The notes under the pieces: generated by a model
What the model was told of the DNA's origin: nothing
The model's input: only the letters and a program-made list of their open reading frames with translations
Database searches by the model: none
Position numbers and translations under genes: made by a program
Assembly: GCF_014695385.1 (NCBI RefSeq)
Contig: NZ_JACJOD010000030.1
Location: 248,001 to 312,000, forward strand
Direction: 5' to 3'
Length of the DNA stretch: 64,000 bases
From: Trichocoleus sp. FACHB-46
GTDB lineage: Bacteria > Cyanobacteriota > Cyanobacteriia > FACHB-46
Shown here: positions 1 through 64,000 of the stretch, piece by piece
Position numbering within the stretch: the first letter of the stretch is position 1
Layout of the letters: each line of letters starts with the position of its first letter

Positions 1-847
1 ACAGCATGTGAACTAGGTCAATATTTTTGACTTCGTTATTGCCGCCAATATTATAAGTTTCTCCTGGCTGCCCTTGGTGGATCACGGTGTCTAAGGCGCG
101 GCAATGGTCTTCCACGTAAAGCCAGTCACGCACGTTTTGACCATCACCATACACAGGTAACGACTTGCTCAGCAAAATGTTGATACACATCAAAGGAATC
201 AACTTTTCTGGGAAGTGGTAAGGACCGTAATTGTTGGAGCAGTTAGTAATGAGGGTGGGCAGGTTGTAAGTGTGGTAGTAAGCGCGGGCGAAATGATCAC
301 TACCTGCTTTGGAGGCTGAGTAGGGGCTGTTCGGAGCGTAGGGAGTGGTTTCGCTAAAGGCTGGATCGTCAGAACCTAAGCTGCCATAAACTTCGTCGGT
401 AGAGACGTGCAAGAAGCGATAGTGACTCGGTTTTTGATGGGCTTCCCAATGGTGACGAAACGCCTCTAGAAGCGTGAAAGTGCCGACAACATTGGTGCGT
501 ACGAAAGCACCAGGCGATAGAATCGAGCGATCGACATGGGATTCGGCAGCGAGGTGAGCGATCGCATCAACTTTTTCTTGCTTCAGTAAGGCATCTAGCA
601 ACAAGCGATCGCAGATGTCTCCTTGAACAAAGCGAAAATTAGGCCGCTCCTCTAAACTTTCCAGGTTCCGCAGATTGCCAGCATAGGTCAGCGCATCCAG
701 CACAATCACGCGATCTTCTGGATAGCGATCGCACCAGTAATGGACAAAATTGGAGCCAATAAACCCAGCTCCTCCCGTGATGATGATGCGGCGGGGATGA
801 CGGCGCTGAGATTTTTGGTCTGCTGTGCCTTTGCCTGTCTCTGTCAT
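1..847 (-). CDS. rfbB: dTDP-glucose 4,6-dehydratase, 3' end cut by window edge
   Basis: NAD-dependent short-chain dehydrogenase that converts dTDP-glucose to dTDP-4-keto-6-deoxyglucose, an early step of dTDP-rhamnose and other deoxysugar synthesis in the cytoplasm. About 282 codons are visible from an ATG at 847. Near the N-terminus is the Rossmann motif GGAGFIG, followed by the family's [17 protein letters not shown] and [10 protein letters not shown] (catalytic Tyr and Lys) and then [17 protein letters not shown]. The gene runs off the left edge, so the last 60-80 residues are missing. It lies 23 nt downstream of a RfaE-type sugar kinase on the same strand, so the two are probably one surface-polysaccharide transcription unit. 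RmlB is the usual synonym. Recognition of the family is secure. Confidence 0.95.
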
Positions 848-870
848 GTCGCTTGTTGTCTCCAGGTTAC

Positions 871-1893
871 TTAGTTCAGTAAATTTTGTAAGGCTAGTTT
901 AATTTCAGAGGTAGTGGTTGTAGCAGTTCCAAACTGCCGCACCACAATGCTGGCTGCTAAGTTACCTAGAACAGCGGCTTCCCATACCGATGCTCCTGCA
1001 GTTAACCCCAGAGTTAAAGCTGCTACGACAGTATCGCCTGCCCCAGTGACATCAAATACGTCAGTGCGGTTAAAGGCAGGAATATGAAATTCCCCCCCTG
1101 ATTGCTCAAACAGGGTCATACCTGCTTCCCCACGGGTGATCAAAATATTTTGGGCCTCAGTTAAGTCTAAAAGATCACGTCCCGCTCGACTCAAATCCTG
1201 AGGAGTCGCGATCGCATAACCAACCGCTTGCTCCGCCTCTGGCAGGTTGGGCGTAAACAACAGGGCACCTCGATAGCGGTTCAGTTCTTTCTGAGTGTCC
1301 ACAATCGTGCAAGGATGCTGCAAAGCTGCGGCAGTTACCAATTGGGTGAGAGTGCCATCCCCGTAATCTGAACAAACAACTGCATCTACGGTGTCTTGAT
1401 GTTGCTGAATATACTGCGCTAATTGGAGCTGCAACTCTAGGTCTGGTGGCTCATCCGATTTGCGATCGACCCGCACAATCTGCTGCGTTACTGACTGACG
1501 AGCATGCCCAGAAATGCGAGTTTTAGTCACAGTGGGACGCTGGGCATCGACTAAGACTCCTTGAGTATCAATCCCAGCACTGGCGAAAATCTCGCGAATC
1601 ACCTGTCCTTGCTCATCCTTGCCAATCAGCCCTACCGCTTTGACCTGGGCTCCCAACTGAGCAAAGTTATAGACCGCGTTCGCGCCGCCTCCCGGAACTT
1701 GCCTGGTATTTTCATGCCGAATAATCAGCACCGGAGCTTCGCGAGAAATCCGCTCTACTTGACCTGTGAGAAATTCGTCTAGGGTTAAATCTCCCACCAC
1801 AAGAACCTTCGCCTGACTAAACTGCTCCAAGTAGTGAAACAGTTGGTCAGCCGCAGCGGTTAATTGCTTTGTAAACGAACGGTCTAAAGCCAT
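871..1893 (-). CDS. PfkB-family sugar kinase, RfaE domain I type (heptose-7-phosphate kinase-like)
   Basis: 340-residue cytoplasmic carbohydrate kinase of the ribokinase/PfkB fold. It resembles the N-terminal kinase half of HldE/RfaE, which phosphorylates D-glycero-D-manno-heptose 7-phosphate at C1. Visible motifs are [10 protein letters not shown] near the N-terminus, the [10 protein letters not shown] sugar-binding stretch, [16 protein letters not shown] and the C-terminal anion-hole/catalytic-base motif [13 protein letters not shown]. No nucleotidyltransferase domain follows, so the ADP-transfer step, if used, must be encoded elsewhere. It is followed after 23 nt by rfbB on the same strand, which suggests a role in lipopolysaccharide or exopolysaccharide precursor supply. 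The heptose specificity is inferred; another sugar kinase of the same fold is possible. Confidence 0.85.
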
Positions 1894-1962
1894 ATCTGCT
1901 GAAGCAGCCTAAGCTACCTGGAACAAACTTACAAAATTTGTTACACAAGTTCAAACAAAAAC

Positions 1963-3168
1963 TTAGCTAGGGGGTGCTTCCTCTGAAGGGATATCAGCAC
2001 AAGTATCACTGCTGTAGTTAAACGGTAGGCTGACTAAATACGGCTGAGACTCACCTGTTCCCTCAAACTCGTAGGCTCTGACTGCTTCTTCGGCCTTTTG
2101 GTTGAGCAGTCGGTAGCCAGCACTTTGAATCCGAGCAAGTTCACCCACAATTTTGCCATCAGCATCGACGACAACGCCAAACGTCGCTTGTCCGTTTAGC
2201 TTCCGGGAACAGGCTGCTGTCGGGTAGCTCGGTTTTAACTCTAAACGCTTAAAGTCCTTCCCTGTTGATTGTGAGGTTTCCTCAGTCCAATCCGATAAAG
2301 TACCGGAGGCTTCCTCGTTGCTGGTACCTGTTGCGTCGTAAGCATAAAGTTCTTGCTGGCGTTGTTGGGCTTCACGCAGTCTCGCGATCGCCTCAGCAGG
2401 AATTTTATCTGGTCGGGGGCCAGGGGCAGGGGGAGGTGTGTTTGGGGCAGCAGCCTGCTCCGTCTCTGGAGGCGGAGCCTGAGTCGTAGCTGGAGGAGTG
2501 GTTTGTTCTGGTGAGTTGCTAGGAGGTTGGGACTGTGGAGTTACTAGCTCAGAGGGGCTAAGGTCTGTGGGTGGGAAATTGATTGTCTCGGGAGCGCTGG
2601 CTTCTAGCTGTGGCAGTTGAGGTAGATTTTGGGATTGTAAGGCCTGAGAATTCTGCTGAATCGCATCTAGACCCGGTTGATCTTGAAAGGCGATCGTAGG
2701 TCTGGAAGATTGAGCGGGTTCCGAGATTCTGGGAGCTGGCGTATCGGGAATGGGAATTTGAGTCGTGGGAAGCCCTAAAGGAGCGGGTAGGGGCACGGAC
2801 GGGGAAAAAGAAAAGCCTGAAGGGGGCGGTGCGAAGAGGGGAAGATTATACGGGGACGAACTAGAGCTAGGCAGTGAGTTAGACGACTGTAGGGACGGCA
2901 GGGATGGAAATAGGTTTGTGGTCTTGGGCAGAGGAGGCAAGGAAAGTTGGGGGGTAGCAAAGCTGGGTAAACGGCCTTGTTCTGCTGGCGTCAGCTCCAC
3001 CAGTTTTACAGGTCTTTGCGCCTCAGATTCGGTGGTTTTTGAGGATAGAGGTAAAACAGGTAGAACAACCCAGAGCAGCCCGTGAACCCCGACGGAGGCA
3101 ATAGCTGCAATCCCGCTGGGTTGGCGCAATACTTCGGGCAGAGATTTAATCAAGGACCAGTAAGACAT
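1963..3168 (-). CDS. TonB-like protein with proline-rich periplasmic linker
   Basis: 401 residues. A single N-terminal transmembrane segment (about residues 18-42) is followed by a long Pro/Ser/Gln-rich low-complexity linker (about 50-260). A C-terminal domain of about 90 residues has the TonB-type pattern of a conserved Tyr-Pro (LKPSYPTAA), GQATFGVVVDADGKI and a final alpha/beta element. TonB proteins transmit energy from an inner-membrane ExbB/ExbD motor to outer-membrane transporters; cyanobacteria use such systems for siderophores and other large substrates. No exbB, exbD or receptor gene lies nearby, so the partner is unknown. It could instead be a TonB-fold protein with another periplasmic task. 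A TonB_C-type domain is fairly sure; the transport role is inferred. Confidence 0.75.
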   Translation of the reverse strand: MSYWSLIKSLPEVLRQPSGIAAIASVGVHGLLWVVLPVLPLSSKTTESEAQRPVKLVELTPAEQGRLPSFATPQLSLPPLPKTTNLFPSLPSLQSSNSLPSSSSSPYNLPLFAPPPSGFSFSPSVPLPAPLGLPTTQIPIPDTPAPRISEPAQSSRPTIAFQDQPGLDAIQQNSQALQSQNLPQLPQLEASAPETINFPPTDLSPSELVTPQSQPPSNSPEQTTPPATTQAPPPETEQAAAPNTPPPAPGPRPDKIPAEAIARLREAQQRQQELYAYDATGTSNEEASGTLSDWTEETSQSTGKDFKRLELKPSYPTAACSRKLNGQATFGVVVDADGKIVGELARIQSAGYRLLNQKAEEAVRAYEFEGTGESQPYLVSLPFNYSSDTCADIPSEEAPPS

Positions 3169-3387
3169 AACCGTGACAATCCGCTCCGCTCAAGCATCAA
3201 CAACCGACATCTCGTTTGGTACTAAAAAAGCACGCACTCAAATCTTAGCCTCAGGACCTTAAACTTTAACTGGCTCATAATTGTAAGGATGAGCGGCTTA
3301 AAACTGCACGTAATTCTACGATGGACCCACGATGGGCTGTATGGGAAGACATTATAGTGGCGCTAAAAGTTGCCTATACTACCTGAA

Positions 3388-4194
3388 TTAGCTACCAACA
3401 AGACTAGGAGCTGTAACTTGCACAATTAGCAGTGAGAAGTAGGACAGTTGGAGGTTAGGGCGATCGCTCAGATTGGCATAAATTACCTGCTCTGGCAAGG
3501 TGGCTCGCTCAACCACATAACTACGATTTAAAAGTTGCTGCTGCTGCAAAATGGCCCATACCTGTTCGTACACAGAACTAACTTTCATCAAAACCACCAC
3601 ATCTGCCCATTGCAGCGCGGTTTCTAATTCTGATACATGGTACAGCGCTGGTAGCACCACGAGCCGCTGCGCTTGCATCGTCAAAGGAATACCTAAAGTC
3701 GCCGCCGCAGCTAAGGGAGAGCAAATCCCTGGGATGGTCTGTACCTTAGCTTCTGGGTGGAGGTGTTGCAAACTTTGAGCTAAATATGTGAAAGTGCTGA
3801 AAAAGCTGACATCCCCCTCAGAAACAAAGGCTACATCCTGGCCTTGCTGTAAATAGGGCCAAACCGACTTGGCGGCTTGCTGCCATGCTTGTGTCAGCGT
3901 GTCTGTATCTTGAACATAAGGAAAATTTAGGGCTAGGCGCACTTGATGGGGCTGTAACCACTCAGCCACAATCTGCTCAGCCATGCCGAGTTTGCCTTTT
4001 ACTCCTGCTGGAAAAGCAACGACTGATGCTTGCTTTAGTAGGCGTAGCCCTTTGAGCGTGAGAAGTTCTGGATCGCCTGTACCCGCGCCAATGCCATACA
4101 AGGTTCCGATTTCGGCGATCGCAGGTTCAGTTGAGTTTGCGAATGCAGCAGTCACCAATTCATCCTTTGCAATAGTCTCTTCTGAGTCTGACAT
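3388..4194 (-). CDS. cobI: precorrin-2 C20-methyltransferase
   Basis: 268-residue SAM-dependent tetrapyrrole methylase (CobI/CbiL type) that methylates C20 of precorrin-2 or its cobalt form in the corrin branch of cobalamin synthesis. The family motif GIGAGTGDPELLTLKG follows a leader of about 30 residues. VAFVSEGDVSFFSTFTYL and QTIPGICSPLAAAATLGIPL are further hallmark blocks. The leader is slightly long, so a later start is possible. No other cobalamin gene is adjacent. The cofactor product is needed by the class II ribonucleotide reductase also found in this window. The gene diverges from the cytochrome b6-like gene. Confidence 0.92.
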   Translation of the reverse strand: MSDSEETIAKDELVTAAFANSTEPAIAEIGTLYGIGAGTGDPELLTLKGLRLLKQASVVAFPAGVKGKLGMAEQIVAEWLQPHQVRLALNFPYVQDTDTLTQAWQQAAKSVWPYLQQGQDVAFVSEGDVSFFSTFTYLAQSLQHLHPEAKVQTIPGICSPLAAAATLGIPLTMQAQRLVVLPALYHVSELETALQWADVVVLMKVSSVYEQVWAILQQQQLLNRSYVVERATLPEQVIYANLSDRPNLQLSYFSLLIVQVTAPSLVGS

Positions 4195-4317
4195 ATTCGC
4201 TGCTCGTTACTTACGCTTAGTCGATGACGAGCTAGGTTGAACGTTGGCGATAAGTCCTGAGATCTAAATAATTTTTCAGTTCTGCGACCTGCGATAGAGT
4301 GGCTGATTCTGGCATCC

Positions 4318-4341
4318 TTTGTTAATTTAAGAGTTAACAAA
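4318..4341. promoter_or_regulatory. 8-bp inverted repeat upstream of the cytochrome b6-like gene
   Basis: TTTGTTAA (4318-4325) and TTAACAAA (4334-4341) are perfect inverted arms around an 8-nt spacer. The element ends 18 nt before the ATG at 4360. The symmetry and place fit an operator or a leader hairpin, but no factor can be named. Confidence 0.35.
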
Positions 4342-4359
4342 ACTACACATTAACGAGCC

Positions 4360-4986
4360 ATGAAAAACGTGCAGTACGCGGTAGTTTGGCGGCGACTCGC
4401 TACGGTTTTGGCTGTAGCTGTTTTGACTTTGAGTCTCATAGCAGCGATCACAGGAATTTTGCTCGCGTTCTATTACGAACCTACGGCAGGCGGTGCTTAT
4501 GAGTCCTTGCGACTGATTAACACTGAAGTCACGAATGGTTGGTTGATTCAAAATCTGCACAGCGTGGCTGGCAATGGCCTCATTGTTATTTCTCTCATCC
4601 AAATTGTGGTGATGTTTCTCGGAGAGCGTTTTCGTTCCAGTTGGTTAACAGCTTGGATTAGCGGTATTTTGCTGACTTTGACGGCGATCGCCTTAGGTTG
4701 GACGGCTATGATCTTGAGCTGGAGCCAACTTGGTTATTGGCGCTTCAAGATTGAATTAGAAACCATCCAAGCCATCCCCTTGATTGGACCTGCCTTACGC
4801 GAAATTTTGACAGGTGGTTCAGTCAGCACAGTTACGGTGGAGCATCTTTACACTTTGCACAGCTACTTGCTGGCTATTGGAGCCGTTTTGCTCGCGGTCA
4901 TTCACCTAGTCAGCTTGTTGTTTCAAGAAAAAGAAGCTAAGCAGGCTGATGTTGGAAGTACCAATCTAGATGCGGAATTGTCCTAA
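4360..4986 (+). CDS. cytochrome b6-like membrane protein with an incomplete heme-ligand set
   Basis: 208 residues with about four transmembrane helices, collinear with cytochrome b6 of the b6f complex. GILLAFYYEP, GWLIQNLH, LSWSQLGYW and TLHSYLL match b6 blocks. Three of the four expected axial histidines are present: His66, and the two of helix D spaced 15 apart (HSYLL...VIH). The position 14 residues after His66, where b6 has the second ligand of that helix, is Gln. The residue equivalent to the b6 Cys that holds heme c is Leu. This is therefore not the main PetB. It is a paralogue likely to bind one b heme normally and a second weakly or not at all. No petC, petA or petD neighbour is present. 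Function unknown. Confidence 0.8.
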   Translation: MKNVQYAVVWRRLATVLAVAVLTLSLIAAITGILLAFYYEPTAGGAYESLRLINTEVTNGWLIQNLHSVAGNGLIVISLIQIVVMFLGERFRSSWLTAWISGILLTLTAIALGWTAMILSWSQLGYWRFKIELETIQAIPLIGPALREILTGGSVSTVTVEHLYTLHSYLLAIGAVLLAVIHLVSLLFQEKEAKQADVGSTNLDAELS

Positions 4987-5015
4987 AAGTTAAACATCTC
5001 ACCTACCTCTCTCAA

Positions 5016-6983
5016 TCAACTTGAGATAGGAGGTGGTACAACTTCTGTCTCCCTAGGCGTTACTTGGGCTTCTACGAAGACAGGAGCTTCTAAGGCAGGT
5101 TCGGGAGTTGGAATTTCTTCTACTGCGGCTAATTTCTCCAAGGTGAGGCGAGGCTGGGTGGTGCCAGATAGCAACTTTAGTAGGGTAGGCCGAGGGTCAT
5201 GTAATAGATAAATAATGCGATCGCCCGCTTCCCACTCTTCCTGGGCAGGCATAATTTGCAAATGGTCATCGCGCTCTAGGAGTATTGGAATCAGCTCACC
5301 GGAGCGAATCAAAGCTTGCAGATGAGCCTGCTGAAAAGCAAAACCCTCATCCCGTAGCATCGTCTCGCCCAGCTTGACTGCACCGCTGCTCAAATAGTCG
5401 TTCCAAGCTTTGATGGGGAGCTCTGGAACAAAAGCTTGATGCACTTTATGGCTCTTATTAACAGCACTCGCTTGAGGATCGCGTGGGAAAACAGCTAGAA
5501 CCCGAGGCGGATGAAATTCTTCGGCGGCTCGTTGTGCGAGCACCACATTCACTTCACCGTTGTTGGTCATAGCCAGAAAGGTGCCAACTGAGCCTAGTCC
5601 CGCTTCTTCTAGCACTCCAGCATCTAGACCACTGCTAACAAAAACCCGCACATTCTCCTCTGCTGCTAAACGACAGGCTTCAGCATCTGTGTCAATCAAG
5701 ACTACAGCTTCACCGCGTTCATCAAATAAGCGCGCCAGAAGACGACTGAGAGGACTACAGCCAATAATGACCGCACCTGTCGCTTGAGTGGAGGTAATGC
5801 CTAACCAACGAGCGACCCAACCCGCAGACAGACCTTGGACAAAGACGGTCATGAGGATTGTCAAAAAAACTAAGGCCTTAATCGCATCTCCCCCGTTAAT
5901 CCCGCGTTCGGTCAGCAAAATAGAAAACAAGGAAGCAACCGAAGCGGACACAATACCTCTAGGAGCCACCCAACACAAAAATAGCTTTTGTCGCCAGTTC
6001 AGGTTGCTGCTCCAAGAGGTACAGAGCCAAATATTGAGGGGGCGGACGATGAACATCAAGACTAAGACTGTGAGTACCCCACCTGGGCCTAAAGCGAAAA
6101 TACTAGCGATCGAAAGATCCGCTGAGAGCAGAATAAATAAAACCGAAACTGCCAACGTGGTCAGCTGTCCTTTGAAGCGTCGGATCAAGCGCTCTTCCGG
6201 CAGTGAGGATGCTCGCAACATCATTCCAGCCGCCACCGTTGCCATCAAGCCTGACTCACTTCGGAGCATTTGAGCCAAGCCAAACAAGCCCCAGAGCCCC
6301 GCTAAAACGGTTAAGTTTTTGAGATCATCTGATAAGAAGCGGGCTCGTTTAATCACAAAGCCTAGTGAAAGACCCCCCACCAAACCGATACCACCGCCAA
6401 TGCCCAGTCGGAGCATTAAGCCACTGAACACCAGAACTGGGTCGGCATCACCGTTGAGAATGATGTTGAGCACTACCACAGCCAAAATGGCTCCCACCGG
6501 ATCGATCAGGACGCCTTCGCCTTCCAGCAAGGCTGCCACCTGACGATCAACCTGTACTTGCTTCAGCAGGGGGCTAATGACAGTGGGTCCAGTAACGACC
6601 ACGAGGGAGGCGTAAAGAAACGCGATCGGCCAAGGAAATTCACTCAGCCAATAAGCCGCAATGCCACCACCGACTAAGGTAATCAGAGTGCCGATTGTCA
6701 CTAAGTTGCGGAGGCTCCCGGAAACCCGACCCAGCTCTCCGAGTTCTAGATTGAGCCCCCCTTCAAATAAAATCAGCGCTACGAAGAGGGAGACAATCAC
6801 TTCTAACCCAGTGCCGAGCAAATTTGGGTGCAAGATATCTAAACCATCAGAGCCCAGCAGAATGCCAAAAAGGAGCAAGAAAACGATGCTCGGCACTTTG
6901 CAAAATTCGGCAATCACCTGAGCACTGATGCCTGCGATGACTGTAATGATCATCAGCAGTGTAATTTCAAAGGATGCTTCCAT
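5016..6983 (-). CDS. CPA1-family cation:proton antiporter with TrkA-N domain
   Basis: 655 residues. The first about 400 form 12 or so transmembrane helices typical of NhaP-type Na+(K+)/H+ exchangers, with the inner-membrane motifs FEGGLNLEL and EGEGVLIDPVGAI that carry the ion-binding acidic residues, and VAPRGIVSASVASL. A cytoplasmic TrkA-N-type Rossmann domain follows (about 400-530; the start VIIGCSPLSRLLA is a degenerate GxGxxG), then a TrkA-C-like end. The tail suggests gating by a nucleotide. It is larger than bare NhaP because of this regulatory tail, a layout common in cyanobacteria. It stands alone between convergent and same-strand neighbours. The transported cation is not deducible from sequence. 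Confidence 0.9.
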   Translation of the reverse strand: MEASFEITLLMIITVIAGISAQVIAEFCKVPSIVFLLLFGILLGSDGLDILHPNLLGTGLEVIVSLFVALILFEGGLNLELGELGRVSGSLRNLVTIGTLITLVGGGIAAYWLSEFPWPIAFLYASLVVVTGPTVISPLLKQVQVDRQVAALLEGEGVLIDPVGAILAVVVLNIILNGDADPVLVFSGLMLRLGIGGGIGLVGGLSLGFVIKRARFLSDDLKNLTVLAGLWGLFGLAQMLRSESGLMATVAAGMMLRASSLPEERLIRRFKGQLTTLAVSVLFILLSADLSIASIFALGPGGVLTVLVLMFIVRPLNIWLCTSWSSNLNWRQKLFLCWVAPRGIVSASVASLFSILLTERGINGGDAIKALVFLTILMTVFVQGLSAGWVARWLGITSTQATGAVIIGCSPLSRLLARLFDERGEAVVLIDTDAEACRLAAEENVRVFVSSGLDAGVLEEAGLGSVGTFLAMTNNGEVNVVLAQRAAEEFHPPRVLAVFPRDPQASAVNKSHKVHQAFVPELPIKAWNDYLSSGAVKLGETMLRDEGFAFQQAHLQALIRSGELIPILLERDDHLQIMPAQEEWEAGDRIIYLLHDPRPTLLKLLSGTTQPRLTLEKLAAVEEIPTPEPALEAPVFVEAQVTPRETEVVPPPISS

Positions 6984-7152
6984 AGACGCTACTGTTGCAG
7001 GCTTTGGGTCTCTGTCTAGACGCCTTACTGATTTAAGGGCAGTGTCTTATAGCAATGGCAATGTAGAGATGGGTAGCTCGTTTGCCTATCTTTGAAAGTG
7101 AGACGCTTCTATAGACAGGGTACAACCTCAACAGCAGTAGGTAGAAATAGGG

Positions 7153-8340
7153 TTACTGCTTCAGTAATAGATAGTAGAGTTGACCCGTTGAATTTGTCAG
7201 GCCCGCGCGATCGCCTGCCTTCACCCCTGTACCCATGAAAATATCAACTCGTCCTGGGCCTTTAATGGCGCTTCCCGTATCTTGATCCAAGACGTAGCGG
7301 CTCACGGGGCGTTGTTCTAATTTGCCAGCCACACTTGGCTGGGGCAGCGGGGTGTCAATCAAAGCTAGAGCACCGGGTGGCATGAGAGATTTGTCGGTTG
7401 CGATCGATCGCTCAGCCGTTACGGGCACGCCTAAACTACCAGTTGCCGCTGCACCATAGGTTTCTCGAAAGAACACGAAACTGCGGTTGCGTGGCAAATA
7501 AACGTCGAGGTCTTCAGGATGCTGATGAAAGTATTCCAGCAAATTAGGCAGTGTTAGGTCTTCCAGACGCATCTTGCCATCTTTGACTAACTCGCGGCCA
7601 ACTCCGGTGTAAGGATGATTGGTCTTGCCCGCAAAGCCAACGGTCATTGTGCTGCCGTCCGTCATTTGCAGGCGAGCCGAACCTTGCACTTGAATCAGAA
7701 ATGCTTCTAGGCGATCGCGTAACCAAACCAACTCCAGATTCTTCAGCGGCCCCTTGGCAAATTGCAGCCCATCCTTTCCTTCCAATCGAGCCCTGGTTGG
7801 CTGAGGTTTAGACCACTCAGCTAAACCGGGCGGCACCCGAAATAGAGGATAGCGATATTCAGCCGTACGGACGCGGCTAGCAGTATAAGTAGGCTCAAAG
7901 TAACCTGTATAGGCAACAGTGCCTTGGTTGTCTTTGCCCACGGCTCGATACAAAACAAACTCCCGCTGCACCGCTGCCTTTAGCTCTGCCGCAGAACGCG
8001 ACTTTGTCACCAACTGGCGAAATCTAACCAAACTGCGACGCACGCGATCGCGGTTAATTCCGGGCACCGAATGCTTCTGATAATCTGCCGCTGCTTTAGG
8101 AGTTTGGAGATAGGCCAAACTATGGTCGATCGCCGCTAATAAAGCTGCCCGATCCCCCGGCTGGCCTGCTTGAGGCCAGATTTTGTCGTCAAGCCCGAGG
8201 GAGGTCGGTAGCGAAACAGATGAAGTAACAGGTTGCAGGGGTTGAACTGCAAAAATAGGCTGATGAGTTGCTGTGAGCGTAACTCCAAAACTGAGAGCAA
8301 CGACAGCAAGCCATCTTTGAGCCTTAGCAAAGCCAGACAT
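7153..8340 (-). CDS. mltA: membrane-bound lytic murein transglycosylase A
   Basis: 395 residues with an N-terminal signal peptide (hydrophobic about 8-30, ending near Ala-Val). It cleaves the beta-1,4 bond between MurNAc and GlcNAc of peptidoglycan, leaving 1,6-anhydro ends. The MltA domain shows GYFEPTYTAS, VWLRDRLEAFLIQVQGSARLQ and YTGVGREL. The C-terminal 3D domain has GSAIKGPGRVDIFMGTG with the catalytic Asp. No lipobox Cys is evident, so it is probably a soluble periplasmic form rather than a lipoprotein. The gene downstream on the same strand is the antiporter, about 170 nt away. Family assignment secure. Confidence 0.93.
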   Translation of the reverse strand: MSGFAKAQRWLAVVALSFGVTLTATHQPIFAVQPLQPVTSSVSLPTSLGLDDKIWPQAGQPGDRAALLAAIDHSLAYLQTPKAAADYQKHSVPGINRDRVRRSLVRFRQLVTKSRSAAELKAAVQREFVLYRAVGKDNQGTVAYTGYFEPTYTASRVRTAEYRYPLFRVPPGLAEWSKPQPTRARLEGKDGLQFAKGPLKNLELVWLRDRLEAFLIQVQGSARLQMTDGSTMTVGFAGKTNHPYTGVGRELVKDGKMRLEDLTLPNLLEYFHQHPEDLDVYLPRNRSFVFFRETYGAAATGSLGVPVTAERSIATDKSLMPPGALALIDTPLPQPSVAGKLEQRPVSRYVLDQDTGSAIKGPGRVDIFMGTGVKAGDRAGLTNSTGQLYYLLLKQ

Positions 8341-8374
8341 ACTTTAGGTTGAGTGGAATAAAGAATCTAACGAG

Positions 8375-8626
8375 CTAGTATCGCTCGACGCTAGAATTGA
8401 ACACCGGTTCCACTCGAATCGCTATAATCCGCGAGGGTCGGGCCACCATGTACTCGCCCTGAATGTTTTTGATCGGAACACTGATGAAGTCATCAGAAGA
8501 GGATTTGGGCACTAGCTCGCCGCTGTACCACTTTTGGAATTCTTGAATGGTAGGGAAACGGACTTCTTCCCGATGGCCTCCATCAAATAGGAGGTGAACA
8601 ATGAACTCATTCGGGGTTCTAGGCAT
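8375..8626 (-). CDS. conserved cyanobacterial protein, 83 aa
   Basis: Small soluble acidic/aromatic protein (FIVHLLFDGGHREEVRFPT ... EFQKWYSGEL ... VPIKNIQGEYMV). It looks like a compact alpha/beta domain and reads as a family I associate with cyanobacteria, but no function is known to me. No signal peptide or membrane segment is visible. It sits 34 nt upstream of mltA on the same strand, so they may be cotranscribed. Codon use is like the neighbours, and it has no overlap with other genes. Confidence 0.75.
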   Translation of the reverse strand: MPRTPNEFIVHLLFDGGHREEVRFPTIQEFQKWYSGELVPKSSSDDFISVPIKNIQGEYMVARPSRIIAIRVEPVFNSSVERY

Positions 8627-8721
8627 ACTGTCGAAACTATCCTGAATACACCGACATTATTATGGGCTCTGAATCGGCGAAAATCGACAATTCCTTGCGA
8701 AGACTTGTTAGAAAGCTAGAT

Positions 8722-9489
8722 TTACGAGAGCAAGCTGAATCGCTGTAACTGAGTTTCTACCAAGCTGGGTAAAGCTTTGCTTAAGTCTTTAGCGTCCTTA
8801 AACACTAAGCGATTCTGGCTGGGTAAATCGAAGGGAAACTGCCCTGGCAAATCGGAGCGGTCCATTTGAGCCAAAAGGATCTGTTCGGTGCGCTTGCTTT
8901 GCAGGGCATAACCAACCTCAACACAAACCTTAGGGCTCGGAATCAACTGCGGTGGTTCAGCGCTAATTTTAGTGATGGGAGTGCTGTCAGCAACAAAAAG
9001 CAAGCTCTGGCGAATTTTCCGCATCAAAGTACTGCTGAGCCGCACTGGTCCTTCTGTCAGGCGATGGGACTCTTCTAAGCTCAGAGGTAAGCGCGATCGC
9101 CGATTTAGTTTTTCAATTAGGTCTTGGAGGGCCTCTCTCAAGACATCACTGGATTGGTTGTACTCGGTTTGATAACAGAGAAAAATGGTTGGCTCCAGAT
9201 GGGCCATCACTTCTTGCTTGGTGAAGTAAATTTCGTGACTGATTAGGTCAATATTCGAGATCGCGTAGCCACCACTCCCTTCGATATAAAACTCGATGGT
9301 TTCCCCTTCTAAGTAGCGCTGAAACCAAGCAGAGCGCTTAACTTCTTCAGAGTCTTCTAAGAAGTCAGCTCGCAAACCAGATTTCAGTAGGCTATTTTTA
9401 CTTAGGCGTAAATCATGGGGACGTTTCTCCAGTTCTCGAATCGGCTCATACTGCTGGAGGTACCAGGCTTTCAGGGCAATAATGGCCAT
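8722..9489 (-). CDS. conserved protein with TIR/nucleoside deoxyribosyltransferase-like C-terminal half
   Basis: 255 residues, no membrane segment. The first about 100 residues are unlike any domain I can name. From about 104 a Rossmann-like pattern appears: strand TIFLCYQTEYNQ, helix DVLREALQDLIEKL, strand SLLFVADSTPI, and PKVCVEVGYALQSKRTEQILL. The last resembles the E-x-G-x-A block in which TIR-like NADases and nucleoside 2-deoxyribosyltransferases hold their catalytic Glu. Catalysis on NAD or nucleotides is therefore possible but only inferred. The whole protein reads like a vertically inherited cyanobacterial family rather than a defence island gene: codon use is ordinary and neighbours are housekeeping genes. 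Function unknown. Confidence 0.75.
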   Translation of the reverse strand: MAIIALKAWYLQQYEPIRELEKRPHDLRLSKNSLLKSGLRADFLEDSEEVKRSAWFQRYLEGETIEFYIEGSGGYAISNIDLISHEIYFTKQEVMAHLEPTIFLCYQTEYNQSSDVLREALQDLIEKLNRRSRLPLSLEESHRLTEGPVRLSSTLMRKIRQSLLFVADSTPITKISAEPPQLIPSPKVCVEVGYALQSKRTEQILLAQMDRSDLPGQFPFDLPSQNRLVFKDAKDLSKALPSLVETQLQRFSLLS

Positions 9490-10381
9490 GATACGCGTTT
9501 ACCTATTGGCTGGAATTTCTATAAAGATAACGACAATAACAGAAAGTTTAAACGACAACAACACCCAAGCCTTCACTGAGTAACTTCCTTTGGTTCATCG
9601 ATCATGGGCAGAGTTACCTTGATTGAATTAATTCACAATCAACGACAGAGCTCCCAATTAGCCAATTGATGAGGAAGTATCAGTATCACACTTGAGTGCT
9701 GTTGCGACGATGCGAGACAGATTTTGTAAAAACAGCGCTTTTTACCTCTTGCTGAATGGACACTTGGCTGTTAAATCTGCCAGGGAAGCTTAATTGCTTC
9801 ACTTATCAATATAGCGTCTTCGATTCTGGAAGAAAGACGGTGAGACTAAAATTTACTCCTCCGAGAGTACCTAGTAGTTTTGAGCGTTACGAAGCTTCAA
9901 ATTCTTACTCTAAAACGCTTATGGCAGCTTCAACTATTGAGCCTGAATTCAGTTCAGGCTGCATGAAATGAGTGAGGTTAACTGAAAATAGTTGAGCTAG
10001 CTTTATGAATTGAGATTTTTAGCTATTAGCGTAAAAGTAGTGAGAACTAAAACATTTAGGTTTAAGAAAGCTTTAAATAAGCAAAAAGATAAAGTTTTGC
10101 TTAGCTAATTCAATAGCTTATTGCAGACTATTGTGTGATGACGAAAAGTCTAATGAATTTACAGATTCGGTGTTGATCTTTTGCAGCGGTCTAAAGAATC
10201 AACTATTAAATCTATGGGTTAAATGAGACATGGGTATCTCTGTCTCAAAATCGTTTCGGCTCTTCTTGTAGCCAAGGTTCTAATTGGATGACAATCCTAT
10301 ATAAACAGTTAGCGTTTAGTGGATGCAGCAGCGCTAATTCTTTGCGGAAGGGCTGCGATCGCTCGACTGCTTACTGAACAA
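9490..10381. other. gene-poor AT-rich stretch
   Basis: 892 nt with no convincing gene; the longest frame (9756-9971, 71 codons) is Ser/Thr/Lys-rich without family likeness. It holds two clear hairpins. One has stem AGCCTGAA/TTCAGGCT at 9940-9960. The other has stem AAGCAAAA/TTTTGCTT at 10079-10102. Neither is followed by a T run. The segment is AT-rich compared with its flanks and shows no HIP1 octamer until about 10355. It must contain the promoter of the gene at 8722-9489. Confidence 0.5.
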
Positions 10382-10756
10382 CTAACAGTAGCGCGTTACG
10401 TCTTCACCACATTTGTCTGCCAAGTAGCAAAGCGCTCGGAACCGTAGACCTACCACTTCCTCGTACAAAGGATTGAGTTTGCACATGGGAGGAATATGAA
10501 ACAAAGTGCGACCAAACAGTTTAACGTCACGCTCAAAGGGGCACTGAGAAGGGATGAGTTGGCAAAGCCGATGAGCTAGAGCTGGAGTCGCAACTTCGAC
10601 TTGCTCTAGCCATTGACGCATGGGTTGCCAAAAATCAAATTTAGCTTTTGCAGGGGGGCGTAGAGGGCTTGCTGTCGTTTCAGAGTCTTGACTGGAGGAG
10701 AGCCAAGTCCAGCTAACCAGGGCCAAATTTTCGGATGTGCATTCAGAAGTATTCAT
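10382..10756 (-). CDS. Mo-nitro_C (Mo-dependent nitrogenase C-terminal) domain protein
   Basis: 124 residues. The C-terminal about 80 residues (FWQPMRQWLEQVEV to the end) match the small cyanobacterial domain named Mo-nitro_C, with ARxxxCxLIPxxCPFERD, LFGRTLFHIPPMCKLNP and FRALCYLADKCGEDV. It has five Cys in this part plus the final one, which could bind metal, but the biochemical role is unknown; despite the name, it does not indicate nitrogenase here, since no nif genes are in the window. The N-terminal about 40 residues are Ser/Thr-rich and probably disordered. The start is supported by GGAAAGG 5 nt before the ATG. It stands alone between two non-coding stretches. Confidence 0.8.
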   Translation of the reverse strand: MNTSECTSENLALVSWTWLSSSQDSETTASPLRPPAKAKFDFWQPMRQWLEQVEVATPALAHRLCQLIPSQCPFERDVKLFGRTLFHIPPMCKLNPLYEEVVGLRFRALCYLADKCGEDVTRYC

Positions 10757-11155
10757 ACTGCCTTTCCTGTGAATTAGTAGATGGTATGGAACCCTGCTTG
10801 CAGCTACAGCCCCTCAACGGGAAATATCGGATCAGCTGAGAAATGGTTGAGTAGACTTTGAGAAAACTGAAGAAGCGCTTAACTGAAGTTGGGCTTTCAT
10901 CTATTCCAACACTGCTATTGTGTCTAAGATCCGGACAATCCTGAGTGAGCGATTTCACGGAAGTTTTGTGAATGTCCTCTCTCTAGTTCAGTGACTTCCG
11001 TAAGGATACGCCTATGACGGTCATCACCAAAATGGACTGCCATAAAAAAAGAGATAGGGGAAGCATGTTCCTCGCCTATCTCTACTTAGGTTTGCAATTT
11101 TAATTTTATGCAGCGCTACGACTCAGCCGCCTGCCTGCAAAATAACGGCCAGCCT
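10757..11155. other. intergenic region with rnj terminator
   Basis: 399 nt between the Mo-nitro_C gene and rnj. The overlapping 71-codon frame at 10743-10958 lacks family likeness and I do not call it. Apart from the terminator near 11044-11082, only the promoter of the Mo-nitro_C gene is expected here; I see no clear -10/-35 pair. Confidence 0.45.
11044..11082 (-). terminator. rho-independent terminator of rnj
   Basis: On the minus strand GAGATAGG and CCTATCTC form a perfect 8-bp stem, followed by a run of seven T residues (plus-strand A's 11044-11050). It lies about 75 nt past the rnj stop codon, a standard intrinsic terminator. Confidence 0.85.
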
Positions 11156-12913
11156 CTAGGAAGCTACTTTGGCAGTGGAGCGCCGACGATTTGTGGTCAC
11201 TTTTGCGGGTGGCTTCTCAGGATTTTGCATCAGGAAGACCAAAAGTGGCTTGCTTTGCAACTCACGCCGCAGCAGTCGCTGTACGGCTGACTCAATCTGC
11301 GCTTGTAATCCTACCCAATCGACTTCAATCTGATCGTCTTCTAACGACTGCACAAATTCCCGCCAGCGATCGCTCAACACGCTCTCAATTGCCCGGTTAA
11401 TCAGCTTTTGCAGTAGCGATCGCTCCAGGGTAGTGACTACGCCGCGCAGATGTACTTCCGGCTGAGTTAACAATTTGCCGTCCCAACCGACTGTGGCAGC
11501 CACGGTGACAACACCATCTTCAGCTAGGTGCTGACGCTCTTGGAGGACGTTTGCATTGACGACTCCAGCCCGATCCACTAGCTCAATCCCAGAAGGTACC
11601 TTGCCCGCAACTTGAATGCTCTCCGGAGCCACTTCAACCACATCACCGTTATTGATGATGACCATATTTTCGGCAGGAATGCCCATGCTTTGAGCCGTTT
11701 GAGAATGCTTAACTAGCATCCGGTGCTCGCCATGTACGGGTAAGAAGAACTTAGGCCGAGTTAGGGCAATCATTAGTTTCTGGTCTTCCTGGCAACCGTG
11801 ACCAGAGACGTGAATCCCTTGCTCGCGACCATAGATCACCTTGGCCCCCTGGATCATCAACTTATCAATCGTGTTAACCACGGCGATCGTGTTACCAGGG
11901 ATAGGGTTGGCAGAGAACACAATCGTATCCCCGGGGCGCACCTTGATTTGGTTATGTTCGCCGTTAGCAATTCGAGTCATGGCAGACATGGGTTCGCCTT
12001 GAGACCCGGTTGTCAAGATCAGTACTTGCTCGGGAGGCAAATGTCGGATTTCTTGAAGCGGCTTGAACAAACTATCTTCACACTTGATGTAACCCAAATT
12101 CCGCGCATGAGCAATCACGTTCAGCATGGAACGGCCAATCACCGAAACAAAGCGGTTACGTTTCTTGGCCAACTCCAAAATCATGTTGATGCGATGCACA
12201 GATGAGGCAAAGGTAGTAACGAGTAACCGACCTTCTGCTTGGCTGAAAACGCGATCTAAGTTTGGGAAGACAGAGCGCTCAGAAGCGGTGAATCCAGGCA
12301 CCTCAGAGTTGGTAGAGTCGCTGATCAGACAAAGAACGCCTTTCTCACCATGCTCAGCTAGCTTTTGGATATCAAAATGCTCGCCGTCTACGGGTGTGTG
12401 GTCAAATTTGAAGTCACCTGTGTGAATCACTACACCTACAGGGGTATGTAGGGCTACGGTATAGCTGTCGGCGATCGAGTGGGTGTTGCGAATAAATTCT
12501 ACAAAGAAGGACGAACCGATCCGCACCATATCTCTAGGACGAACGGTACGCAATTCAGTTCTGTCGGCGACTCCTGCTTCTTCTAACTTGCCTTCTAGCA
12601 AAGCCATGGCTAGGCGAGGGCCGTAAATGACAGGGATGTCAAACTGCTTGAGGTGAAAGGCAATACCGCCAATGTGATCTTCGTGACCGTGAGTTACGAT
12701 CATGCCTTTAATTTTGTGGCGATTTTCCCGCAGATAAGTGGTGTCGGGCAAAACGATGTTGACACCATGCATGCCATCGGTCGGGAAAGCCAATCCAGCG
12801 TCTAGCAGCAGAATCTCATCATTGATTTCAAAAACGCAGGTGTTTTTGCCAATTTCATGGAGGCCACCTAAAGGAATAACTTTGAGAGCAGGAGCTGATT
12901 GAGTTTGAGTCAT
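11156..12913 (-). CDS. rnj: ribonuclease J
   Basis: 585-residue metallo-beta-lactamase/beta-CASP nuclease with 5'-3' exo- and endonuclease activity in mRNA turnover and rRNA processing. The two-zinc site is visible in THGHEDHIGG, with HTGDFKFDHTP and ISDSTNSE; the beta-CASP part has TTGSQGEPMSAM, VFSANPIPGN and the LPVHGEHRML ending. Standard length plus a basic tail (about 560-585). It is third in the minus-strand order asd-dapA-rnj, about 290 nt after dapA, and ends in its own terminator. The order and the divergent tig-clpP-clpX operon are a conserved cyanobacterial arrangement. Confidence 0.97.
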   Translation of the reverse strand: MTQTQSAPALKVIPLGGLHEIGKNTCVFEINDEILLLDAGLAFPTDGMHGVNIVLPDTTYLRENRHKIKGMIVTHGHEDHIGGIAFHLKQFDIPVIYGPRLAMALLEGKLEEAGVADRTELRTVRPRDMVRIGSSFFVEFIRNTHSIADSYTVALHTPVGVVIHTGDFKFDHTPVDGEHFDIQKLAEHGEKGVLCLISDSTNSEVPGFTASERSVFPNLDRVFSQAEGRLLVTTFASSVHRINMILELAKKRNRFVSVIGRSMLNVIAHARNLGYIKCEDSLFKPLQEIRHLPPEQVLILTTGSQGEPMSAMTRIANGEHNQIKVRPGDTIVFSANPIPGNTIAVVNTIDKLMIQGAKVIYGREQGIHVSGHGCQEDQKLMIALTRPKFFLPVHGEHRMLVKHSQTAQSMGIPAENMVIINNGDVVEVAPESIQVAGKVPSGIELVDRAGVVNANVLQERQHLAEDGVVTVAATVGWDGKLLTQPEVHLRGVVTTLERSLLQKLINRAIESVLSDRWREFVQSLEDDQIEVDWVGLQAQIESAVQRLLRRELQSKPLLVFLMQNPEKPPAKVTTNRRRSTAKVAS

Positions 12914-13203
12914 GTGTATCCTTAGTACGAGTTTTTTACGAATGTGTAGTTAAGGCAAAAGAGTTGATGAATAGGCCAGTAAAGCGGTGCAAAGTCGAAA
13001 AAATGGCTAACTGCACTGGAGGCTCATGGCGGGTCAAAAACTTTTCTAAAATCAAATGTTTGTCAAGAAATAGCCTTACTCAAAGGGAGTAATGAAATAT
13101 CAAGACATTTGCTAGAACTACAGTGATTCAGAGAGGGTGTGGTTAGAATATTTAGTTGTCTAGAAACTTCAGGGCGATTGCCCTACTCAACTCAGCCAGG
13201 ATG

Positions 13204-14088
13204 CTAGAGCAGAGCCAACTCAGCGAGAACAGTCTTCAAGGCTGCGACAACATCGGTGGGTGGATCACAGAGCGGTAGCCGGGAAGGGCCTACCTCCCAA
13301 CCTCGAAGTTTCATAGCTGCCTTGACAGGAATTGGATTTGTCGTCAAAAACAAAGCCTTAAATAAAGGGAAGAGGCGCAGATGAATTTGTGTGGCTGCCT
13401 GAACTTGTCCTTGTTCAAACGCTTGAATCATTTGTTGCAGTTCTGGGCCAACGATATGGCTGGCAACACTGACTACACCTTTAGCTCCTACAGCAAGCAA
13501 GGGTAAGGTCAAGGAGTCGTCCCCTGCATACATTGTAAATTCTGGAGGGGTCAATCGTCGAATTTGACTGGCTTGATCTACGTTACCACTGGCTTCCTTG
13601 ATTGCCACAATATTAGGAATGTCAGCTAAGCGGGCCACGGTTTCGGGTTGTAGGTTTTGCCCCGTCCGACCTGGCACGTTATAGAGCATTAAAGGTAGAT
13701 CAGGACTTGCTTGTGCGATCGCCTTAAAGTGTTGGTAGAGCCCTTCTTGGGGTGGCTTATTGTAGTAAGGCACAACCTGCAAAGACCCGTCTAAGCCTAG
13801 CTTCTCGGCTTTTTGGGTGGCAGCGATCGCTTCTTGGGAAGAATTCGAGCCAGTGCCTGCCATTACCTTAGCTTTGCCTGCGACTGCCTTTTGCACTACC
13901 TGAAACAGCTCGTACTCCTCATCCCAACTGAGAGTCGGAGATTCGCCTGTAGTGCCACACACAACCAGGGTATCTGTTCCATTATCGGCTAAATAAGCTG
14001 CTAGTTGCTCTGCAACAGAATAATTAACCGTGCCATCTGCTTTAAATGGCGTGAGCATCGCAGTGAGAACGCGTCCAAAATCTACCAC
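13204..14088 (-). CDS. dapA: 4-hydroxy-tetrahydrodipicolinate synthase
   Basis: 294-residue aldolase-class enzyme that condenses pyruvate with aspartate semialdehyde, the first committed step to lysine and diaminopimelate. The Schiff-base Lys is in [11 protein letters not shown] and the catalytic Tyr in [26 protein letters not shown] binds the pyruvate carboxylate. Standard length. It follows asd by 68 nt, so substrate producer and consumer are probably on one transcript. Confidence 0.97.
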
Positions 14089-14156
14089 GCTCTTTCAACT
14101 TCTCCTCATGATGAATAGGTCAGGAATTTTTAGCTGTGAGTCAGCAGTTGTCCTCA

Positions 14157-15200
14157 TCAAGTCGCTAAGGCAGGAGCCGCAGGCTGAAGCAGATTTCTTG
14201 CAACCAGTAATTCAGCAATTTGCACTGCATTAAGAGCCGCTCCTTTGCGAATCTGGTCTCCGCTCAACCAAAGTTCTAACCCACAGGGATGAGACAAGTC
14301 TTGACGAATTCGACCCACCAAAACTTCGTCACGGCCACTCGCTTCAATGGGCATCGGGAAATAATTAGCTTGCCAATCTTCAACTAATTTGACCCCAGGC
14401 GCTTGGCTCAACAATTCTCTAGCCTGAGCCACATCAAAAGGTGCATCAAACTCTAGGTTAATCGCTTCTGAGTGAGCCCGGAGTACGGGAACCCGTATGC
14501 AAGTTGCCGTGATTCTGAGATCGGGAGCACCGAAGATTTTGCGAGTTTCATGCACCATCTTCAACTCTTCTTCGCAGTAACCCTGATCAGTCAGCTTAGA
14601 GTTGTGCGGGAATAAGTTAAAAGCTAGCGGGTAAGGAAAAACTTCACTAGTAGGAGTTTCACCTTGCAAGATTGCTTTGGCTTGAGTTTTAACTTCTTCC
14701 ATTGCCCGCGCACCCGCGCCGCTGGCAGATTGGTAAGTAGCTGCCACAATCCGCTTAATGGGTTGAATTTGGTGCAATGGCCAAATGGCAACTGACATCA
14801 AGATAGTAGTGCAGTTGGGGTTGGCAATGATGCCTTGGTGCCTAGCAGCAGCGTCCGGATTAACCTCTGGAACGACCAATGGTACTTGGGGGTCCATGCG
14901 AAAAGCACTGGAGTTGTCAATCACGACTGCTCCTGCTGCCACTGCCTTGGGTGCCCAAGCTTTAGAGATCGAACCTCCAGCGGAAGCTAGAACTAAATCT
15001 ACATTGGCAAATGAGTTTTCGCCGACGGCTTCGATGGGTAATTCTTCGCCTTGAAAGGTGAGGGTGCGTCCAGCCGACCGAGGAGAAGCCAGTAGCTTCA
15101 GCTCGGAGACTGGAAATTGGCGACTTTGCAACAACTCAATGAGTTCCGTCCCAACTGCACCCGTTGCTCCCAAAATAGCGACTTTATAAGACTGACCCAA
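14157..15200 (-). CDS. asd: aspartate-semialdehyde dehydrogenase
   Basis: 347 residues. It reduces beta-aspartyl phosphate to aspartate semialdehyde with NADPH, the branch point to lysine, diaminopimelate, threonine and methionine. N-terminal GATGAVGTELIELL is the dinucleotide motif. The nucleophilic Cys is in IANPNCTTILM. Further family blocks are SASGAGARAMEE and RVPVLRAHSE. First gene of the asd-dapA-rnj set; its promoter must lie in the 841-nt region shared with tig. Confidence 0.97.
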   Translation of the reverse strand: MGQSYKVAILGATGAVGTELIELLQSRQFPVSELKLLASPRSAGRTLTFQGEELPIEAVGENSFANVDLVLASAGGSISKAWAPKAVAAGAVVIDNSSAFRMDPQVPLVVPEVNPDAAARHQGIIANPNCTTILMSVAIWPLHQIQPIKRIVAATYQSASGAGARAMEEVKTQAKAILQGETPTSEVFPYPLAFNLFPHNSKLTDQGYCEEELKMVHETRKIFGAPDLRITATCIRVPVLRAHSEAINLEFDAPFDVAQARELLSQAPGVKLVEDWQANYFPMPIEASGRDEVLVGRIRQDLSHPCGLELWLSGDQIRKGAALNAVQIAELLVARNLLQPAAPALAT

Positions 15201-16041
15201 ATTAATTGCCTCCTGTGATACCGATAATTTTTGCGATTGAACAAAAAATATTTGAAGAAATATAAGGTTAGAGCTAGGTCTTTACAGGTAAATCTAAGAG
15301 TCGGTTGGCTAACTTTGCTGGATTTTTAGCTGTTGGATCTGCTAGCTCACAAGGCTTTTTATAAGATTTTCTTTTGTTTAAGATTTATTAGATGAGGTTA
15401 GATCATGAATTTAGAGGTTTTCTTAGTGATAAGTCTCAAAAATTGAGGTTTCAACATTTTAACGGATTTTGTTCGGACTGAAAAATAGCTCGCCTTGTCT
15501 AAGTAGGAGTCTCAGCACTCCTCAACTAAGATCTTCGCATAAGACTGGGTTTTATCCGCTTAACTTTGTGCTCTGAGGTGCGATCGCTGCTGAGCAAAGC
15601 TAGCTGTAACAATACGGGCACTAGATTGAGGGGCAAGAGCACTAAAGTCATTGGGTGCCTTTGAGTGCTACTCTGCCAAAGAACAGCCCAGATGAACTTT
15701 AGATCAAATTTAATTCATCTCGTTCATGGCTGGTTAGGATCGGTTAGGATAGCTAATTGCAGTTAAGCGAAATTTCCCCGAATTGCTGAACTGAGCTCTT
15801 TCGCTCTGACCTTTGGTTAAGTGATAGAGCAGGTGATTAGTCCTGTGAAAGCTAAGTCATACCGATCGCCCTGAGTATGCCCGGAGTACTTAATGCCTAC
15901 AGTAATCAAGTTGTTGCTGGGCCAAGGGCTGACCTTTAATGTCAGGGATTGCTCAAGGAAACCTGTGCTTTAGGGCACTGTATCACAAACCTCAATCCCT
16001 GTTGAACCAGAAAGTTTAGTTGTCTAAAAACTGCAGAGCCA
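15201..16041. other. 841-nt divergent regulatory region between asd and tig
   Basis: No frame here resembles a gene. The asd side (15201-15480) is AT-rich, and the tig side contains several short inverted repeats. A 25-nt segment just before the tig ATG (16015-16039) recurs with three changes at 13151-13175 downstream of dapA. The length suggests long 5' leaders for one or both operons, but no known riboswitch is recognised. Confidence 0.5.
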
Positions 16042-17460
16042 ATGAAAGTTACCCAGGAAAAACTTCCCGCCAGTCAGATTGGTTTGGAAATCGAAATTCC
16101 ACCAGACATGTCCAAGAAAGCTTACGAGCAGGTCCTGCAAGAGTTTACTCGCTCGGCTAATATCCCTGGGTTTCGGAAAGGCAAAGTTCCCCGTCAAGTA
16201 TTGATTCAGCGCTTTGGTTCTAGTCGCATGAAGGCTGCAGCACTAGAAGAGTTGGTTCAAAACGGTGTCCGTCAAGCCGTTGAACAGGAAAAAATCGATG
16301 CGATCGGTAACTTCCAGTTGCGCTCTTCATTTGAAGACTTGGTGCAACAGTATGAACCTGGTTCTGTCCTCACTTTCTCTGCTGCTGTAGATGTTCAACC
16401 AGAAGTGAAGCTAGACCAATACACTGGCTTTAACGTTCAGGCAGAAAAAGCAGAGTACGACCCTCAGCAAGTCGATAAAGTTTTAGAAGAGCGTCGGGCT
16501 GAATTGGCAACTCTGATTCCAGTTGAAGGCCGCGCTGCTCAGCTGGGTGATACAGCTGTAGTGGACTTTTCTGGTCGCATAGTAGCTGAAGAAGGTGCCG
16601 AAGAAGAAGCCGCTGAAATCCCCGGCGGCCAAGCTGAAGACTTCCAAGTTGAGTTGTCGGAAGGCCGATTTATTCCTGGTTTTATCGATGGCATGGTCGG
16701 CATGAATCCAGGGGAAACCAGAGAAGTCTCAGTCAAGTTCCCAGAGGATTATCCGCAAGCTGATCTAGCAGATAAACCCGCTGTCTTTACCATTACAGTA
16801 AAAGAGCTGAAGGAAAAGGAACTGCCCGCCTTGGATGATGACTTTGCTCAAGAAGTCAGTGAGTTCCAAACTTTGGCGGAGTTACGTGCTTCGATCGAAT
16901 CCAATTTCCAAAAGAAAGCTGACAGCAAAACCGACGCGAATAAGGAACAAGCGATCATCAGTGAGTTGCTGAAGCAAATTGAGGTTGATTTGCCCATGAC
17001 CTTGATCGATCGCGAAGTTGACTACATGTTGACCCAAACCGCGATTGAGTTACAAAACCAAGGGCTGGATATCAAGCGGCTGTTCACCCAAGACATGATT
17101 CCTCAATTGCGAGAGCGATCGCAGCCCGAGGCCATTACTCGGATCAAGCGCACACTAGCTCTAGGCGAAGTAGCGAAGCGGGAGTCCATTCAGGTCGAAC
17201 CTGAAGCGATCGAGACTCGTATCAAAGAAGTCATGGAGCAGTATAGCGATCGCGACATCGACCACGATCGTTTGCGAACCGTGGTTGAAGAAGATTTGTT
17301 GAAAGAAAAAATTCTCAAGTGGCTAGAAGAGCGCTCCACGATTGAACTTGTACCCGAAGGTTCTCTCACTCAGGGTGAAGAAAGCGAGGAGCTAGCTTCA
17401 GCAGAGGTTACGGCTGAACCGGAAACTGCTGCTCCAGCAGAAACAGAGGCTAGTGAGTAG
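16042..17460 (+). CDS. tig: trigger factor
   Basis: 472-residue ribosome-associated chaperone and peptidyl-prolyl isomerase. The ribosome-binding domain carries the signature GFRKGKVPRQV (about 45-55). The FKBP-type PPIase domain follows (about 160-250; GDTAVVDFSGRI, FIPGFIDGMVGMNPGE). A helical chaperone domain is next and ends in an acidic Glu/Ala-rich tail. The start ATG at 16042 gives the usual MKVTQEKLP. First gene of the tig-clpP-clpX operon, linking nascent chain folding with proteolysis. Confidence 0.97.
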   Translation: MKVTQEKLPASQIGLEIEIPPDMSKKAYEQVLQEFTRSANIPGFRKGKVPRQVLIQRFGSSRMKAAALEELVQNGVRQAVEQEKIDAIGNFQLRSSFEDLVQQYEPGSVLTFSAAVDVQPEVKLDQYTGFNVQAEKAEYDPQQVDKVLEERRAELATLIPVEGRAAQLGDTAVVDFSGRIVAEEGAEEEAAEIPGGQAEDFQVELSEGRFIPGFIDGMVGMNPGETREVSVKFPEDYPQADLADKPAVFTITVKELKEKELPALDDDFAQEVSEFQTLAELRASIESNFQKKADSKTDANKEQAIISELLKQIEVDLPMTLIDREVDYMLTQTAIELQNQGLDIKRLFTQDMIPQLRERSQPEAITRIKRTLALGEVAKRESIQVEPEAIETRIKEVMEQYSDRDIDHDRLRTVVEEDLLKEKILKWLEERSTIELVPEGSLTQGEESEELASAEVTAEPETAAPAETEASE

Positions 17461-17740
17461 TCTTACGTAAATTTTCTTGAGGGAGCGATCACTTTAAACT
17501 CACTCTACGGCTCTAGCCGATAGAATGACTGGTTAGTTACCTAGCCGTAATTAAGCGGGTTTCTCGTGCATTTCTCCCTCACCTACAGCCAGTCTTAGAT
17601 GAGTTGAGGCATAATGATCGCATATAACAGATACAAGCGTTACGACTTTCCTCCAAGAGTGTGTGCTCCTAAAGGTCCGTAAATAAACGCTCGAACTGTT
17701 TGGTTGATGTCACAGTCCTGAACTTCAGTTCTTAGCCCCT

Positions 17741-18436
17741 ATGTTGGTATCTCAGTCCCTTTACTCCCCTATCAGCAGCCTGAACTTGCTAGACGTTGCT
17801 TCTACTGGCCCCAGCAACGTCATCCCGATGGTAGTGGAACAATCTGGTCGGGGTGAGCGGGCGTTTGACATCTACTCACGGCTCTTGCGGGAGCGCATTG
17901 TATTCCTAGGAACGCCAGTTGATGACGCGGTCGCTGATTCCATCGTGGCTCAACTCCTGTTTCTAGAAGCAGAAGATCCAGAGAAAGATATTCAGCTTTA
18001 CATCAACTCGCCAGGTGGTTCCGTCACGGCTGGTATGGCAATCTATGACACCATGCAGCATATTGGCCCAGATGTTGTGACTATGTGTTTTGGATTGGCT
18101 GCTAGCATGGGAGCCTTTTTACTCTCAGGCGGAGCCCCGGGCAAGCGCATGTCACTGCCTAGTTCCCGGATTATGATCCACCAACCGCTAGGTGGAGCGC
18201 AAGGTCAAGCTGTTGACATTGAAATTCAAGCCAAAGAAATTCTGTATCACAAGCGCAAGCTGAATGAGCTATTGGCTGGTCATACAAATCAGCCTTTAGA
18301 GAGGATTGAAGCGGATACTGAGCGCGACTTCTTTATGTCGGCAGTTGAAGCAAAAGACTACGGTTTAATTGATCAAGTTATTTCTAGGCAGAACATTCCC
18401 CTTCCGGGAGAGGCTGTCACCGCACTGAAATCATGA
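17741..18436 (+). CDS. clpP: ATP-dependent Clp protease proteolytic subunit
   Basis: 231-residue serine protease subunit that forms the 14-mer chamber paired with ClpX. Catalytic Ser is in [10 protein letters not shown], His in [11 protein letters not shown], and Asp in the [10 protein letters not shown] region. The first about 30 residues precede the mature core that starts near [14 protein letters not shown]; part may be a propeptide. It ends 7 nt before clpX, so the two are cotranscribed, 280 nt after tig. In cyanobacteria the copy beside clpX is usually called clpP2; which paralogue number applies here cannot be told from one locus. Confidence 0.96.
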
Positions 18437-18443
18437 GGCAGTT

Positions 18444-19784
18444 ATGTCTAAGTACGACTCCCATCTGAAATGTTCCTTCTGTGGCAAGTCTCAAGAGCAG
18501 GTTCGCAAATTGATTGCCGGACCAGGAGTCTACATTTGCGATGAGTGTGTCGACTTGTGTAACGAAATTCTGGATGAGGAACTGTTTGACTCTAGTGCAG
18601 CAGCTCCTCAGCCAACTCCTCGGCGTGAGCAACCAACAGAGAAGCGACGCACTCGTGCTTCTAGTCTCTCGTTGACTCAGATTCCTAAGCCTCGGGAAAT
18701 TAAAAAACACCTAGATGAGCACGTCATCGGTCAAGATGAAGCCAAGAAAGTGCTATCTGTCGCAGTGTATAACCACTACAAACGCCTCAGCTTCATTCAA
18801 GCTAAGGGAAGTGCTAAGCCAACTGACGACCCTGTAGAATTGCAAAAATCTAACATTCTGCTGATTGGTCCTACAGGGTGTGGCAAGACTCTGCTGGCTC
18901 AAACGTTGGCAGAGATTCTGGATGTGCCTTTTGCGGTCGCTGATGCCACAACGCTAACCGAAGCAGGGTACGTCGGTGAGGATGTCGAAAATATTCTACT
19001 GCGCTTGCTACAAGTGGCAGATCTGGATGTAGAAGAAGCCCAGCGAGGCATTATCTACATTGATGAAATTGATAAAATCGCCCGTAAAAGCGAGAACCCC
19101 TCGATCACCCGTGATGTTTCTGGTGAAGGGGTGCAACAGGCGTTGCTGAAGATGCTAGAGGGAACAGTTGCGAATGTACCTCCTCAAGGAGGCCGTAAGC
19201 ATCCCTATCAAGATTGCATCCAGATTGACACTAGCAACATCCTGTTTATCTGTGGTGGAGCTTTCGTTGGTCTTGACAAAACAGTGGAGCAGCGGATTGG
19301 TAAGAAGTCGATTGGCTTCATTCAGGCGGGTGATGGTCAATCGAAAGATAAGCGAACCGCAGATATTCTCCGACACTTAGAGCCAGACGATTTAGTCAAG
19401 TTCGGGATGATTCCAGAGTTTATCGGTCGCTTGCCAATGGTGGCAGTGGTCGATCCGCTGGATGAAGATGCCCTATCTGAGATTCTGACTGAGCCTCGCA
19501 ATGCTCTGGTGAAGCAGTACCAGAAGTTGCTGAAGATGGACAATGTCCAGTTGGAGTTTAAGCAAGAAGCTGTGCGGGCGATCGCTCAAGAAGCCTATCG
19601 TCGTAAGACTGGGGCACGGGCGCTGCGAGGCATTGTGGAAGAGCTAATGCTAGATGTGATGTACGAACTTCCCTCCCGCAAGGATGTGACACGCTGCACG
19701 ATTACTAAAGAAATGGTGGAGAAACGCTCAACTGCTGAGTTACTGCTGCACCCCTCTTCTTTGCCTAAGCCTGAGTCTGCGTAG
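18444..19784 (+). CDS. clpX: ATP-dependent Clp protease ATP-binding subunit ClpX
   Basis: 446-residue AAA+ unfoldase that feeds substrates to ClpP. The N-terminal zinc-binding domain has CSFCGKS and CDECVDLC (four Cys). Walker A is GPTGCGKT, Walker [11 protein letters not shown], with the sensor region and [12 protein letters not shown] toward the C-terminus. Normal family length. It starts 7 nt after clpP. A hairpin with arms AGGTTTTT/AAAAACCT at 19820-19840 lies just downstream and may end the operon. Confidence 0.97.
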
Positions 19785-19819
19785 TTAGTGCAGCCAAGCG
19801 ATGTGGCAGCTTGAGTAGT

Positions 19820-19840
19820 AGGTTTTTTAGCCAAAAACCT
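19820..19840 (+). terminator. possible terminator of tig-clpP-clpX
   Basis: An 8-bp A/T-rich inverted repeat (AGGTTTTT / AAAAACCT, 5-nt loop) lies 36 nt after the clpX stop. It has no clear T run after the stem, so termination is only plausible. Confidence 0.35.
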
Positions 19841-19875
19841 GTAATCTCAATCTGGAGTTTAAAACCTGCTTAGCA

Positions 19876-20829
19876 ATGCCTTATATTCCAATTCGTGGTG
19901 TTAATCACTACTATGAGTGGATTGGTACGTCGGACCACTCTAAAACCTCTGGGAAACCAATCATGGTTTTTGTACATGGTTGGGGTGGTTCGGCGCGGTA
20001 TTGGGAAAGTACAGCTCAAGCGCTCTCAGATACGTTCGATTGTCTCCTCTACGATCTCCGAGGGTTTGGTCGTTCCTGTTTACCTGCTGATCAGCAACCA
20101 GGCGCAGAAAATCAACAAGCAACTTTACAGCAAAGTGTAGACAAGACAGTGACAGCTGAAACAGAACTGCTGCAAGCAGCTGAGAGCACTGAAGACTTGA
20201 TCTATGAACTGGAAAGCTATGCCGATGATCTAGCTGCTTTACTTGAAGCGTTGGGATTAGAGCGAGTTTATCTGAATGCTCACTCAATGGGAGCTTCGAT
20301 CGCGGTCTTTTTCTTGAATCTTTACCCACAGTTTGTAGAGCGGGCAATTCTGACCTGTAGTGGCATCTTTGAATACGATGAAAAAGCGTTTAGTGCTTTT
20401 TATCGCTTCGGTGGCTATGTCGTTAAGTTCCGCCCACGTTGGTTGGCTAAAATTCCTTTTGCCAACCGCATGTTTATGGCGCGGTTCTTACACAAACCGT
20501 TACCAGATGCTATTAGCCAAGCTTTTTTAGAGGATTTTCTCTTAGCTGACTATAAAGCTGCGCTTGGAACCATTTTTACTTCAGTGAGCAAAAAAGCAAC
20601 AGAAGTGATGCCGCAGGAGTTTACTAAGTTAACGGTCCCTACTTTATTGATTGCAGGGGAGCATGACATCATCATTCCGGCGTCAATGGGGCAGCAGGCG
20701 GCCGACTTGAGTGAGAAAGTAGAATATTCGCTCATTCCTGGCACTGCTCATTTTCCGATGATGGAAGACCCAGAAACTTATCTACAGCGTGTACGGGACT
20801 TCACTCATGTCAAACAGCCTAGCCTATAG
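19876..20829 (+). CDS. alpha/beta hydrolase
   Basis: 317-residue soluble alpha/beta-hydrolase. The oxyanion region is VFVHGWGG, the nucleophile elbow LNAHSMGAS, the acid in LLIAGEHDIII, and the His in IPGTAHFPMMED. Between strands 4 and the nucleophile there is an insert of about 35 residues rich in Gln/Glu/Thr (about 75-112), unusual for the fold. No secretion signal. Substrate unknown; an esterase or hydrolase of a small organic molecule is likely. Its last 23 nt overlap the start of the next small gene, which suggests translational coupling. Confidence 0.88.
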   Translation: MPYIPIRGVNHYYEWIGTSDHSKTSGKPIMVFVHGWGGSARYWESTAQALSDTFDCLLYDLRGFGRSCLPADQQPGAENQQATLQQSVDKTVTAETELLQAAESTEDLIYELESYADDLAALLEALGLERVYLNAHSMGASIAVFFLNLYPQFVERAILTCSGIFEYDEKAFSAFYRFGGYVVKFRPRWLAKIPFANRMFMARFLHKPLPDAISQAFLEDFLLADYKAALGTIFTSVSKKATEVMPQEFTKLTVPTLLIAGEHDIIIPASMGQQAADLSEKVEYSLIPGTAHFPMMEDPETYLQRVRDFTHVKQPSL

Positions 20830-21085
20830 TGGATGGCATGCATGTTTTGATGACGGTCCACTAGAGCTAACTGGGAGGGTCTGGATGAGTGACAAAGAAG
20901 CTTGGTTTGTCGTCAAGCAATCTAATGGGTCTTGTGAGGTTTGGTCTGCGGCTCAGATTGAAGCCAAGCAATCTCAAGCACAGTCTACAGATTTAGCGCC
21001 ACAATGGGGACCATTCAAATCGCAGACTGAAGCGATCGCCCGCCGAGTGGGTCTAATTCGTGCGGGCAAGTGTCAACCCGTCTAA
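20807..21085 (+). CDS. small cyanobacterial protein of unknown function, 92 aa
   Basis: Starting at ATG 20807 the product is 92 residues; a GTG at 20789 would add six. It overlaps the hydrolase gene by 23 nt in another frame. It contains WHACFDDGPLELTGRVW, KEAWFVVKQSNG and a Gln-rich middle, then TEAIARRVGLIRAGKCQPV. Soluble, no known domain. The tight overlap and the continued coding character past the hydrolase stop make it a real gene rather than a shadow. Function unknown. Confidence 0.7.
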   Translation: MSNSLAYSGWHACFDDGPLELTGRVWMSDKEAWFVVKQSNGSCEVWSAAQIEAKQSQAQSTDLAPQWGPFKSQTEAIARRVGLIRAGKCQPV

Positions 21086-21109
21086 AGCCAAGAACTAGAA
21101 ACTGATTTG

Positions 21110-21129
21110 GGGTGAGCCGTGACTCACCC
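21110..21129. terminator. hairpin between convergent genes
   Basis: GGGTGAG (21110-21116) and CTCACCC (21123-21129) form a 7-bp GC-rich stem with a 6-nt loop, between the small gene at 20807 and the oppositely oriented protease gene. No strong T run on either side, so this is a possible two-way terminator. Confidence 0.4.
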
Positions 21130-21135
21130 TACTGC

Positions 21136-22428
21136 TTACCGCGTGCTGGATTCTGCACGGGTGCCTTTTTGAGCCGCAACTTTTTGGGTTAGAACTGTTA
21201 AGGCTTTGGCGTATTGCGGATCGGCCTCAGTGCCTACCTTATCGCGATCGCGGCTCAGTTCTTCTCGCTGAGTATCGCTGAGTTCGATGACCACATCGGG
21301 AGCAATACCATGCTTGTTAATATCAACACCGTCAGGCGTGAGGTATTTGGCAATCGTCACCGCTAAACCGGAACCATCGCCCAGACCTCGCACTGACTGA
21401 ACTAAGCCTTTACCAAAGGTTTGCGTCCCCACCAAAACGGCTCGGTCATTGTCTTGCAAAGCGCCGGATAGGATTTCACTAGCGCTAGCGGAACCTCCAT
21501 CTACCAAAACAACTAGTGGTTTATCTGTCAAAGCACGACGATTGGCTTTTTCCCGGTCTGTCTCGCCTTGTCGATTGACCGTAGAGACGATCGCGCCGTC
21601 GTCTAACCACATGCGGGCAATTTCAATACTGGAGTAGAGCAGACCACCGGGATTAGAGCGCAGGTCCAGAATGTAGCCATCTACCTGCTTTTGCTCTAGA
21701 TCTTGGATGGCTTTTCGCATCTCCAAGGAAGCATTTTGGCTAAATTGGGACAAACGAATATAGCCAACATTGGCGTTGGGCGCTTGTTGAGTGGTGTATT
21801 TAACCGGGTGGATTTCAATGCGATCGCGCTTCAGCCGAAACTCTAATTCCTCTTTCCCCCTCAAAACGGTCAGGGTGACTTGAGAACCAACAGGACCGCG
21901 AATCAAGGTCACAGCCTTATCGACATCCATCCCTTCGGTGCTCTTTCCATCAATTCTGAGAATTGTGTCCTTGGCAAGCACTCCAGCTTTAGCCGCAGGC
22001 GTATCTTCAATCGGAGCCACAACCACCAGCTTCTTAGTTTTCTCATCCTGAGACAACTGGATACCAACGCCAGTCAGTTCACCGGACGTATCAATCTGCA
22101 TGTTCCGGAACTCAGTCGGGTCCATGAACCGGGTGTAGGGATCGTTCAGCTGCTTGAGCATTTCCCGGATGGACTTGTAGGCTTCCTCTTTATTGCTATA
22201 GGAGCGGTTGAGGTACTGACTGCGAACTGCCTTCCAGTCAACCCGATTGAACGTACCGTCTACATAGGTACGATCGATGATCTGCCAGACTTCGTCAACT
22301 ATTTCTTTAGGACTTTCGCGAAAAAAGGCTTGACTTTTAGATAGATGAATGCCAGCTCCAGTGATGCTGACAGCAGTGAGTGCAACTGCTGTTGCACCTA
22401 AAACAAGCCCGCGTTTTGTCATGTCCAT
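21136..22428 (-). CDS. C-terminal processing peptidase, S41 family (CtpB/CtpC type)
   Basis: 430 residues with an N-terminal signal/anchor segment (about 5-28). The S41 N-terminal helical part is followed by a PDZ domain (about 95-180; GVGIQLSQ, AAKAGVLAKDTILRIDG) and the protease core with SNPGG, the catalytic Ser in GGSASASEILSGAL and Lys in TFGKGLVQ. Such exported proteases trim C-termini; in cyanobacteria CtpA matures the D1 protein, while CtpB and CtpC serve other targets. Which paralogue this is cannot be decided by eye. Alone on its strand upstream of ispG. Confidence 0.92.
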   Translation of the reverse strand: MDMTKRGLVLGATAVALTAVSITGAGIHLSKSQAFFRESPKEIVDEVWQIIDRTYVDGTFNRVDWKAVRSQYLNRSYSNKEEAYKSIREMLKQLNDPYTRFMDPTEFRNMQIDTSGELTGVGIQLSQDEKTKKLVVVAPIEDTPAAKAGVLAKDTILRIDGKSTEGMDVDKAVTLIRGPVGSQVTLTVLRGKEELEFRLKRDRIEIHPVKYTTQQAPNANVGYIRLSQFSQNASLEMRKAIQDLEQKQVDGYILDLRSNPGGLLYSSIEIARMWLDDGAIVSTVNRQGETDREKANRRALTDKPLVVLVDGGSASASEILSGALQDNDRAVLVGTQTFGKGLVQSVRGLGDGSGLAVTIAKYLTPDGVDINKHGIAPDVVIELSDTQREELSRDRDKVGTEADPQYAKALTVLTQKVAAQKGTRAESSTR

Positions 22429-22641
22429 ACGCCTACTGAGCTGGAAGGGATTGGTCTGGAAAAGGTACAGCGTGTATTTGTGCTGAAGAATTCTGTCTAA
22501 CCGAGCAGCTTTGGTTAGAACCTCACACCCTCAGGACTCAGACTGAATCTCATTAGTTTTCAATCTAAAGCCTTGCCAATAGAAAGACTATAACAACTTT
22601 ATTTCGCAAGCCTCAACCCAAGAAGAAAATCCATGCCTGAT

Positions 22642-23868
22642 TTAAGGATCAACCCACCGACCATCCGCTTTGATCAAATTAATTAACTCTGTCACCCCTT
22701 GATCTTCCGGAACTTTCTTGATTTCTTCCCGACCTCGATACAGAGAAATATAGCCAGGTTGCTTGCCGACATAGCCGTAGTCAGCGTCTGCCATTTCGCC
22801 AGGCCCGTTAACAATGCAGCCCATCACGGCAATATCTAGTCCTGTGAGGTGCTTGGTTGCTTCGCGAACTTTGTGGAGAACTTCTTCAAGATTAAACAGG
22901 GTACGACCGCAGGAAGGGCAGGCGACATACTCCACCATCGTCTTCCGCAAACCCAAAGCTTGCAGAATGCTGTAACAAACCGGAATCTCTTTTTCGGGGG
23001 CTTCAGTGATGGAGACACGAATAGTATCTCCGATGCCGTCTGCTAGGAGCGGTGCTAAGCCAGCAGTAGACTTGATCCGACCATATTCGCCATCCCCTGC
23101 TTCAGTCACTCCCAGGTGAAGGGGGTAGTTCATGCCCAACTCATCCATCCGCTTCACCATGAGACGGTAAGCGGCCACCATGACTGGGACCCGTGAAGCT
23201 TTGAGGGAAATGACTAAATTGTGGAAGTTCAGCGACTCACAGATTTGAAGAAACTCGATCGCGGATTCCACCATGCCTTCGGGGGTATCGCCATAGGTAA
23301 ATAGCATGCGCTCAGCTAAAGAGCCATGATTGACTCCAATCCGCATGGCTTTGCCTTGATCTCGTAAAGAAATCACGAGCGGCTCTAGAGTTTCACGAAT
23401 TTTGGCTCCGATTTCATCAAATTCGGCTTGGGAGTATTCGGTGCGATCGCTCTTCGGCTTCTCAAACACGTAAAGCCCTGGGTTAATTCGGACTTTATCG
23501 ACGTGCTTAGCCACTTCCAGGGCAATCTTCATGCCGTTGTGGTGCACATCAGCCACCAGGGGCACAGCTTGATAGGTTTCTGCTAATTTCTGTTTAATGT
23601 CTTTGAGCGCGTAAGCATGGGCCATACTAGGCACCGTTACCCGCACAATTTCGCAACCGATTTCGTGGAGGCGGCGAATCGCGGCAACTGAACCCTCAAT
23701 ATCCAGGGTGTCCTCGTTAATCATCGATTGCACGACGACTGGGGCACCTCCACCGATCGTGACATTCCCAACCTGGACAGGGCGGGTTTTGCGCCGCTGG
23801 ATGGTGGTGTCAACAAAGGTTTGGCTGGAGGGATCGGAGGTGGTAGGTGGCGTGGGCAGGGTTTGCAT
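22642..23868 (-). CDS. ispG: 4-hydroxy-3-methylbut-2-en-1-yl diphosphate synthase
   Basis: 408-residue GcpE protein of the MEP isoprenoid pathway. It reduces methylerythritol cyclodiphosphate to HMBPP with a [4Fe-4S] cluster, fed in cyanobacteria by ferredoxin. The N-terminal TIM-barrel part shows [21 protein letters not shown] and RINPGLY. The cluster-binding C-terminal part has ACPSCGRT and [20 protein letters not shown]. Length is standard for the two-domain form. Needed for carotenoids, phytol and quinones. An alternative older symbol is gcpE. Confidence 0.97.
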
Positions 23869-24037
23869 ACGCTGATGGCTGGCTTCTAGACCAAGACAAA
23901 TAAGTGTTTCTCTCTACCTCTCAGATTGCCACAGTTAGGCTCCTTTTAGCCGAGGGAATTGAAATTTGCGTAATTCTCTCAGCAGAGCTAGTAGGTACTG
24001 ATCACGAATTCACAAATTTGCAATCAGGGAAACTACA

Positions 24038-24742
24038 GTGAGCAACATGGATGTTTTAAAGGCATCAAGCTTGATTTTGTTGGGTGCTAGTGTGGGTGCT
24101 TTATTACTCACTACAGGGCCACAAGGAGCGATGGCTGAGACCGCAACAGATGTCTTGTGCCGCAAATCTCCACAAAATTCTCAGTGCGTAGGTCAAGGAA
24201 TGCCTTCACAAAGCACTAACAGTTATGCAGCGACTAATAAGGAAAATTTGCAAGTGGTCAACGTTGATCAAGACTGGCGATCGCCGAAAGCAGAAATTCC
24301 TTGGTCAGAACCTGTGATGGTACGCGATCAGTTTGATGGTGAGTATTTAGCTGTATTTGACAAGAGCCACTCTGGCAGCGCTTTTTGGACTGGGCGAGAG
24401 TCGGGTGTCGTCACCCAATGGACCCCAACAAAAATTTCCGTATTCCCTTACAAAAAGACTAGCTCTTGTGGGTTTCTAACTTGTAATAATGTGATGGACT
24501 CGTCTCTAGTCGGCAAGGCACTCGAAATTAAGTTAGGGAGTCAAGTCTTCAAGCTAGACGGCGAAGATAGTACATTTACAGTGACCCCTGAGTTGGCAAA
24601 AGCCTTACGAAGTGCCCCTGACGAGGAAGTTGTAATCAGAGTTACTTTGGCAGGTAACGGCTCGACAGTCAAAAATAAAATTGGTAAGGGCACTGTTCAA
24701 TCCTGGAAAACGGTTTACCAGGCAGTAGAGCCAACTCCTTAA
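24038..24742 (+). CDS. secreted protein of unknown function
   Basis: 234 residues. A signal peptide (about 10-33, ending ...GAMAETA) leads to a beta-rich periplasmic or extracellular domain. Cys pairs VLCRKSPQNSQC and SSCGFLTC could form disulfides. I do not recognise the family. The GTG start at 24038 is favoured because AGGGA lies 6-7 nt upstream; an ATG nine bases later is the alternative. A strong hairpin terminator follows 20 nt after the stop. Single-gene unit. Confidence 0.75.
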   Translation: MSNMDVLKASSLILLGASVGALLLTTGPQGAMAETATDVLCRKSPQNSQCVGQGMPSQSTNSYAATNKENLQVVNVDQDWRSPKAEIPWSEPVMVRDQFDGEYLAVFDKSHSGSAFWTGRESGVVTQWTPTKISVFPYKKTSSCGFLTCNNVMDSSLVGKALEIKLGSQVFKLDGEDSTFTVTPELAKALRSAPDEEVVIRVTLAGNGSTVKNKIGKGTVQSWKTVYQAVEPTP

Positions 24743-24760
24743 AAAGCTTATTAATCAAAG

Positions 24761-24801
24761 AAAGGCGATCGCTCTTCTACACTCAAAGCGATCGCCTTTT
24801 T
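24761..24801 (+). terminator. rho-independent terminator containing two HIP1 cores
   Basis: AAAGGCGATCGCT (24761-24773) and AGCGATCGCCTTT (24787-24799) are a perfect 13-bp stem followed by T's. Each arm contains the GCGATCGC octamer. It ends the gene at 24038-24742 and may act on the convergent small gene too. Confidence 0.8.
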
Positions 24802-24820
24802 GAACTCTCAAAATTAGAAA

Positions 24821-25030
24821 TTATTCTGTTGGGAAATCTGGGAAAACCCATTGAGGTGGCTCACTGACTCTCCTGCGGGCACGTTCCTCGGCAATTTCCA
24901 GCATTTTATCGAGTGAGTTATTGGCTATAAACTTTGTCGCTGCCTCCTTGTACTCCAAGTTTGGGCATCGATCCCCAAGGACACAACCGTTCTTACAAGC
25001 TTCGGCACAGTTTATAGATTCAGACGTCAC
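24821..25030 (-). CDS. small Cys-rich cyanobacterial protein, 69 aa
   Basis: The N-terminal half has four Cys in the pattern C-x3-C-x3-C-x6-C (CAEACKNGCVLGDRCPN), which could hold a metal or cluster. The rest is an amphipathic helix (KMLEIAEERARRRV) with a Trp/Phe/Pro-rich end. No signal peptide. I recall no assigned function; the composition and the clean frame after a terminator argue that it is expressed. Confidence 0.65.
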   Translation of the reverse strand: MTSESINCAEACKNGCVLGDRCPNLEYKEAATKFIANNSLDKMLEIAEERARRRVSEPPQWVFPDFPTE

Positions 25031-25320
25031 TTCTCTTCTCCTAATCTCAAAATGACAGTGAGTTAAAGCAGCTTTTTAGATTTGTTAGTAGCGATCGCTC
25101 TTTCAGATTTTACCCCCAGAGATCGCGCTCTCCATCTGAAACTTGAGACGTTTTGCGATGGCGGGGATCAAGACTCAAATTAAGTTCTGTGACTGCTGCT
25201 GTCTAACTGGTCGGTTTGAGTGGCAGCTTAGAAGCAAGGGAAAAGAAAGCAATCTTCCCTGGAGATCATTTTGGCGATCGCTTCACAGATTGTTACTTGC
25301 CGAGGTAGGTGTGAACGGGG

Positions 25321-26436
25321 TTAAGCCTCAGTAACACTTTGACTTTCAGGAGCGAGGTCTTGAGGTCGATAAACAGTTCCAGGTGAATGATCGGGGTTAA
25401 TTTCAACTACTAAATCAACGTAGCGGCGATCGCGCGTCAGGGGTTGGATAAATAGTTCAGGATGCAACGCCTTCCAGAAATATTCGACAAACTGATCAAT
25501 CTCGCGACCGCTCATGCCGCTTTTGCCAGCCGCAATCATTTGGTGTTCGGCTTGCTGTCGCCATTGCTGACTTAAGTGGTAATCAGTAGGATGCAGCACC
25601 ATCAAGCGATCGAGTCTTGACCACAGTGGTAAATAATTTTGCAGTTTTGCGTTCATATCCCGCGCAAACTCACGATCTGCTTCGGTTACAATCGGAGATG
25701 GTGCGGTAGCAAATGCTGCTGGGTCAATCGGGCGAACCCCGACAAACCAACCTTCAAACAGCACAATTGCCACATCCTTGACTACCTCTGGTACGGTTCT
25801 GTCCCCTGCTCCATTAAACGCAGATTTATCAAACCGAGGAACTTGAATCGAAGCGGACGGGTCAGTATGGCGTAGCTGGTCTAAAACCATGCAACCTAAA
25901 TCCACATCGTGAGTTCCCGGTGGGCCACGCCAAGTGAGGCGAGGGTCTTCGGCTCTTAGGCGTAACCGATCTGGATAAGTTTTGTACAGATCGTCGAGCG
26001 AAAAACTAAGGGTGCGATACCCTAAGTGGCTAAGTAGCAAGGTCAAGATCGTAGCTAGAGTAGTCTTGCCTGTTCCCTGTCCACCCAAAATTCCCTGGAT
26101 GAAGGGGCGGCCTAACGCTTGATGGCTTACTGCCAACTCTAAAGCTAAGGGCAGCCATAAATTCCATAAAGGAACTAGAAAGTCAGATTCCAGGCAAAAG
26201 GTGTGCTGACAAAACTGTTGGATCGCTGGATAAACACCTTGAAGCAGGTGCGATCGCACCTTGACAGTCTGGCTGACATTGGTAGAGTTGATGCCAAAGG
26301 CTTTCGCTCTCAATGAGTCTGCTAAAAGCCAAGTCTCTAGTTGCTGCTGAAGGACCGGGGTTGGTGCTTGTCCCATCGCCCAGTTTTGCAGAATGAGGTT
26401 CAAGGATGAATCTGATGGCTGCATACCTTTAAGCAT
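25321..26436 (-). CDS. D-glycerate 3-kinase (plant type)
   Basis: 371 residues. It phosphorylates D-glycerate to 3-phosphoglycerate, the last step of photorespiratory glycolate recycling. The P-loop is GGQGTGKTTLA (about 119-128), followed by SFSLDDLYKTYPDR, WRGPPGTHDVDLG and VLFEGWFVGVR, the typical blocks of the GLYK/PRK-like family shared by plants and cyanobacteria. The N-terminal 100 residues are helical. It is 12 nt downstream of the DUF565 gene, likely cotranscribed. The alternative ATG is 12 nt inside. Confidence 0.92.
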   Translation of the reverse strand: MLKGMQPSDSSLNLILQNWAMGQAPTPVLQQQLETWLLADSLRAKAFGINSTNVSQTVKVRSHLLQGVYPAIQQFCQHTFCLESDFLVPLWNLWLPLALELAVSHQALGRPFIQGILGGQGTGKTTLATILTLLLSHLGYRTLSFSLDDLYKTYPDRLRLRAEDPRLTWRGPPGTHDVDLGCMVLDQLRHTDPSASIQVPRFDKSAFNGAGDRTVPEVVKDVAIVLFEGWFVGVRPIDPAAFATAPSPIVTEADREFARDMNAKLQNYLPLWSRLDRLMVLHPTDYHLSQQWRQQAEHQMIAAGKSGMSGREIDQFVEYFWKALHPELFIQPLTRDRRYVDLVVEINPDHSPGTVYRPQDLAPESQSVTEA

Positions 26437-26448
26437 GACTAATTCGAT

Positions 26449-26781
26449 TTAACTGCCAATCTTGAAAGCCTCAATGAACATGCCATAAATTAAGCCAAGC
26501 TTAGTGGCGTTCAGGGCTTCTAGCAGCAGTGATTGCGTTGCCCCCCGACGATTGCTGTAAACAATTCGGCTAATTGCTTCTGTCAACGCCATCAAGATTG
26601 CGGCTGCGACAATGTCCCATGTGGCTGCTTGTCCGGTTGTAGTTGGAATGGCAGTGCCGAGAAAGACACCGAAGAGAACGCTGATTACCAGCAACGATAG
26701 CCGTCGCCAAGGGTTACGCAACCACCGTCCCAACTGACCTAGCACTCCATCTACGAGGTTGTTTAGGCGGGTGTTTTGCAT
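26449..26781 (-). CDS. DUF565/Ycf20 family membrane protein
   Basis: Using ATG 26781 gives 110 residues (a start 14 codons earlier lacks family likeness). MQNTRLNNLVDGVLGQLGRWLRNPWRRLSL is the usual opening (shown only in part here), followed by two or three transmembrane helices with FLGTAIPTTTGQ and ISRIVYSNRR. The family is encoded in plastids as ycf20 and in cyanobacteria, and algal and plant members have been tied to photoprotection. Here it is immediately upstream of glycerate kinase. Molecular role unknown. Confidence 0.85.
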   Translation of the reverse strand: MQNTRLNNLVDGVLGQLGRWLRNPWRRLSLLVISVLFGVFLGTAIPTTTGQAATWDIVAAAILMALTEAISRIVYSNRRGATQSLLLEALNATKLGLIYGMFIEAFKIGS

Positions 26782-26987
26782 AAATGACGCAGGCTCCAAA
26801 AGGGTGATGCGGCAAAATCTCAAAAAAATATCTTAGTGACAAAGTATATAACTCCTGTGCAGGTGAAGATTGCCTGAAGCAGGGGAGTGAGGTGGATGGT
26901 ATGAATTTGCGGCACGAGTGTTGCAGCGTTTAGTGGCGTAATAAATTCCAACGTAAGAGTTTCGATGACTGGGGTAGGGGGCACACC

Positions 26988-27662
26988 ATGGAGCGGGGGC
27001 AAGTGAACAAGCAGATGAAATCGATCGCCTATCCGATAGCTGCGATCGCGGGGACAGGGTTAGTTTTGGGCGCAGCGGCTTTAGCTTTGGGTTGGCTGGA
27101 AGTAGGGATTTCGATTAGTCCTGTAGGACCAGATGCCTCTGTGATCTCAGGGGCTGTTCCACTGACTCAGAAGTCGGCTACTGAAGTCGCCATGCGATCG
27201 ACTACAGGTAATCCTATTGTGTCCTCTCCTGATGCTGATCCCCTGGTTCAGCAGGGTACAGCTCCAACCCAGGTTGCTGCCAACAGTAGCCCGGCTCGCT
27301 TGAATGCGACTCCTAATCCTGGCGGCTTGCGAGTGAGTAACACCACCGATCATCCAGTTCGGGTCGCTCTGCTAGCGCAACAATCTCTAGCTAACTCTGC
27401 CCAAGCTTCCTTAGCGCCTACTGGTAAGGCACCCGTCTATGGCCAACCGGCTCATTGGGATTTTGCTCCCGGCGAGGGCAGCGCTCAGGGTTTAGCTTTG
27501 TCCTTGCCAGAGGGAAATTTACAACTGAAAAAGGGAGATGTTTTGGTGGCGTTCGCCCAAGATGGATCACGCCGTTACTGGGGACCTTATGTCATTGGAG
27601 AAACTGACCAACCCCTGTGGAATGACCAAAACTCCGAGTGGCAATTAAGCTTACAACGTTGA
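26988..27662 (+). CDS. exported or membrane-anchored protein of unknown function
   Basis: 224 residues. An N-terminal hydrophobic segment (about 14-36) is followed by a Pro/Ser/Ala/Gln-rich linker (about 45-110) and a C-terminal beta-rich domain (GLRVSNTTDHPVRVALL, LPEGNLQLKKGDVLVAFAQDGSRRYWGPYVIG). The layout suggests a periplasmic domain on a membrane anchor. I do not recognise it. A GGGGG run 6 nt before ATG 26988 supports that start; ATG 27015 is an alternative. Confidence 0.7.
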   Translation: MERGQVNKQMKSIAYPIAAIAGTGLVLGAAALALGWLEVGISISPVGPDASVISGAVPLTQKSATEVAMRSTTGNPIVSSPDADPLVQQGTAPTQVAANSSPARLNATPNPGGLRVSNTTDHPVRVALLAQQSLANSAQASLAPTGKAPVYGQPAHWDFAPGEGSAQGLALSLPEGNLQLKKGDVLVAFAQDGSRRYWGPYVIGETDQPLWNDQNSEWQLSLQR

Positions 27663-27739
27663 GTAAATCTTGAGTGAATCTCAGGCAGCTACGGTCTGCG
27701 ATCGCTTGAGAAGCTAGAAGTCTTAGGTTCACGGATGGG

Positions 27740-29668
27740 ATGATAATACTGGAGAACTTAAAAACCAGTTCTGTCGTCCCTAGTATTGCCTTGTTGACAT
27801 TTTGGATGAAATTGAGTGTGGGCCGCCGTATTGCAGATTTGTTGAAGCGTGACGAGAAGCAGGGATCAGCGCTCATTTGGGCTTTGGCGATCGCTTGGTT
27901 ACTGTTGATTGGCTGGATTGCGTTTTTTGGGCACTTGGGCAGCATTGGCTTAATTGATGAAACTGAGCCGCTGTTTGTGGAAGCTGCACGCCAGATGACG
28001 GTGACGGGCGATTGGATTACACCCTTTTTTAATGAGGTGCCTCGCTTCGATAAGCCGCCTCTGATTTATTGGCTGATGGCGATCGCCTTTCAAGCCTTCG
28101 GGGTGAATGAGTGGGCCGCTCGGCTGCCTTCGGCTTTGGCAGGATTTGCCTTGAGCTGTTTTTGCTTTTATACGTTACGTCTGTTTGGCTGGCCTCACAG
28201 ATGCTCAAAAGCTAGGGCTCAAGAGCTACCAGATCACTCATTAGAGTTTTCAACAGCACCAAAGCAGAGTAGTGACGTTGGTCGAGATTGGCAACTGTGG
28301 CTGACGGCTGGGCTAGGGGGCACAATGGTGGCGCTGCATCCCTACACGTTTTTTTTTGGACGGACGGGCTACTCGGACATGCTGCTGAGCCTTTGTATGA
28401 GTGGCTCGTTGCTAGCCTTTTTTCTGGGATATGCCCATACCGAAAACTCCAAAGTTCAAACTCGCTGGTATTTGACTTTCTATGTCCTGATTGGGCTGGC
28501 GGTACTGACGAAAGGGCCTGTGGGAGCGGTATTGCCTGGGATGATCATCACTGCTTTCCTGCTCTATGTCGGTCACTTTAAAGCAGTTTTACGAGAAGTA
28601 AAACTTGGTTGGGGAGCTTTGATTGTTTTAGGGTTAAGTGTGCCTTGGTTTGTGTTGGTGATTTTGGCTAACGGGCAAGCCTACATTGACTCGTTTTTTG
28701 GTTACCACAACGTAGAGCGCTTTACCAGCGTGGTGAATCAGCACAGCGGCCCTTGGTATTTCCACTTTTTGATAGTGTTGGTGGGCTTTTTGCCTTGGTC
28801 GGTGTTTTTGCCAGCCGCGATCGCTCGTCTACAATTTTGGCAACGTGGAGCTTGGCAACAGCAACCTCGCTCAACTCATTTAGGATTGTTCGCTGGCGTT
28901 TGGTTTGCAGTTGTCCTCGGGTTTTTCACGATTGCTGCAACCAAGTACTTCAGCTATGTGCTGCCCTCCATGCCTGCCGCTGCGATTTTGGTGGCGCTGT
29001 GGTGGAGTGAGCAAATCGCCCAAGCGGAAATTGGGCAGCAACAATCACGCAGCTTAAAGCTCAGTACGATCGCGGGGATCGCTTTATTTGCTGTGCTAGC
29101 AGCCGCTTGTTTCTATAGCCCTAACTGGTTGAGCGATGACCCCACGATGCCTAATCTGGGCGCGCGCATGGAACAGGCAGGCTTGGCAGAGTGGGGGGCA
29201 ATTATTTGGGGGATTAGCGCGATCGCTGGGCTTCTCCTGTTACTAAAACGGCAAGCACAATGGTTTTGGGGCGTTAGCCTGATTGGGTTTGCGGCATTTC
29301 TGCTCTGGTTCGTGACTCCTATGTCCTTCCTTGTGGACGCGGAACGGCAGTTACCCCTGAGAGAAATGGCGGCTGCTGCCGTCCAGGCGGAAAAGCCCCA
29401 GGAACCGCTACTAATGATCGTGCGTGGGTTTCACAAGCCTAGTTTGGTGTTTTATACAGAGCGACCCGTCAATTTCTTGATGAACCCGGAAACAGCCGCA
29501 CCCGAAATTCAGCAAGCGATCGCCCAACCAACGGCTCCAGGTTCTGCCTTGGTGATTACTTCGCAAAGAGCTTTAACCCGATCGGGTTTGCAGCCTACGC
29601 AATATCAAGCGATCGCTCAATCTGGAATTTATCAACTGATTCGAGTTCCCAAAACAGGTCAGCCATGA
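27740..29668 (+). CDS. glycosyltransferase family 39 (ArnT/PMT-like) membrane enzyme
   Basis: 642 residues with about 10-12 transmembrane helices. Such enzymes move a sugar from a polyprenyl-phosphate donor to lipid or protein outside the membrane. The first periplasmic loop has the acidic motif IDETEPLFVEAARQM and then FDKPPLIYWLMAI, as in ArnT. The C-terminal part is a periplasmic domain (PLREMAAAAVQAEKPQ...). The called start lacks clean spacing to an SD; ATG 27806, beginning MKLSVGRR, is an alternative. It overlaps the next GT39 gene by 4 nt (ATGA), so the pair is cotranslated. Confidence 0.87.
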   Translation: MIILENLKTSSVVPSIALLTFWMKLSVGRRIADLLKRDEKQGSALIWALAIAWLLLIGWIAFFGHLGSIGLIDETEPLFVEAARQMTVTGDWITPFFNEVPRFDKPPLIYWLMAIAFQAFGVNEWAARLPSALAGFALSCFCFYTLRLFGWPHRCSKARAQELPDHSLEFSTAPKQSSDVGRDWQLWLTAGLGGTMVALHPYTFFFGRTGYSDMLLSLCMSGSLLAFFLGYAHTENSKVQTRWYLTFYVLIGLAVLTKGPVGAVLPGMIITAFLLYVGHFKAVLREVKLGWGALIVLGLSVPWFVLVILANGQAYIDSFFGYHNVERFTSVVNQHSGPWYFHFLIVLVGFLPWSVFLPAAIARLQFWQRGAWQQQPRSTHLGLFAGVWFAVVLGFFTIAATKYFSYVLPSMPAAAILVALWWSEQIAQAEIGQQQSRSLKLSTIAGIALFAVLAAACFYSPNWLSDDPTMPNLGARMEQAGLAEWGAIIWGISAIAGLLLLLKRQAQWFWGVSLIGFAAFLLWFVTPMSFLVDAERQLPLREMAAAAVQAEKPQEPLLMIVRGFHKPSLVFYTERPVNFLMNPETAAPEIQQAIAQPTAPGSALVITSQRALTRSGLQPTQYQAIAQSGIYQLIRVPKTGQP

Positions 29669-31278
29669 TGCAGGCAGCACAAAAGTGGCTAACTTCCCGG
29701 TTGAATCAGTGGGTAGTTTTTTTGCTGGTCGGGGGATTGCTGGTACGAGCCACGATTGCGGCTTGGCTCTATCCTGGTTTTGATGAGGCTTACTACTACC
29801 TTTATGTGCTCCACCCAGACTGGAGCTATTTTGACCATCCGCTGCTGGTGGCTCTTAGCACTGGATTGGGGCCTTGGCTCACAGGGATAGTTTCCCAGTT
29901 CACGATCCGGATTGGGACTTTGCTCCTTTACACCGGAGCCTTGATCTTTCTGTACTTGACTAGTGCCACGCTGTTTTCTGCACAAGTGGCCACCCTGACC
30001 CTGGCGATCGCTACTGCCATTCCAATCTTTCAGGTAGGCTTTGGCACTTTGACGGTGCCCGATACGCCGTTAATGTTTTTCTGGGCTGCTACCCTTTATG
30101 TCGCTGCTGGGGAATTTTTTCGGGTTCCCGAAAGCTACCGACCCAGTTGGCGATTGGCTTTGATTAGTGTTTTGGTCGGTTTGGCTTGTTTAGGTAAGTA
30201 TCACGGCTTTCTGCTGGGGTTCGGGTTAGTTGGGTTTTGCTTAACCAGCGATCGTCATCGCTCGGCCCTTCTTTCCCCTTGGATGGCCCTTGGCGTAGGG
30301 CTGTTTGCTGTCACTCTCTCCCCCATGCTGGTGTGGAATTGGCAGCGAGATTGGGTTTCATTTCGGTTTCAGTCTGGGCGAGCGGTTCCCAGGGATCAGT
30401 ACGATCTACTGGCTCTCCTCGGTACCTTTTTGCTCGGAGTTGCTTACCTATTTCCCACCTTTGGCTTTCCTCTGTGGTGGGTAACGCTGCGTCAGGCGGG
30501 CAAACAAATTATGCAGCCTTGGCGACGCAAATCTGGGATTGATCTCAATTTGCATAGCAAACAGCGGTTTATTCTTTGGATGTCTTTGCCCGTTATCTTG
30601 GTGTTTACCTTGATTGGCGGTTATCAGCAGATTTTGCCAACTTGGCCGATGCCAGGATTTTGGGGTGCCACTTTACTGTTGGGTTATCAAGCGGCTCTAT
30701 GGCAGAAGCAAGCTCCGCGCGCCGTTCAACGTTGGCTAGTTGTGTCTGGAACTACCATCATTGCTTTGATGTTGATTGCGCTGCTGCATGTGGCGTTTGG
30801 CATTGCTCAAACCACCAGCAATTATGCTTTTTTGGGGGGAATGTGGTCTCCTAAGGAAGATTCCTCTACACAACTAGTAGATGTGCAGCAGTTACGTCGA
30901 GGCTTCGCCGACAACCCCACCCTACGAGTAGCTCTGCAAGAGACTGATTTTATCTTTACCAATCGCTATTTCTTAGGTGGACAGATTGCGATGGCTTTAG
31001 AGCCTCTGGAACCTAAACCCATTGGTTGTTTATGTGAAGATCTGCGCGGCTTTGCTTTTTGGTCCAAGCCAAATGAGTGGGTTGGTAAAGACGCGCTCTA
31101 CATTACCTCTGAGCGGTTCCAGGGCAAAACTGGGTTGGCGAAATACCAAGGCTACTTCAGCAGCATCGAAAAAATTGCCGATGTCCCGATTCGGCGGGGG
31201 GGTGCGATCGTCCAAGTCTTTTACATTTACCGAGCGAAAAACCTACTTCAGCCTTACCCCCGACCCTATGGAAATTGA
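29665..31278 (+). CDS. glycosyltransferase family 39 membrane enzyme
   Basis: 537 residues, about ten transmembrane helices. The luminal/periplasmic motif YPGFDEAYYY followed by WSYFDHPLLVAL is the PMT_2-type active-site loop (Asp-Glu). It starts within the stop codon of the upstream GT39 gene and is followed 82 nt later by an LptF/G permease. The three genes may therefore modify and export a glycolipid or lipopolysaccharide, but neither donor nor acceptor can be read from the sequence. Confidence 0.87.
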   Translation: MMQAAQKWLTSRLNQWVVFLLVGGLLVRATIAAWLYPGFDEAYYYLYVLHPDWSYFDHPLLVALSTGLGPWLTGIVSQFTIRIGTLLLYTGALIFLYLTSATLFSAQVATLTLAIATAIPIFQVGFGTLTVPDTPLMFFWAATLYVAAGEFFRVPESYRPSWRLALISVLVGLACLGKYHGFLLGFGLVGFCLTSDRHRSALLSPWMALGVGLFAVTLSPMLVWNWQRDWVSFRFQSGRAVPRDQYDLLALLGTFLLGVAYLFPTFGFPLWWVTLRQAGKQIMQPWRRKSGIDLNLHSKQRFILWMSLPVILVFTLIGGYQQILPTWPMPGFWGATLLLGYQAALWQKQAPRAVQRWLVVSGTTIIALMLIALLHVAFGIAQTTSNYAFLGGMWSPKEDSSTQLVDVQQLRRGFADNPTLRVALQETDFIFTNRYFLGGQIAMALEPLEPKPIGCLCEDLRGFAFWSKPNEWVGKDALYITSERFQGKTGLAKYQGYFSSIEKIADVPIRRGGAIVQVFYIYRAKNLLQPYPRPYGN

Positions 31279-31359
31279 TCGCCCTCAATTTGTTTTGCCA
31301 CATTACTTAAAATTCTTACTTACATCTCACCTGAAAGTTAAGGGCAAGGAGTCATTGGG

Positions 31360-32469
31360 ATGGGTTTAAAGCCTTCCATCATGGACCGCTATCTCATTGC
31401 AGAATTGCTGCCACCTTTCTTATTTGGGGTAGCCGCTTTCTCGGCGATCGGTTTAGCAGTAGGGGTCTTCTTTGACTTGGTGCAGAAGATTACAGATGCT
31501 GGGATTCCCTTCGCGACGGCTATACAGATCTTTTTGCTCCAGGTGCCAAACTTTGTCACCCTCTCGTTTCCCATGTCAATTTTGCTGGCCACCTTAATGG
31601 TTTACAGTCGTCTATCGGGGGATAGCGAAATTGTGGCGCTGCGGGGTTGCGGAGTCAGCGTTTATCGGCTAATGGTGCCTGCTTTGATGCTCAGCTTGAT
31701 TGCGACTGGCATGACTTTTTTCCTCAACGAGTTGGTAGTTCCCAGCAGTAACTATCAGGGAGAAATTTTATTAGAAAAGGCATTAAGCCAAGATAAGCTG
31801 GCATTTCAAGAGAAAAATATTTTCTATCAAGAGTTTTCGGGGAAAAAACTGGCTCGCATTTTTTATGCCCATGACTTCGATGGTCAGCGCATGCAAAATT
31901 TGACTATTCTTGACTTCTCAAAAGAAGAGCTGAATCAAATTGTAGAAGCCGAATCGGCGGTGTGGAATGCGCAGCAGAGCACCTGGGATTTTGCCAATGG
32001 TACCATTTACATTGTGGCACCGGATGGCTCGTCGCAAAATTTGCTCAAGTTTGAGCGCCACCAACTCCGCTTACCTCGTGCGCCTCTAGATTTAGCGAAT
32101 AAAAAGCGCAAGTCAGATCAAATGAATATTGCTCAGGTGCAAGAACGCTTGGCACTTTTGGAGCAGAAAGGGGATGAGAAAAAAGAGATTCGTAAGTACA
32201 GGGTACGAATTCAAGAGAAACTAGCTCTTCCCTTCATCTGCGTAGCGTTGGGACTGGTCGGGGCGGCTCTAGGCACTACCAGTCGTCGTACTAATACGTC
32301 TACTGGCTTTGGCATTAGCATCTTGATTATTTTTGGTTACTATTTAATTGCTTTTGTGAGTAATGCCTTAGGTGAAACAGGAGCATTTTCTCCCTTTTTA
32401 GCTGGCTGGTTACCGATCCTCGTAGGCCTGACCGCAGGTGGGGGGCTACTGATTCGCGCTGCTCGATAG
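31360..32469 (+). CDS. LptF/LptG family lipopolysaccharide export permease
   Basis: 369 residues. Three transmembrane helices at each end flank a periplasmic beta-jellyroll (about 130-270), the YjgP/YjgQ fold. MDRYLIAELLPPFLFGV, FPMSILLATLMVYSRLSGDSEIVALRGCGVS and the C-terminal GAALGTTSRRTN are typical. With LptB these permeases extract lipopolysaccharide from the inner membrane; many cyanobacteria have a single LptF/G-type protein. It follows two GT39 enzymes in the same direction and ends three bases before the convergent histidine kinase gene. The ATG after GGGATGGG could also be the internal one at 31381. Confidence 0.9.
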   Translation: MGLKPSIMDRYLIAELLPPFLFGVAAFSAIGLAVGVFFDLVQKITDAGIPFATAIQIFLLQVPNFVTLSFPMSILLATLMVYSRLSGDSEIVALRGCGVSVYRLMVPALMLSLIATGMTFFLNELVVPSSNYQGEILLEKALSQDKLAFQEKNIFYQEFSGKKLARIFYAHDFDGQRMQNLTILDFSKEELNQIVEAESAVWNAQQSTWDFANGTIYIVAPDGSSQNLLKFERHQLRLPRAPLDLANKKRKSDQMNIAQVQERLALLEQKGDEKKEIRKYRVRIQEKLALPFICVALGLVGAALGTTSRRTNTSTGFGISILIIFGYYLIAFVSNALGETGAFSPFLAGWLPILVGLTAGGGLLIRAAR

Positions 32470-32472
32470 CAG

Positions 32473-35400
32473 TTAATCAGCAACTTGGTGAGCTTGGGAC
32501 AGGGCTTGATAAATTTGCTCTAACAGCTCTTCTACAGGTAGGGTCGAGGGGAGAATCTGAGTTGCGATCGCCCCTAAAACTGTGGTCAGCTCCACCATAT
32601 CCGTCATGTCCGCCATGTTTGTCATTGCTGCGGCTTCTAACAAACTGGGTTCAGCACAGGGTGGTGTTTGGTTCGCAAGCTGCCGTTGATCAAGGACCAA
32701 GATGGGAATTGGTAACTGTAGTTGGTTGAGAGTTTCTAGGGCCTGAAGCACCACTGGAGAAGTGCGATGACCTCGTAGGCAAATCAGTAATAAATCAGCG
32801 CTTTGATGCTGTAACTGTCGTAGCGCTTCCGCCCATGAGTGACTATGGAGCCCCCGTAAGCCTGCTGTTTGCAGATATTGCACTAAAGCTTGTAACCAAT
32901 CTGCATCCTTGAGCGTGGTTGAAAGATTGGCTGCTAGTTCAGGGGCTGAGCTGGCAGTATCGGTGACTAAATCGGGCAAGTGTAACAAATCCACCACTAA
33001 AACGCTGGGTTGCCAGTTGAGTCCGACAGCCACTTGAATTGCCTGCATTAGAGCGGCTGCTTCTGAATTAGTCGGGTCCGAATTTGTGGTCAAGTCAAAA
33101 TTGGGAGCGGCTAAACAAGGAAAAACAGATAAACCTGGTACTTGGTTTGCGGCTTGGGTAGCGGCTTTGGTGAGTGTCACTAACGGTAGGGAGGCTAAAG
33201 CAGTCTGTTGAGCTAGCGTTTGGAAATAGCTAGGCAACTCAGCGATCGCTTGGTCGATTAGGAGAACGTCAGGCCGCCAAACTCGCGCTAATAATTCAGC
33301 TTGCTCGAGATCATCTGCTTCTAAAATGCGGTGGTGATGTTGCTGGAGTAAACTGCTGAGCCTGCTGATGACTCTGGAAGCTGGGTTTAAAGGGTTAGAT
33401 GCTTCGGGCGCTGAGATCGAGGGCGATGAAGTTGGTTGCACTAAGCCATGCTGCATTGAGTCTGATGGCATAGAAGCTTCAACACTACTCAAATAAAGCA
33501 CCGTTAATCTACGAGTTGAGTGCGAAGTTGAGTCTAAGTTGGCAACTGAGGTGGTCAAGTGAGCCAGATGATCTTGTAGGGCTTGGCTCTGAATGGGTAA
33601 GCAAAGAAAACCATCAGCTTGATAACGGGCTGCTTGAGCTTGTTCAGCCTTGGTCGCAGTGATCACGACTGGAATATGGTAAGTTTCTGCATCCGACTTC
33701 AACAGAGTCAGCACATCCCAACCCGAAAGAAGTGGCAGTAAGGGATTGAGAAAAACAATACAGGGTTGCAAGCGTCTAGCCTTTTCTAGCGCTTCGGTTC
33801 CAGAGCGGGCGATCGCCACTCGGTAGCCTAGACTAGTAAGCTCATCCGCTAATCCTTCAATAAATTGAGCCACCGATTCTACAATCAACACCAAGCGATT
33901 GTGGCTGGAGTTATCGCGCGATGGCACACCTAGGGTTGGTTGGGGAGGGCTTGGTGGTAGCAGTAATGTAAACTGGCTCCCTTCTCCCTCTTTGGAAATA
34001 AACGTGACATCTCCTCCATGCAGTCGGGCCAATCGCTGGGTGATGGCTAACCCCAATCCTGTCCCTTCAAAACGACGAGTTAAGGGATTTTCCAGCTGCT
34101 GGAATTTTTGAAAAATTAGGTGCTGCTTGTCTGCTGCAATTCCAATGCCTGTATCGGAAATAGTGAAGACAACCCAGCCTTCCCAACGGCTGACTTTCAA
34201 GCTGATTTTGCCACTAACCTCGGTGAACTTGATGGCGTTGGATAGCAAATTAACCAGCATCTGTCGCAAACGCACTTCATCGGCCACAATGCTCTCCAGA
34301 TCAGACTCAATTTCCAGAGTGCAGGGCACCATTGAAGGCGCTTCGACCATGTGCTCAACTAAAGCTTTTTCTTCGGGAAATTGCAGTTGATACGCTTGTT
34401 CAAGCGCGCGATCGCAGGTTGACTTAAGGCTGACAGGCGCGATCGCTAGCTCTAGCTGACCCGTTTCCATCCGAGTCAAATCTAAGATGTTATTGACTAC
34501 CGTCATCAAGTGCCGCCCGCTTTGATAGATGAGGCTGGCATAACGAGCCTGACGCTCATTTAGAGGGCCTAGCACCTGATCTTTCAAGAGATTAGATAAA
34601 CCTAAAACCGCAGTTAGCGGAGTTTTTAGCTCGTGGCTAATACAGGCCAAAAATTCGTCTTTTAAGAGGTTGAGCTGGACTAAATCAGCATTCTTCGCGG
34701 CTAAAGTGCGGTTGACCTGTTGGTCTGTATGGTCTTGAGCTAGCACCAACCATAAAGCTTCCTGAGGTGAGAAGCTTGGTAGCGCAGGGGGCGACTGGCC
34801 CAAAGTACCAACAGGGCTTGTGCCTAGGTCTGCAAGTTGAAACGGTGAAGTCGAGGTGGTGGCTATTGGAACGGGCTGTGGTTGCTGCTCGTTTGGCTGA
34901 TCCCCAATCCAAGTCGATAAATCAAGCAGACTTCTACTAAATTGCCAAATCCGCTCTTGACCGTTGTCAGTCGGGCAGGTGCAAATACAACTATCCTCTG
35001 CTGCTCCTACTTGACAGTGATATTGCGCGATTGAAGAGGCAAAGAATGACAGCAGTCCAGCTTGCTGCTCAGATGAGGAAGTGCTAGGGGGAGACTTGGA
35101 GGACCATTTGGCGAAAGATGCTTGCTGTAGCTTCAAGGGAGTTCCCGGTTGGGCTCTAGAAGACAACAGTTGTTGATTGAGCAAAGTGACGCCAGGATGC
35201 GTTTGGCGGAACTTGGCACTGCCCGAGCGCATGCGACCAATCTGTTGGTTGAGTTGTGTGGAAAGCGATCGCTCTGCTTCACTCCAACCCTTGGCCTTGT
35301 TGGTTATGCCTGCAACATCTTGGGGCCGAACCGTAGGCGATCGCTGCCAAGTGGGAGAATGGTTCGGTTGGTTAGTCCCAGTAGCGGACTGTGGCCATGC

Positions 35401-36198
35401 CTCAGGATCAACTTCTGGAATATTCGGTTGAGAGTGCTGGTTGGGCGAACCGCCAAACTCAGAAAGCGGAGAATCTACTGTAGTGTTAAGAATCGTTCCA
35501 GCCGCTTGTCTAAGTCTTGTTAGCTCCGAAAGCTCCCCAATCTGCTGTTGCCAACATTGATTGTGATGTAAAACTCGCCCTGTGCTAGTTTGCACCATCA
35601 AAGGCAAAGGGATCTGCTCTAGAAGTCGGATTAAGAGAGCCAGAGGCTGTATGGGTGCCGAGGTAGCCGATGGAGTTACAGGTGGCTCGGCCAATTCTCT
35701 TGCAGTTGTGGCGGTGACGTGGGTTGCTGTAGGGCTGTTGGGTATGACCTCAGCGCCAGGGGTAAGTAGGGGAGCCAATAACTGCAAAAGCCGTGAATAA
35801 TTCAGTAGTCCTAGAAACTCTCCGGCTAAATCTACTAGAGCCCAAGCCTCAGCAGGTCGCTCTGCTGCCTTTAGATGAGACCAGAATTGACTCAAGCTCC
35901 AAGCAGCAGGTAAGGTTGATAATGGCGTAATAATCGGTAGATCAACTGCTGATATAGGTTGATGCAGATTGAGTGTTGCGATCGCACTCGGTTCTACTCC
36001 GTCCATCGGCTGCTCCCCTCCCAAGTAGGAAACTAGAACAGGCCAATTGAGCAAGCCAATCGGTTGTTTTCTTTCATCCACGACGACTAATCGCTCGCAG
36101 CTCGCTTGATTCAGAAGGCGCAAAACCGCTGACACAGTAGCAGACTGGGAACAGGTTGGAACTGATTCAATGAACGAACTGAGAGGAGTCGTGTGCAT
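32473..36198 (-). CDS. CBS-PAS hybrid histidine kinase with three degenerate receiver-like modules
   Basis: 1241 residues, soluble. N-terminal CBS pair (about 1-145), PAS-like segment (LLEQIPLPLMVQTSTG, near 190-235), low-complexity linker, HisKA with CISHELKTPLTAVLG (His near 521), and a complete HATPase (LLSNAIKFTE, ISDTGIGIA, GTGLGLAI). Three receiver-like regions follow. The first (about 770-885) has Asn where the phospho-Asp belongs (IVFLNPLL) and no receiver Lys. The second (about 900-1010) keeps an Asp in VLLIDQA but is irregular. The third (about 1065-1150) has Cys in that place (LLLICLRG). It diverges from kaiA across 476 nt. The kinase core looks active, while the tail resembles pseudo-receivers. 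A clock input/output role is inferred from position only. Confidence 0.85.
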   Translation of the reverse strand: MHTTPLSSFIESVPTCSQSATVSAVLRLLNQASCERLVVVDERKQPIGLLNWPVLVSYLGGEQPMDGVEPSAIATLNLHQPISAVDLPIITPLSTLPAAWSLSQFWSHLKAAERPAEAWALVDLAGEFLGLLNYSRLLQLLAPLLTPGAEVIPNSPTATHVTATTARELAEPPVTPSATSAPIQPLALLIRLLEQIPLPLMVQTSTGRVLHHNQCWQQQIGELSELTRLRQAAGTILNTTVDSPLSEFGGSPNQHSQPNIPEVDPEAWPQSATGTNQPNHSPTWQRSPTVRPQDVAGITNKAKGWSEAERSLSTQLNQQIGRMRSGSAKFRQTHPGVTLLNQQLLSSRAQPGTPLKLQQASFAKWSSKSPPSTSSSEQQAGLLSFFASSIAQYHCQVGAAEDSCICTCPTDNGQERIWQFSRSLLDLSTWIGDQPNEQQPQPVPIATTSTSPFQLADLGTSPVGTLGQSPPALPSFSPQEALWLVLAQDHTDQQVNRTLAAKNADLVQLNLLKDEFLACISHELKTPLTAVLGLSNLLKDQVLGPLNERQARYASLIYQSGRHLMTVVNNILDLTRMETGQLELAIAPVSLKSTCDRALEQAYQLQFPEEKALVEHMVEAPSMVPCTLEIESDLESIVADEVRLRQMLVNLLSNAIKFTEVSGKISLKVSRWEGWVVFTISDTGIGIAADKQHLIFQKFQQLENPLTRRFEGTGLGLAITQRLARLHGGDVTFISKEGEGSQFTLLLPPSPPQPTLGVPSRDNSSHNRLVLIVESVAQFIEGLADELTSLGYRVAIARSGTEALEKARRLQPCIVFLNPLLPLLSGWDVLTLLKSDAETYHIPVVITATKAEQAQAARYQADGFLCLPIQSQALQDHLAHLTTSVANLDSTSHSTRRLTVLYLSSVEASMPSDSMQHGLVQPTSSPSISAPEASNPLNPASRVISRLSSLLQQHHHRILEADDLEQAELLARVWRPDVLLIDQAIAELPSYFQTLAQQTALASLPLVTLTKAATQAANQVPGLSVFPCLAAPNFDLTTNSDPTNSEAAALMQAIQVAVGLNWQPSVLVVDLLHLPDLVTDTASSAPELAANLSTTLKDADWLQALVQYLQTAGLRGLHSHSWAEALRQLQHQSADLLLICLRGHRTSPVVLQALETLNQLQLPIPILVLDQRQLANQTPPCAEPSLLEAAAMTNMADMTDMVELTTVLGAIATQILPSTLPVEELLEQIYQALSQAHQVAD

Positions 36199-36674
36199 TA
36201 ATTAATGGAGACTAGCTCCAATGGGTTGGCTCGGTAGCAAGGGCAGTAAGCTGAAGCGATAAATGAGTCCCTATTGAATGACTAGTTCTGTTTGATGGAA
36301 GCAAAGAGCAATGGTGGGATACAACGATGCAAAATTGGTAATCTACTGTCTGTAGATCAAAGCTATCACCTAATAAATATTTGGGATCAGTGATTGGTTT
36401 GGACCTGACCAGGCTATGAGCTTCGAAAATTCCAATTCTGACAGTATTGCTTCATTATGGCGCTCCTCAAGAAAGCCCAACGGAATAACTAATTACAATT
36501 GATTACGGTTGTTGCTGCATTTGGAGTTAAGATTGGTTAAGATTGCTACCTGATTTGACGAAAAATTCTCTAACTTTCCTTAACTCATTGCTTTTGTTAA
36601 TTATTATTTTTGGTATTGCTAATAAGACTTAGTAGTAATTTGTATCCACTTAGTTTTTTCAAGCTGGCGCGGTT
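36199..36674. other. divergent promoter region between the histidine kinase and kaiA
   Basis: 476 nt without a credible gene. The kaiA-proximal 130 nt are very AT-rich. Both transcripts must start here. No palindrome that I can match to a known clock regulator is evident. Confidence 0.45.
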
Positions 36675-37610
36675 GTGTATCCTCAACTGTCAATTTCAAC
36701 TTTGCTGAATTCTGGTGACCTCGCTCAATCTCTAACTGCACTCTTAAGTGGCGATCGCTACAGAGTCACCCAATTCAGCTCTGAAAATGAGTTGTTTGAT
36801 TTTATTGAGCTAGAAAAACAACAGATTGACTGCTTAATTTTGCAAGCAAGCTCGAACCTCAATTCCCTTGTTGAGCAGCTCCAAAGACGAGCTATCTTAT
36901 TGCCTGCTGTCGTGCTGAAATCTGAGACAGCGACACGGAGTCATGAATCTGAACAGTTGGAAACTCTAAATCCTACTGAATCAATTCTGCCTGCGCCCAA
37001 TACTGCCCAAATTCATCAAACCAGTTTAAGCTGCACATACCACATCGCAACCGTAGAAGTATCGATTACTGAGGTCGATCGCATGGTTCAGTTGATCCAC
37101 CAAGCGATCGTTCAGTTCTTAAAGTTGTCGCCGACGCACCACACTCCCAGTCTCCAACCTGCTTCCGATCTTGTGGCTGAGCTAACTAGCCAAAACTCTT
37201 TGATGCTGCAACAGCGGCGTTTAACTGAAAAATTGAAAGAGCGGTTGGGATATTTAAGTGTTTACTACAAAAGAGAACACAAAAACTTTCTGCGATACTT
37301 GCCCCCCGACGAAAAACAAAAATTTTTAAAAAAGTTGAAGTCAAACTATAGCAATATTGTTTTAATCTACTTCTCTGGGGAAGAGCAACTCAACCAAAAA
37401 ATTGATGACTTCGTTAACATGGCTTTCTTTGCAGATGTTTCAGTCTCGCAAATCGTGGAAGTTCATATGGAGTTAATCGATGAATTCTCGAAGCAGTTAA
37501 AACTAGAAGGCCGAAGTGATGACATCTTGCTTGACTATCGTCTCACCTTAATTGATACAATTGCTCACCTATGTGAGATGTACCGTCGCTCCATCCCCAG
37601 AGATTTCTAA
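36675..37610 (+). CDS. kaiA: circadian clock protein KaiA
   Basis: 311 residues; dimeric activator that binds the KaiC C-terminal tail and promotes KaiC phosphorylation. N-terminal pseudo-receiver domain (about 1-165: QLSISTLL..., CLILQASSNLNSLVEQL) lacks the phospho-Asp, as in all KaiA. The C-terminal four-helix KaiA domain (about 180-311) shows LKERLGYLSVYYKR, FLRYLPPDEKQKFL, and LDYRLTLIDTIAHLCEMYRRSIPRDF-type ending. Start is GTG at 36675; this gives the usual length of full-length KaiA. First gene of kaiABC, 69 nt before kaiB. Confidence 0.96.
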   Translation: MYPQLSISTLLNSGDLAQSLTALLSGDRYRVTQFSSENELFDFIELEKQQIDCLILQASSNLNSLVEQLQRRAILLPAVVLKSETATRSHESEQLETLNPTESILPAPNTAQIHQTSLSCTYHIATVEVSITEVDRMVQLIHQAIVQFLKLSPTHHTPSLQPASDLVAELTSQNSLMLQQRRLTEKLKERLGYLSVYYKREHKNFLRYLPPDEKQKFLKKLKSNYSNIVLIYFSGEEQLNQKIDDFVNMAFFADVSVSQIVEVHMELIDEFSKQLKLEGRSDDILLDYRLTLIDTIAHLCEMYRRSIPRDF

Positions 37611-37679
37611 TGATTTTTTGTCTATCTCTGTTTTTAGAAACCATTGCTTAAGCCTGCTAGAAGTGAGTAGACCAAATTC

Positions 37680-37997
37680 ATGAGTTCCTTGAAAAAAACT
37701 TACATTCTCAAATTGTATGTTGCTGGCAATACCCCCAACTCAATTCGCGCTTTAAAGACTCTCAATAATATTTTGGAGACAGAGTTTCAAGGAGTCTATG
37801 CTCTAAAAGTGATTGATGTGCTAAAAAATCCCCAACTGGCCGAAGAAGACAAAATTTTGGCTACTCCTACCCTGGCTAAAATTTTGCCGCCGCCTGTCCG
37901 TAAAATTGTAGGAGATTTGTCCGATCGTGAGAGAGTATTGATCGGCCTAGATCTTCTATACGATGAGTTGCACGAGGATGATTCTAACTTCGAGTAA
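37680..37997 (+). CDS. kaiB: circadian clock protein KaiB
   Basis: 105-residue metamorphic thioredoxin-like protein that binds the KaiC CI ring at night, sequesters KaiA and signals to SasA/Cik[33 protein letters not shown] and [20 protein letters not shown] are the standard blocks. Lies between kaiA and kaiC with gaps of 69 and 88 nt, the order seen in nearly all cyanobacterial clocks. Confidence 0.98.
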
Positions 37998-38085
37998 TCT
38001 CTAGAATTGAGTTTTACTGATCTATCTTCTCTCCCAGAAAAGCTGAACTTTTAGAGCAGACTTCAAAAGCTAAACTTAAAAGGCT

Positions 38086-39654
38086 ATGAATCCAGATAAT
38101 CAAACTCGAAAGAAAGAAGATCTATTATCAGTAGGAGTCAAAAAAATTCGCACTATGATAGAAGGCTTCGATGACATCAGTCATGGAGGTCTTCCGGTAG
38201 GCAGGACTACATTAGTTAGTGGCACATCTGGAACGGGTAAGACCCTGCTGGCAGTGCAGTTCTTATATAACGGAATTACTTTATTTGATGAACCGGGTGT
38301 CTTTGTTACTTTTGAAGAATCTCCTGCAGATATTATTAAAAACGCTTTTAGTTTTGGGTGGGATCTTCAAGAACTAATTGATGACGGCAAGCTTTTTATT
38401 TTAGATGCTTCACCTGATCCAGAAGGCCAGGATGTGGTTGGCAATTTTGATCTTTCTGCTCTAATTGAACGTATTCAATACGCAATTCGTAAATACAAAG
38501 CTCGGCGGGTTTCAATTGATTCTGTTACCGCTGTATTTCAGCAGTATGATGCAGCCTCGGTGGTACGGCGAGAAATTTTTCGCTTAGTGGCCCGCCTAAA
38601 ACAGTTAGGCGCAACCAGCATTATGACAACCGAGCGAATCGAAGAGTACGGCCCCGTCGCACGTTTTGGGGTGGAAGAATTTGTGTCCGATAACGTCGCG
38701 ATCGTCCGCAACGTTTTAGAAGGTGAACGGCGGCGGCGCACTATTGAGATTCTGAAACTGCGTGGCACGACCCACATGAAAGGGGAGTACCCATTTACCA
38801 TTACAAATCAGGGTATCAATATCTTCCCGCTAGGCGCTATGCGGCTTACCCAACGCTCTTCTAACGTACGAGTATCCTCGGGGGTCAAGACGCTAGACAG
38901 AATGTGTGGAGGTGGCTTTTTTAAGGATTCGATTATTTTGGCAACTGGAGCAACAGGTACAGGCAAAACTTTGTTGGTAAGCAAGTTTTTGCAAGAAGGT
39001 TGCATGCGAAACGAGCGGGCCATGCTGTTTGCTTACGAGGAGTCGCGGGCTCAACTTTCTCGTAATGCTTATTCTTGGGGAACTGATTTTGAGGATCTAG
39101 AACAAAAAGGGTTATTGAAAATTCGTTGTGCTTATCCGGAATCAGCCGGGCTAGAAGATCATCTTCAAATTATTAAGTCAGAAATTGCTGACTTTAAACC
39201 CACGCGGATTGCTATTGATTCTCTCTCAGCTTTAGCCCGTGGCGTCAGCAATAATGCGTTTCGTCAGTTTGTTATTGGGGTGACAGGTTTTGCCAAGCAG
39301 GAAGAAATTACTGGCTTTTTTACAAACACCACTGATCACTTTATGGGGTCACATTCGATTACTGATTCTCACATTTCTACGATTACTGACACGATCTTGA
39401 TGTTGCAGTATGTAGAAATTCGGGGTGAGATGGCGCGAGCAATTAATGTCTTTAAGATGCGTGGCTCCTGGCATGAGAAAGGGATTCGAGAATATACCAT
39501 CAGCGAGCAGGGACCAGAGATTCGCGATTCTTTCCGCAACTATGAAGGCATTATCAGTGGTTCGCCTACTCGCGTAGCCTTCGACGAGAAAACAGAGTTA
39601 TCTCGGATTGTCAAAGGCGTGCAGGATAAAACTGAGAGTGATTTAGAACTGTAA
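38086..39654 (+). CDS. kaiC: circadian clock ATPase/autokinase KaiC
   Basis: 522-residue double-RecA protein forming the hexamer that keeps time. CI P-loop GTSGTGKT with catalytic Glu pair in FVTFEESP; CII P-loop GATGTGKT with Glu pair in FAYEESRAQLSRNAYSWG. The CII phosphorylation pair Ser-Thr is intact in SHISTITDT (equivalent to S431/T432 of S. elongatus). The C-terminal A-loop and tail (SELSRIVKGVQ...) that KaiA binds are present. All features of a working clock ATPase are seen. A 20-bp inverted repeat follows at 39727-39778. Confidence 0.98.
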   Translation: MNPDNQTRKKEDLLSVGVKKIRTMIEGFDDISHGGLPVGRTTLVSGTSGTGKTLLAVQFLYNGITLFDEPGVFVTFEESPADIIKNAFSFGWDLQELIDDGKLFILDASPDPEGQDVVGNFDLSALIERIQYAIRKYKARRVSIDSVTAVFQQYDAASVVRREIFRLVARLKQLGATSIMTTERIEEYGPVARFGVEEFVSDNVAIVRNVLEGERRRRTIEILKLRGTTHMKGEYPFTITNQGINIFPLGAMRLTQRSSNVRVSSGVKTLDRMCGGGFFKDSIILATGATGTGKTLLVSKFLQEGCMRNERAMLFAYEESRAQLSRNAYSWGTDFEDLEQKGLLKIRCAYPESAGLEDHLQIIKSEIADFKPTRIAIDSLSALARGVSNNAFRQFVIGVTGFAKQEEITGFFTNTTDHFMGSHSITDSHISTITDTILMLQYVEIRGEMARAINVFKMRGSWHEKGIREYTISEQGPEIRDSFRNYEGIISGSPTRVAFDEKTELSRIVKGVQDKTESDLEL

Positions 39655-39726
39655 AATTCAGGTTGTGAAGCATAGACTGTAACAGCTCCACAACCTAGGT
39701 TTTGGCCTCAAATTCCCAAAAAGCAT

Positions 39727-39778
39727 ATCTTAGCGAAATGCTTCTCTTTGCAGAACTAGAGAAGCATTTCGCCAAGAT
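39727..39778. terminator. long inverted repeat downstream of kaiC
   Basis: GCGAAATGCTTCTCT (39733-39747) pairs perfectly with AGAGAAGCATTTCGC (39758-39772), 10-nt loop. After one mismatch the stem extends by ATCTT/AAGAT (39727-39731, 39774-39778). It lies between kaiC and the convergent tRNA-Arg gene. There is no T run on the plus side, so it may be a factor-assisted two-way terminator or an RNA processing/stability element. Confidence 0.5.
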
Positions 39779-39804
39779 CGTTCAGTTTGTCGCTTCAAAT
39801 AAAG

Positions 39805-39877
39805 CGAGCATGGAGGGATTCGAACCCCCGACCCTCAGGACCGGAACCTGATGCTCTATCCACTGAGCTACATGCCC
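39805..39877 (-). tRNA. tRNA-Arg (anticodon CCG)
   Basis: 73 nt. Acceptor GGGCATG/CATGCTC, D stem GCTC/GAGC, anticodon stem TCAGG/CCTGA with loop TTCCGGT (anticodon CCG, codon CGG), T arm with loop TTCGAAT. The discriminator base is G and the 3' CCA is not encoded. It is convergent with kaiC. Confidence 0.96.
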
Positions 39878-40273
39878 TAATTTCCTTTGTAATTGTATCA
39901 CGTAAAGCGATCGCAAATCAGAAAAATCTGAAGTTTGCGGACTAACAGCGGCCAATAGCTCACTCAACCTCTAGCCCAAATTTGACAGCAAGGCTGATCT
40001 GAGCGACCTACAAAATTTTTGAAAACTTAAAAATTTCTCCGTTATTTGCTATTGCGGCGGGGCATGTTAAGCAAAGCTGCCGTGTAGTTTTCTGCTGATT
40101 CAAGGTTTCAATATTGTCTGTGTTAAAGCAGCTTTGTAAGCCAAAAGTAACGCTAAAACTACTGAAATTATTTCAAAAAATAAATAACTAAGCGAGCTTG
40201 ATGTGGAGAAGGCTTCTGAACTTTTTCTGCTAAGTTTCGCTGGGTTTTGCATCTACCCTGATGAACGTAAATT
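39878..40273. other. intergenic region between tRNA-Arg and the helicase gene
   Basis: 396 nt holding the tRNA promoter on minus and the helicase promoter on plus. AT-rich from about 40010 to 40200. No gene or recognisable RNA is seen. Confidence 0.4.
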
Positions 40274-41893
40274 ATGACTCACCAAACTACTGTCGAAATC
40301 TTGCCAGTCACGTTGCCACGAGAAATTCCCGAAGGAACTGCGACTAATAGTCCAATTCGGGTGATTCAGAACTTAGAATCGCGAGTCAAAGTTTTAGATG
40401 AAGAACAACAGAAAATTGCTTTTGAATATCCAGAAGGGCCACAGCGCCTCAGAGGATTAGCAGGGACAGGTAAAACAGTTTTGTTCGCTAAACGAGCAGC
40501 CAAAATCCATGCGGAGCATCCGGATTGGAATATTGCTTTTGTCTTTTTTACGCGATCGCTTTACCAACAAATTATTGAAGAACGGATCGGGCGGTATTAC
40601 CAAGAGCTGACGGACAGAGCGCCAAACTGGGATAAGCTCAAGGTTTTGCATGCTTGGGGCGCTAAAGATCAACCCGGTTTTTATCGTACTTTGGCGATCG
40701 CTGCTGGTATCAAGCCCAAAAATGTAAAAGATGTAGAACAAGAAATTGGTAAGGTTTCACCTGCTCAAGCGTTTGAGTATGTCTGTAATGGCTTGGAGCG
40801 GCAATTAGTTCCGGTGCCTTGTTTGTATGATGCAGTTTTTATTGATGAAGGCCAAGACCTGCCGTTTGCTTTTTATCGGCTAGCTCGCAACACCCTAATG
40901 GCACCGAAGCGCCTGTATTGGGCTTATGACGAGGCGCAGGGAATGGGTTCCTTAACGGTGCCAGAACCTGTTCAAGTTTTTGGTCGTGAGGCGGATGGGT
41001 CTCCAGTTGTAGATTTAGGTTTGGGACGCAATCACTCCTTTTTCTATGAAGGAACAACAATTCGTAAGTCTGAAAATCTCAATCGCTGTTATCGCACGCC
41101 CCAACTGCTACTGATGGTGGCACAAGCCGTCAACATGGGGTTACTAAGAGCTGAGGGACCGCTGCAAGGGGTGAGCAATCAAGCGGAGTGGCGAAAGCTA
41201 GGCTATGAGGTGCTAGAGGGTGACTTTACCGAGGCTAGCGTTCAGGCAGGGCAACAAGTGACGATCGCCCGACCTGCGGATAAAAACCTGCATCCGATTG
41301 ACCAGGAAAATTTTGAAGCGCGGGAAGCGATCGCGGAGTTGCTAAGTCTGCAAACCTTTGTAACAGAAGCCGAAGAACAAGAATGGATCGCGCAGCAAAT
41401 TGTGAATGACTTGCGGCACGGCCTTCAACCTAGCGATATTTTAATTACAGCTTTGGTTGGGGAGAATGAGAAGCAGTATTGGCAAAGCTTTCAAGCCAAA
41501 CTGACCGCCTATGATGTCAAAGGTTTCGTAGCGGGTGGAGAGCCAAATCGTAATGAATTTGTGCGACCTGGACAGGTGACTTTAGCCAATATCCATCGCG
41601 CCAAAGGCAACGAAGCTTGGAAAGTCTATGCCTGCCGCTTTCACTGTGCCACTCGGCCTCTAGCTTGGAAACAAGAAAGCGAACTACATAAGCGCAATGA
41701 AGCATTTGTCGCTTTAACGCGATCGCGGGTTTGGTGCGTGGTCACGGGATTGGATGACCCCATTTTTGAGGAGCTACGCCAAGCCAAAGCTCAATACCCT
41801 CAGCTCAAGTTTCCAGCGTTTAACAAAGCATCGTTGAGACGAGTCAATGATGAACAAAGTAGTGAAGCTGAACTAGAACTAGTTGCTGGATAG
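40274..41893 (+). CDS. UvrD/Rep-like superfamily 1 helicase (stand-alone)
   Basis: 539 residues, soluble. SF1 motifs in order: LRGLAGTGKTVLFAKRA (Walker A), AVFIDEGQDLPFAF (Walker B, DEGQ), NLNRCYRTPQ (motif IV-like), LANIHRAKGNEAWKVY (motif V) and EAFVALTRSRVWC (motif VI with the Arg). Shorter than UvrD (about 720), with reduced 1B/2B insertions, so it is a compact NTPase/helicase. No nuclease domain or partner gene is adjacent, so repair, replication or RNA roles cannot be separated. ATG at 40274 is 380 nt from the preceding tRNA gene. Confidence 0.85.
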   Translation: MTHQTTVEILPVTLPREIPEGTATNSPIRVIQNLESRVKVLDEEQQKIAFEYPEGPQRLRGLAGTGKTVLFAKRAAKIHAEHPDWNIAFVFFTRSLYQQIIEERIGRYYQELTDRAPNWDKLKVLHAWGAKDQPGFYRTLAIAAGIKPKNVKDVEQEIGKVSPAQAFEYVCNGLERQLVPVPCLYDAVFIDEGQDLPFAFYRLARNTLMAPKRLYWAYDEAQGMGSLTVPEPVQVFGREADGSPVVDLGLGRNHSFFYEGTTIRKSENLNRCYRTPQLLLMVAQAVNMGLLRAEGPLQGVSNQAEWRKLGYEVLEGDFTEASVQAGQQVTIARPADKNLHPIDQENFEAREAIAELLSLQTFVTEAEEQEWIAQQIVNDLRHGLQPSDILITALVGENEKQYWQSFQAKLTAYDVKGFVAGGEPNRNEFVRPGQVTLANIHRAKGNEAWKVYACRFHCATRPLAWKQESELHKRNEAFVALTRSRVWCVVTGLDDPIFEELRQAKAQYPQLKFPAFNKASLRRVNDEQSSEAELELVAG

Positions 41894-41926
41894 CTATACT
41901 ATTCGTGCAATTCTGCGAATCTGGTT

Positions 41927-41948
41927 CCCCTTCCCTGAAGGGAAGGGG
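41927..41948. repeat. palindromic intergenic element between convergent genes
   Basis: CCCCTTCCC (41927-41935) and GGGAAGGGG (41940-41948) form a perfect 9-bp stem with TGAA loop, followed by CTGGGGGTTAGG. A similar sequence (CCTTCTCC..GGGAGAGG, then GGGGGTTAG) lies near 60937-60975. Such GC-rich palindromes recur between genes in cyanobacteria and may end transcription. Confidence 0.55.
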
Positions 41949-41977
41949 CTGGGGGTTAGGTCGCGTTTATTCAGACA

Positions 41978-43243
41978 TTAAAAATAATTCATCGGATCTA
42001 CTGGTTCTCCAGCCTGCCGTACTTCAAAGTGTAGGTGGGGACCAGTGGAAAGTCCTGTAGAACCAACGGATGCGATCGCCTGACCTCGTTGCAGCACCTG
42101 TCCCTCAGCTACATACAGTTCGCTAGCGTGTCCGTAGAGGGTGGTGATGTCATTGCCGTGGTCGATGACTACAGCGTTGCCGTAGCCGCCATACCAACCT
42201 GCATAAATCACAATTCCGGCATTAGCAGCCCGAATCGTACTGCCATAGTCCGCACCAAAGTCAATGCCAGAGTGAAACCGCTCATAGCCTAAAATCGGAT
42301 GCGTCCGCCAGCCAAAGCTACTGGTGATCGGGCCATCACAGGGAACACTCATCAAACCTGTCCCCCGAATCACAATGCTGCCTCGCCCCGCTGCTGCGTC
42401 TTTGGCTCTTTGTTCAGCCACCCGCTGCAAAATCAGTTGAGTTAAATCCTCGGAATCTTGAGCCAGTTGGGCTTCTGCCGCCTCTAAAGCCGATTGGTCG
42501 GAACGGAGCCGCTCCACTAATTCTTGTTCTGACTGGGTTTGAGCTTGCAACTCTGATTGTTGGGCTAACAATTGCTGAGCGAGGAGGGCGATTTGATTTT
42601 TTTTCTGTTCCACTTGCTGCTTTTGGGTTACAAGATCGCGAGACTCAGCAGTAAGTTGGGCTAAAGCGTTGCGATCGGCTTGGTACACCTTTCTCAAACG
42701 GTAGCGACGATCTAAAAAATCATTCAGGTTTTGGCTTTGTAGCAGCACTGCCCAACCTTGGCTTCCTTGCTGACGCTGGAGAAATCGTAAGCGAGCTACT
42801 GCCGCAGACTGGCGTTTCTGATAAGTGCGTTCGGCGATCGCTAAATCTGCTTGCAATTCTTTGAGTTGCTTCTTGGCTAACTGCAACCGATATTGATTGT
42901 CTTTGATTTGCACATCTGTCACTTGCAGGTTTTGGCGAAGCGTGCCAATCCGACTCTTGGCTGCTTTTTCCTGTTTCTGAACGCGATCGCGCTCTTTTTG
43001 AATCTCTGAGCGCTGCTTTTCGACTGCTTTTTGTTGCTCTTGTAATGTTTCTAGTGCTCCATCAGTTTGAGCCACCGACTGAGGAACTTGCATGAATGCT
43101 GTGGGAGTCGCGTAGGTTGGAGCTGCTAAACCGCTCAGCCAAAAGCTGCAAATTAAACTGAAAACCAGAGCGCACTTAAACCACTTGGCCAAACTTAGCC
43201 AAGCTCGAAGACTATTAAGGTTGAGGAGCTGAATCAACGTCAC
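41978..43243 (-). CDS. murein hydrolase activator/M23 peptidase with coiled coil (EnvC/NlpD type)
   Basis: 421 residues. N-terminal export signal (about 20-45), long coiled coil (about 60-280, Gln/Lys/Glu heptads), and C-terminal LytM/M23 domain: SSFGWRTHPILGYERFHSGIDFGA, GWYGGYGNAVVIDHG, TLYGHASEL and GPHLHFEVRQ. The zinc ligands His and Asp of the first motif (HSGIDF) and the HxH of the last are kept, so it could be an active endopeptidase rather than only an activator of amidases. Periplasmic; acts in daughter-cell separation or wall remodelling. Alone on its strand upstream of trmFO. Confidence 0.9.
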   Translation of the reverse strand: MTLIQLLNLNSLRAWLSLAKWFKCALVFSLICSFWLSGLAAPTYATPTAFMQVPQSVAQTDGALETLQEQQKAVEKQRSEIQKERDRVQKQEKAAKSRIGTLRQNLQVTDVQIKDNQYRLQLAKKQLKELQADLAIAERTYQKRQSAAVARLRFLQRQQGSQGWAVLLQSQNLNDFLDRRYRLRKVYQADRNALAQLTAESRDLVTQKQQVEQKKNQIALLAQQLLAQQSELQAQTQSEQELVERLRSDQSALEAAEAQLAQDSEDLTQLILQRVAEQRAKDAAAGRGSIVIRGTGLMSVPCDGPITSSFGWRTHPILGYERFHSGIDFGADYGSTIRAANAGIVIYAGWYGGYGNAVVIDHGNDITTLYGHASELYVAEGQVLQRGQAIASVGSTGLSTGPHLHFEVRQAGEPVDPMNYF

Positions 43244-43389
43244 ACAAATTAGGGCAAGCGGGCCAAGATAGAGCAGGAAAACTGACCTACTACTAGTAGC
43301 AGATTTTCAGGTTAGTCGTGTCACTTTTTAGTTGGCTTCCTGGTCAATCTGGCGATCGCCTTTCATCCTCTAATGACCGAGCGCCAGCG

Positions 43390-44793
43390 TTAGACGCTAG
43401 CCAAACATTCTGACTGGCCTAGCGAAATTTGATGTTGCGTGCTCCAACTGGATAGATCGGCTAGGGCGCGATCGCGATAGCAACCATAACGCTCCTGCTT
43501 GTTACGGATGCGCTTTTCTAGCTCAGGCAGAATGCCAAAGTTGGGCGGCATAGGTTGGAAATGCTTGGGTGAAGCAGAACTAATAAACTCAAATAACGCA
43601 CCCATCATCGTAGTCCCCGGTAGGGCGATCGGATCTAGACCATGAGCTAAACGAGCCGCGTTGGTTCCCGCTAACCAACCACCAGCCGCCGCCGCAGTAT
43701 AGCCTTCCGTCCCGACGAGTTGGCCAGCGGCGAGTAGAGTTTGCCGTTGCTTGAATTGCAAAGTGGGTGTTAGCAGTTCTGGTGCGTTGATGAAGGTGTT
43801 GCGGTGCATAACTCCCATACGGACAAATTCGGCATTTTCTAGCCCTGGAATCAGGCGAAAGACTCGCTTTTGCTCACCCCAACGCAGATTGGTTTGGAAA
43901 CCGACCATATTCCAAAGCTGTCCTGCTTTGTCTTCTTGTCGCAGTTGCACGACCGCGTAAGGCCGATGCACTTGATTCTCTGGGGCGCGGAAGTCGCCTC
44001 TGCGGGAGTCAAACAAACCTACGGGTTTGAGCGGGCCATAACGCATGGTGTCTTCACCCCGTTTGCCCATTTCTTCAATCGGGAGGCAGCCTTCAAAGAA
44101 TTTAGCGGTTTCGCGATCGAAGTCTTTGAGTTCCGCTTGCTCAGCTTGGCATAGCTCTTGCCAGAAGTGGAGATACTGCTCCCGGTTCATCGGGCAGTTC
44201 AAATAAGCAGCTTCCCCGCGATCGTAGCGAGAGGCGCGAAAGGCGATGTCGAAGTTGATCGACTCCCCCACCACAATGGGACTGGCCGCATCAAAAAAGT
44301 TCATGTACTCCAGCCCCGTGAAGTGCCGCAACGCTTCTGCCAAATCGGGGCTGGTTAACGGGCCAGTGGTGAGGACGGCAATCCCTTCACTGGGAATATC
44401 CTGGATTTCTCCCCGGCGTAACTCGATCAGCGGATGACTGGAGAGAGTTTCTGTGAGGTTTTGGCTGAATTGACCGCGATCGACCGCCAAAGCTCCCCCC
44501 GCAGGAACGGCATGCTCATCGGCTTTGCCAATGATGATGGAACCCAGGCGACGCAATTCTTCGTGGAGGAGACCCGCAGCGCGATCGCTGGATTGGGCAC
44601 CGAAAGAGTTACTACAGACTAGCTCGGCCAAGTGTTCGCTGTGGTGGGCTGGGCTTAAGCGCTCCGGTCGCATCTCATGCAAAACGACGGGAATCCCAGC
44701 TTGAGCAATTTGCCAAGCCGCTTCTGTCCCGGCTAAGCCTCCCCCAATGACGTGGATCGGTGGGGTGCCAGTGGTGCTGAGCGAACTATGCAC
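43390..44793 (-). CDS. trmFO: folate/FAD-dependent tRNA (uracil-54-C5)-methyltransferase TrmFO
   Basis: 467-residue flavoprotein that makes ribothymidine at position 54 of tRNA using methylene-tetrahydrofolate. FAD motif [16 protein letters not shown] at the N-terminus; [21 protein letters not shown] and [22 protein letters not shown] are diagnostic. Standard length. It lies 35 nt after ribBA on the same strand and probably shares its transcript, which fits a flavin theme though other explanations exist. Formerly called Gid. Confidence 0.96.
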
Positions 44794-44828
44794 TGAATTA
44801 CTCTCCTAATCTTTAAGCAGCAAAATCT

Positions 44829-46541
44829 TTAGGCAGCGGATGAAGTAGCGTCTGTGGAAAAGCTATAAATCACTTGCGTTTCTAGTTGGTCGCAGACGGC
44901 AGAAGGCAATTGGCTTAAGGCAAAGCTGTGACGATCGAGCTGCACTTGCAAACTCTTGAGCGGGTCAGAACCGGGAGAAATGAGAAACTCCACTTTTTGA
45001 ATTTGCGGCCAACTGGCTAGATTATCCAAGATCCTGGCGATCGCTTGGACATAAGGATGAGTGGGTTGCTGATACCAATCCGCAGCAGCAACATTGGCTT
45101 GGTCAAAACCTACATGCACTGTAAGCGAAGGTTTGCCAAAGAGGGCGATCGCGACAGGACGGGCTTCTTCTTGCAGTAGCAAATCGTGAGCTTCTACTAA
45201 GTGCCGCAACTTTTCTAGGCGATCGTAACGCTCAGTGGCAGACTTGGGCTGATCTTGCCAATGAATCGCCACCGTCATTAAATAGGTCTGCAATAGCATG
45301 TGACCTAGCTTGGTGGCTTTGGTTTCTAGGTACGTGGAATTGTAGGGAGTCGCTTCAATGAGTAGAGGGACGCGATCGACAACTTCTAAACCGTAACCCT
45401 TCAATCCAGCAATTTTGCGAGGGTTATTGGTGACGAGACAAATCTTCTTCACACCTAAGTCATTGAGAATTTGTGCTCCGACGCCATAGTTCCGCAGATC
45501 AGCGGGAAATCCCAAACGCTCATTGGCTTCGACGGTATCTAGCCCTAAATCTTGCAATGAGTAAGCCTTAAGCTTATTAATTAAGCCAATGCCGCGACCT
45601 TCTTGCCGCAGATACACCACAACGCCTTGACCCACGTTCTCAATCATTTTCAGGGCAGCTTGGAGTTGCATACGGCAGTCACAACGCAGAGAGCCGAGCG
45701 CATCGCCGGTCAGGCATTCCGAGTGCATCCGCACCATCACCGTCTTGTCACCAAACTGGCTAGGGTCGCCTTTGACGATCGCCACATGCTCAGAGTTATC
45801 GAGGGCATTGCGGTAAGCGTAGATCTGAAATTGCCCAAATTCTGTCGGCAGTTCGGCAATAGTTTCTCGACCGACAAAGCGCTCATGCTGCAAGCGATAG
45901 CTAATTAAGTCGGCAATACTGACAATTCTGAGTTGATGAGTGCGAGCATATTCAATCAGCTCTGGTAAACGAGCCATTGAGCCATCGGGATTTTGAATTT
46001 CACAGATCACACCCGATGGGTACAAACCTGCTAAGCGAGCCAAATCAACCGCTGCTTCGGTATGGCCTGCCCGCTTCAGCACTCCACCTTCGCGCGCCCG
46101 AATTGGGAAGATATGTCCGGGACGACGCAAATCGTCGGGGCGAGTGGAGGGGTTGATGGTAACTTGGATGGTCCGAGCCCGGTCTTCGGCAGAAATCCCG
46201 GTACTGACTCCTAACTGGGGCGACGCATCAATGCTGACGGTGAAAGCAGTCTGATTGCTATCTGTGTTGTTCGTGACCATCAAGGGCAGATCGAGTTCGT
46301 CGAGGCGATCGCCTGTCATCGCCAAGCAAATCAGCCCTCGCGCTTTCACTGCCATAAAGTTGATCATGTCAGGTGTCGCAAATTGAGCGGCACAAATGAC
46401 GTCGCCCTCATTTTCCCGGTTTTCGTCATCAACTACGACAATGGCACGCCCTGCCTTGAGGTCAGCCAAAGCAGCATCAATAGCATCAAACTTGAAAGGT
46501 TGGGTTGAGGCGGTTTGAGGCGATTCCACGGAGAAACTCAA
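44829..46541 (-). CDS. ribBA: bifunctional DHBP synthase/GTP cyclohydrolase II with C-terminal extension
   Basis: 570 residues. RibB domain (about 15-215) with [12 protein letters not shown] and the sugar-phosphate site; RibA domain (about 220-410) with zinc-binding [21 protein letters not shown] and [14 protein letters not shown]. These supply both branches of riboflavin synthesis. The last about 160 residues (after [11 protein letters not shown]) are an extra domain beyond the usual about 400, seen in several cyanobacterial RibBA proteins, with no function I can name. No FMN riboswitch is recognisable upstream. trmFO follows 35 nt downstream. Confidence 0.95.
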
Positions 46542-46910
46542 AGTAACGACACCGTAAAGTTTTTTAAAGCTTACCTATGCTTCGATTGTAGTCTGTTTAG
46601 CGAAGTAGAGCGCTGCAAAAGCCCTGGTAAACTCGGCTTTCTGCCAAGTCGCGCTGGTGAAACTAGCACCTTAACTCAGGCGACTGATCTAGATACTGAC
46701 CTAGTAAAGTTATGCCCTACTAGAGGGCAATTTAGAGGGGTAGCTTCTGATACTAGAGATTCAATATTAGCCGAAGGTGATGGGGCTAATCAGAGGCGCT
46801 AATAACTTGAAAAAATCATGGTGATTGTGTAGACCAACTTGCTACTTTAGGTACTACAATGCAGCAAAAGTTAAGCGTTTACTGTTGAACCTCAAATAAG
46901 GCCAAATATC
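46542..46910. other. divergent ribBA/argC region with several hairpins
   Basis: 369 nt. The 95-codon frame across it has no gene character. On the plus strand three perfect stems occur within 175 nt: AAAGCC/GGCTTT (46618-46640), TGCCCT/AGGGCA (46713-46729) and ATTAGCC/GGCTAAT (46766-46790). They could be part of a structured argC leader or a small RNA; none matches a riboswitch I know. Confidence 0.4.
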
Positions 46911-47969
46911 ATGGGTGATGTAGGACGCGTGCCCGTTGGGATTATTGGCGCGTCGGGTTATGGCGGCGTACAGCTAGTACGACTTCTGATTGATCATCCA
47001 GGAGTTGAACTTGTTTACTTGGGTGGAGAGAGCAGTGCGGGAAAGGCCTTTGGTGAGCTCTACCCTCATCTCAATCATCGAGTTGACTTGATCATCGAGC
47101 CGATTGATCTCGATCAGATTGCGGCACGCTGTCAGGTTGTCTTTTTATCTTTGCCCAATGGATTAGCTTGCCAAATGGCACCCGCTTTATTGGAAAAAGG
47201 TTGCAAAGTCTTAGATCTATCCGCCGATTACCGATTTTCCAATTTAGAAACCTACGAGAATTGGTACGGTAAGACGCGCAGCGATCAGGCGATCGCAGAA
47301 ACAGCGGTGTACGGTTTGCCTGAGCTGTATCGCGATCGCATTGCCGAGGCTCAGCTAGTAGGTTGTCCAGGCTGTTACCCCACAGCTAGCTTATTGGCGC
47401 TCTCTCCTTTGTTGAAGCAAGGGTTAATTGTGCCTGAAACGGCTGTGATTGATGCTAAGTCAGGCACTTCTGGCGGTGGACGGCAAGCTAAAACAAATCT
47501 CCTTTTGGCAGAAGCAGATAACTCGTTCGCCGCCTATGGAGTGGCTCGCCACCGCCACACACCAGAGATTGAGCAGGTTTGTAGTGATTTGGCGGGTCAT
47601 GAGGTGTTGGTGCAGTTTACGCCCCACCTCATCCCCATGGTTCGCGGGATCTTGTCTACCGTTTATGCAACGCTGCGAGACCCAGGTCTGGTCCGTGAGG
47701 ATTTGCTCACAATTTACATGGCTTTTTATCGCTCCTCACCTTGGGTGAAAATATTGCCAAGTGGTGTATATCCGCAAACTAAGTGGGCCACTGGCACCAA
47801 CCTCTGCTACATCGGTGTTGAGGTAGACCCACGCACCGATCGCATTATTGTGATGTCTGCGATTGACAACCTGATGAAAGGTCAAGCAGGTCAAGCGATT
47901 CAGTGTTTGAACCTGATGATGGGTTGGAATGAAACATTAGGATTACCTCAGTTAAGTTTCTATCCTTAA
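46911..47969 (+). CDS. argC: N-acetyl-gamma-glutamyl-phosphate reductase
   Basis: 352 residues. NADPH-dependent reduction of N-acetylglutamyl phosphate to the semialdehyde, third step of arginine synthesis. [17 protein letters not shown] is the nucleotide-binding start; the catalytic Cys is in [26 protein letters not shown] and [10 protein letters not shown] follow. Standard length. Monocistronic, ending in a clear terminator 46 nt downstream. Confidence 0.97.
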
Positions 47970-48014
47970 AGCCAAATTACTGCGACTGAAAATAAATTAA
48001 AACTCAAAGTCTTC

Positions 48015-48045
48015 AAGGAGTAGGTGTTAATATCTACTCCTTTTT
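48015..48045 (+). terminator. rho-independent terminator of argC
   Basis: AAGGAGTA (48015-48022) pairs with TACTCCTT (48035-48042), extended by two further pairs, then a T run (48041-48045). Confidence 0.85.
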
Positions 48046-48161
48046 AGTGACTGTTTTTAAGTTTTTAAGGTTACATCTGCTGACAGATGCTGCTTGATCT
48101 TGAAGTGGTTAATCTATTAGTTAATTCGGTAAACATAATATTTTTAGGAAATCATTCTCTT

Positions 48162-48431
48162 ATGAATATTATTGCTTGGGTTATTTTAGGATTGCTTGCA
48201 GGTGCGATCGCTAAAGCAATTTATCCGGGTTATCAAGCTGGTGGAATTCTAGGCACCATTTTGATTGGCATTATAGGAGCTTTTGTTGGCGGAACGTTAG
48301 TCACGCTATTACAGACCGGAAGCCTACAACTAACTGCAACCAGCTTTAGCCTGCCAGGACTTTTTGTCGCAGTTTTAGGTGCAATTGTCGCGATTTGGCT
48401 CTGGAACTTGTTTACTAGACGTGCAGTTTAG
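48162..48431 (+). CDS. GlsB/YeaQ/YmgE family small membrane protein, copy 1
   Basis: ATG 48162 gives 89 residues (MNIIAWVILG...), matching the length and start of its tandem neighbour; an upstream frame start at 48087 adds 25 unlike residues and is rejected. Glycine-rich protein with three transmembrane helices, including GGILGTILIGIIGAFVGG, the family signature (transglycosylase-associated protein). Family members are linked to stress response; molecular function is unknown. Followed 32 nt later by a close paralogue, so a tandem duplication. Confidence 0.88.
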   Translation: MNIIAWVILGLLAGAIAKAIYPGYQAGGILGTILIGIIGAFVGGTLVTLLQTGSLQLTATSFSLPGLFVAVLGAIVAIWLWNLFTRRAV

Positions 48432-48463
48432 CGGCAAAGCCCTAATAGTTTTAGGAAAAAATT

Positions 48464-48733
48464 ATGAACATTATTGCTTGGATCGTTTTAGGACTGATTG
48501 CAGGCGCGATCGCTAAAGCTATCTATCCAGGCCATCAAGGTGGCGGTATTGTCGGCACTATGCTGTTAGGAATTATTGGGGCTTTAGTTGGTGGTAGCTT
48601 GGGCGTCTTCCTGCAAACCGGAACCTTCCAGTTTGCTGCTACTGGGCTGACATTAGGGGGTATATTTCTGGCAGTTCTAGGCGCAGTGATTGCCCTTTTC
48701 CTATGGAGCTTATTGACTCGACGCGCTGCTTAG
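48464..48733 (+). CDS. GlsB/YeaQ/YmgE family small membrane protein, copy 2
   Basis: 89 residues, exactly the length of copy 1 and clearly homologous along the whole length (AGAIAKAIYPGHQGGGIVGTML, shown in part, against AGAIAKAIYPGYQAGGILGT). Three membrane helices. The duplication keeps the N- and C-termini (LLTRRAA against LFTRRAV) and diverges most in the second loop (residues 46-60). A hairpin terminator follows the stop, so the two genes likely share one transcript. Confidence 0.9.
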   Translation: MNIIAWIVLGLIAGAIAKAIYPGHQGGGIVGTMLLGIIGALVGGSLGVFLQTGTFQFAATGLTLGGIFLAVLGAVIALFLWSLLTRRAA

Positions 48734-48757
48734 GTAAGCATGCTTCAGACTACAAAT

Positions 48758-48793
48758 AAAAAAGAGCCAGACTCAAAGCTGACTCTTTTTTTA
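48758..48793 (+). terminator. terminator of the yeaQ-like pair
   Basis: AAGAG-C-CAG and CTG-A-CTCTT form a 9-position stem with one mismatch, followed by seven T's and preceded by A's, so it may also serve the convergent gene at 48811-49029. Confidence 0.8.
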
Positions 48794-48810
48794 TGGGCTC
48801 TAAATGGACT

Positions 48811-49029
48811 TTAATCGATTGAAATCGACTGGGGACCATTATTCCGACCGTTCGGAGTTTCGTGATTGAACGTGGTGTGAGTTGAAGTACCCGCTTGTTG
48901 ATCTAGCCAGCTTTTGACTGGGTCATCAGCCAGGTTTAGCCGAAAAACACCAGAAACTAGTCCTCCTAGAAAAGCCATTGGCTGTCGAGTTAATTCTTTG
49001 AAAATGGGTGTAAGTTCATCAACAAACAT
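48811..49029 (-). CDS. small conserved cyanobacterial protein, 72 aa
   Basis: MFVDELTPIFKELTRQPMAF (first 20 residues) leads to LGGLVSGVFRLNLADDPVKSWLDQQAG, then a polar Asn/Thr-rich tail. The Gly-rich stretch may lie at a membrane surface. I know this pattern as a family in many cyanobacteria with no assigned role. Convergent with the yeaQ-like pair and just downstream of nrdJ. Confidence 0.75.
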   Translation of the reverse strand: MFVDELTPIFKELTRQPMAFLGGLVSGVFRLNLADDPVKSWLDQQAGTSTHTTFNHETPNGRNNGPQSISID

Positions 49030-49131
49030 GGAAGTACTCCTGACAAGAAACCTTTTGCAGAACTAGATTAAAAAGTGATTTTGCCCTGTCGAAATTAACA
49101 GCAGCAACAACACTCTTAGCGTAACGCTCCC

Positions 49132-50193
49132 CTAGTTTTTTGTCTCAGGCATCATGCATTTGTCGCTATCGCAACCTGCTGGTCCTTCAACGGTGGCTTC
49201 TCCAGAGTCATAGCGGCTTAAGGCCGTATAGAAGTTGTCGGTTCTACGGCGTGCCTGCACCCCTTGCTGCAACTGTTCGTAAGTTTCTTGATCAATTTTC
49301 TCAAAAGGCAAACGGGGGAAAGGCGCATCAAAGCGAGCCAGGAGGGCCGCACTAATGTAGCCTTCTTGGTTGGCGATCGCCTGATAAATCCGTTGGGCTA
49401 GTGGCTCAACTTCATCTTCTCGCAGCTCCACCGTGGCACTGGTGTTGTGGGCGGTGTAGTGCTTCTGCACCTGCATATAGAAGTCGAATTGTGCTTCCGC
49501 AGAGAACTTCTCGATCGCGATCTGATCAGCCCCTGGCAAGTTGGCCCAAGGCACTTCGACTGGAATTTCTACCAGCCACTCTGTTACCCGTGGGTCAAAA
49601 GGATCATTCAGCAGGTTGCCATTTTCGTCTTTATCAGACTGAGACGGCACCACGCTGTAACCGTATTCAATACAAGCCAGTGCCACAGGATCATTCTTGC
49701 GGAACGTAATCCGGCGAATGTAGCGTTGAGCTTTAGGTGGGTGCCAACCGGGAGATGCGCCTGTCAGTAATGATTTAGTACCGGAAGGCTGCACAGTGGT
49801 ACAACGGTTAGGACGCTTGATGTCGTGGCGATCGCAGTATTCCCACACTACCCGATGCACAACTTCTTTCCAGCGTGACAGATAGGCTTGCTCCTTCTGC
49901 TTAAACTCTAAGCCAGCCACTGTATCGGGTCTGCCTGCTTCCCACCAGTGCAACCAGTCCACACCAAAAGCTCTGACAAAAAAGTCAAACAGCCCAGTGA
50001 AAGAAACCCCAACAATCGGGTCAACTTCCCGTGACCATTGATAGCGCTCTTCCACAAATTGATGATTCAACAGCGCTGCCACAGAGAGCGCTCCTGCTTT
50101 AAACGCTTCTTCTTGTTCTTGTGGGTTATGAGGGTCTAGCTGATTAAGATGTACCTCCGCTAAATTGCAGTGAAAATCTGAGCCGATAATTTC
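49132..50193 (-). CDS. nrdJ: class II ribonucleotide reductase, C-terminal exon
   Basis: 353 codons that follow the intron: EIIGSDFHCNLAEVHLNQ onward. GVSFTGLFDFFV, GTKSLLTGASPGWHPP, SQSDKDENG and the C-terminal redox pair CDSDKC, which passes electrons to the active-site disulfide, are all present. The exon starts with Glu, the catalytic acid of N-P-C-G-E; it has no start codon of its own, and a TTG-initiated reading at 50196 would use the last intron bases. Joined to the 75-nt exon at 51369-51443 by removal of the intron it gives a 378-residue polypeptide. Uses adenosylcobalamin to start radical reduction of nucleotides. Confidence 0.92.
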   Translation of the reverse strand, partial: EIIGSDFHCNLAEVHLNQLDPHNPQEQEEAFKAGALSVAALLNHQFVEERYQWSREVDPIVGVSFTGLFDFFVRAFGVDWLHWWEAGRPDTVAGLEFKQKEQAYLSRWKEVVHRVVWEYCDRHDIKRPNRCTTVQPSGTKSLLTGASPGWHPPKAQRYIRRITFRKNDPVALACIEYGYSVVPSQSDKDENGNLLNDPFDPRVTEWLVEIPVEVPWANLPGADQIAIEKFSAEAQFDFYMQVQKHYTAHNTSATVELREDEVEPLAQRIYQAIANQEGYISAALLARFDAPFPRLPFEKIDQETYEQLQQGVQARRRTDNFYTALSRYDSGEATVEGPAGCDSDKCMMPETKN

Positions 50194-50205
50194 CAATCTT
50201 TTTTG

Positions 50206-51198
50206 TTATCCTAGAGGCTCTTTATCCCCTAGTTCTAACGCTTCATCATTCGCGTTAGCTCCGAGTACCTTTTCTACCAAAGAACGGAAGTAGTAGAGAA
50301 TTTCCTTGCGATTTGTCATCCGTCCAAGCAGCACCTTGCTTAACGTGCGCTCATCTTGAATTCCAGAGATTTGATAGGCTTGCTGATAAAAACCAGATAA
50401 AACAGGCTTAATTTTGTTGAGCTTAGCTCTCAAAATTGCCTCAGCATTGTCTCTAGCAAATTCAAGAGCTGCCTGCTGAATTTTCTCTTGCTCACCGTGA
50501 GCAAATTTGGAAAACTCACCATTGGCAGCACAGCGATGAGAGCAATATAGACGTTTCTCAGCTTTACCTGGCGTAGTTTCAAAAGTACTACCACAAAACC
50601 TACAGGTAAGACTAACTTTGACGAATCGCTCGTTCAGTATTCTTAGCCGTTGGATATTTTCAGTACTTTTGAGACGAGCCAGATTGCTAGCCAGCCATTT
50701 CTCCTTATACTCAGGGTCACACATTCTTGCTTTTGCTTTTGCGGCAATTTTGGCTCTGGTTGCATCTGAGAATTTAACACCATACCGAGGGTTATTCTCG
50801 CCTGATGTGTCCATTCCAAAGGCTCCAGCCAAGTCTTTCCACTCTTGCTTAAGCTGTTCAAATACAAATGGAGTTGCTTTGATAAGCAGCCTCAAGTCCC
50901 GCTCTTGAAAAATTTTAACTTTGACATTTTGATCAACCTCAAATTGCTGAATTCTTGGTAGATCAAGTGCATAGTTAAATCCACCTTTAATCTCGACATA
51001 CTCTTGGGAATTTATCAGGTAGAAGTCTGGCTTGTAACTTCCGCCATTGGAAAGCTGAAACGTTTTCAACTCATAGCTCCAGGCAAGATTTAGATAATCG
51101 AGATATCTAGCATAGATGTATTCCAGAGTGGACTTAAGGTAGTAACCCTTGTAGTGACCGCAATAAGTTCTTCCGTTCATTGATAGCCCGACACTCAT
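50206..51198 (-). CDS. intron-encoded homing endonuclease-like protein (PD-(D/E)XK-type with NUMOD3 and zinc-finger-like parts)
   Basis: About 330 residues from ATG 51198; in-frame sequence extends upstream to a TTG at 51234, but that lies in the presumed intron core. N-terminal domain: STLEYIYARYLD, WSYELKTF, SYKPDFYL and YVEIKGG give the E...E...PD-x10-E-x-K pattern of PD-(D/E)XK nucleases. Then a NUMOD3-like segment (GENNPRYGVKFSDATRAKI), a basic stretch, and a Cys4-like finger (CRFCG ... YCSHRC). The helical C-terminus is rich in charged residues. The combination is typical of enzymes that cut an intronless allele and cause intron homing. Activity and target are inferred; the likely target is intronless nrdJ around the N-P-C-G-E codons. 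Confidence 0.82.
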   Translation of the reverse strand: MSVGLSMNGRTYCGHYKGYYLKSTLEYIYARYLDYLNLAWSYELKTFQLSNGGSYKPDFYLINSQEYVEIKGGFNYALDLPRIQQFEVDQNVKVKIFQERDLRLLIKATPFVFEQLKQEWKDLAGAFGMDTSGENNPRYGVKFSDATRAKIAAKAKARMCDPEYKEKWLASNLARLKSTENIQRLRILNERFVKVSLTCRFCGSTFETTPGKAEKRLYCSHRCAANGEFSKFAHGEQEKIQQAALEFARDNAEAILRAKLNKIKPVLSGFYQQAYQISGIQDERTLSKVLLGRMTNRKEILYYFRSLVEKVLGANANDEALELGDKEPLG

Positions 51199-51227
51199 GG
51201 AAAGATTATATTCTAAAAGAAAATTAT

Positions 51228-51241
51228 AGTACAAAAGTACT
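51228..51241 (-). promoter_or_regulatory. palindrome fitting the cyanobacterial LexA box, abutting a TATAAT box
   Basis: AGTACTTTTGTACT matches the published cyanobacterial LexA consensus RGTACNNNDGTWCB at every position. TATAAT follows at once (51228-51223), and a second TATAAT is at 51210-51205, 7 nt before the endonuclease ATG. The site suggests an intron-internal promoter that LexA might control. It also overlaps the presumed P7 strand, so the symmetry could serve RNA folding instead. Confidence 0.45.
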
Positions 51242-51368
51242 TAATCTTTTAGGTTCACTTTCTACTCTGTACGGTGCTAAAAGCGTTTTACGGCTTCTAG
51301 TTACCACGGGATTAGCATCTCAGCCTTCCCCGTTTTTGCCGGGTTTTTAACGTGAGGCAAAATTATCT

Positions 51369-51443
51369 ACCACACGGATTGAGTCCGTAGCAGGACATTC
51401 TGTGTTCTAGCTCAAGTTCGATCGCATCCATATTGATTGACAT
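51369..51443 (-). CDS. nrdJ: class II ribonucleotide reductase, short exon carrying the catalytic Cys
   Basis: 25 codons from ATG 51443: MSINMDAIELELEHRM, then SCYGLNPCG up to the 5' splice site. Asn and Cys of NPCG are the active-site residues equivalent to those that carry the thiyl radical in RNR. The ATG has AGGAG at 51455-51451 with 7-nt spacing. This reading frame is +1 to the upstream nrdJ frame, whose TAG stop (51456-51454) overlaps the AGGAG. Either this is a genuine start of a C-terminal subunit, or the remains of an uninterrupted gene after a one-base insertion. Confidence 0.75.
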
Positions 51444-51453
51444 CTGGTATCTC

Positions 51454-52659
51454 CTAATTGAAACCGTTACTTGTTGTGTTTTTGCTCTCAATTAAGAGCG
51501 TTTTCAAGTAAGACTTGGCTGCTTCTCTAGATTCCCCATAGAGTTTCAAAAACTTCTCTCGCTTCTCAGGGGTGTCAAGTAAGTCACAGTTAGCCCGAGC
51601 GATCGCTTCTGGTGCGTATTGAATCGCGCCTTCCCCAGAGTAAAACTGCTTGCGAACTGCTTCGATACACTCCTGCTCAGAGGGTTGGCGGTGGAACACC
51701 CTCGTATGGTTTGCCATCCGTAGAGCATCACGTTCGGGGTCAATGCGCCAGTTACCTTCTGCGTCTTGCTGCCATAGGTTATCCTTGGCTGTTGCAAATT
51801 CTGCATCGTCGCTATCCCCTTGACGCATACCTGCGCTGCGCCGAATGTTTCCGGCGACAATCGTCACAGCGGCAGCATCGATCAACAGGCAGCATTCCAC
51901 AGAGTTTAACTGGCGACCCACGGCGCGGTTCAAGATTGTGGCGCAGCGATCGTAGAGTTCGGGGAGCTTGATCGGGTTTGCAACACCACCAAAACCTTTT
52001 AAGGTTTCGCCCGCCGGACGGACATCGCTTAGATTTACGACTACTTGGACTTCACCAGAGAAGCGATCGCTGCTAGAAAGTTCAAGCAAAGACTGATAGG
52101 ACTTCACCCAACCTTGGCGACTGTCCCCCACGTTGATTTGAACTTGGTTGCCTTCAATCTTGACTTCCGTAGTGGCGCGGCGCTGCTCGGCGGGAGTGGT
52201 GCCGATTTCGCCTGCAACGGTGACATTTAATCGGTTGCGGATGGCAGGTAAGCGGTTGATATACTTGGGTTCTAAAATGGCACCTGTGCCGCAGCCTTGC
52301 ATGGCAAGATCCATCATCAAGCCGAAAGCCCGCCAGTCAATCACGTTGGTGCTGGTGCAGTTGTAAGCACCGGAAAAGTTTTCTTGTTTTTCGATCCAGT
52401 CGGTGCCCCCAATCCACAGCCAACGACCGGATGGCAAGCTTTTGATCTGGTATTGCATCCGTCGCAGCAAATCGACTTCGGCGTCGGTGAGCTTACCCAG
52501 TTTGGCGATGCCTTCAATTGTACGATCGCAGACTTGTTCCCAGGTTTCACGCCGACCGTCGGTTCTACGGCTGTAAGTCCTAAAGAACACTGCGTTAGCC
52601 GTGGGTGCTGTTTCAGGGAATTGGCTAGTTGGGCGTACCCGCTCTAGATCTTGAACCAT
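51454..52659 (-). CDS. nrdJ: class II ribonucleotide reductase, N-terminal part
   Basis: 401 residues, cytoplasmic. It supplies deoxynucleotides together with the C-terminal part. SGAYNCTSTNVIDW carries the N-terminal Cys of the redox-active pair; MMDLAMQGCGTGAI, GNIRRSAGMRQGDSDD and FYSGEGAIQYAPEA are class II blocks. The homologous sequence runs to SYLKTLLIESK; the last eight residues (NTTSNGFN) look out of frame before TAG. Skipping one A in the AAAAA run at 51479-51483 opens a stop-free frame into the N-P-C-G exon. No cobalamin riboswitch or complete NrdR box pair is evident upstream. Split class II enzymes are known (NrdJa/NrdJb), so loss of function cannot be assumed. Confidence 0.92.
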   Translation of the reverse strand: MVQDLERVRPTSQFPETAPTANAVFFRTYSRRTDGRRETWEQVCDRTIEGIAKLGKLTDAEVDLLRRMQYQIKSLPSGRWLWIGGTDWIEKQENFSGAYNCTSTNVIDWRAFGLMMDLAMQGCGTGAILEPKYINRLPAIRNRLNVTVAGEIGTTPAEQRRATTEVKIEGNQVQINVGDSRQGWVKSYQSLLELSSSDRFSGEVQVVVNLSDVRPAGETLKGFGGVANPIKLPELYDRCATILNRAVGRQLNSVECCLLIDAAAVTIVAGNIRRSAGMRQGDSDDAEFATAKDNLWQQDAEGNWRIDPERDALRMANHTRVFHRQPSEQECIEAVRKQFYSGEGAIQYAPEAIARANCDLLDTPEKREKFLKLYGESREAAKSYLKTLLIESKNTTSNGFN

Positions 52660-52882
52660 AGATAAAGTCCCGCTGTTATGAGCCTAAACCGAATATTTTA
52701 CAGATATAGCGCTGAGAAATTAAAACAAATAGAAATTTGCACTATCGATAGCGCTTTACTGCTCAAAAGAGCTTCAAGCAGAGCACTTTAGTATATATCG
52801 GTTGAACTTCACTTGGGAGTGCGGTGCAGATCTTGAATCTCTGCAATACTTGAAATCTTAAAGTCGCGTTAGAAAGCTTGTG

Positions 52883-53464
52883 ATGTCCCTTGCGCCTTGG
52901 CGATCGCCCCTCTCTCGTGCCTTACATCGCAACCGTAGTCAGCCCGAGGCTCGTTTCTTACAATTGGCCACCATTCAACTCAACGGTCAACCTGCCAACC
53001 GTACCGTAGTGTTTCGGGGCTTTTTGAATGACACGGACCAATTGAAGTTTGTGACTGATACCCGGAGCGAGAAGACAGAGCAAATTGAGCAGAATCCCAA
53101 AGCAGAAGCCTGCTGGTATTTCATCAAAACCAGGGAGCAGTTTCGGATTGCGGGGACTCTCACCTTAATCCACGCCACTGATCCGGACTCAGCACTACAA
53201 CAAGCACGAAAAACCGCGTGGCAAGAGCTTTCTGATGCAGCGCGTCTACAATTCGCTTGGCCTACACCGGGAGAACCAAGAGCAGATACTGCTGCATTTG
53301 CACCTCAGCCCCCCGACAATACAGAGCCATTGCCATACTTTTGCTTACTGCTCCTAGAACCAGAGCGAGTAGATCATCTAGAGCTGCGCGGAGAACCCCA
53401 AAACCGTTGTCTCTACCAGCGCGACCAAAATCAAGTTTGGTCTGCTCAGGCGATTAATCCCTAA
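52883..53464 (+). CDS. pyridoxamine 5'-phosphate oxidase-related FMN-binding protein
   Basis: 193 residues from ATG 52883 (a GTG one codon earlier is possible). PPOX split-barrel: SRALHRNRSQPEARFLQLATI, NGQPANRTVVFRGF, TDTRSEKTEQIEQNPKAEACWYF (family arrangement, quoted in parts) and the C-terminal ERVDHLELRG. The order matches the cyanobacterial/alga branch of Pyridox_oxase_2 rather than true PdxH, whose PLP-binding C-terminal RxR is absent. Likely binds FMN; substrate unknown. Diverges from nrdJ. Confidence 0.85.
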   Translation: MSLAPWRSPLSRALHRNRSQPEARFLQLATIQLNGQPANRTVVFRGFLNDTDQLKFVTDTRSEKTEQIEQNPKAEACWYFIKTREQFRIAGTLTLIHATDPDSALQQARKTAWQELSDAARLQFAWPTPGEPRADTAAFAPQPPDNTEPLPYFCLLLLEPERVDHLELRGEPQNRCLYQRDQNQVWSAQAINP

Positions 53465-53477
53465 CCAACTAACTTTG

Positions 53478-54305
53478 TTAGATACCGCCGCCATCCAAAA
53501 ACTGCTCAATTACCTTGTCGCGTAATCGGCAGCTAGGTGAAGTTTGACTGACTTCAGGTTCCGTCTCTTGATTGGACTGCTCTGGCTCAGCAGCATTGGA
53601 GCAACCAACAGGGACAGCGATCGCGTAATTTGGCTCACTTACTTCGCGGTAATAGCTATTTGTCAAAGATTGCCGACCTTGCAGCAGTTGCAACTGTTGC
53701 TCCATGAGTTCAATGCGATCGACCAAAGCTCGAATAACTTCGGCTTCAGAGTCTGGCAAGCGGCCATGCTCTAGTGGCCCAACACGCTCACCAGCCCGGT
53801 AGACAACTCGACCTGGAACGCCAACGACAGTGCAATCTGAAGGCACATCCCGCAACACTACAGAACCCGCCCCAATTCGGACATTGCTACCGACTTGGAT
53901 GTTGCCTAAAACTTTAGCGCCTGCTCCTACGACTACGTTTTCGCCCAGAGTTGGGTGACGTTTGCCACTTTCCTTCCCTGTACCCCCTAGCGTTACGCCT
54001 TGGTAGATTAAGGCGTAATCCCCTACGATCGCCGTTTCACCGACCACTACTCCCATACCGTGGTCAATAAAAACGCCCTTACCAATCGTCGCGCCTGGGT
54101 GAATCTCAATTCCCGTCAGAAAACGCGCCAGGTGGGAGATTAACCGGGGAAAGAACGGAATTCCAAGCTTATATAGCCAATGAGCTGGTCGATGAAAAAG
54201 TAATGCTTGCAGACCTGGATAGCAAAATAAAACTTCCAACCAGTTACGAGCCGCTGGGTCACGCTCAAAAATAATGCGGAAGTCAGTGATTAGGGTTGCT
54301 AGCAC
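53478..54305 (-). CDS. cysE: serine O-acetyltransferase
   Basis: 275 residues from GTG 54305, chosen because GAGGGTGA sits 5 nt upstream; TTG 54326 and ATG 54320 are in-frame alternatives. Acetylates serine with acetyl-CoA for cysteine synthesis. [23 protein letters not shown] opens the N-terminal helices (quoted in part), followed by the left-handed beta-helix hexapeptides: [35 protein letters not shown] and [18 protein letters not shown]. The C-terminal about 60 residues are a poorly conserved extension with a Glu/Gln-rich stretch. Feedback control by cysteine is a family property. Confidence 0.94.
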
Positions 54306-54422
54306 GAGTATCACCCTCATTGGCAAGACAGGCCACTCACTATCTTAGCGTTCCTAGGGTTCTTCGCTGCGTGGTTCCCATAACCTCAGTGTCCCTGATG
54401 CCGCTTTGAAACTAGTCCCAAC

Positions 54423-54905
54423 TTATTGTTGCGCTGTGAGTGTATATTTCCACCTTGCGCCTGCATCAAAAGTACCTACCCAAATCTCATAGGTACCAGC
54501 AGACCACTTTGGCTGACTGACGCTAGCATCCTTATTGGAGCCTGTATCATCTCCACACAAAACAGTGTTATTCGGCCCTTTCACAACTAAGGTGGTGTCT
54601 TTGCCTTGAGTATCTACTTGGAGCTGTAGCCGCGAAAAATCCTTTTGCAACACCATAATGTGATCAGGCTGGGTATCGCCAAATCCCAAGCAACGCTTTC
54701 CCTCGCGATCGCTGTTAGCAATGGAGGGTAAAGAATAAGAGCCCCCTGTGAAGCCTCGTGCAGTTCCAGCGGCACGCGAGAAGCCAGGAGAGAGATTTAA
54801 GGTGCGAAAGTTAGCTGATTCCGCTAAAACAGGCACTACTTTTGCAGCACTTAGTAAGATAAAGCAGCCTAAGGTTGTGAATTTAAATGCAGTTGAAATT
54901 GACAT
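54423..54905 (-). CDS. secreted protein with pre-peptidase-C-like beta-sandwich
   Basis: 160 residues. Signal peptide (about 8-29, cleavage after VLAES). The mature part includes KRCLGFGDTQPDHIMVLQ, VDTQGKDTTLVVKGP, TVLCGDDTGSN and AGTYEIWVGTF, a pattern like the PPC (bacterial pre-peptidase C-terminal) beta-sandwich used for surface or periplasmic binding. Two Cys could pair. No catalytic domain, so a stand-alone extracytoplasmic domain. Role unknown. Confidence 0.75.
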   Translation of the reverse strand: MSISTAFKFTTLGCFILLSAAKVVPVLAESANFRTLNLSPGFSRAAGTARGFTGGSYSLPSIANSDREGKRCLGFGDTQPDHIMVLQKDFSRLQLQVDTQGKDTTLVVKGPNNTVLCGDDTGSNKDASVSQPKWSAGTYEIWVGTFDAGARWKYTLTAQQ

Positions 54906-55020
54906 AGCAACGTCCTCTCATATAACCCTCATAAATTTAAGTGTGCAGATTACCGAAGCTACTTGAATAGTGACGAAGCATTGATCACTCAAGTGCCCTG
55001 CTCATGCCATCGGAGAGACT

Positions 55021-55179
55021 ATGCTCGCAATTATTATCGTGACTCTAGTATTTGCTGGCTTGCTGCTAGCAAATGCATTGGTTTTGTTGCCTCTAGGAAC
55101 CTTAAGCCTGATACAAGTGCCTCACTGGCTTGGCTTGATATTCCTTGTAGCCTTAGCAGCTTGGTTTTTAGGTGACTGA
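55021..55179 (+). CDS. small two-helix membrane protein, 52 aa
   Basis: 52 codons, ATG 55021 preceded by GGAGAG with 3-5 nt spacing. MLAIIIVTLVFAGLLLANAL is a first transmembrane helix; LGLIFLVALAAWFLGD is a second. Between them lies a short loop with LLPLGTLSLIQVPHW. Hydrophobic, no polar catalytic residues. A longer frame over the same bases (54963-55175) has no membrane or family character and looks like its shadow. Similarity to a known photosynthetic subunit was not recognised. Confidence 0.6.
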   Translation: MLAIIIVTLVFAGLLLANALVLLPLGTLSLIQVPHWLGLIFLVALAAWFLGD

Positions 55180-55442
55180 GTCAAAAGGGCTACAAAATCA
55201 CTGTAGCGGAATTTGCCCATCAGTAATTAATTCATCAATTAATGTATCAATTTTAACTATAATGACCTAGGGTGCAGGCTCTAAACTACGGTTTTGCTGA
55301 TATGTTTCTAGCTGCGAGTCAGGCACTCTCAAGAAAGATGGCTAGCAAACCAAGGTCTATGCATTCATGGCCTATCCTAGAAACATTCAAAAAAGCTTTA
55401 GGTATACTGAAAAGTTTCTAGGTACCTCGCTCAAAAATTAAT

Positions 55443-56258
55443 ATGAATAATGACTCCAGCTTAAAATTTTTACTGGTTGAAGATAATCCAGTTAATCAAA
55501 AAGTCACTTTGTACCAGCTCAAAAGCTTGGGCTACCTAGCTGATGTGAGCGCTAGTGGCCAAGAGGCGCTAGCACGCATGGCTGAGTCTGACTACGACAT
55601 CATACTGACTAACTGTGAAATGTCAGGTATGGATGGCTATGCTTTGACTGAAGCAATTCGTCGCTTAGAAATAGATGCTGTAGGTGATCGCTCCTTGCCC
55701 GTAATAGTGCTGGCAATGAACGCGGACAACACACCACAGGAGCAATCTAGATGCTTGGCGGTGGGGATGAATGATGTTTTGAGCAAGCCTGTTCGTAAAG
55801 ATGAATTGGCGCTCAAGCTAGAACAATGGAGCCAAAAGATTTTCACGGCGCGGAGTCAAGGGCTAACCTCAGAGGTGCCGCTAGAGCACCCAGCCCCAGC
55901 AGCTTCACCTGATCAAGATGGCTCAAACCCACCGTTGGATTGGGAACATCTCCATCAAATGTCTGATGATAGTTACGAATTTGAAATAGAGTTGTTAACT
56001 GTCTTTGTTGAAGATGCTCAAGTCCATTTAAAGGCAGTTACAACAGCGATCGCGGAAAGCAATTATTGGGAAGTTGAGCAGGCCGCTCACCATATTAAAG
56101 GTGCTAGTGCCAATGTAGGAGCCAAAACAATGCAGGCAGCAGCAGCAGAAATAGAACAGCAAGCACGTCGGCAAAAACTGGAGGGAACTGCCCAGCTTCT
56201 GACCGAAATTGAGCAGGCTTTGACCTCAATAGAAAAATTTGTCCAAAAGAATAGTTAG
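55443..56258 (+). CDS. stand-alone receiver-Hpt protein with non-canonical receiver
   Basis: 271 residues. Receiver domain (about 8-135) begins KFLLVEDNPVNQKV, but the residue at the phospho-acceptor place is Asn57 (ILTNCEM instead of D-C-x-M-P), and the usual Thr is replaced too (VLAMNAD). The Lys is kept (LSKPV). A Pro/Ala-rich linker leads to an Hpt domain (about 175-265) with the phospho-His in AAHHIKGASANVGA. This looks like the C-terminal half of a hybrid kinase turned into a separate protein. The His may relay phosphate to or from another receiver. Upstream of a partner-switching cluster in the same region. Confidence 0.85.
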   Translation: MNNDSSLKFLLVEDNPVNQKVTLYQLKSLGYLADVSASGQEALARMAESDYDIILTNCEMSGMDGYALTEAIRRLEIDAVGDRSLPVIVLAMNADNTPQEQSRCLAVGMNDVLSKPVRKDELALKLEQWSQKIFTARSQGLTSEVPLEHPAPAASPDQDGSNPPLDWEHLHQMSDDSYEFEIELLTVFVEDAQVHLKAVTTAIAESNYWEVEQAAHHIKGASANVGAKTMQAAAAEIEQQARRQKLEGTAQLLTEIEQALTSIEKFVQKNS

Positions 56259-56415
56259 TGAGGAGAAAGCGATAGATTTTGTTATTTCTGTGAACTGTAT
56301 TCGTTTAATGTTGACAATTTTTAGTAAGTGAAGTAAAAATTGCCTTGAAACTCCTTCCTAACTTACGAAATTTAAACTTAACCAAGTTTAAATTTCTAGT
56401 ACTTTTAGAAAAGCT

Positions 56416-56844
56416 TCAAATTTCGTTGGCTGCATAGTGTTTTACAATTAGGAGGCAGTTGCGCTTGTCCTCCGTAGAGCTGTAGCTGAGCTTATCCGCA
56501 ACTGACTTTAAAATTTGTAATCCACGACCACTAGAAGAATCAAAGTCAACTTTGTCATCAACCTGTTCCAGCTTGGCATTGAAGTCAAAAGGTGGACCGC
56601 AATCCCAAATTCGAATCTCTAAAGTATTAGCAGACGAACTAACTTCAATATCAATAGGAGTTTCTAAAGGTTGATGTTTATGAGCATGTCGAATGGCATT
56701 CGTAAGCCCTTCTGCTAGAGCAGTTTGGCACTGTAGCCAAACTAATTTAGGAATATGGGGTTGATTGAATGCCTCGAACCAAGAGAGAACTTGAACTAGT
56801 TCGTTGAGATCTGTATTAACGCGTAAGTGATGTTTCTGGTGCAC
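56416..56844 (-). CDS. RsbW-like anti-sigma/serine kinase ATP-binding protein
   Basis: 142 residues, GHKL fold. N-box ALAEGLTNAIRHAH, G1 IWDCGPPFDF and G2 SGRGLQILKSVAD are intact. Proteins of this type bind a partner (sigma factor, STAS protein) and phosphorylate the STAS antagonist. Together with the RsbU-like phosphatase and STAS gene within 1.8 kb it forms a partner-switching set, divergent from the phosphatase. Which transcription factor or other target it controls is not shown. Confidence 0.88.
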   Translation of the reverse strand: MHQKHHLRVNTDLNELVQVLSWFEAFNQPHIPKLVWLQCQTALAEGLTNAIRHAHKHQPLETPIDIEVSSSANTLEIRIWDCGPPFDFNAKLEQVDDKVDFDSSSGRGLQILKSVADKLSYSSTEDKRNCLLIVKHYAANEI

Positions 56845-57052
56845 TTTAGACCTCTTAGAACCGATAGCCTAGTAGTAAGTAGCTGTAAATTTGTGATGGC
56901 ATAAGAATGTTGTCATAATATTGAAAAGTTTGTTGTGGAGCTGTGATTTACTCCCTTGGCGTTAGTAACTTATTGTTTCTAGTCGTGTTTCTAGTCATTG
57001 CACCTTAACTCCCTTAATTACATTCTAGAAATATCAATAACTTCTATATCCC

Positions 57053-58201
57053 ATGCCTCGAATTTTAGTCATAGATGACGATCCTGTAATTCGATTGGTT
57101 TTAATGAGAAATTTGCAAAAACAAGGTTATGAGGTAGCTTTAGCACGCAATGGTGAAGAAGGAAGTGAGCTAGCTTCGCAACTTCGTCCGGCTCTCATCA
57201 TTTGCGATTGGATGATGCCAGGACGAGACGGGTTAGAAGTCTGTCGCCAGGTGAAGGCGAACCCAGATTTGTCTACAACCTTTTTTATTTTGTTGACTTC
57301 TCGCGGGGAAGTCGAGGATCGGGTAAGAGGGTTAGATTCCGGTGCTGACGACTTTCTCTCCAAACCGATTGAAATGAACGAGTTGAAGGCAAGAGTAAGA
57401 GCGGGATTACGCTTGCATCAGCTCACTCAAGACCTACAGACCCAGAAGCAACTTCTAGAAGCTGAACTAGCGGAAGCAGCTGATTATGTGCGATCGCTCT
57501 TGCCCCCTCCTTTACTCGGACCTCCTGCGATCAATACCTGTTTTATTCCTTCTAGACAATTAGGCGGTGACTGTTTCGACTATTTTTGGTTGGACCCCGA
57601 TTATTTGGCAATTTATTTATTAGATGTATCGGGTCATGGTTTAGGGTCGGCTTTACCCTCAATCTCGGTGCTCAATTTACTGCGATCGCAATCCTTGCCT
57701 GGTGTTAACTTCTACCTGCCCGATCGAGTCCTGACTGGGTTAAATGAAACATTCCAAATGAGTGGGCACAACGAACGGTACTTCACCATTTGGTACGGTG
57801 TTTACAACAAAACGAAGCGGCAATTGGTTTATGCAAGTGCAGGCCATCCTCCAGCTATCTTAATTTCAGGCGAAGCTGACGCTACAACCACAGCTAAACG
57901 CTTGAAAACAGCAGGTTTACCAATTGGTATGTTTTCTGATGCTCAATATGTGAGCGATCGCTGTGAAGTCGAGGCTGGAAGTAGCCTTTACATTTTTAGC
58001 GATGGCATTTATGAAATTAATCAGCCTGATGGTGAAACTTGGACCTTAGATGGTTTCGTTGGCTTACTAAGCGATTTAAGTCAGGCCAACAATATCAGTC
58101 TAGATACAGTCTTAGGCTCAGTTCGAGCGATCGGTGCGAAAGAAACATTTGATGACGACTTATCGTTGCTTCAAGTTAGTTTCGCTCAAGGCTCTCCTTA
58201 A
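57053..58201 (+). CDS. response-regulator PP2C-type phosphatase (RsbU-like)
   Basis: 382 residues. Receiver (about 1-120) with intact phosphorylation site: VIDDDPV, LIICDWMMPGRDG, LLTSRG and LSKPIE. A coiled linker (QKQLLEAELAEAADYV) leads to a SpoIIE/PP2C domain with GGDCFDYF, DVSGHG, SAGHPPAI, FSDGIYE and DDDLSLL metal ligands. Such enzymes dephosphorylate a STAS antagonist when the receiver is phosphorylated. The STAS gene is convergent, 24 nt away, so the substrate is probably that protein. Confidence 0.93.
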   Translation: MPRILVIDDDPVIRLVLMRNLQKQGYEVALARNGEEGSELASQLRPALIICDWMMPGRDGLEVCRQVKANPDLSTTFFILLTSRGEVEDRVRGLDSGADDFLSKPIEMNELKARVRAGLRLHQLTQDLQTQKQLLEAELAEAADYVRSLLPPPLLGPPAINTCFIPSRQLGGDCFDYFWLDPDYLAIYLLDVSGHGLGSALPSISVLNLLRSQSLPGVNFYLPDRVLTGLNETFQMSGHNERYFTIWYGVYNKTKRQLVYASAGHPPAILISGEADATTTAKRLKTAGLPIGMFSDAQYVSDRCEVEAGSSLYIFSDGIYEINQPDGETWTLDGFVGLLSDLSQANNISLDTVLGSVRAIGAKETFDDDLSLLQVSFAQGSP

Positions 58202-58225
58202 AGATCATGCTGCCCAATTCGTTAT

Positions 58226-58552
58226 CTAATTAGGCAATAAAACTGCCTGATTAAACTCAGCTCGATTCGGAAAAATCTCAAAGACTCGATCCATACTCGT
58301 TAATTGAAACAGCATCTTGACTTGGTCATTGATCGAGCAAAGAAAGAGCTTACCCCCAGCCGAACGGACACTCTTCAGCGCAATGACTAAAGCTCCTAAG
58401 CCAGAGCTGTCCATAAACGTAACATTTTCCAAATCAATTAAGACAATATCTGTACTTGCTGTTACAGCGTTATTAATTTCCTGACGGAGATGATTGACTT
58501 GCGTACCATCAAGAATACCGACAGGCTGAATTACTTTAAGCACAGGACTCAT
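58226..58552 (-). CDS. STAS-domain anti-sigma factor antagonist
   Basis: 108 residues with the single STAS fold: VIQPVGILDGTQV, VLIDLENVTFMDSSGLGAL (phosphorylatable Ser) and KLFLCSINDQVKMLF. The switch partner of the RsbW-like kinase (56416) and the RsbU-like phosphatase (57053). Dephosphorylated STAS proteins capture the kinase and free its target. Convergent with the phosphatase gene. Confidence 0.92.
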   Translation of the reverse strand: MSPVLKVIQPVGILDGTQVNHLRQEINNAVTASTDIVLIDLENVTFMDSSGLGALVIALKSVRSAGGKLFLCSINDQVKMLFQLTSMDRVFEIFPNRAEFNQAVLLPN

Positions 58553-59033
58553 AATTAAATCCCAATATGGAACTAGAGGTTAGTGATTTTCGTACAACTA
58601 AGAGGAGTCTACCAAGTTAGCTGGATTCCCTGTGTTTAGTTTTCCCACATAGCTCTCAAAATAGTCAAAATCCTCTCGGCATCCCTACATCTGAAGTGCG
58701 AACTATTCCTGACTCCATCCTTTCGACCCGCTGACAGATGCGCTGAGGCACAATGATTGACGCTGGCTCCAGCGGACGGGTAAGAGTAAATTTTGGGTTT
58801 TCTAAAGTAGCAGCTTAGGCGCTACTAACAACCTTAGTTTTGCGCTAACTCTCAAGCACGATTTATTAGCAAAATTCCGGATGAGCCACTTCGGATTCTG
58901 GAAGTTGACAGGGAGCAGGATCAGTCCAGGATGAGCGATCGCCTTCCAAGGTGGCCTGTGTAGCTCTGTGGCAGTTTCAACGTTGTTTTAATTTTCGCAT
59001 CGATTCCCTAACAACCGATTTAGTTCAGGCAAG
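58553..59033. other. intergenic region upstream of the PBP2 gene
   Basis: 481 nt with the promoters of the STAS gene on minus and the PBP gene on plus. Short HIP1-containing stretch near 58935. No gene or RNA is recognised. Confidence 0.4.
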
Positions 59034-60827
59034 ATGGCTACCGGACTTTCCTTTTCTTCATCCTCTGCAACTCGCTTCGTCAACAATATTCAAGAACGCA
59101 CCAGCCGTGGAATTTTGTTGACTCTGGTGATGACATCTTTACTGTCAGCCTGTATGTTGCGCTTGGTTCAACTCCAGTTGATTCAAGGGCAACAAAATCG
59201 CCAATTGGCCGACCAAAACCGCATTCGCTTGATTCCGATCCCTGCCGATCGAGGCAATCTGCTAGACCGTAAGGGAAAATTGCTGGCGGCTAACCGAGTC
59301 TCGCGGGCTGTTTACCTTTGGCCCAGATACCAAACCCAGGCTCAGTGGCAACAATGGGCAACTCAGCTAGGACCCATTTTGAATGTTCCGGCTGCTGAGA
59401 TCTTGAAAAAACTCCAAGATGTCGGCTATCACTCAGCCATGCCTGTCCGCATCAGCCAAAACCTTAGCCCTAATGCCTTTACCAGACTCGCAGAGCAAAT
59501 TGGAGAGTTACCAGGTCTAGAAATTCGACCCGAATCAGCGCGTAACTACCCTAACGGCGATCTGGGTGCTCACGCGTTGGGATATATCGGTGAGGCGACC
59601 GCAGATGACCTGAAGGCTCACCCTGAGTACCCGATGGGCATGATTGTGGGCCAAATGGGTTTGGAGCGCTTATTGCAATCTCAGTTGCAGGGTGTTTGGG
59701 GAGGCCGCTTGATTGAAGTTGACGCAGGCGGTAAGGAACTGCGTTTACTAGGCAATTCTCCGACCAAAGCAGGTTCATCTGTAAAGCTAACCCTGGACTT
59801 AGAGTTGCAAAAAGCGGCAGAGAAAGCGCTGAACAAGCGACGGGGGGCTGTAGTAGCGCTGGATGTGAAAACAGGGGCAGTGTTGGCGATGGCGAGTGGT
59901 CCTACCTTCGACCCCAATATTTTTACCCGTAGAGTCGCCTCGAAGGAGTGGGACCGATTGCAGGGGGAAGATAAACCGTTTCTGAATCGCGCTTTTCAGG
60001 GATATCCACCCGGTAGCACGTTTAAGCTAGTGACGGCAGTGGCGGGTTTGGAATCGGGTAAGTTCTCGCCAGATTCAACTCTGGTTAGTTCGTCCTACAT
60101 CACAGTGGGCGGTTTCCAATTCCACGAGCATGGTAGCGGCTACGGTGTGATTGGCTTTCGAGAAGCCTTTGCGGTTAGCAGTAATACCTTTTTCTACCAA
60201 ATGGGTTTATCCGCAGGGCCAGAGCAGATTTCTAAATGGGCGCACCGCTTGGGAGTTGGTGAGACTGAGGTGTTGGGTTTTGAGAAGGCAGGCTACGGTG
60301 CGGCTCCTACGCCAGCCCAAAAAGAAAAGCTCTATGGCGAGCCTTGGTATGCTGGCGATACGGTGAGTATGTCAATTGGGCAAGGTTTGGTCCAGGCAAC
60401 ACCTGTGGAAATGGCGGTGATGTATTCAGCGATCGCCAATGGGGGATCGCGAGTCAAGCCCCACTTGCTAGCCTCCCAAACGAATACCCCAGCTACTCAG
60501 CCAGCGAAAGTGGGCTTGTCTCCCAGTACCATCGCTACAGTCCGCAATGGCTTAATTGCGGTAGTACAACAGGGAACCGCAAAGCAACTTAACGATGGCT
60601 CCATTCCACTAACTGCGGGCAAGACGGGGACAGCAGAAGTGCCAGGGCAGGAAGATAACGCGGTATATGTAGGTTATGGCCCAGTAAAAGATCCGCAAAT
60701 TGCGATCGCGGTGGTGGTAGAGAATGGCGGATTTGGTGCTGTCTCAGCCGTGCCGATTGCTCATGAAATGTATAAAACCTATTTCAAGCCATCAAGCCCA
60801 GCTAAGACCAAGGCGAAACCAAAATAA
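59034..60827 (+). CDS. mrdA: penicillin-binding protein 2 (elongation transpeptidase)
   Basis: 597 residues. N-terminal membrane anchor (about 25-48), PBP dimerisation domain, then the transpeptidase with Ser in GYPPGSTFKLV (SxxK), SSN equivalent in AVSSNTFFYQ, and KTGTAEV (KSG-type). SIGQGLVQATPVEMA is the usual motif between. Crosslinks lateral wall peptidoglycan with RodA. A second class B PBP (FtsI) is the alternative, but the PADRGNLLDRKGKLLA start and length favour PBP2. ATG at 59034. Confidence 0.9.
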   Translation: MATGLSFSSSSATRFVNNIQERTSRGILLTLVMTSLLSACMLRLVQLQLIQGQQNRQLADQNRIRLIPIPADRGNLLDRKGKLLAANRVSRAVYLWPRYQTQAQWQQWATQLGPILNVPAAEILKKLQDVGYHSAMPVRISQNLSPNAFTRLAEQIGELPGLEIRPESARNYPNGDLGAHALGYIGEATADDLKAHPEYPMGMIVGQMGLERLLQSQLQGVWGGRLIEVDAGGKELRLLGNSPTKAGSSVKLTLDLELQKAAEKALNKRRGAVVALDVKTGAVLAMASGPTFDPNIFTRRVASKEWDRLQGEDKPFLNRAFQGYPPGSTFKLVTAVAGLESGKFSPDSTLVSSSYITVGGFQFHEHGSGYGVIGFREAFAVSSNTFFYQMGLSAGPEQISKWAHRLGVGETEVLGFEKAGYGAAPTPAQKEKLYGEPWYAGDTVSMSIGQGLVQATPVEMAVMYSAIANGGSRVKPHLLASQTNTPATQPAKVGLSPSTIATVRNGLIAVVQQGTAKQLNDGSIPLTAGKTGTAEVPGQEDNAVYVGYGPVKDPQIAIAVVVENGGFGAVSAVPIAHEMYKTYFKPSSPAKTKAKPK

Positions 60828-60836
60828 CTAAGCCTG

Positions 60837-60975
60837 ACGACTAAAGACGACTAAAGTCGCGGCTACAAAAACAAAGGCTGCCTACGCAGCCTCAAAATCT
60901 AACCTCACTTCCTGCTTAGAGATCGCAAGAATCTAGTTCCTTCTCCGTGGGAGAGGGTTAGGGAGAGGGGGTTAG
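60837..60975. repeat. cluster of short repeats and palindromes downstream of the PBP gene
   Basis: Two tandem GACGACTAAA units begin at about 60837, followed by AGTCGCGGCTAC; a 7-bp stem AGGCTGC/GCAGCCT lies at 60875-60892; and a purine-rich CCTTCTCC..GGGAGAGG palindrome ending GGGGGTTAG overlaps the terminator region of the convergent oxidase gene. These are typical interspersed elements of cyanobacterial genomes and possible terminators. Confidence 0.5.
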
Positions 60976-61703
60976 CCCTCAACGGTAGTGACAGGTGCAG
61001 GAATAGTAGGTAACACCAGTTCCACTTCTAGAGGCAACTGAATCACTTCTAGATTGTGGGGGCTCTTCAAAGCCGTTTGAGCATCCGGTTGCTGGCAAGC
61101 CACCATTGTCTTGACGTGCTCGGCTTCGTCGTCGCGAATATTGACGAAGACATCGTAGAGGTTATCTACAGAGGGCCGTCGAGACTCTGGCTTCGTGCAG
61201 GTCTGGAACTCATCAAACATGTAGAGGTCGCCATCGCGGTAGTAGGCGATCGCAATGGCAGGAGCGGGTTGAGCTTGTAGCTCAGCTTGATGGATAGCGA
61301 CAAACTGGTCATAGGTGTGGAAGGCGTGCCCTTCAATCTGCTCCATCATGTAGTAGGCTGACCTCGGCGAGACCATATACAGACCCACCATCACCCAGTA
61401 GTACATTAGAGCGGTGTGCTGGGCAAAGAACCGATCAATCCACCAACGGTTGCCACCCAAGGATTCCATAATCAACAAGTGGTGGAGTTCATTCCAGGCT
61501 TCAGCGAAATGCACCTTGAGCCAATCGGCTTTGCGCCACCAACCCAGCGTTTCGTAAAGGTGTAGGACGGAGAGATAGGAGAAGTAGGGGACGCGCGCGA
61601 CGGTTTCTAGGACGTAGAAGCGCTGGTAGGGGCGATCGCGGTAGAACGTATCAATCACAAATACGAGGATGCCTACCAGCGATCGCAATACAAACTTGAC
61701 CAT
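60972..61703 (-). CDS. plastoquinol terminal oxidase (alternative-oxidase type)
   Basis: 243 residues. A non-heme di-iron oxidase that passes electrons from plastoquinol to O2, relieving over-reduction of the photosynthetic chain. The six iron ligands are visible: Glu in LLIMESLGGN region and ELHHLL, EQIEGHAFH and DDEAEHVKTM. Two helices attach it to the membrane. Similar to plant IMMUTANS/PTOX. Scattered occurrence among cyanobacteria suggests loss or transfer, but the codon use is like its neighbours. Alone on its strand. Confidence 0.93.
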   Translation of the reverse strand: MVKFVLRSLVGILVFVIDTFYRDRPYQRFYVLETVARVPYFSYLSVLHLYETLGWWRKADWLKVHFAEAWNELHHLLIMESLGGNRWWIDRFFAQHTALMYYWVMVGLYMVSPRSAYYMMEQIEGHAFHTYDQFVAIHQAELQAQPAPAIAIAYYRDGDLYMFDEFQTCTKPESRRPSVDNLYDVFVNIRDDEAEHVKTMVACQQPDAQTALKSPHNLEVIQLPLEVELVLPTIPAPVTTVEG

Positions 61704-61817
61704 GCAAACCTCCCGAAGGAGTAAAGTCCGCTTTCTTCAGTAGCGGGGAGAGTTGTCTCCTGCTTTGATCCTAGCGATTCTCAAGCTTGATAGCATCCTC
61801 AGCATCTAAGCTTTTGC

Positions 61818-63620
61818 TTAAGCTTTGTCAGTTGCGCTCAAGTTGAGGAAGACTTCACTCCGTCGCACTCCAGATTCTCCTCCCAGGCTGGTAACGGTGA
61901 GCGATCGCAACTGGTTCCAGAACGGCTGACTCGCTAGCTCCACGAGACGCAAGAACGGAAGCTGTTGTTCTAGAATCGAGCGGCTGTTCGCCCAATCTAG
62001 ATATAGGTAGCCATCGTTGTCTTTAGGGAGAGCTGCGATCGCCGCCTTAAAGCCAGGGCTATCTACTAAAGAATTTTTGGTAGCTTGTAGGGCTTGCTCC
62101 ATCGCTGCTACAGAAGTAGCAAAGATTTCGTAGTTGCCCACTGTGGCATGAACCCCCTCGACTTCAGCGGCAATCACATTGGCAAGCAGAGCGGAGTTGT
62201 CTTCAGTAGTAGTTTTGCTTGCAGCTTTGAGAGGAGTAGAACCTAATTTAGTCCAAGCAGAAACAGGGCGATCGGCTAAAGTTAGCGGTCCGACGCTGAA
62301 GCCTTTGTCCTTGGCAAGCGTATCTAGATTGGCGATCGCGGTCGTGGCTGCTTCGGTTCTTTCAGTGACAAAAACCCAGTCGGGCTGCTGTTCTGGACGT
62401 GGCAGCAAGGCCACAGCATATTCCCCTTTTACCCAACTAAAAATGTCTTGGGGAAGGTCAAGCTGCCAAGCGTTTCGTAGGTTGTTGAGGGGCTGATTAA
62501 TCAACTGAGCCAGTGTCTCGTAGCCCGATATCCCGTCAGAAACTTGCGTCCAAAACTGTTCTAAGTCTGTGCCTGCTGCCACCACGGGACTACTGGCAGG
62601 AATATACGCCAAAGCTCCAGTTGGTTTAGATAGCGCAGGAGTAGCGGCTGGTAATGTTTGCCCTGGTGCGGCCAAGAAAGCCGTTTCAGCCAAGAGCCCT
62701 TTGCGGCTCAACCCTAGACCGATCGCGATACTTTCGTACAAATTGGTCGCTTTAGTACTCGGATCTGCCGCTGATCCTTGGCCGGACCAAACCGCCAACT
62801 GAGGCAAATTGAGAAACACTAAGCCGATTTGTCGCTGTTTAAAGCTCTGTAACGCTTGCTGATAGGCAGGGGAACTTCCTAACCCTAGCTCTGCTGCTTG
62901 CACGTTGTTGATTGCATCTCGCAGCACCTTGGGTTGATTGGCAAACAACACAAAGCGATCGCCCACTACAGCTGTTGCCAGAGTGGTTGCAGGTTCAGCC
63001 GTGAGCACTGCATCAGGTTCTTGTTGCTTATTTTTTTTACGCTTAGTTTCTGGCTTTTGTGGGTCCACTGCGGGTTCGGGTTGGCTGGAAATCAGCTTGA
63101 CGCCTTTGTACTGCTCAAACATCAACTTTGTGCCAGCTGCTACCCGTTTCTGCCAAAACAACTGCAAGAACTCACGGCTACGTTCTGGATTTTGAGTAGC
63201 GATCGCTAGTAAGTAACCAGGTTGTTGCCCAGTTTGAGCATCGCGATCGACATCAGGCGAGGTTAAGGCAAGAGTGATTTCATCTCCCAGCCAAGGCTCT
63301 ACATCTTGTTTGTAATCGAGACCCGTATTCGCGAGCAAACTTTGCTTCAGTTGCTCAACTTCAGCTCTAGACTGACGGCGGGCGCCCGGAGCGGCGATGA
63401 CTTGGCGAAATGCCTCCAAGCGCTCTGGATTCACCAACAAAGACACCACGGCTGGGGCTTGTTTGGGTACAAACATGGCTGCTGCGGGACCATCTGTAGA
63501 TCCGCCTCGCAAGAGGGCAAGCGGACTGCGAGCTGTGAGCCAGTAAAAGCCGCTGGCACCGACCAAGAGCAGCACCAGAACACTGGCGACCAGAACCGAG
63601 AAAAATGAACGGAGCTTCAT
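61818..63620 (-). CDS. DUF3352 protein, exported
   Basis: 600 residues from ATG 63620 (an earlier in-frame start at 63698 adds 26 residues that lack homology-like character and would put the signal inside). N-terminal anchor MKLRSFFSVLVASVLVLLLV, then a large alpha/beta periplasmic part with PAAAMFVPKQAPAVVSLLVNP, DYKQDVEPWLGDEITLAL, a Lys/Pro-rich insert (about 205-240), and SWVKGEYAVALLP. The family is widespread in cyanobacteria and described only as DUF3352. Function unknown. Confidence 0.8.
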   Translation of the reverse strand: MKLRSFFSVLVASVLVLLLVGASGFYWLTARSPLALLRGGSTDGPAAAMFVPKQAPAVVSLLVNPERLEAFRQVIAAPGARRQSRAEVEQLKQSLLANTGLDYKQDVEPWLGDEITLALTSPDVDRDAQTGQQPGYLLAIATQNPERSREFLQLFWQKRVAAGTKLMFEQYKGVKLISSQPEPAVDPQKPETKRKKNKQQEPDAVLTAEPATTLATAVVGDRFVLFANQPKVLRDAINNVQAAELGLGSSPAYQQALQSFKQRQIGLVFLNLPQLAVWSGQGSAADPSTKATNLYESIAIGLGLSRKGLLAETAFLAAPGQTLPAATPALSKPTGALAYIPASSPVVAAGTDLEQFWTQVSDGISGYETLAQLINQPLNNLRNAWQLDLPQDIFSWVKGEYAVALLPRPEQQPDWVFVTERTEAATTAIANLDTLAKDKGFSVGPLTLADRPVSAWTKLGSTPLKAASKTTTEDNSALLANVIAAEVEGVHATVGNYEIFATSVAAMEQALQATKNSLVDSPGFKAAIAALPKDNDGYLYLDWANSRSILEQQLPFLRLVELASQPFWNQLRSLTVTSLGGESGVRRSEVFLNLSATDKA

Positions 63621-63842
63621 GGTGAATTTAGACGCTGCTTGAGGGCTATTGAGCGAAAAACAATCCAGGATCATTATTCCAGGATCATTATCCATCAAGC
63701 CATAAATCTGGGCATTCTGAGACTAAAGACTAATCTCGCGACGGCTGTTTTCCTGAAAATGCTTGCTAGGGTAGGAATCAGTCTAGAGCACCTAAGTGCC
63801 AGAGTTTTTGCCAAGCTTGAGCGTGATTCAGAGGCGATCGCC

Positions 63843-64000
63843 ATGTCAGAGCCTGATTTTCAGCAGTTTGACCCACCGCCGGAAGTAGAGAAGGAAGATA
63901 GCCCAGAATTGATGGCTCAAATGGATTTTGAGCAATGGCTAGAAGTATTGCAAAAGTCCGATCGCTCGTTCTACAACCTGATGGCAATGGAGGTGTGGTC
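63843..64000 (+). CDS. start of an unidentified gene, cut by window edge
   Basis: 52 codons from ATG 63843 (MSEPDFQQFDPPPEVEKEDS...) with no stop before the window ends. Acidic, with Trp-rich FEQWLEVLQKSDRSFYNLMAMEVW. The reading is divergent from the DUF3352 gene. Not recognised from the fragment. The frame on the opposite strand (63778-63987) is judged a shadow. Confidence 0.5.
   Translation, partial: MSEPDFQQFDPPPEVEKEDSPELMAQMDFEQWLEVLQKSDRSFYNLMAMEVW

Follow-up and report, generated by a model that had tools for sequence, protein, structure and literature searches.

Few bioenergetic proteins are as constrained as cytochrome b, whose four heme histidines are usually regarded as fixed. 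In cytochrome b6, the axial ligands are H86, H100, H187, and H202, and Cys35 is the heme-cn cysteine (PMC5730185, in the portion available). According to the same text, b6 carrying both H86A and H187A no longer binds heme, and the p-side heme is the first to be bound. Therefore, a b6 protein without an n-side ligand could hold one p-side heme. Arg207 has been placed at the n-side of b6f (PMC9162462, excerpt). In Rhodobacter capsulatus, cytochrome b H198N carries a high-spin, high-potential heme and does not turn over (PMC8138165, excerpt); the Rhodobacter H212N mutant has been termed a heme bH knock-out (PMC4807273, excerpt). Here we describe a cytochrome b6 paralogue that many cyanobacteria carry. 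Literature searches for b6-like or petB paralogues, in which subscription journals were thinly covered, returned no description of this family, and the available part of PMC7368068 does not mention it.

We analyzed a 64,000-nucleotide stretch of the Trichocoleus sp. FACHB-46 genome, hereafter the window. A monocistronic-looking gene on the + strand (4360..4986, ATG start) encodes a protein of 208 amino acids that is a clear cytochrome b/b6 homologue. It matches Pfam PF00033 (Cytochrome_B) at 94.7 bits (E 8.4e-27; gathering cut-off 27.2), and phmmer relates it to the best solved b6 chain at E 3.6e-27. Identity to PetB is about 28% over 195 columns. The NCBIfam models gave matches below their cut-offs, the highest being NF040969 (ExtP; 106.5 bits, E 1.6e-30, cut-off 290); NF002990, cytochrome b6 (PRK03735), scored 103 bits against a curated cut-off of 325. 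DUF4405 (PF14358) reached 17.1 bits, under its gathering cut-off of 26.7. An AlphaFold2 model computed from 40 aligned family members (mean pLDDT 89.7) has the four-helix cytochrome b fold. The ten best Foldseek matches to this model were all b6 chains, and VIA-align superposed it on 7r0w_A with a Z of 19.1 over 187 residues. The Pfam, phmmer, and fold matches thus uphold the first-pass annotation, which had called the gene a cytochrome b6 paralogue.

We aligned the protein with PetB, using standard b6 numbering; all codons are on the + strand. His67 (4558..4560) corresponds to H86 and His167 (4858..4860) to H187, the ligands of the p-side heme. His182 (4903..4905) corresponds to the n-side ligand H202, and Gln81 (4600..4602) takes the place of its lost counterpart, H100. 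The ligand spacings, 14 residues from 67 to 81 and 15 from 167 to 182, equal those in b6. The alignment, made as a check on the first-pass annotation, agrees with its description of three axial histidines at b6 spacing and a fourth replaced by Gln. The annotation was also right that the heme-cn Cys is missing: Val16 (4405..4407) lies at C35, the attachment position, and the protein contains no Cys at all. It had given the replacing residue as Leu, which the alignment corrects to Val; the Leu meant is probably Leu24, which sits at b6 Cys43.

We examined conservation across 182 distinct paralogues. The complete set of axial histidines (HHHH) occurs in 0/182 of them vs 22/22 PetB rows. Site 81, the position at which another His would restore the fourth ligand, is Gln in 169 members, Glu in eight, Asp in three, and Asn in two. 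As it is never His, the stroma-side heme site is gone, in line with the annotation's view that this heme is short of one ligand; the contrast with the PetB rows also lets us dismiss chance or sequencing error. The heme-cn column is likewise never Cys (I 132, V 26, L 15, T 6, A 1, Y 1, gap 1). The lumen-side His pair, which had been described as complete, is so in the window protein but varies in the family, with Tyr in three members at site 67 (His in 179) and Asn in ten at site 167 (His in 172). The orphaned n-side ligand at site 182 is His in 176 members and Asn in six. In the order 67, 81, 167, and 182, the patterns are HQHH (153 members), HQNH (9), HEHH (7), HQHN (4), HDHH, YQHH, and HNHH (2 each), and YQHN, HDNH, and HEHN (1 each). 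Since the p-side pair is optional in the family, even heme binding is something that we infer rather than observe.

Thirteen columns are invariant in the 182 paralogues, and no heme ligand is among them. Five invariant residues are not shared by b6: R12, T15, W95, R128, and E132. On a quick tree built with the four ligand columns masked, we estimate minimum numbers of changes of 3, 10, 6, and 3 at sites 67, 81, 167, and 182 and of 0 at R128 and E132; in an earlier quick tree, inner branches were often weakly supported. Despite the ligand variation, the family is under purifying selection. In 12 within-family pairs, one of them with saturated dS, dN/dS was 0.085-0.16. As these pairs include some with Asn or Tyr at ligand positions, ligand loss does not reflect gene decay.

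The invariant Arg and Glu define the family at a second site. Arg128 (4741..4743) and Glu132 (4753..4755), each present in 182/182 paralogues, align with A147 and V151 of b6, which are Ala and Val in 20/20 distinct PetB sequences and belong to the Qp pocket. In a full-length Mesorhizobium cytochrome b, the same positions align with the Gly and Ile of the FWGATVIT motif, and we take this Gly to be the site of the G143A strobilurin-resistance change. By these alignments, R128 and E132 map to the quinol-oxidation (Qo/Qp) pocket, which an Arg with a Glu one turn further along the helix should fill. As a classical quinol site is unlikely, the proposal in the first-pass annotation of a quinone-binding carrier with a single heme holds only in part. 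One heme is plausible; the quinone-carrier part is unsupported, given the Arg-Glu pair in the Qo/Qp pocket, an n-side quinone site that would have no heme, and the lack of a dedicated PEWY subunit IV in most of the carriers scanned.

Changes around the heme sites extend beyond the ligands. We take the Gly columns of b6 (G37, G38, and G51) and its Arg columns to be features of the n-side or p-side heme surroundings. In the paralogues, the G37 and G38 columns hold Ser or Ala and Val, respectively, the Arg column beside the n-side ligand holds V, I, L, A, or M, and the R207 column holds L, V, I, F, or M in nearly all members. The n-side end of helix B is strongly conserved (IQIVVMF) and site 81 stays polar, which suggests that the n-side pocket may still have some role. 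On the p-side, the helix A Gly (G32, equivalent to b6 G51) is retained in all 181 members with a letter at this column. The Arg columns R83 and R87 are not retained; they are Q64 and S68 in the window protein and variable in the family, mostly D, N, or E. The loss of these Arg columns disfavors an unchanged p-side heme pocket.

To delimit the family in genome searches, we used a cut of E 1e-35. The weakest family match among those listed was 1.2e-60 and PetB matches begin at 1.7e-29; thus, the two groups are cleanly separated. The paralogue belongs to an orthologous family that is present in 78 of the 388 genomes sampled in the class, in 174/217 genomes of the taxonomic family to which genome G128 belongs, and in 9/39 of the relatives searched first. 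Named carriers include Nostoc, Tolypothrix, Leptolyngbya, Phormidesmis, Gloeocapsa, Myxacorys, and Microcoleus records, and genomes G170 and G126 each harbor a second copy. One copy (L150, genome G148) is missing its N-terminal part, contains an in-frame TAG, and is a probable pseudogene. Five loci (L110, L147, L148, L149, and L155) encode long forms with an N-terminal extension (FPE.WQ.YQ.WLRDI ... FRWRL.YF). L110 is 321 amino acids long and the other four are 289-329 (longest ATG start); the extension matched no Pfam family and resembled nothing in the other loci compared. Matches on plasmids were all below 60% identity, and the three that we examined were full-length cytochromes b of other bacteria. 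A Helicobacter phage record (PQ159902.1, 36332-36754) ends in a cytochrome b-like stretch (E 2e-11) that is probably flanking host DNA.

The gene stands apart from the cytochrome b6f genes, as the annotation had noted for its surroundings. In the Trichocoleus genome, petD adjoins the canonical petB on contig C10 and the genes for the Rieske protein and cytochrome f are on C6; on the window's contig, C30, we found no PF00032 (petD) match. We scanned 14 genomes that carry the paralogue for PF00032, and 12 of them had a single match above the cut-off. A second PetD in the Trichocoleus genome (C32:40895-41158; L161 6881-7138, - strand) is an open frame of 102 amino acids and apparently shortened, and one in genome G001 (C1:199264-199545; L162 6070-6552, + strand) is full length, with 160 amino acids and PEWY. 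Despite these second copies, the single match in 12/14 carriers led us to reject a dedicated subunit IV as a general partner.

In the window, the paralogue lies alone on the + strand between two - strand genes, encoding a precorrin-2 C20-methyltransferase (3388-4194) on the left and a Na+/H+ antiporter (5016-6983) on the right. Two genes further, 7153-8340 (-) encodes an MltA/3D-domain protein, a probable lytic transglycosylase. We compared 81 loci, consisting of the window and the best 80 of 102 relatives; the set leans to Nostocales and some loci end at contig edges. The antiporter gene lies directly downstream on the opposite strand in 56/81 loci, including the window, and is an ordinary conserved neighbor. 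In 59/81 loci, a PGAP1-like hydrolase gene immediately precedes the paralogue and is read from the same strand; the gap, measured over 60 pairs, is 39 to 634 bases. The flanks of 49/81 loci contain a gene for a c-type cytochrome, for plastocyanin, or for both, and one representative each scored over the cut-off for the PsbV, PetJ, and plastocyanin models. This neighborhood is mostly synteny of one clade and is absent from the window. In the Trichocoleus genome, a search for the hydrolase (run without a positive control) and one for the plastocyanin family (positive in 5/14 genomes) gave no match, so neither is an obligatory partner, and we rejected the hydrolase as an obligatory operon partner.

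We favor, with a probability of about one half, the interpretation that b6 has here been turned into a one-heme membrane protein with a redox or sensing/regulatory role on the lumen side. The four-helix N-terminal half of cytochrome b would have given rise to a stand-alone protein, specific to cyanobacteria, that no longer possesses the n-side (stromal) machinery: heme bn and heme cn would be gone, as would the quinone site on that side. In most members, including the window protein, the lumenal (p-side) heme pocket and its bis-His pair would be retained, and the quinol-oxidation pocket would be filled or rebuilt by the invariant Arg and Glu. A single p-side heme b is likely; on the lumenal side of the membrane, the protein would exchange electrons or act as a sensor of redox state or of a small ligand, and it would probably dock to a partner through the R128/E132 surface. 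With no heme bn and a blocked Qp pocket, the protein could support neither a Q cycle nor transmembrane electron transfer through two b hemes. Three observations count against this interpretation, namely the H67Y and H167N replacements in relatives, the loss of the R83 and R87 columns, and the polar site 81 with the conserved n-side end of helix B. For those Nostocaceae members that carry H167N, any retained heme is expected to be high-spin, by analogy with R. capsulatus H198N. More tentatively, we suggest that the family forms a class of one-heme cytochromes b, five-coordinate in some lineages, that are natural versions of the H198N and H212N mutants. With a site on its p-side heme freed by the His-to-Asn change in some Nostocaceae, the protein would then sense redox state, or a gas or other ligand, in the lumen instead of bifurcating electrons, although we consider this doubtful.

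A different possibility, which we take seriously while judging it unlikely, is that the protein has a non-redox role in assembly, docking, or regulation of the thylakoid/b6f or photosystem machinery, with heme being structural or dispensable. The absence of an invariant heme ligand would then be expected alongside five invariant family-specific residues, as would repeated independent ligand losses with dN/dS still about 0.1, and the photosynthetic genes flanking 49/81 loci would fit. However, a pure scaffold would not need the three ligand histidines that 153/182 members keep, and the photosynthetic neighbors, as largely one clade's synteny, are missing from both the window and, for plastocyanin, the whole Trichocoleus genome as searched.

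Incorporation into the b6f complex is improbable. In such a model, the paralogue would replace b6 in half of the dimer or pair with the canonical PetD, giving a modified or half-inactive complex. The b6 fold is predicted over nearly the whole length, and in two genomes (G015 and G034) a distant b6-like gene has a PEWY subunit IV-like gene directly behind it (L138). Nevertheless, R128 and E132 would occupy the Qp pocket, 12/14 carriers have one PF00032 match, and the low identity to PetB argues for altered interfaces. The four ligand sites show H, Q, E, D, N, and rarely Y. H, Q, E, D, and N are side chains that commonly ligate chlorophyll, so the pockets might hold that or another tetrapyrrole in place of heme. 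We think this very improbable, as identical replacements are conservative for a buried His and His is present in most members. Hardly credible is a functionless, decaying petB duplicate: one copy is truncated with an in-frame stop and the ligands are variable, but purifying selection (dN/dS about 0.1), presence in 174/217 genomes of one family, and 13 invariant columns already contradict decay.

Thus, a common cyanobacterial paralogue of cytochrome b persists with three or two heme histidines under purifying selection, and with two quinol-pocket residues frozen. Should the protein hold a single p-side heme, nature would have supplied an experiment on the capabilities of half a cytochrome b, and lumenal electron transport in cyanobacteria, or its regulation, may include an unrecognized component. 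Laboratory Nostoc strains would give genetic access, provided that an orthologue occurs there.

Compared with known systems, the paralogue is closest in form to PetB. Both are four-helix bundles of about 210 amino acids with a matching fold (Z 19.1), the p-side His pair, a helix A Gly near the p-side heme, and the GYW and IP..G motifs of the cd loop. The paralogue differs in lacking H100 and C35, in having R128/E132 for A147/V151 and no adjoining petD, and in its divergent sequence (about 28% identity). ExtP (NF040969), the b-type cytochrome of a selenite/tellurite operon, is likewise a short, stand-alone b6-like cytochrome, but the paralogue scores far under the ExtP cut-off of 290 and the selenite/tellurite operon is absent here.

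The b6-like protein of G015 and G034 (L137 and L138) has the ligand pattern HFHH, in which Phe replaces the fourth ligand that the paralogue also lacks, and it shares the YWR..IE residues. It is only 26-28% identical to the paralogue and has a subunit IV-like PEWY neighbor. In G034 this neighbor is 135 amino acids long and scores 59.1 bits, below the subunit IV cut-off of 127.05; in G015 a PF00032 match adjoins the b6-like copy. L137 and L138 possibly represent a reduced b6/IV pair. As the b6-like protein scores 81 bits to the paralogue family and 88 to PetB, these scores do not establish common descent with the paralogue, and the common YWR..IE residues may be convergent or ancestral. Finally, equivalents of the Rhodobacter mutants H198N (bL) and H212N (bH knock-out) occur naturally in the family, as H167N in 10/182 members and H182N in 6/182. 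The Rhodobacter changes are laboratory mutations within a complete bc1 complex, whereas the paralogues that carry them are natural, stand-alone proteins.

Follow-up and report, generated by a model that had tools for sequence, protein, structure and literature searches.

In the 64,000-nt stretch of Trichocoleus sp. FACHB-46 DNA analysed here (the window), the nrdJ gene lies on the minus strand and is divided into two open reading frames, the second of which is interrupted by an intron (Table 1). The initial annotation of this DNA had placed a break in the nrdJ frame 85 nt upstream of the intron, with a TAG overlapping a Shine-Dalgarno AGGAG, an ATG 7 nt further on and the motif NPCG in the frame opened by it. 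All of these features were confirmed by the sequence, at the coordinates given and on the minus strand. The distance from the TAG to the restart ATG is 10 nt, and the head of ORF2, MSINMDAIELELEHRMSCYGLNPCG, runs up to 51369, where the exon ends. With the predicted splicing, the frame would continue into EIIGSDFHC... up to position 49132 and give a second chain of 378 aa. A skip of one base in the A5 run at 51483-51479 had also been said to open a single frame across the junction, and this is correct as a statement about the sequence.

Table 1. Coordinates of the split nrdJ locus and its intron in the window.
Feature	Position	Strand	Remarks
ORF1, N-terminal chain of split NrdJ	51454..52659	-	401 aa; TAG at 51456-51454
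Shine-Dalgarno AGGAG	51451..51455	-	overlaps TAG of ORF1; seen in the sequence
ORF2 exon 1	51369..51443	-	restart ATG (51443-51441) and 25 codons, MSINMDAIELELEHRMSCYGLNPCG, with NPCG
Intron, 1175 nt, probably group I	50194..51368	-	boundaries restore ...NPCG-EIIGSDFHC
Intron-encoded homing endonuclease candidate	50206..51234	-	PD-(D/E)XK motif (PD..EIK), NUMOD3-like stretch
ORF2 exon 2, 353 aa	49132..50193	-	GSDFHC, CDSDKC, C-terminal end of NrdJ
Split-type junction block, ~184 nt	51381..51564	-	stands where unsplit nrdJ has a 117-nt block

Both parts of the gene were recognised by the NCBIfam profile TIGR02505 (RTPR): ORF1 scored 349 bits over profile positions 19-347 and exon 2 of ORF2 405 bits over positions 379-723, each above the curated cut-off of 340 bits. 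The Cys of NPCGEI aligned to C408 of the Lactobacillus leichmannii RTPR (1L1L), which we take to be the thiyl-radical cysteine, and the Cys residues of NCTS in ORF1 and of DFHC and CDSDKC in ORF2 are found in invariant columns. AdoCbl-dependent NTP reduction would be the function expected from membership in the RTPR group. The window genome contains one NrdJ locus only. Searches of 14 split genomes with PF02867 (class I/II) and PF13597 (class III) gave no match, and the positive controls gave a signal; as PF02867 is blind to the RTPR type, other RTPR copies were tested by NrdJ searches instead. We calculated a dN/dS of 0.024 for ORF1 (codons 1-350, compared to the intact gene of G001, a genome of the same genus) and of 0.021 and 0.008 for exon 2 in comparison to G001 and to a second genome of this genus, G002, respectively. 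Over the 25 codons at the head of ORF2, the window and G002 differ by four synonymous and zero nonsynonymous changes. These values indicate strong purifying selection on both chains. Because there is a single NrdJ locus, no other RNR was found and dN/dS is in the range of 0.02, the split enzyme is very likely essential and active.

The break is not confined to the window. Our sample consisted of 390 genomes of the class, 323 of which matched the NrdJ query, and at least 19 of these 323 NrdJ-bearing cyanobacterial genomes have a split nrdJ. The adjacent layout of ORF1, restart ATG and intron was present in 13 genomes among the matches listed, i.e. the window and at least 12 others (G002, G053, G169, G326, G313, G249, G245, G184, G218, G136, G120 and G292). 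These include Microcoleus sp. FACHB-1515 (G053), Leptolyngbyaceae RU_5_1 (G313), Phormidesmis priestleyi ULC027bin1 (G292) and four Pseudanabaena-type genomes. The split layout consists of a stop, a ribosome-binding site and a new ATG 21-25 codons ahead of NPCG; in 11 of the 12 split loci examined, this ATG precedes the Asn codon of NPC by 63-66 nt, and in the remaining one by 75 nt. A Shine-Dalgarno match of at least 4 nt was detected in 9 of the 12 loci compared to 20% for any ATG of the same DNA, and a match of at least 5 nt in 6 of the 12 compared to 5%; it is weak in three Pseudanabaena-type loci. Since the same layout is found in at least 12 other genomes, the order of stop, restart and NPCG is not a product of chance. 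A comparison with close relatives had been proposed as a check, and it recovered the same break, for example in G002, which has the window-type junction with an earlier stop and without an A5 run at this position.

We consider it highly probable that the product of this locus is a naturally split class II RNR of the monomeric type (RTPR/NrdJm), consisting of two chains of 401 and 378 aa. The class II RTPR/NrdJm type is defined as a single polypeptide, which the split loci do not provide, having either the conserved stop and restart or, in the family f17 described below, dispersed halves. In the AlphaFold model of an unsplit relative, which is only moderate overall (mean pLDDT 69.8) with a pLDDT of 82-91 around the break, the break falls into a loop (387-391) between the helices 379-386 and 392-399 and precedes the finger loop carrying Cys407; the top Foldseek match of this model was 1L1L (TM 0.59-0.62). 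Chain 2 starts 23 residues ahead of the thiyl-radical Cys in NPCGE. In the RNR barrel, the finger loop is defined as lying between strands E and F (PMC9669993); by this definition, chain 1 would contribute strands A-E, and the finger loop would belong to chain 2 along with strands F-J. From the sequence we infer termination-reinitiation, splicing, assembly and activity as follows: chain 1 would end in a surface loop ahead of the active-site finger loop, ribosomes would stop at the TAG and re-initiate 10 nt on at the ATG served by the overlapping AGGAG, chain 2 with the thiyl-radical Cys would be complete only once the intron is spliced out, and the two chains would then join non-covalently to form the catalytic barrel.

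The intron has a U at the 5' splice site and a G as its last base, and a guide-sequence pairing can be proposed. It scored 16.2 bits (E 0.28) against the Rfam group I model RF00028 and was not recognised at the gathering threshold of 50. Its relatives have a covarying 3' stem and include short versions of 246-365 nt, and the window intron is likely of group I. SAM_alpha matches at the splice site were below threshold and were disregarded. The endonuclease candidate matches PHROG endonuclease and Holliday-resolvase families, shows weak similarity to endonuclease I and has no Pfam or NCBIfam match. Its last codons (window 50200-50270; also in L031, L033, L158 and L162) overlap with a 7-bp stem in the RNA, which shows covariation among species (CTAACGC/GCGTTAG, CTAATGC/GCATTAG, CTACTAC/GTAGTAG), so the C-terminal end of the endonuclease doubles as intron structure.

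Other elements were seen at the same position of the gene. The unsplit nrdJ of G157 (L152 2170-2427) has another intron at the NPCG site, with 90.5 bits to Rfam group I, and inteins are located at NPC in G084 and G095. On the viral contig IMGVR_UViG_3300028895_000061 (L193, ~9112), the same intron start occurs inside TNPCG of a seemingly different, distantly related RNR, which suggests that the NPCG site of non-orthologous RNRs may also be open to the intron. In the viral contigs L250, L253 and L257, nrdJ is broken elsewhere (...LSRYQLNP, then LILAA and a stop), and the NPC codons look as if they were interrupted by some other element.

All 13 adjacent splits listed contain the intron. This would fit a stop and restart whose main role is to clear the 5' splice site of ribosomes so that the intron can fold, the split enzyme being a by-product; according to PMC3984707, group I splicing is reported to suffer when the 5' splice site is translated, and stop codons in the reading frame of the 5' exon are regarded as adaptive. 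However, of the 78 nrdJ loci with the intron, in which some genomes occur twice, 60 are unsplit in spite of the same intron, the f17 splits have no intron, and re-initiation would return ribosomes to the splice site, which makes splice-site protection as the main role unlikely. A strict link between split and intron is ruled out by the same unsplit intron loci and the intronless f17 splits. With so many unsplit carriers, the intron has no need of the split and can also move on its own.

The two-chain reading receives support from family f17. Here, six genomes have the NrdJ halves as separate, unlinked genes, which are separated by ~720 kb of one contig in G036 and by ~85 kb in G018. The C-terminal half has its own ATG (MTQAPER...LEAELDHRMSRYGLNPCG), and in G049, where chain 2 starts with MTQAPERFLNLTDRTLEAELDHRMSRYGLNPCGE, neither an intron nor an intein is present at the junction. 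In all genomes examined (L150, L157, L034, L035), ORF1 is followed by an unrelated small membrane-protein-like gene (MLTxLLVTWVVNxLSLW...), and the two are possibly co-transcribed. This placement of the two halves directly implies two separate translation products in f17. The two-part RNR, one of the alternatives in the initial annotation, is thus supported both by recurrence in other genomes and by unlinked halves. It could still be argued that the halves are rejoined after transcription, either by split-intein trans-splicing or by cryptic splicing of the RNA with loss of the stretch that holds stop and restart. Inteins and introns are frequent in nrdJ, including the inteins at NPC in G084 and G095, and metagenomes are known to contain split NrdJ inteins. 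Nevertheless, the ORF1 tails, read by eye, close with a short stretch resembling a helix and show no intein N-part, ORF2 opens with the ATG and a helix before NPCG without an intein C-part, and this by-eye reading of tails and heads found only NrdJ-like sequence. Together with the dispersed pair of G049, this renders a rejoining of the halves very unlikely.

Separate chains are also in line with the frame relation of ORF1 and ORF2, which differs between the adjacent splits. The offset is +1 in the window, G002, G169 and G313, 0 in G053 and G245, and +2 in G326, G184 and G249, and the gap between stop and ATG varies from -20 to +47 nt. With such offsets and gaps, no slippery site can join the frames. 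We therefore regard programmed +1 frameshifting at the A5 run, which would yield one continuous NrdJ and for which the single frame with one A fewer in 51483-51479 and the +1 offset of four genomes would speak, as extremely improbable: G002 has no A5 run, the other offsets do not fit, the f17 halves are encoded at distant loci, and the position of Shine-Dalgarno sequence and ATG is conserved. As a mechanism common to the splits, it is refuted by the varying frame relation. A programmed frameshift gene was rejected as a class for the locus, since there is neither a conserved slippery site nor a fixed frame relation, and readthrough was ruled out by the variable frame relation and the dispersed halves. 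Taken together, sequence comparison shows that the split is conserved, that the genomes tested gave no sign of another RNR, that both chains are under purifying selection and that they exist as independent genes in another family.

An intact gene was found in G001, which has an intronless nrdJ of 761 aa with a 117-nt junction. Protein identity between the window and G001 is 94% for the N-terminal 376 aa and 97% for the C-terminal 353 aa. On the DNA level, identity is ~0.9 along the gene, drops to ~0.4 in the ~200 nt that precede the intron site and rises again directly behind it; because of this drop and recovery, the difference is a replaced junction block and no indel. A sequencing error or a recent pseudogenising frameshift in the window genome, as might be suspected from the homopolymer at the site and the intact gene in the same genus, can practically be dismissed, given that the whole ~184-nt junction is another allele than that of G001 and differs by more than one indel, that the break is common to G002 and 11 other genomes, with independent assemblies from other genera among them, and that dN/dS is ~0.02 with no other RNR found. 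Hence, the frameshift alternative of the initial annotation, whether real, programmed or erroneous, did not hold: relatives have the break without the A5 run, in three frame relations and with halves at distant loci. On these comparisons, both a frameshift and an error are ruled out as the cause of the break.

The split junction is an allele distinct from the unsplit one. Between split and unsplit genes within five genera, identity is 0.32-0.42 in the junction block and 0.76-0.93 in the flanks, and between split genes of different genera, the junction block reaches 0.49-0.72. The flanks track the genus, whereas the ~180-nt junction does not. ORF1 tails of adjacent and dispersed splits have one sequence type (DLLDTPEKKxxFLxLYxESREQAKxYLRxLLIE), which is far from the unsplit type; the dispersed tails have BLOSUM scores of 89-109 against adjacent-split tails compared to 41-45 against unsplit tails. 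That all split tails share one type points to a single origin of the junction. In a tree of the N-terminal 275 aa, the split state changes 11 times, with 8 changes forced by well supported branches, and parsimony allows either direction, i.e. a spreading split or an intact form that replaced it repeatedly.

In 9 of 12 cases, a split gene has its five nearest intron cores exclusively in other split genes, mostly of other families; the core of the window intron has an identity of 0.88-0.90 to its five nearest cores and on average 0.75 to introns of unsplit genes. Judging by these cores, the adjoining intron tends to be inherited with the split junction. This co-transfer is imperfect, as G002 has another intron lineage than the window despite belonging to the same genus. 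Homing commonly co-converts flanking markers (PMC3984707). Based on this co-conversion, the contrast between block and flanks, the scattered split state and the kindred intron cores, we propose that intron homing carried the split junction along. The data suggest spreading by intron co-conversion, and the split junction is probably an allele that moved in this way between cyanobacterial nrdJ genes. We see about even chances for the further idea that homing intron and fission junction form one travelling cassette, in which homing into an intact nrdJ creates a two-chain enzyme and fission spreads as an infectious allele, the halves having become unlinked in one lineage. A phage source of the stop-restart junction was rejected, as none of 64 IMG/VR viral relatives carries one. 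Several cyanophage-like NrdJs (e.g. L196, L201, L225-L231) have a continuous junction that is closer to the split-type tail (scores of 74-80 compared to 38-52 for the unsplit type), and a phage origin of this tail is possible.

The system described here appears to be a working, essential radical enzyme, the sole RNR found, with a barrel divided between two chains just ahead of the radical Cys. It lends itself to studying how half-barrels come together round a radical site, how the synthesis of the chains is kept in balance and whether gene fission can be spread by a mobile intron, and annotation pipelines may label a split nrdJ of this kind a frameshifted pseudogene. No description of the cyanobacterial NrdJ split was found in the literature searched, whose coverage mostly excluded subscription journals. 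Group I introns with homing endonuclease are known from cyanobacterial RNR genes (Meng 2007, cited in PMC3984707); this system likewise has the intron in a cyanobacterial RNR gene, and the passages of PMC3984707 consulted make no mention of a split junction. The unsplit cyanobacterial RTPR/NrdJm of G001 matches the window enzyme to the extent given above, but is a single intronless chain of 761 aa with its junction of 117 nt.

Among known split RNRs, NrdJa/NrdJb of Pseudomonas aeruginosa and its relatives (734 and 229 aa) results from a C-terminal split, and both parts are needed in vivo; NrdJa holds the entire catalytic machinery and NrdJb is responsible for disulfide exchange (PMC4520616). 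According to this 2015 study, the proteobacterial split is the only one found in non-viral organisms (PMC4520616). The cyanobacterial enzyme would resemble it as a class II, AdoCbl-dependent type made of two polypeptides from adjacent genes, but its chain 2 (378 aa) has the catalytic Cys and chain 1 the N-terminal half. Proteobacterial NrdJab is defined by a split C-terminal to the barrel and a small thiol-exchange NrdJb, neither of which is found in the cyanobacterial split. The nrdJ-a and nrdJ-b genes of Thermus phage YS40 are also two consecutive ORFs, with a 12-nt gap (PMC3653736). In YS40, nrdJ-a carries NPCGE near residue 440 of its 797, nrdJ-b is a 199-aa C-terminal piece, and the split follows the catalytic Cys, while the cyanobacterial split precedes it. 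The likeness to split class II enzymes drawn in the initial annotation consequently applies to the two-part nature and not to the breakpoint, as the known splits are C-terminal to the catalytic Cys. A breakpoint before the catalytic Cys in a class II enzyme is matched by none of NrdJa/NrdJb, YS40 and Aeh1. NrdA of Aeromonas phage Aeh1, which is split by a mobile element in a functionally critical region and is fully active (PMC2988022), is closest in the expected mode of working. It is a class I phage enzyme with halves parted by the free-standing endonuclease gene mobE, whereas the cyanobacterial enzyme is of class II and cellular, with few bases between the halves and the endonuclease inside the neighbouring intron.
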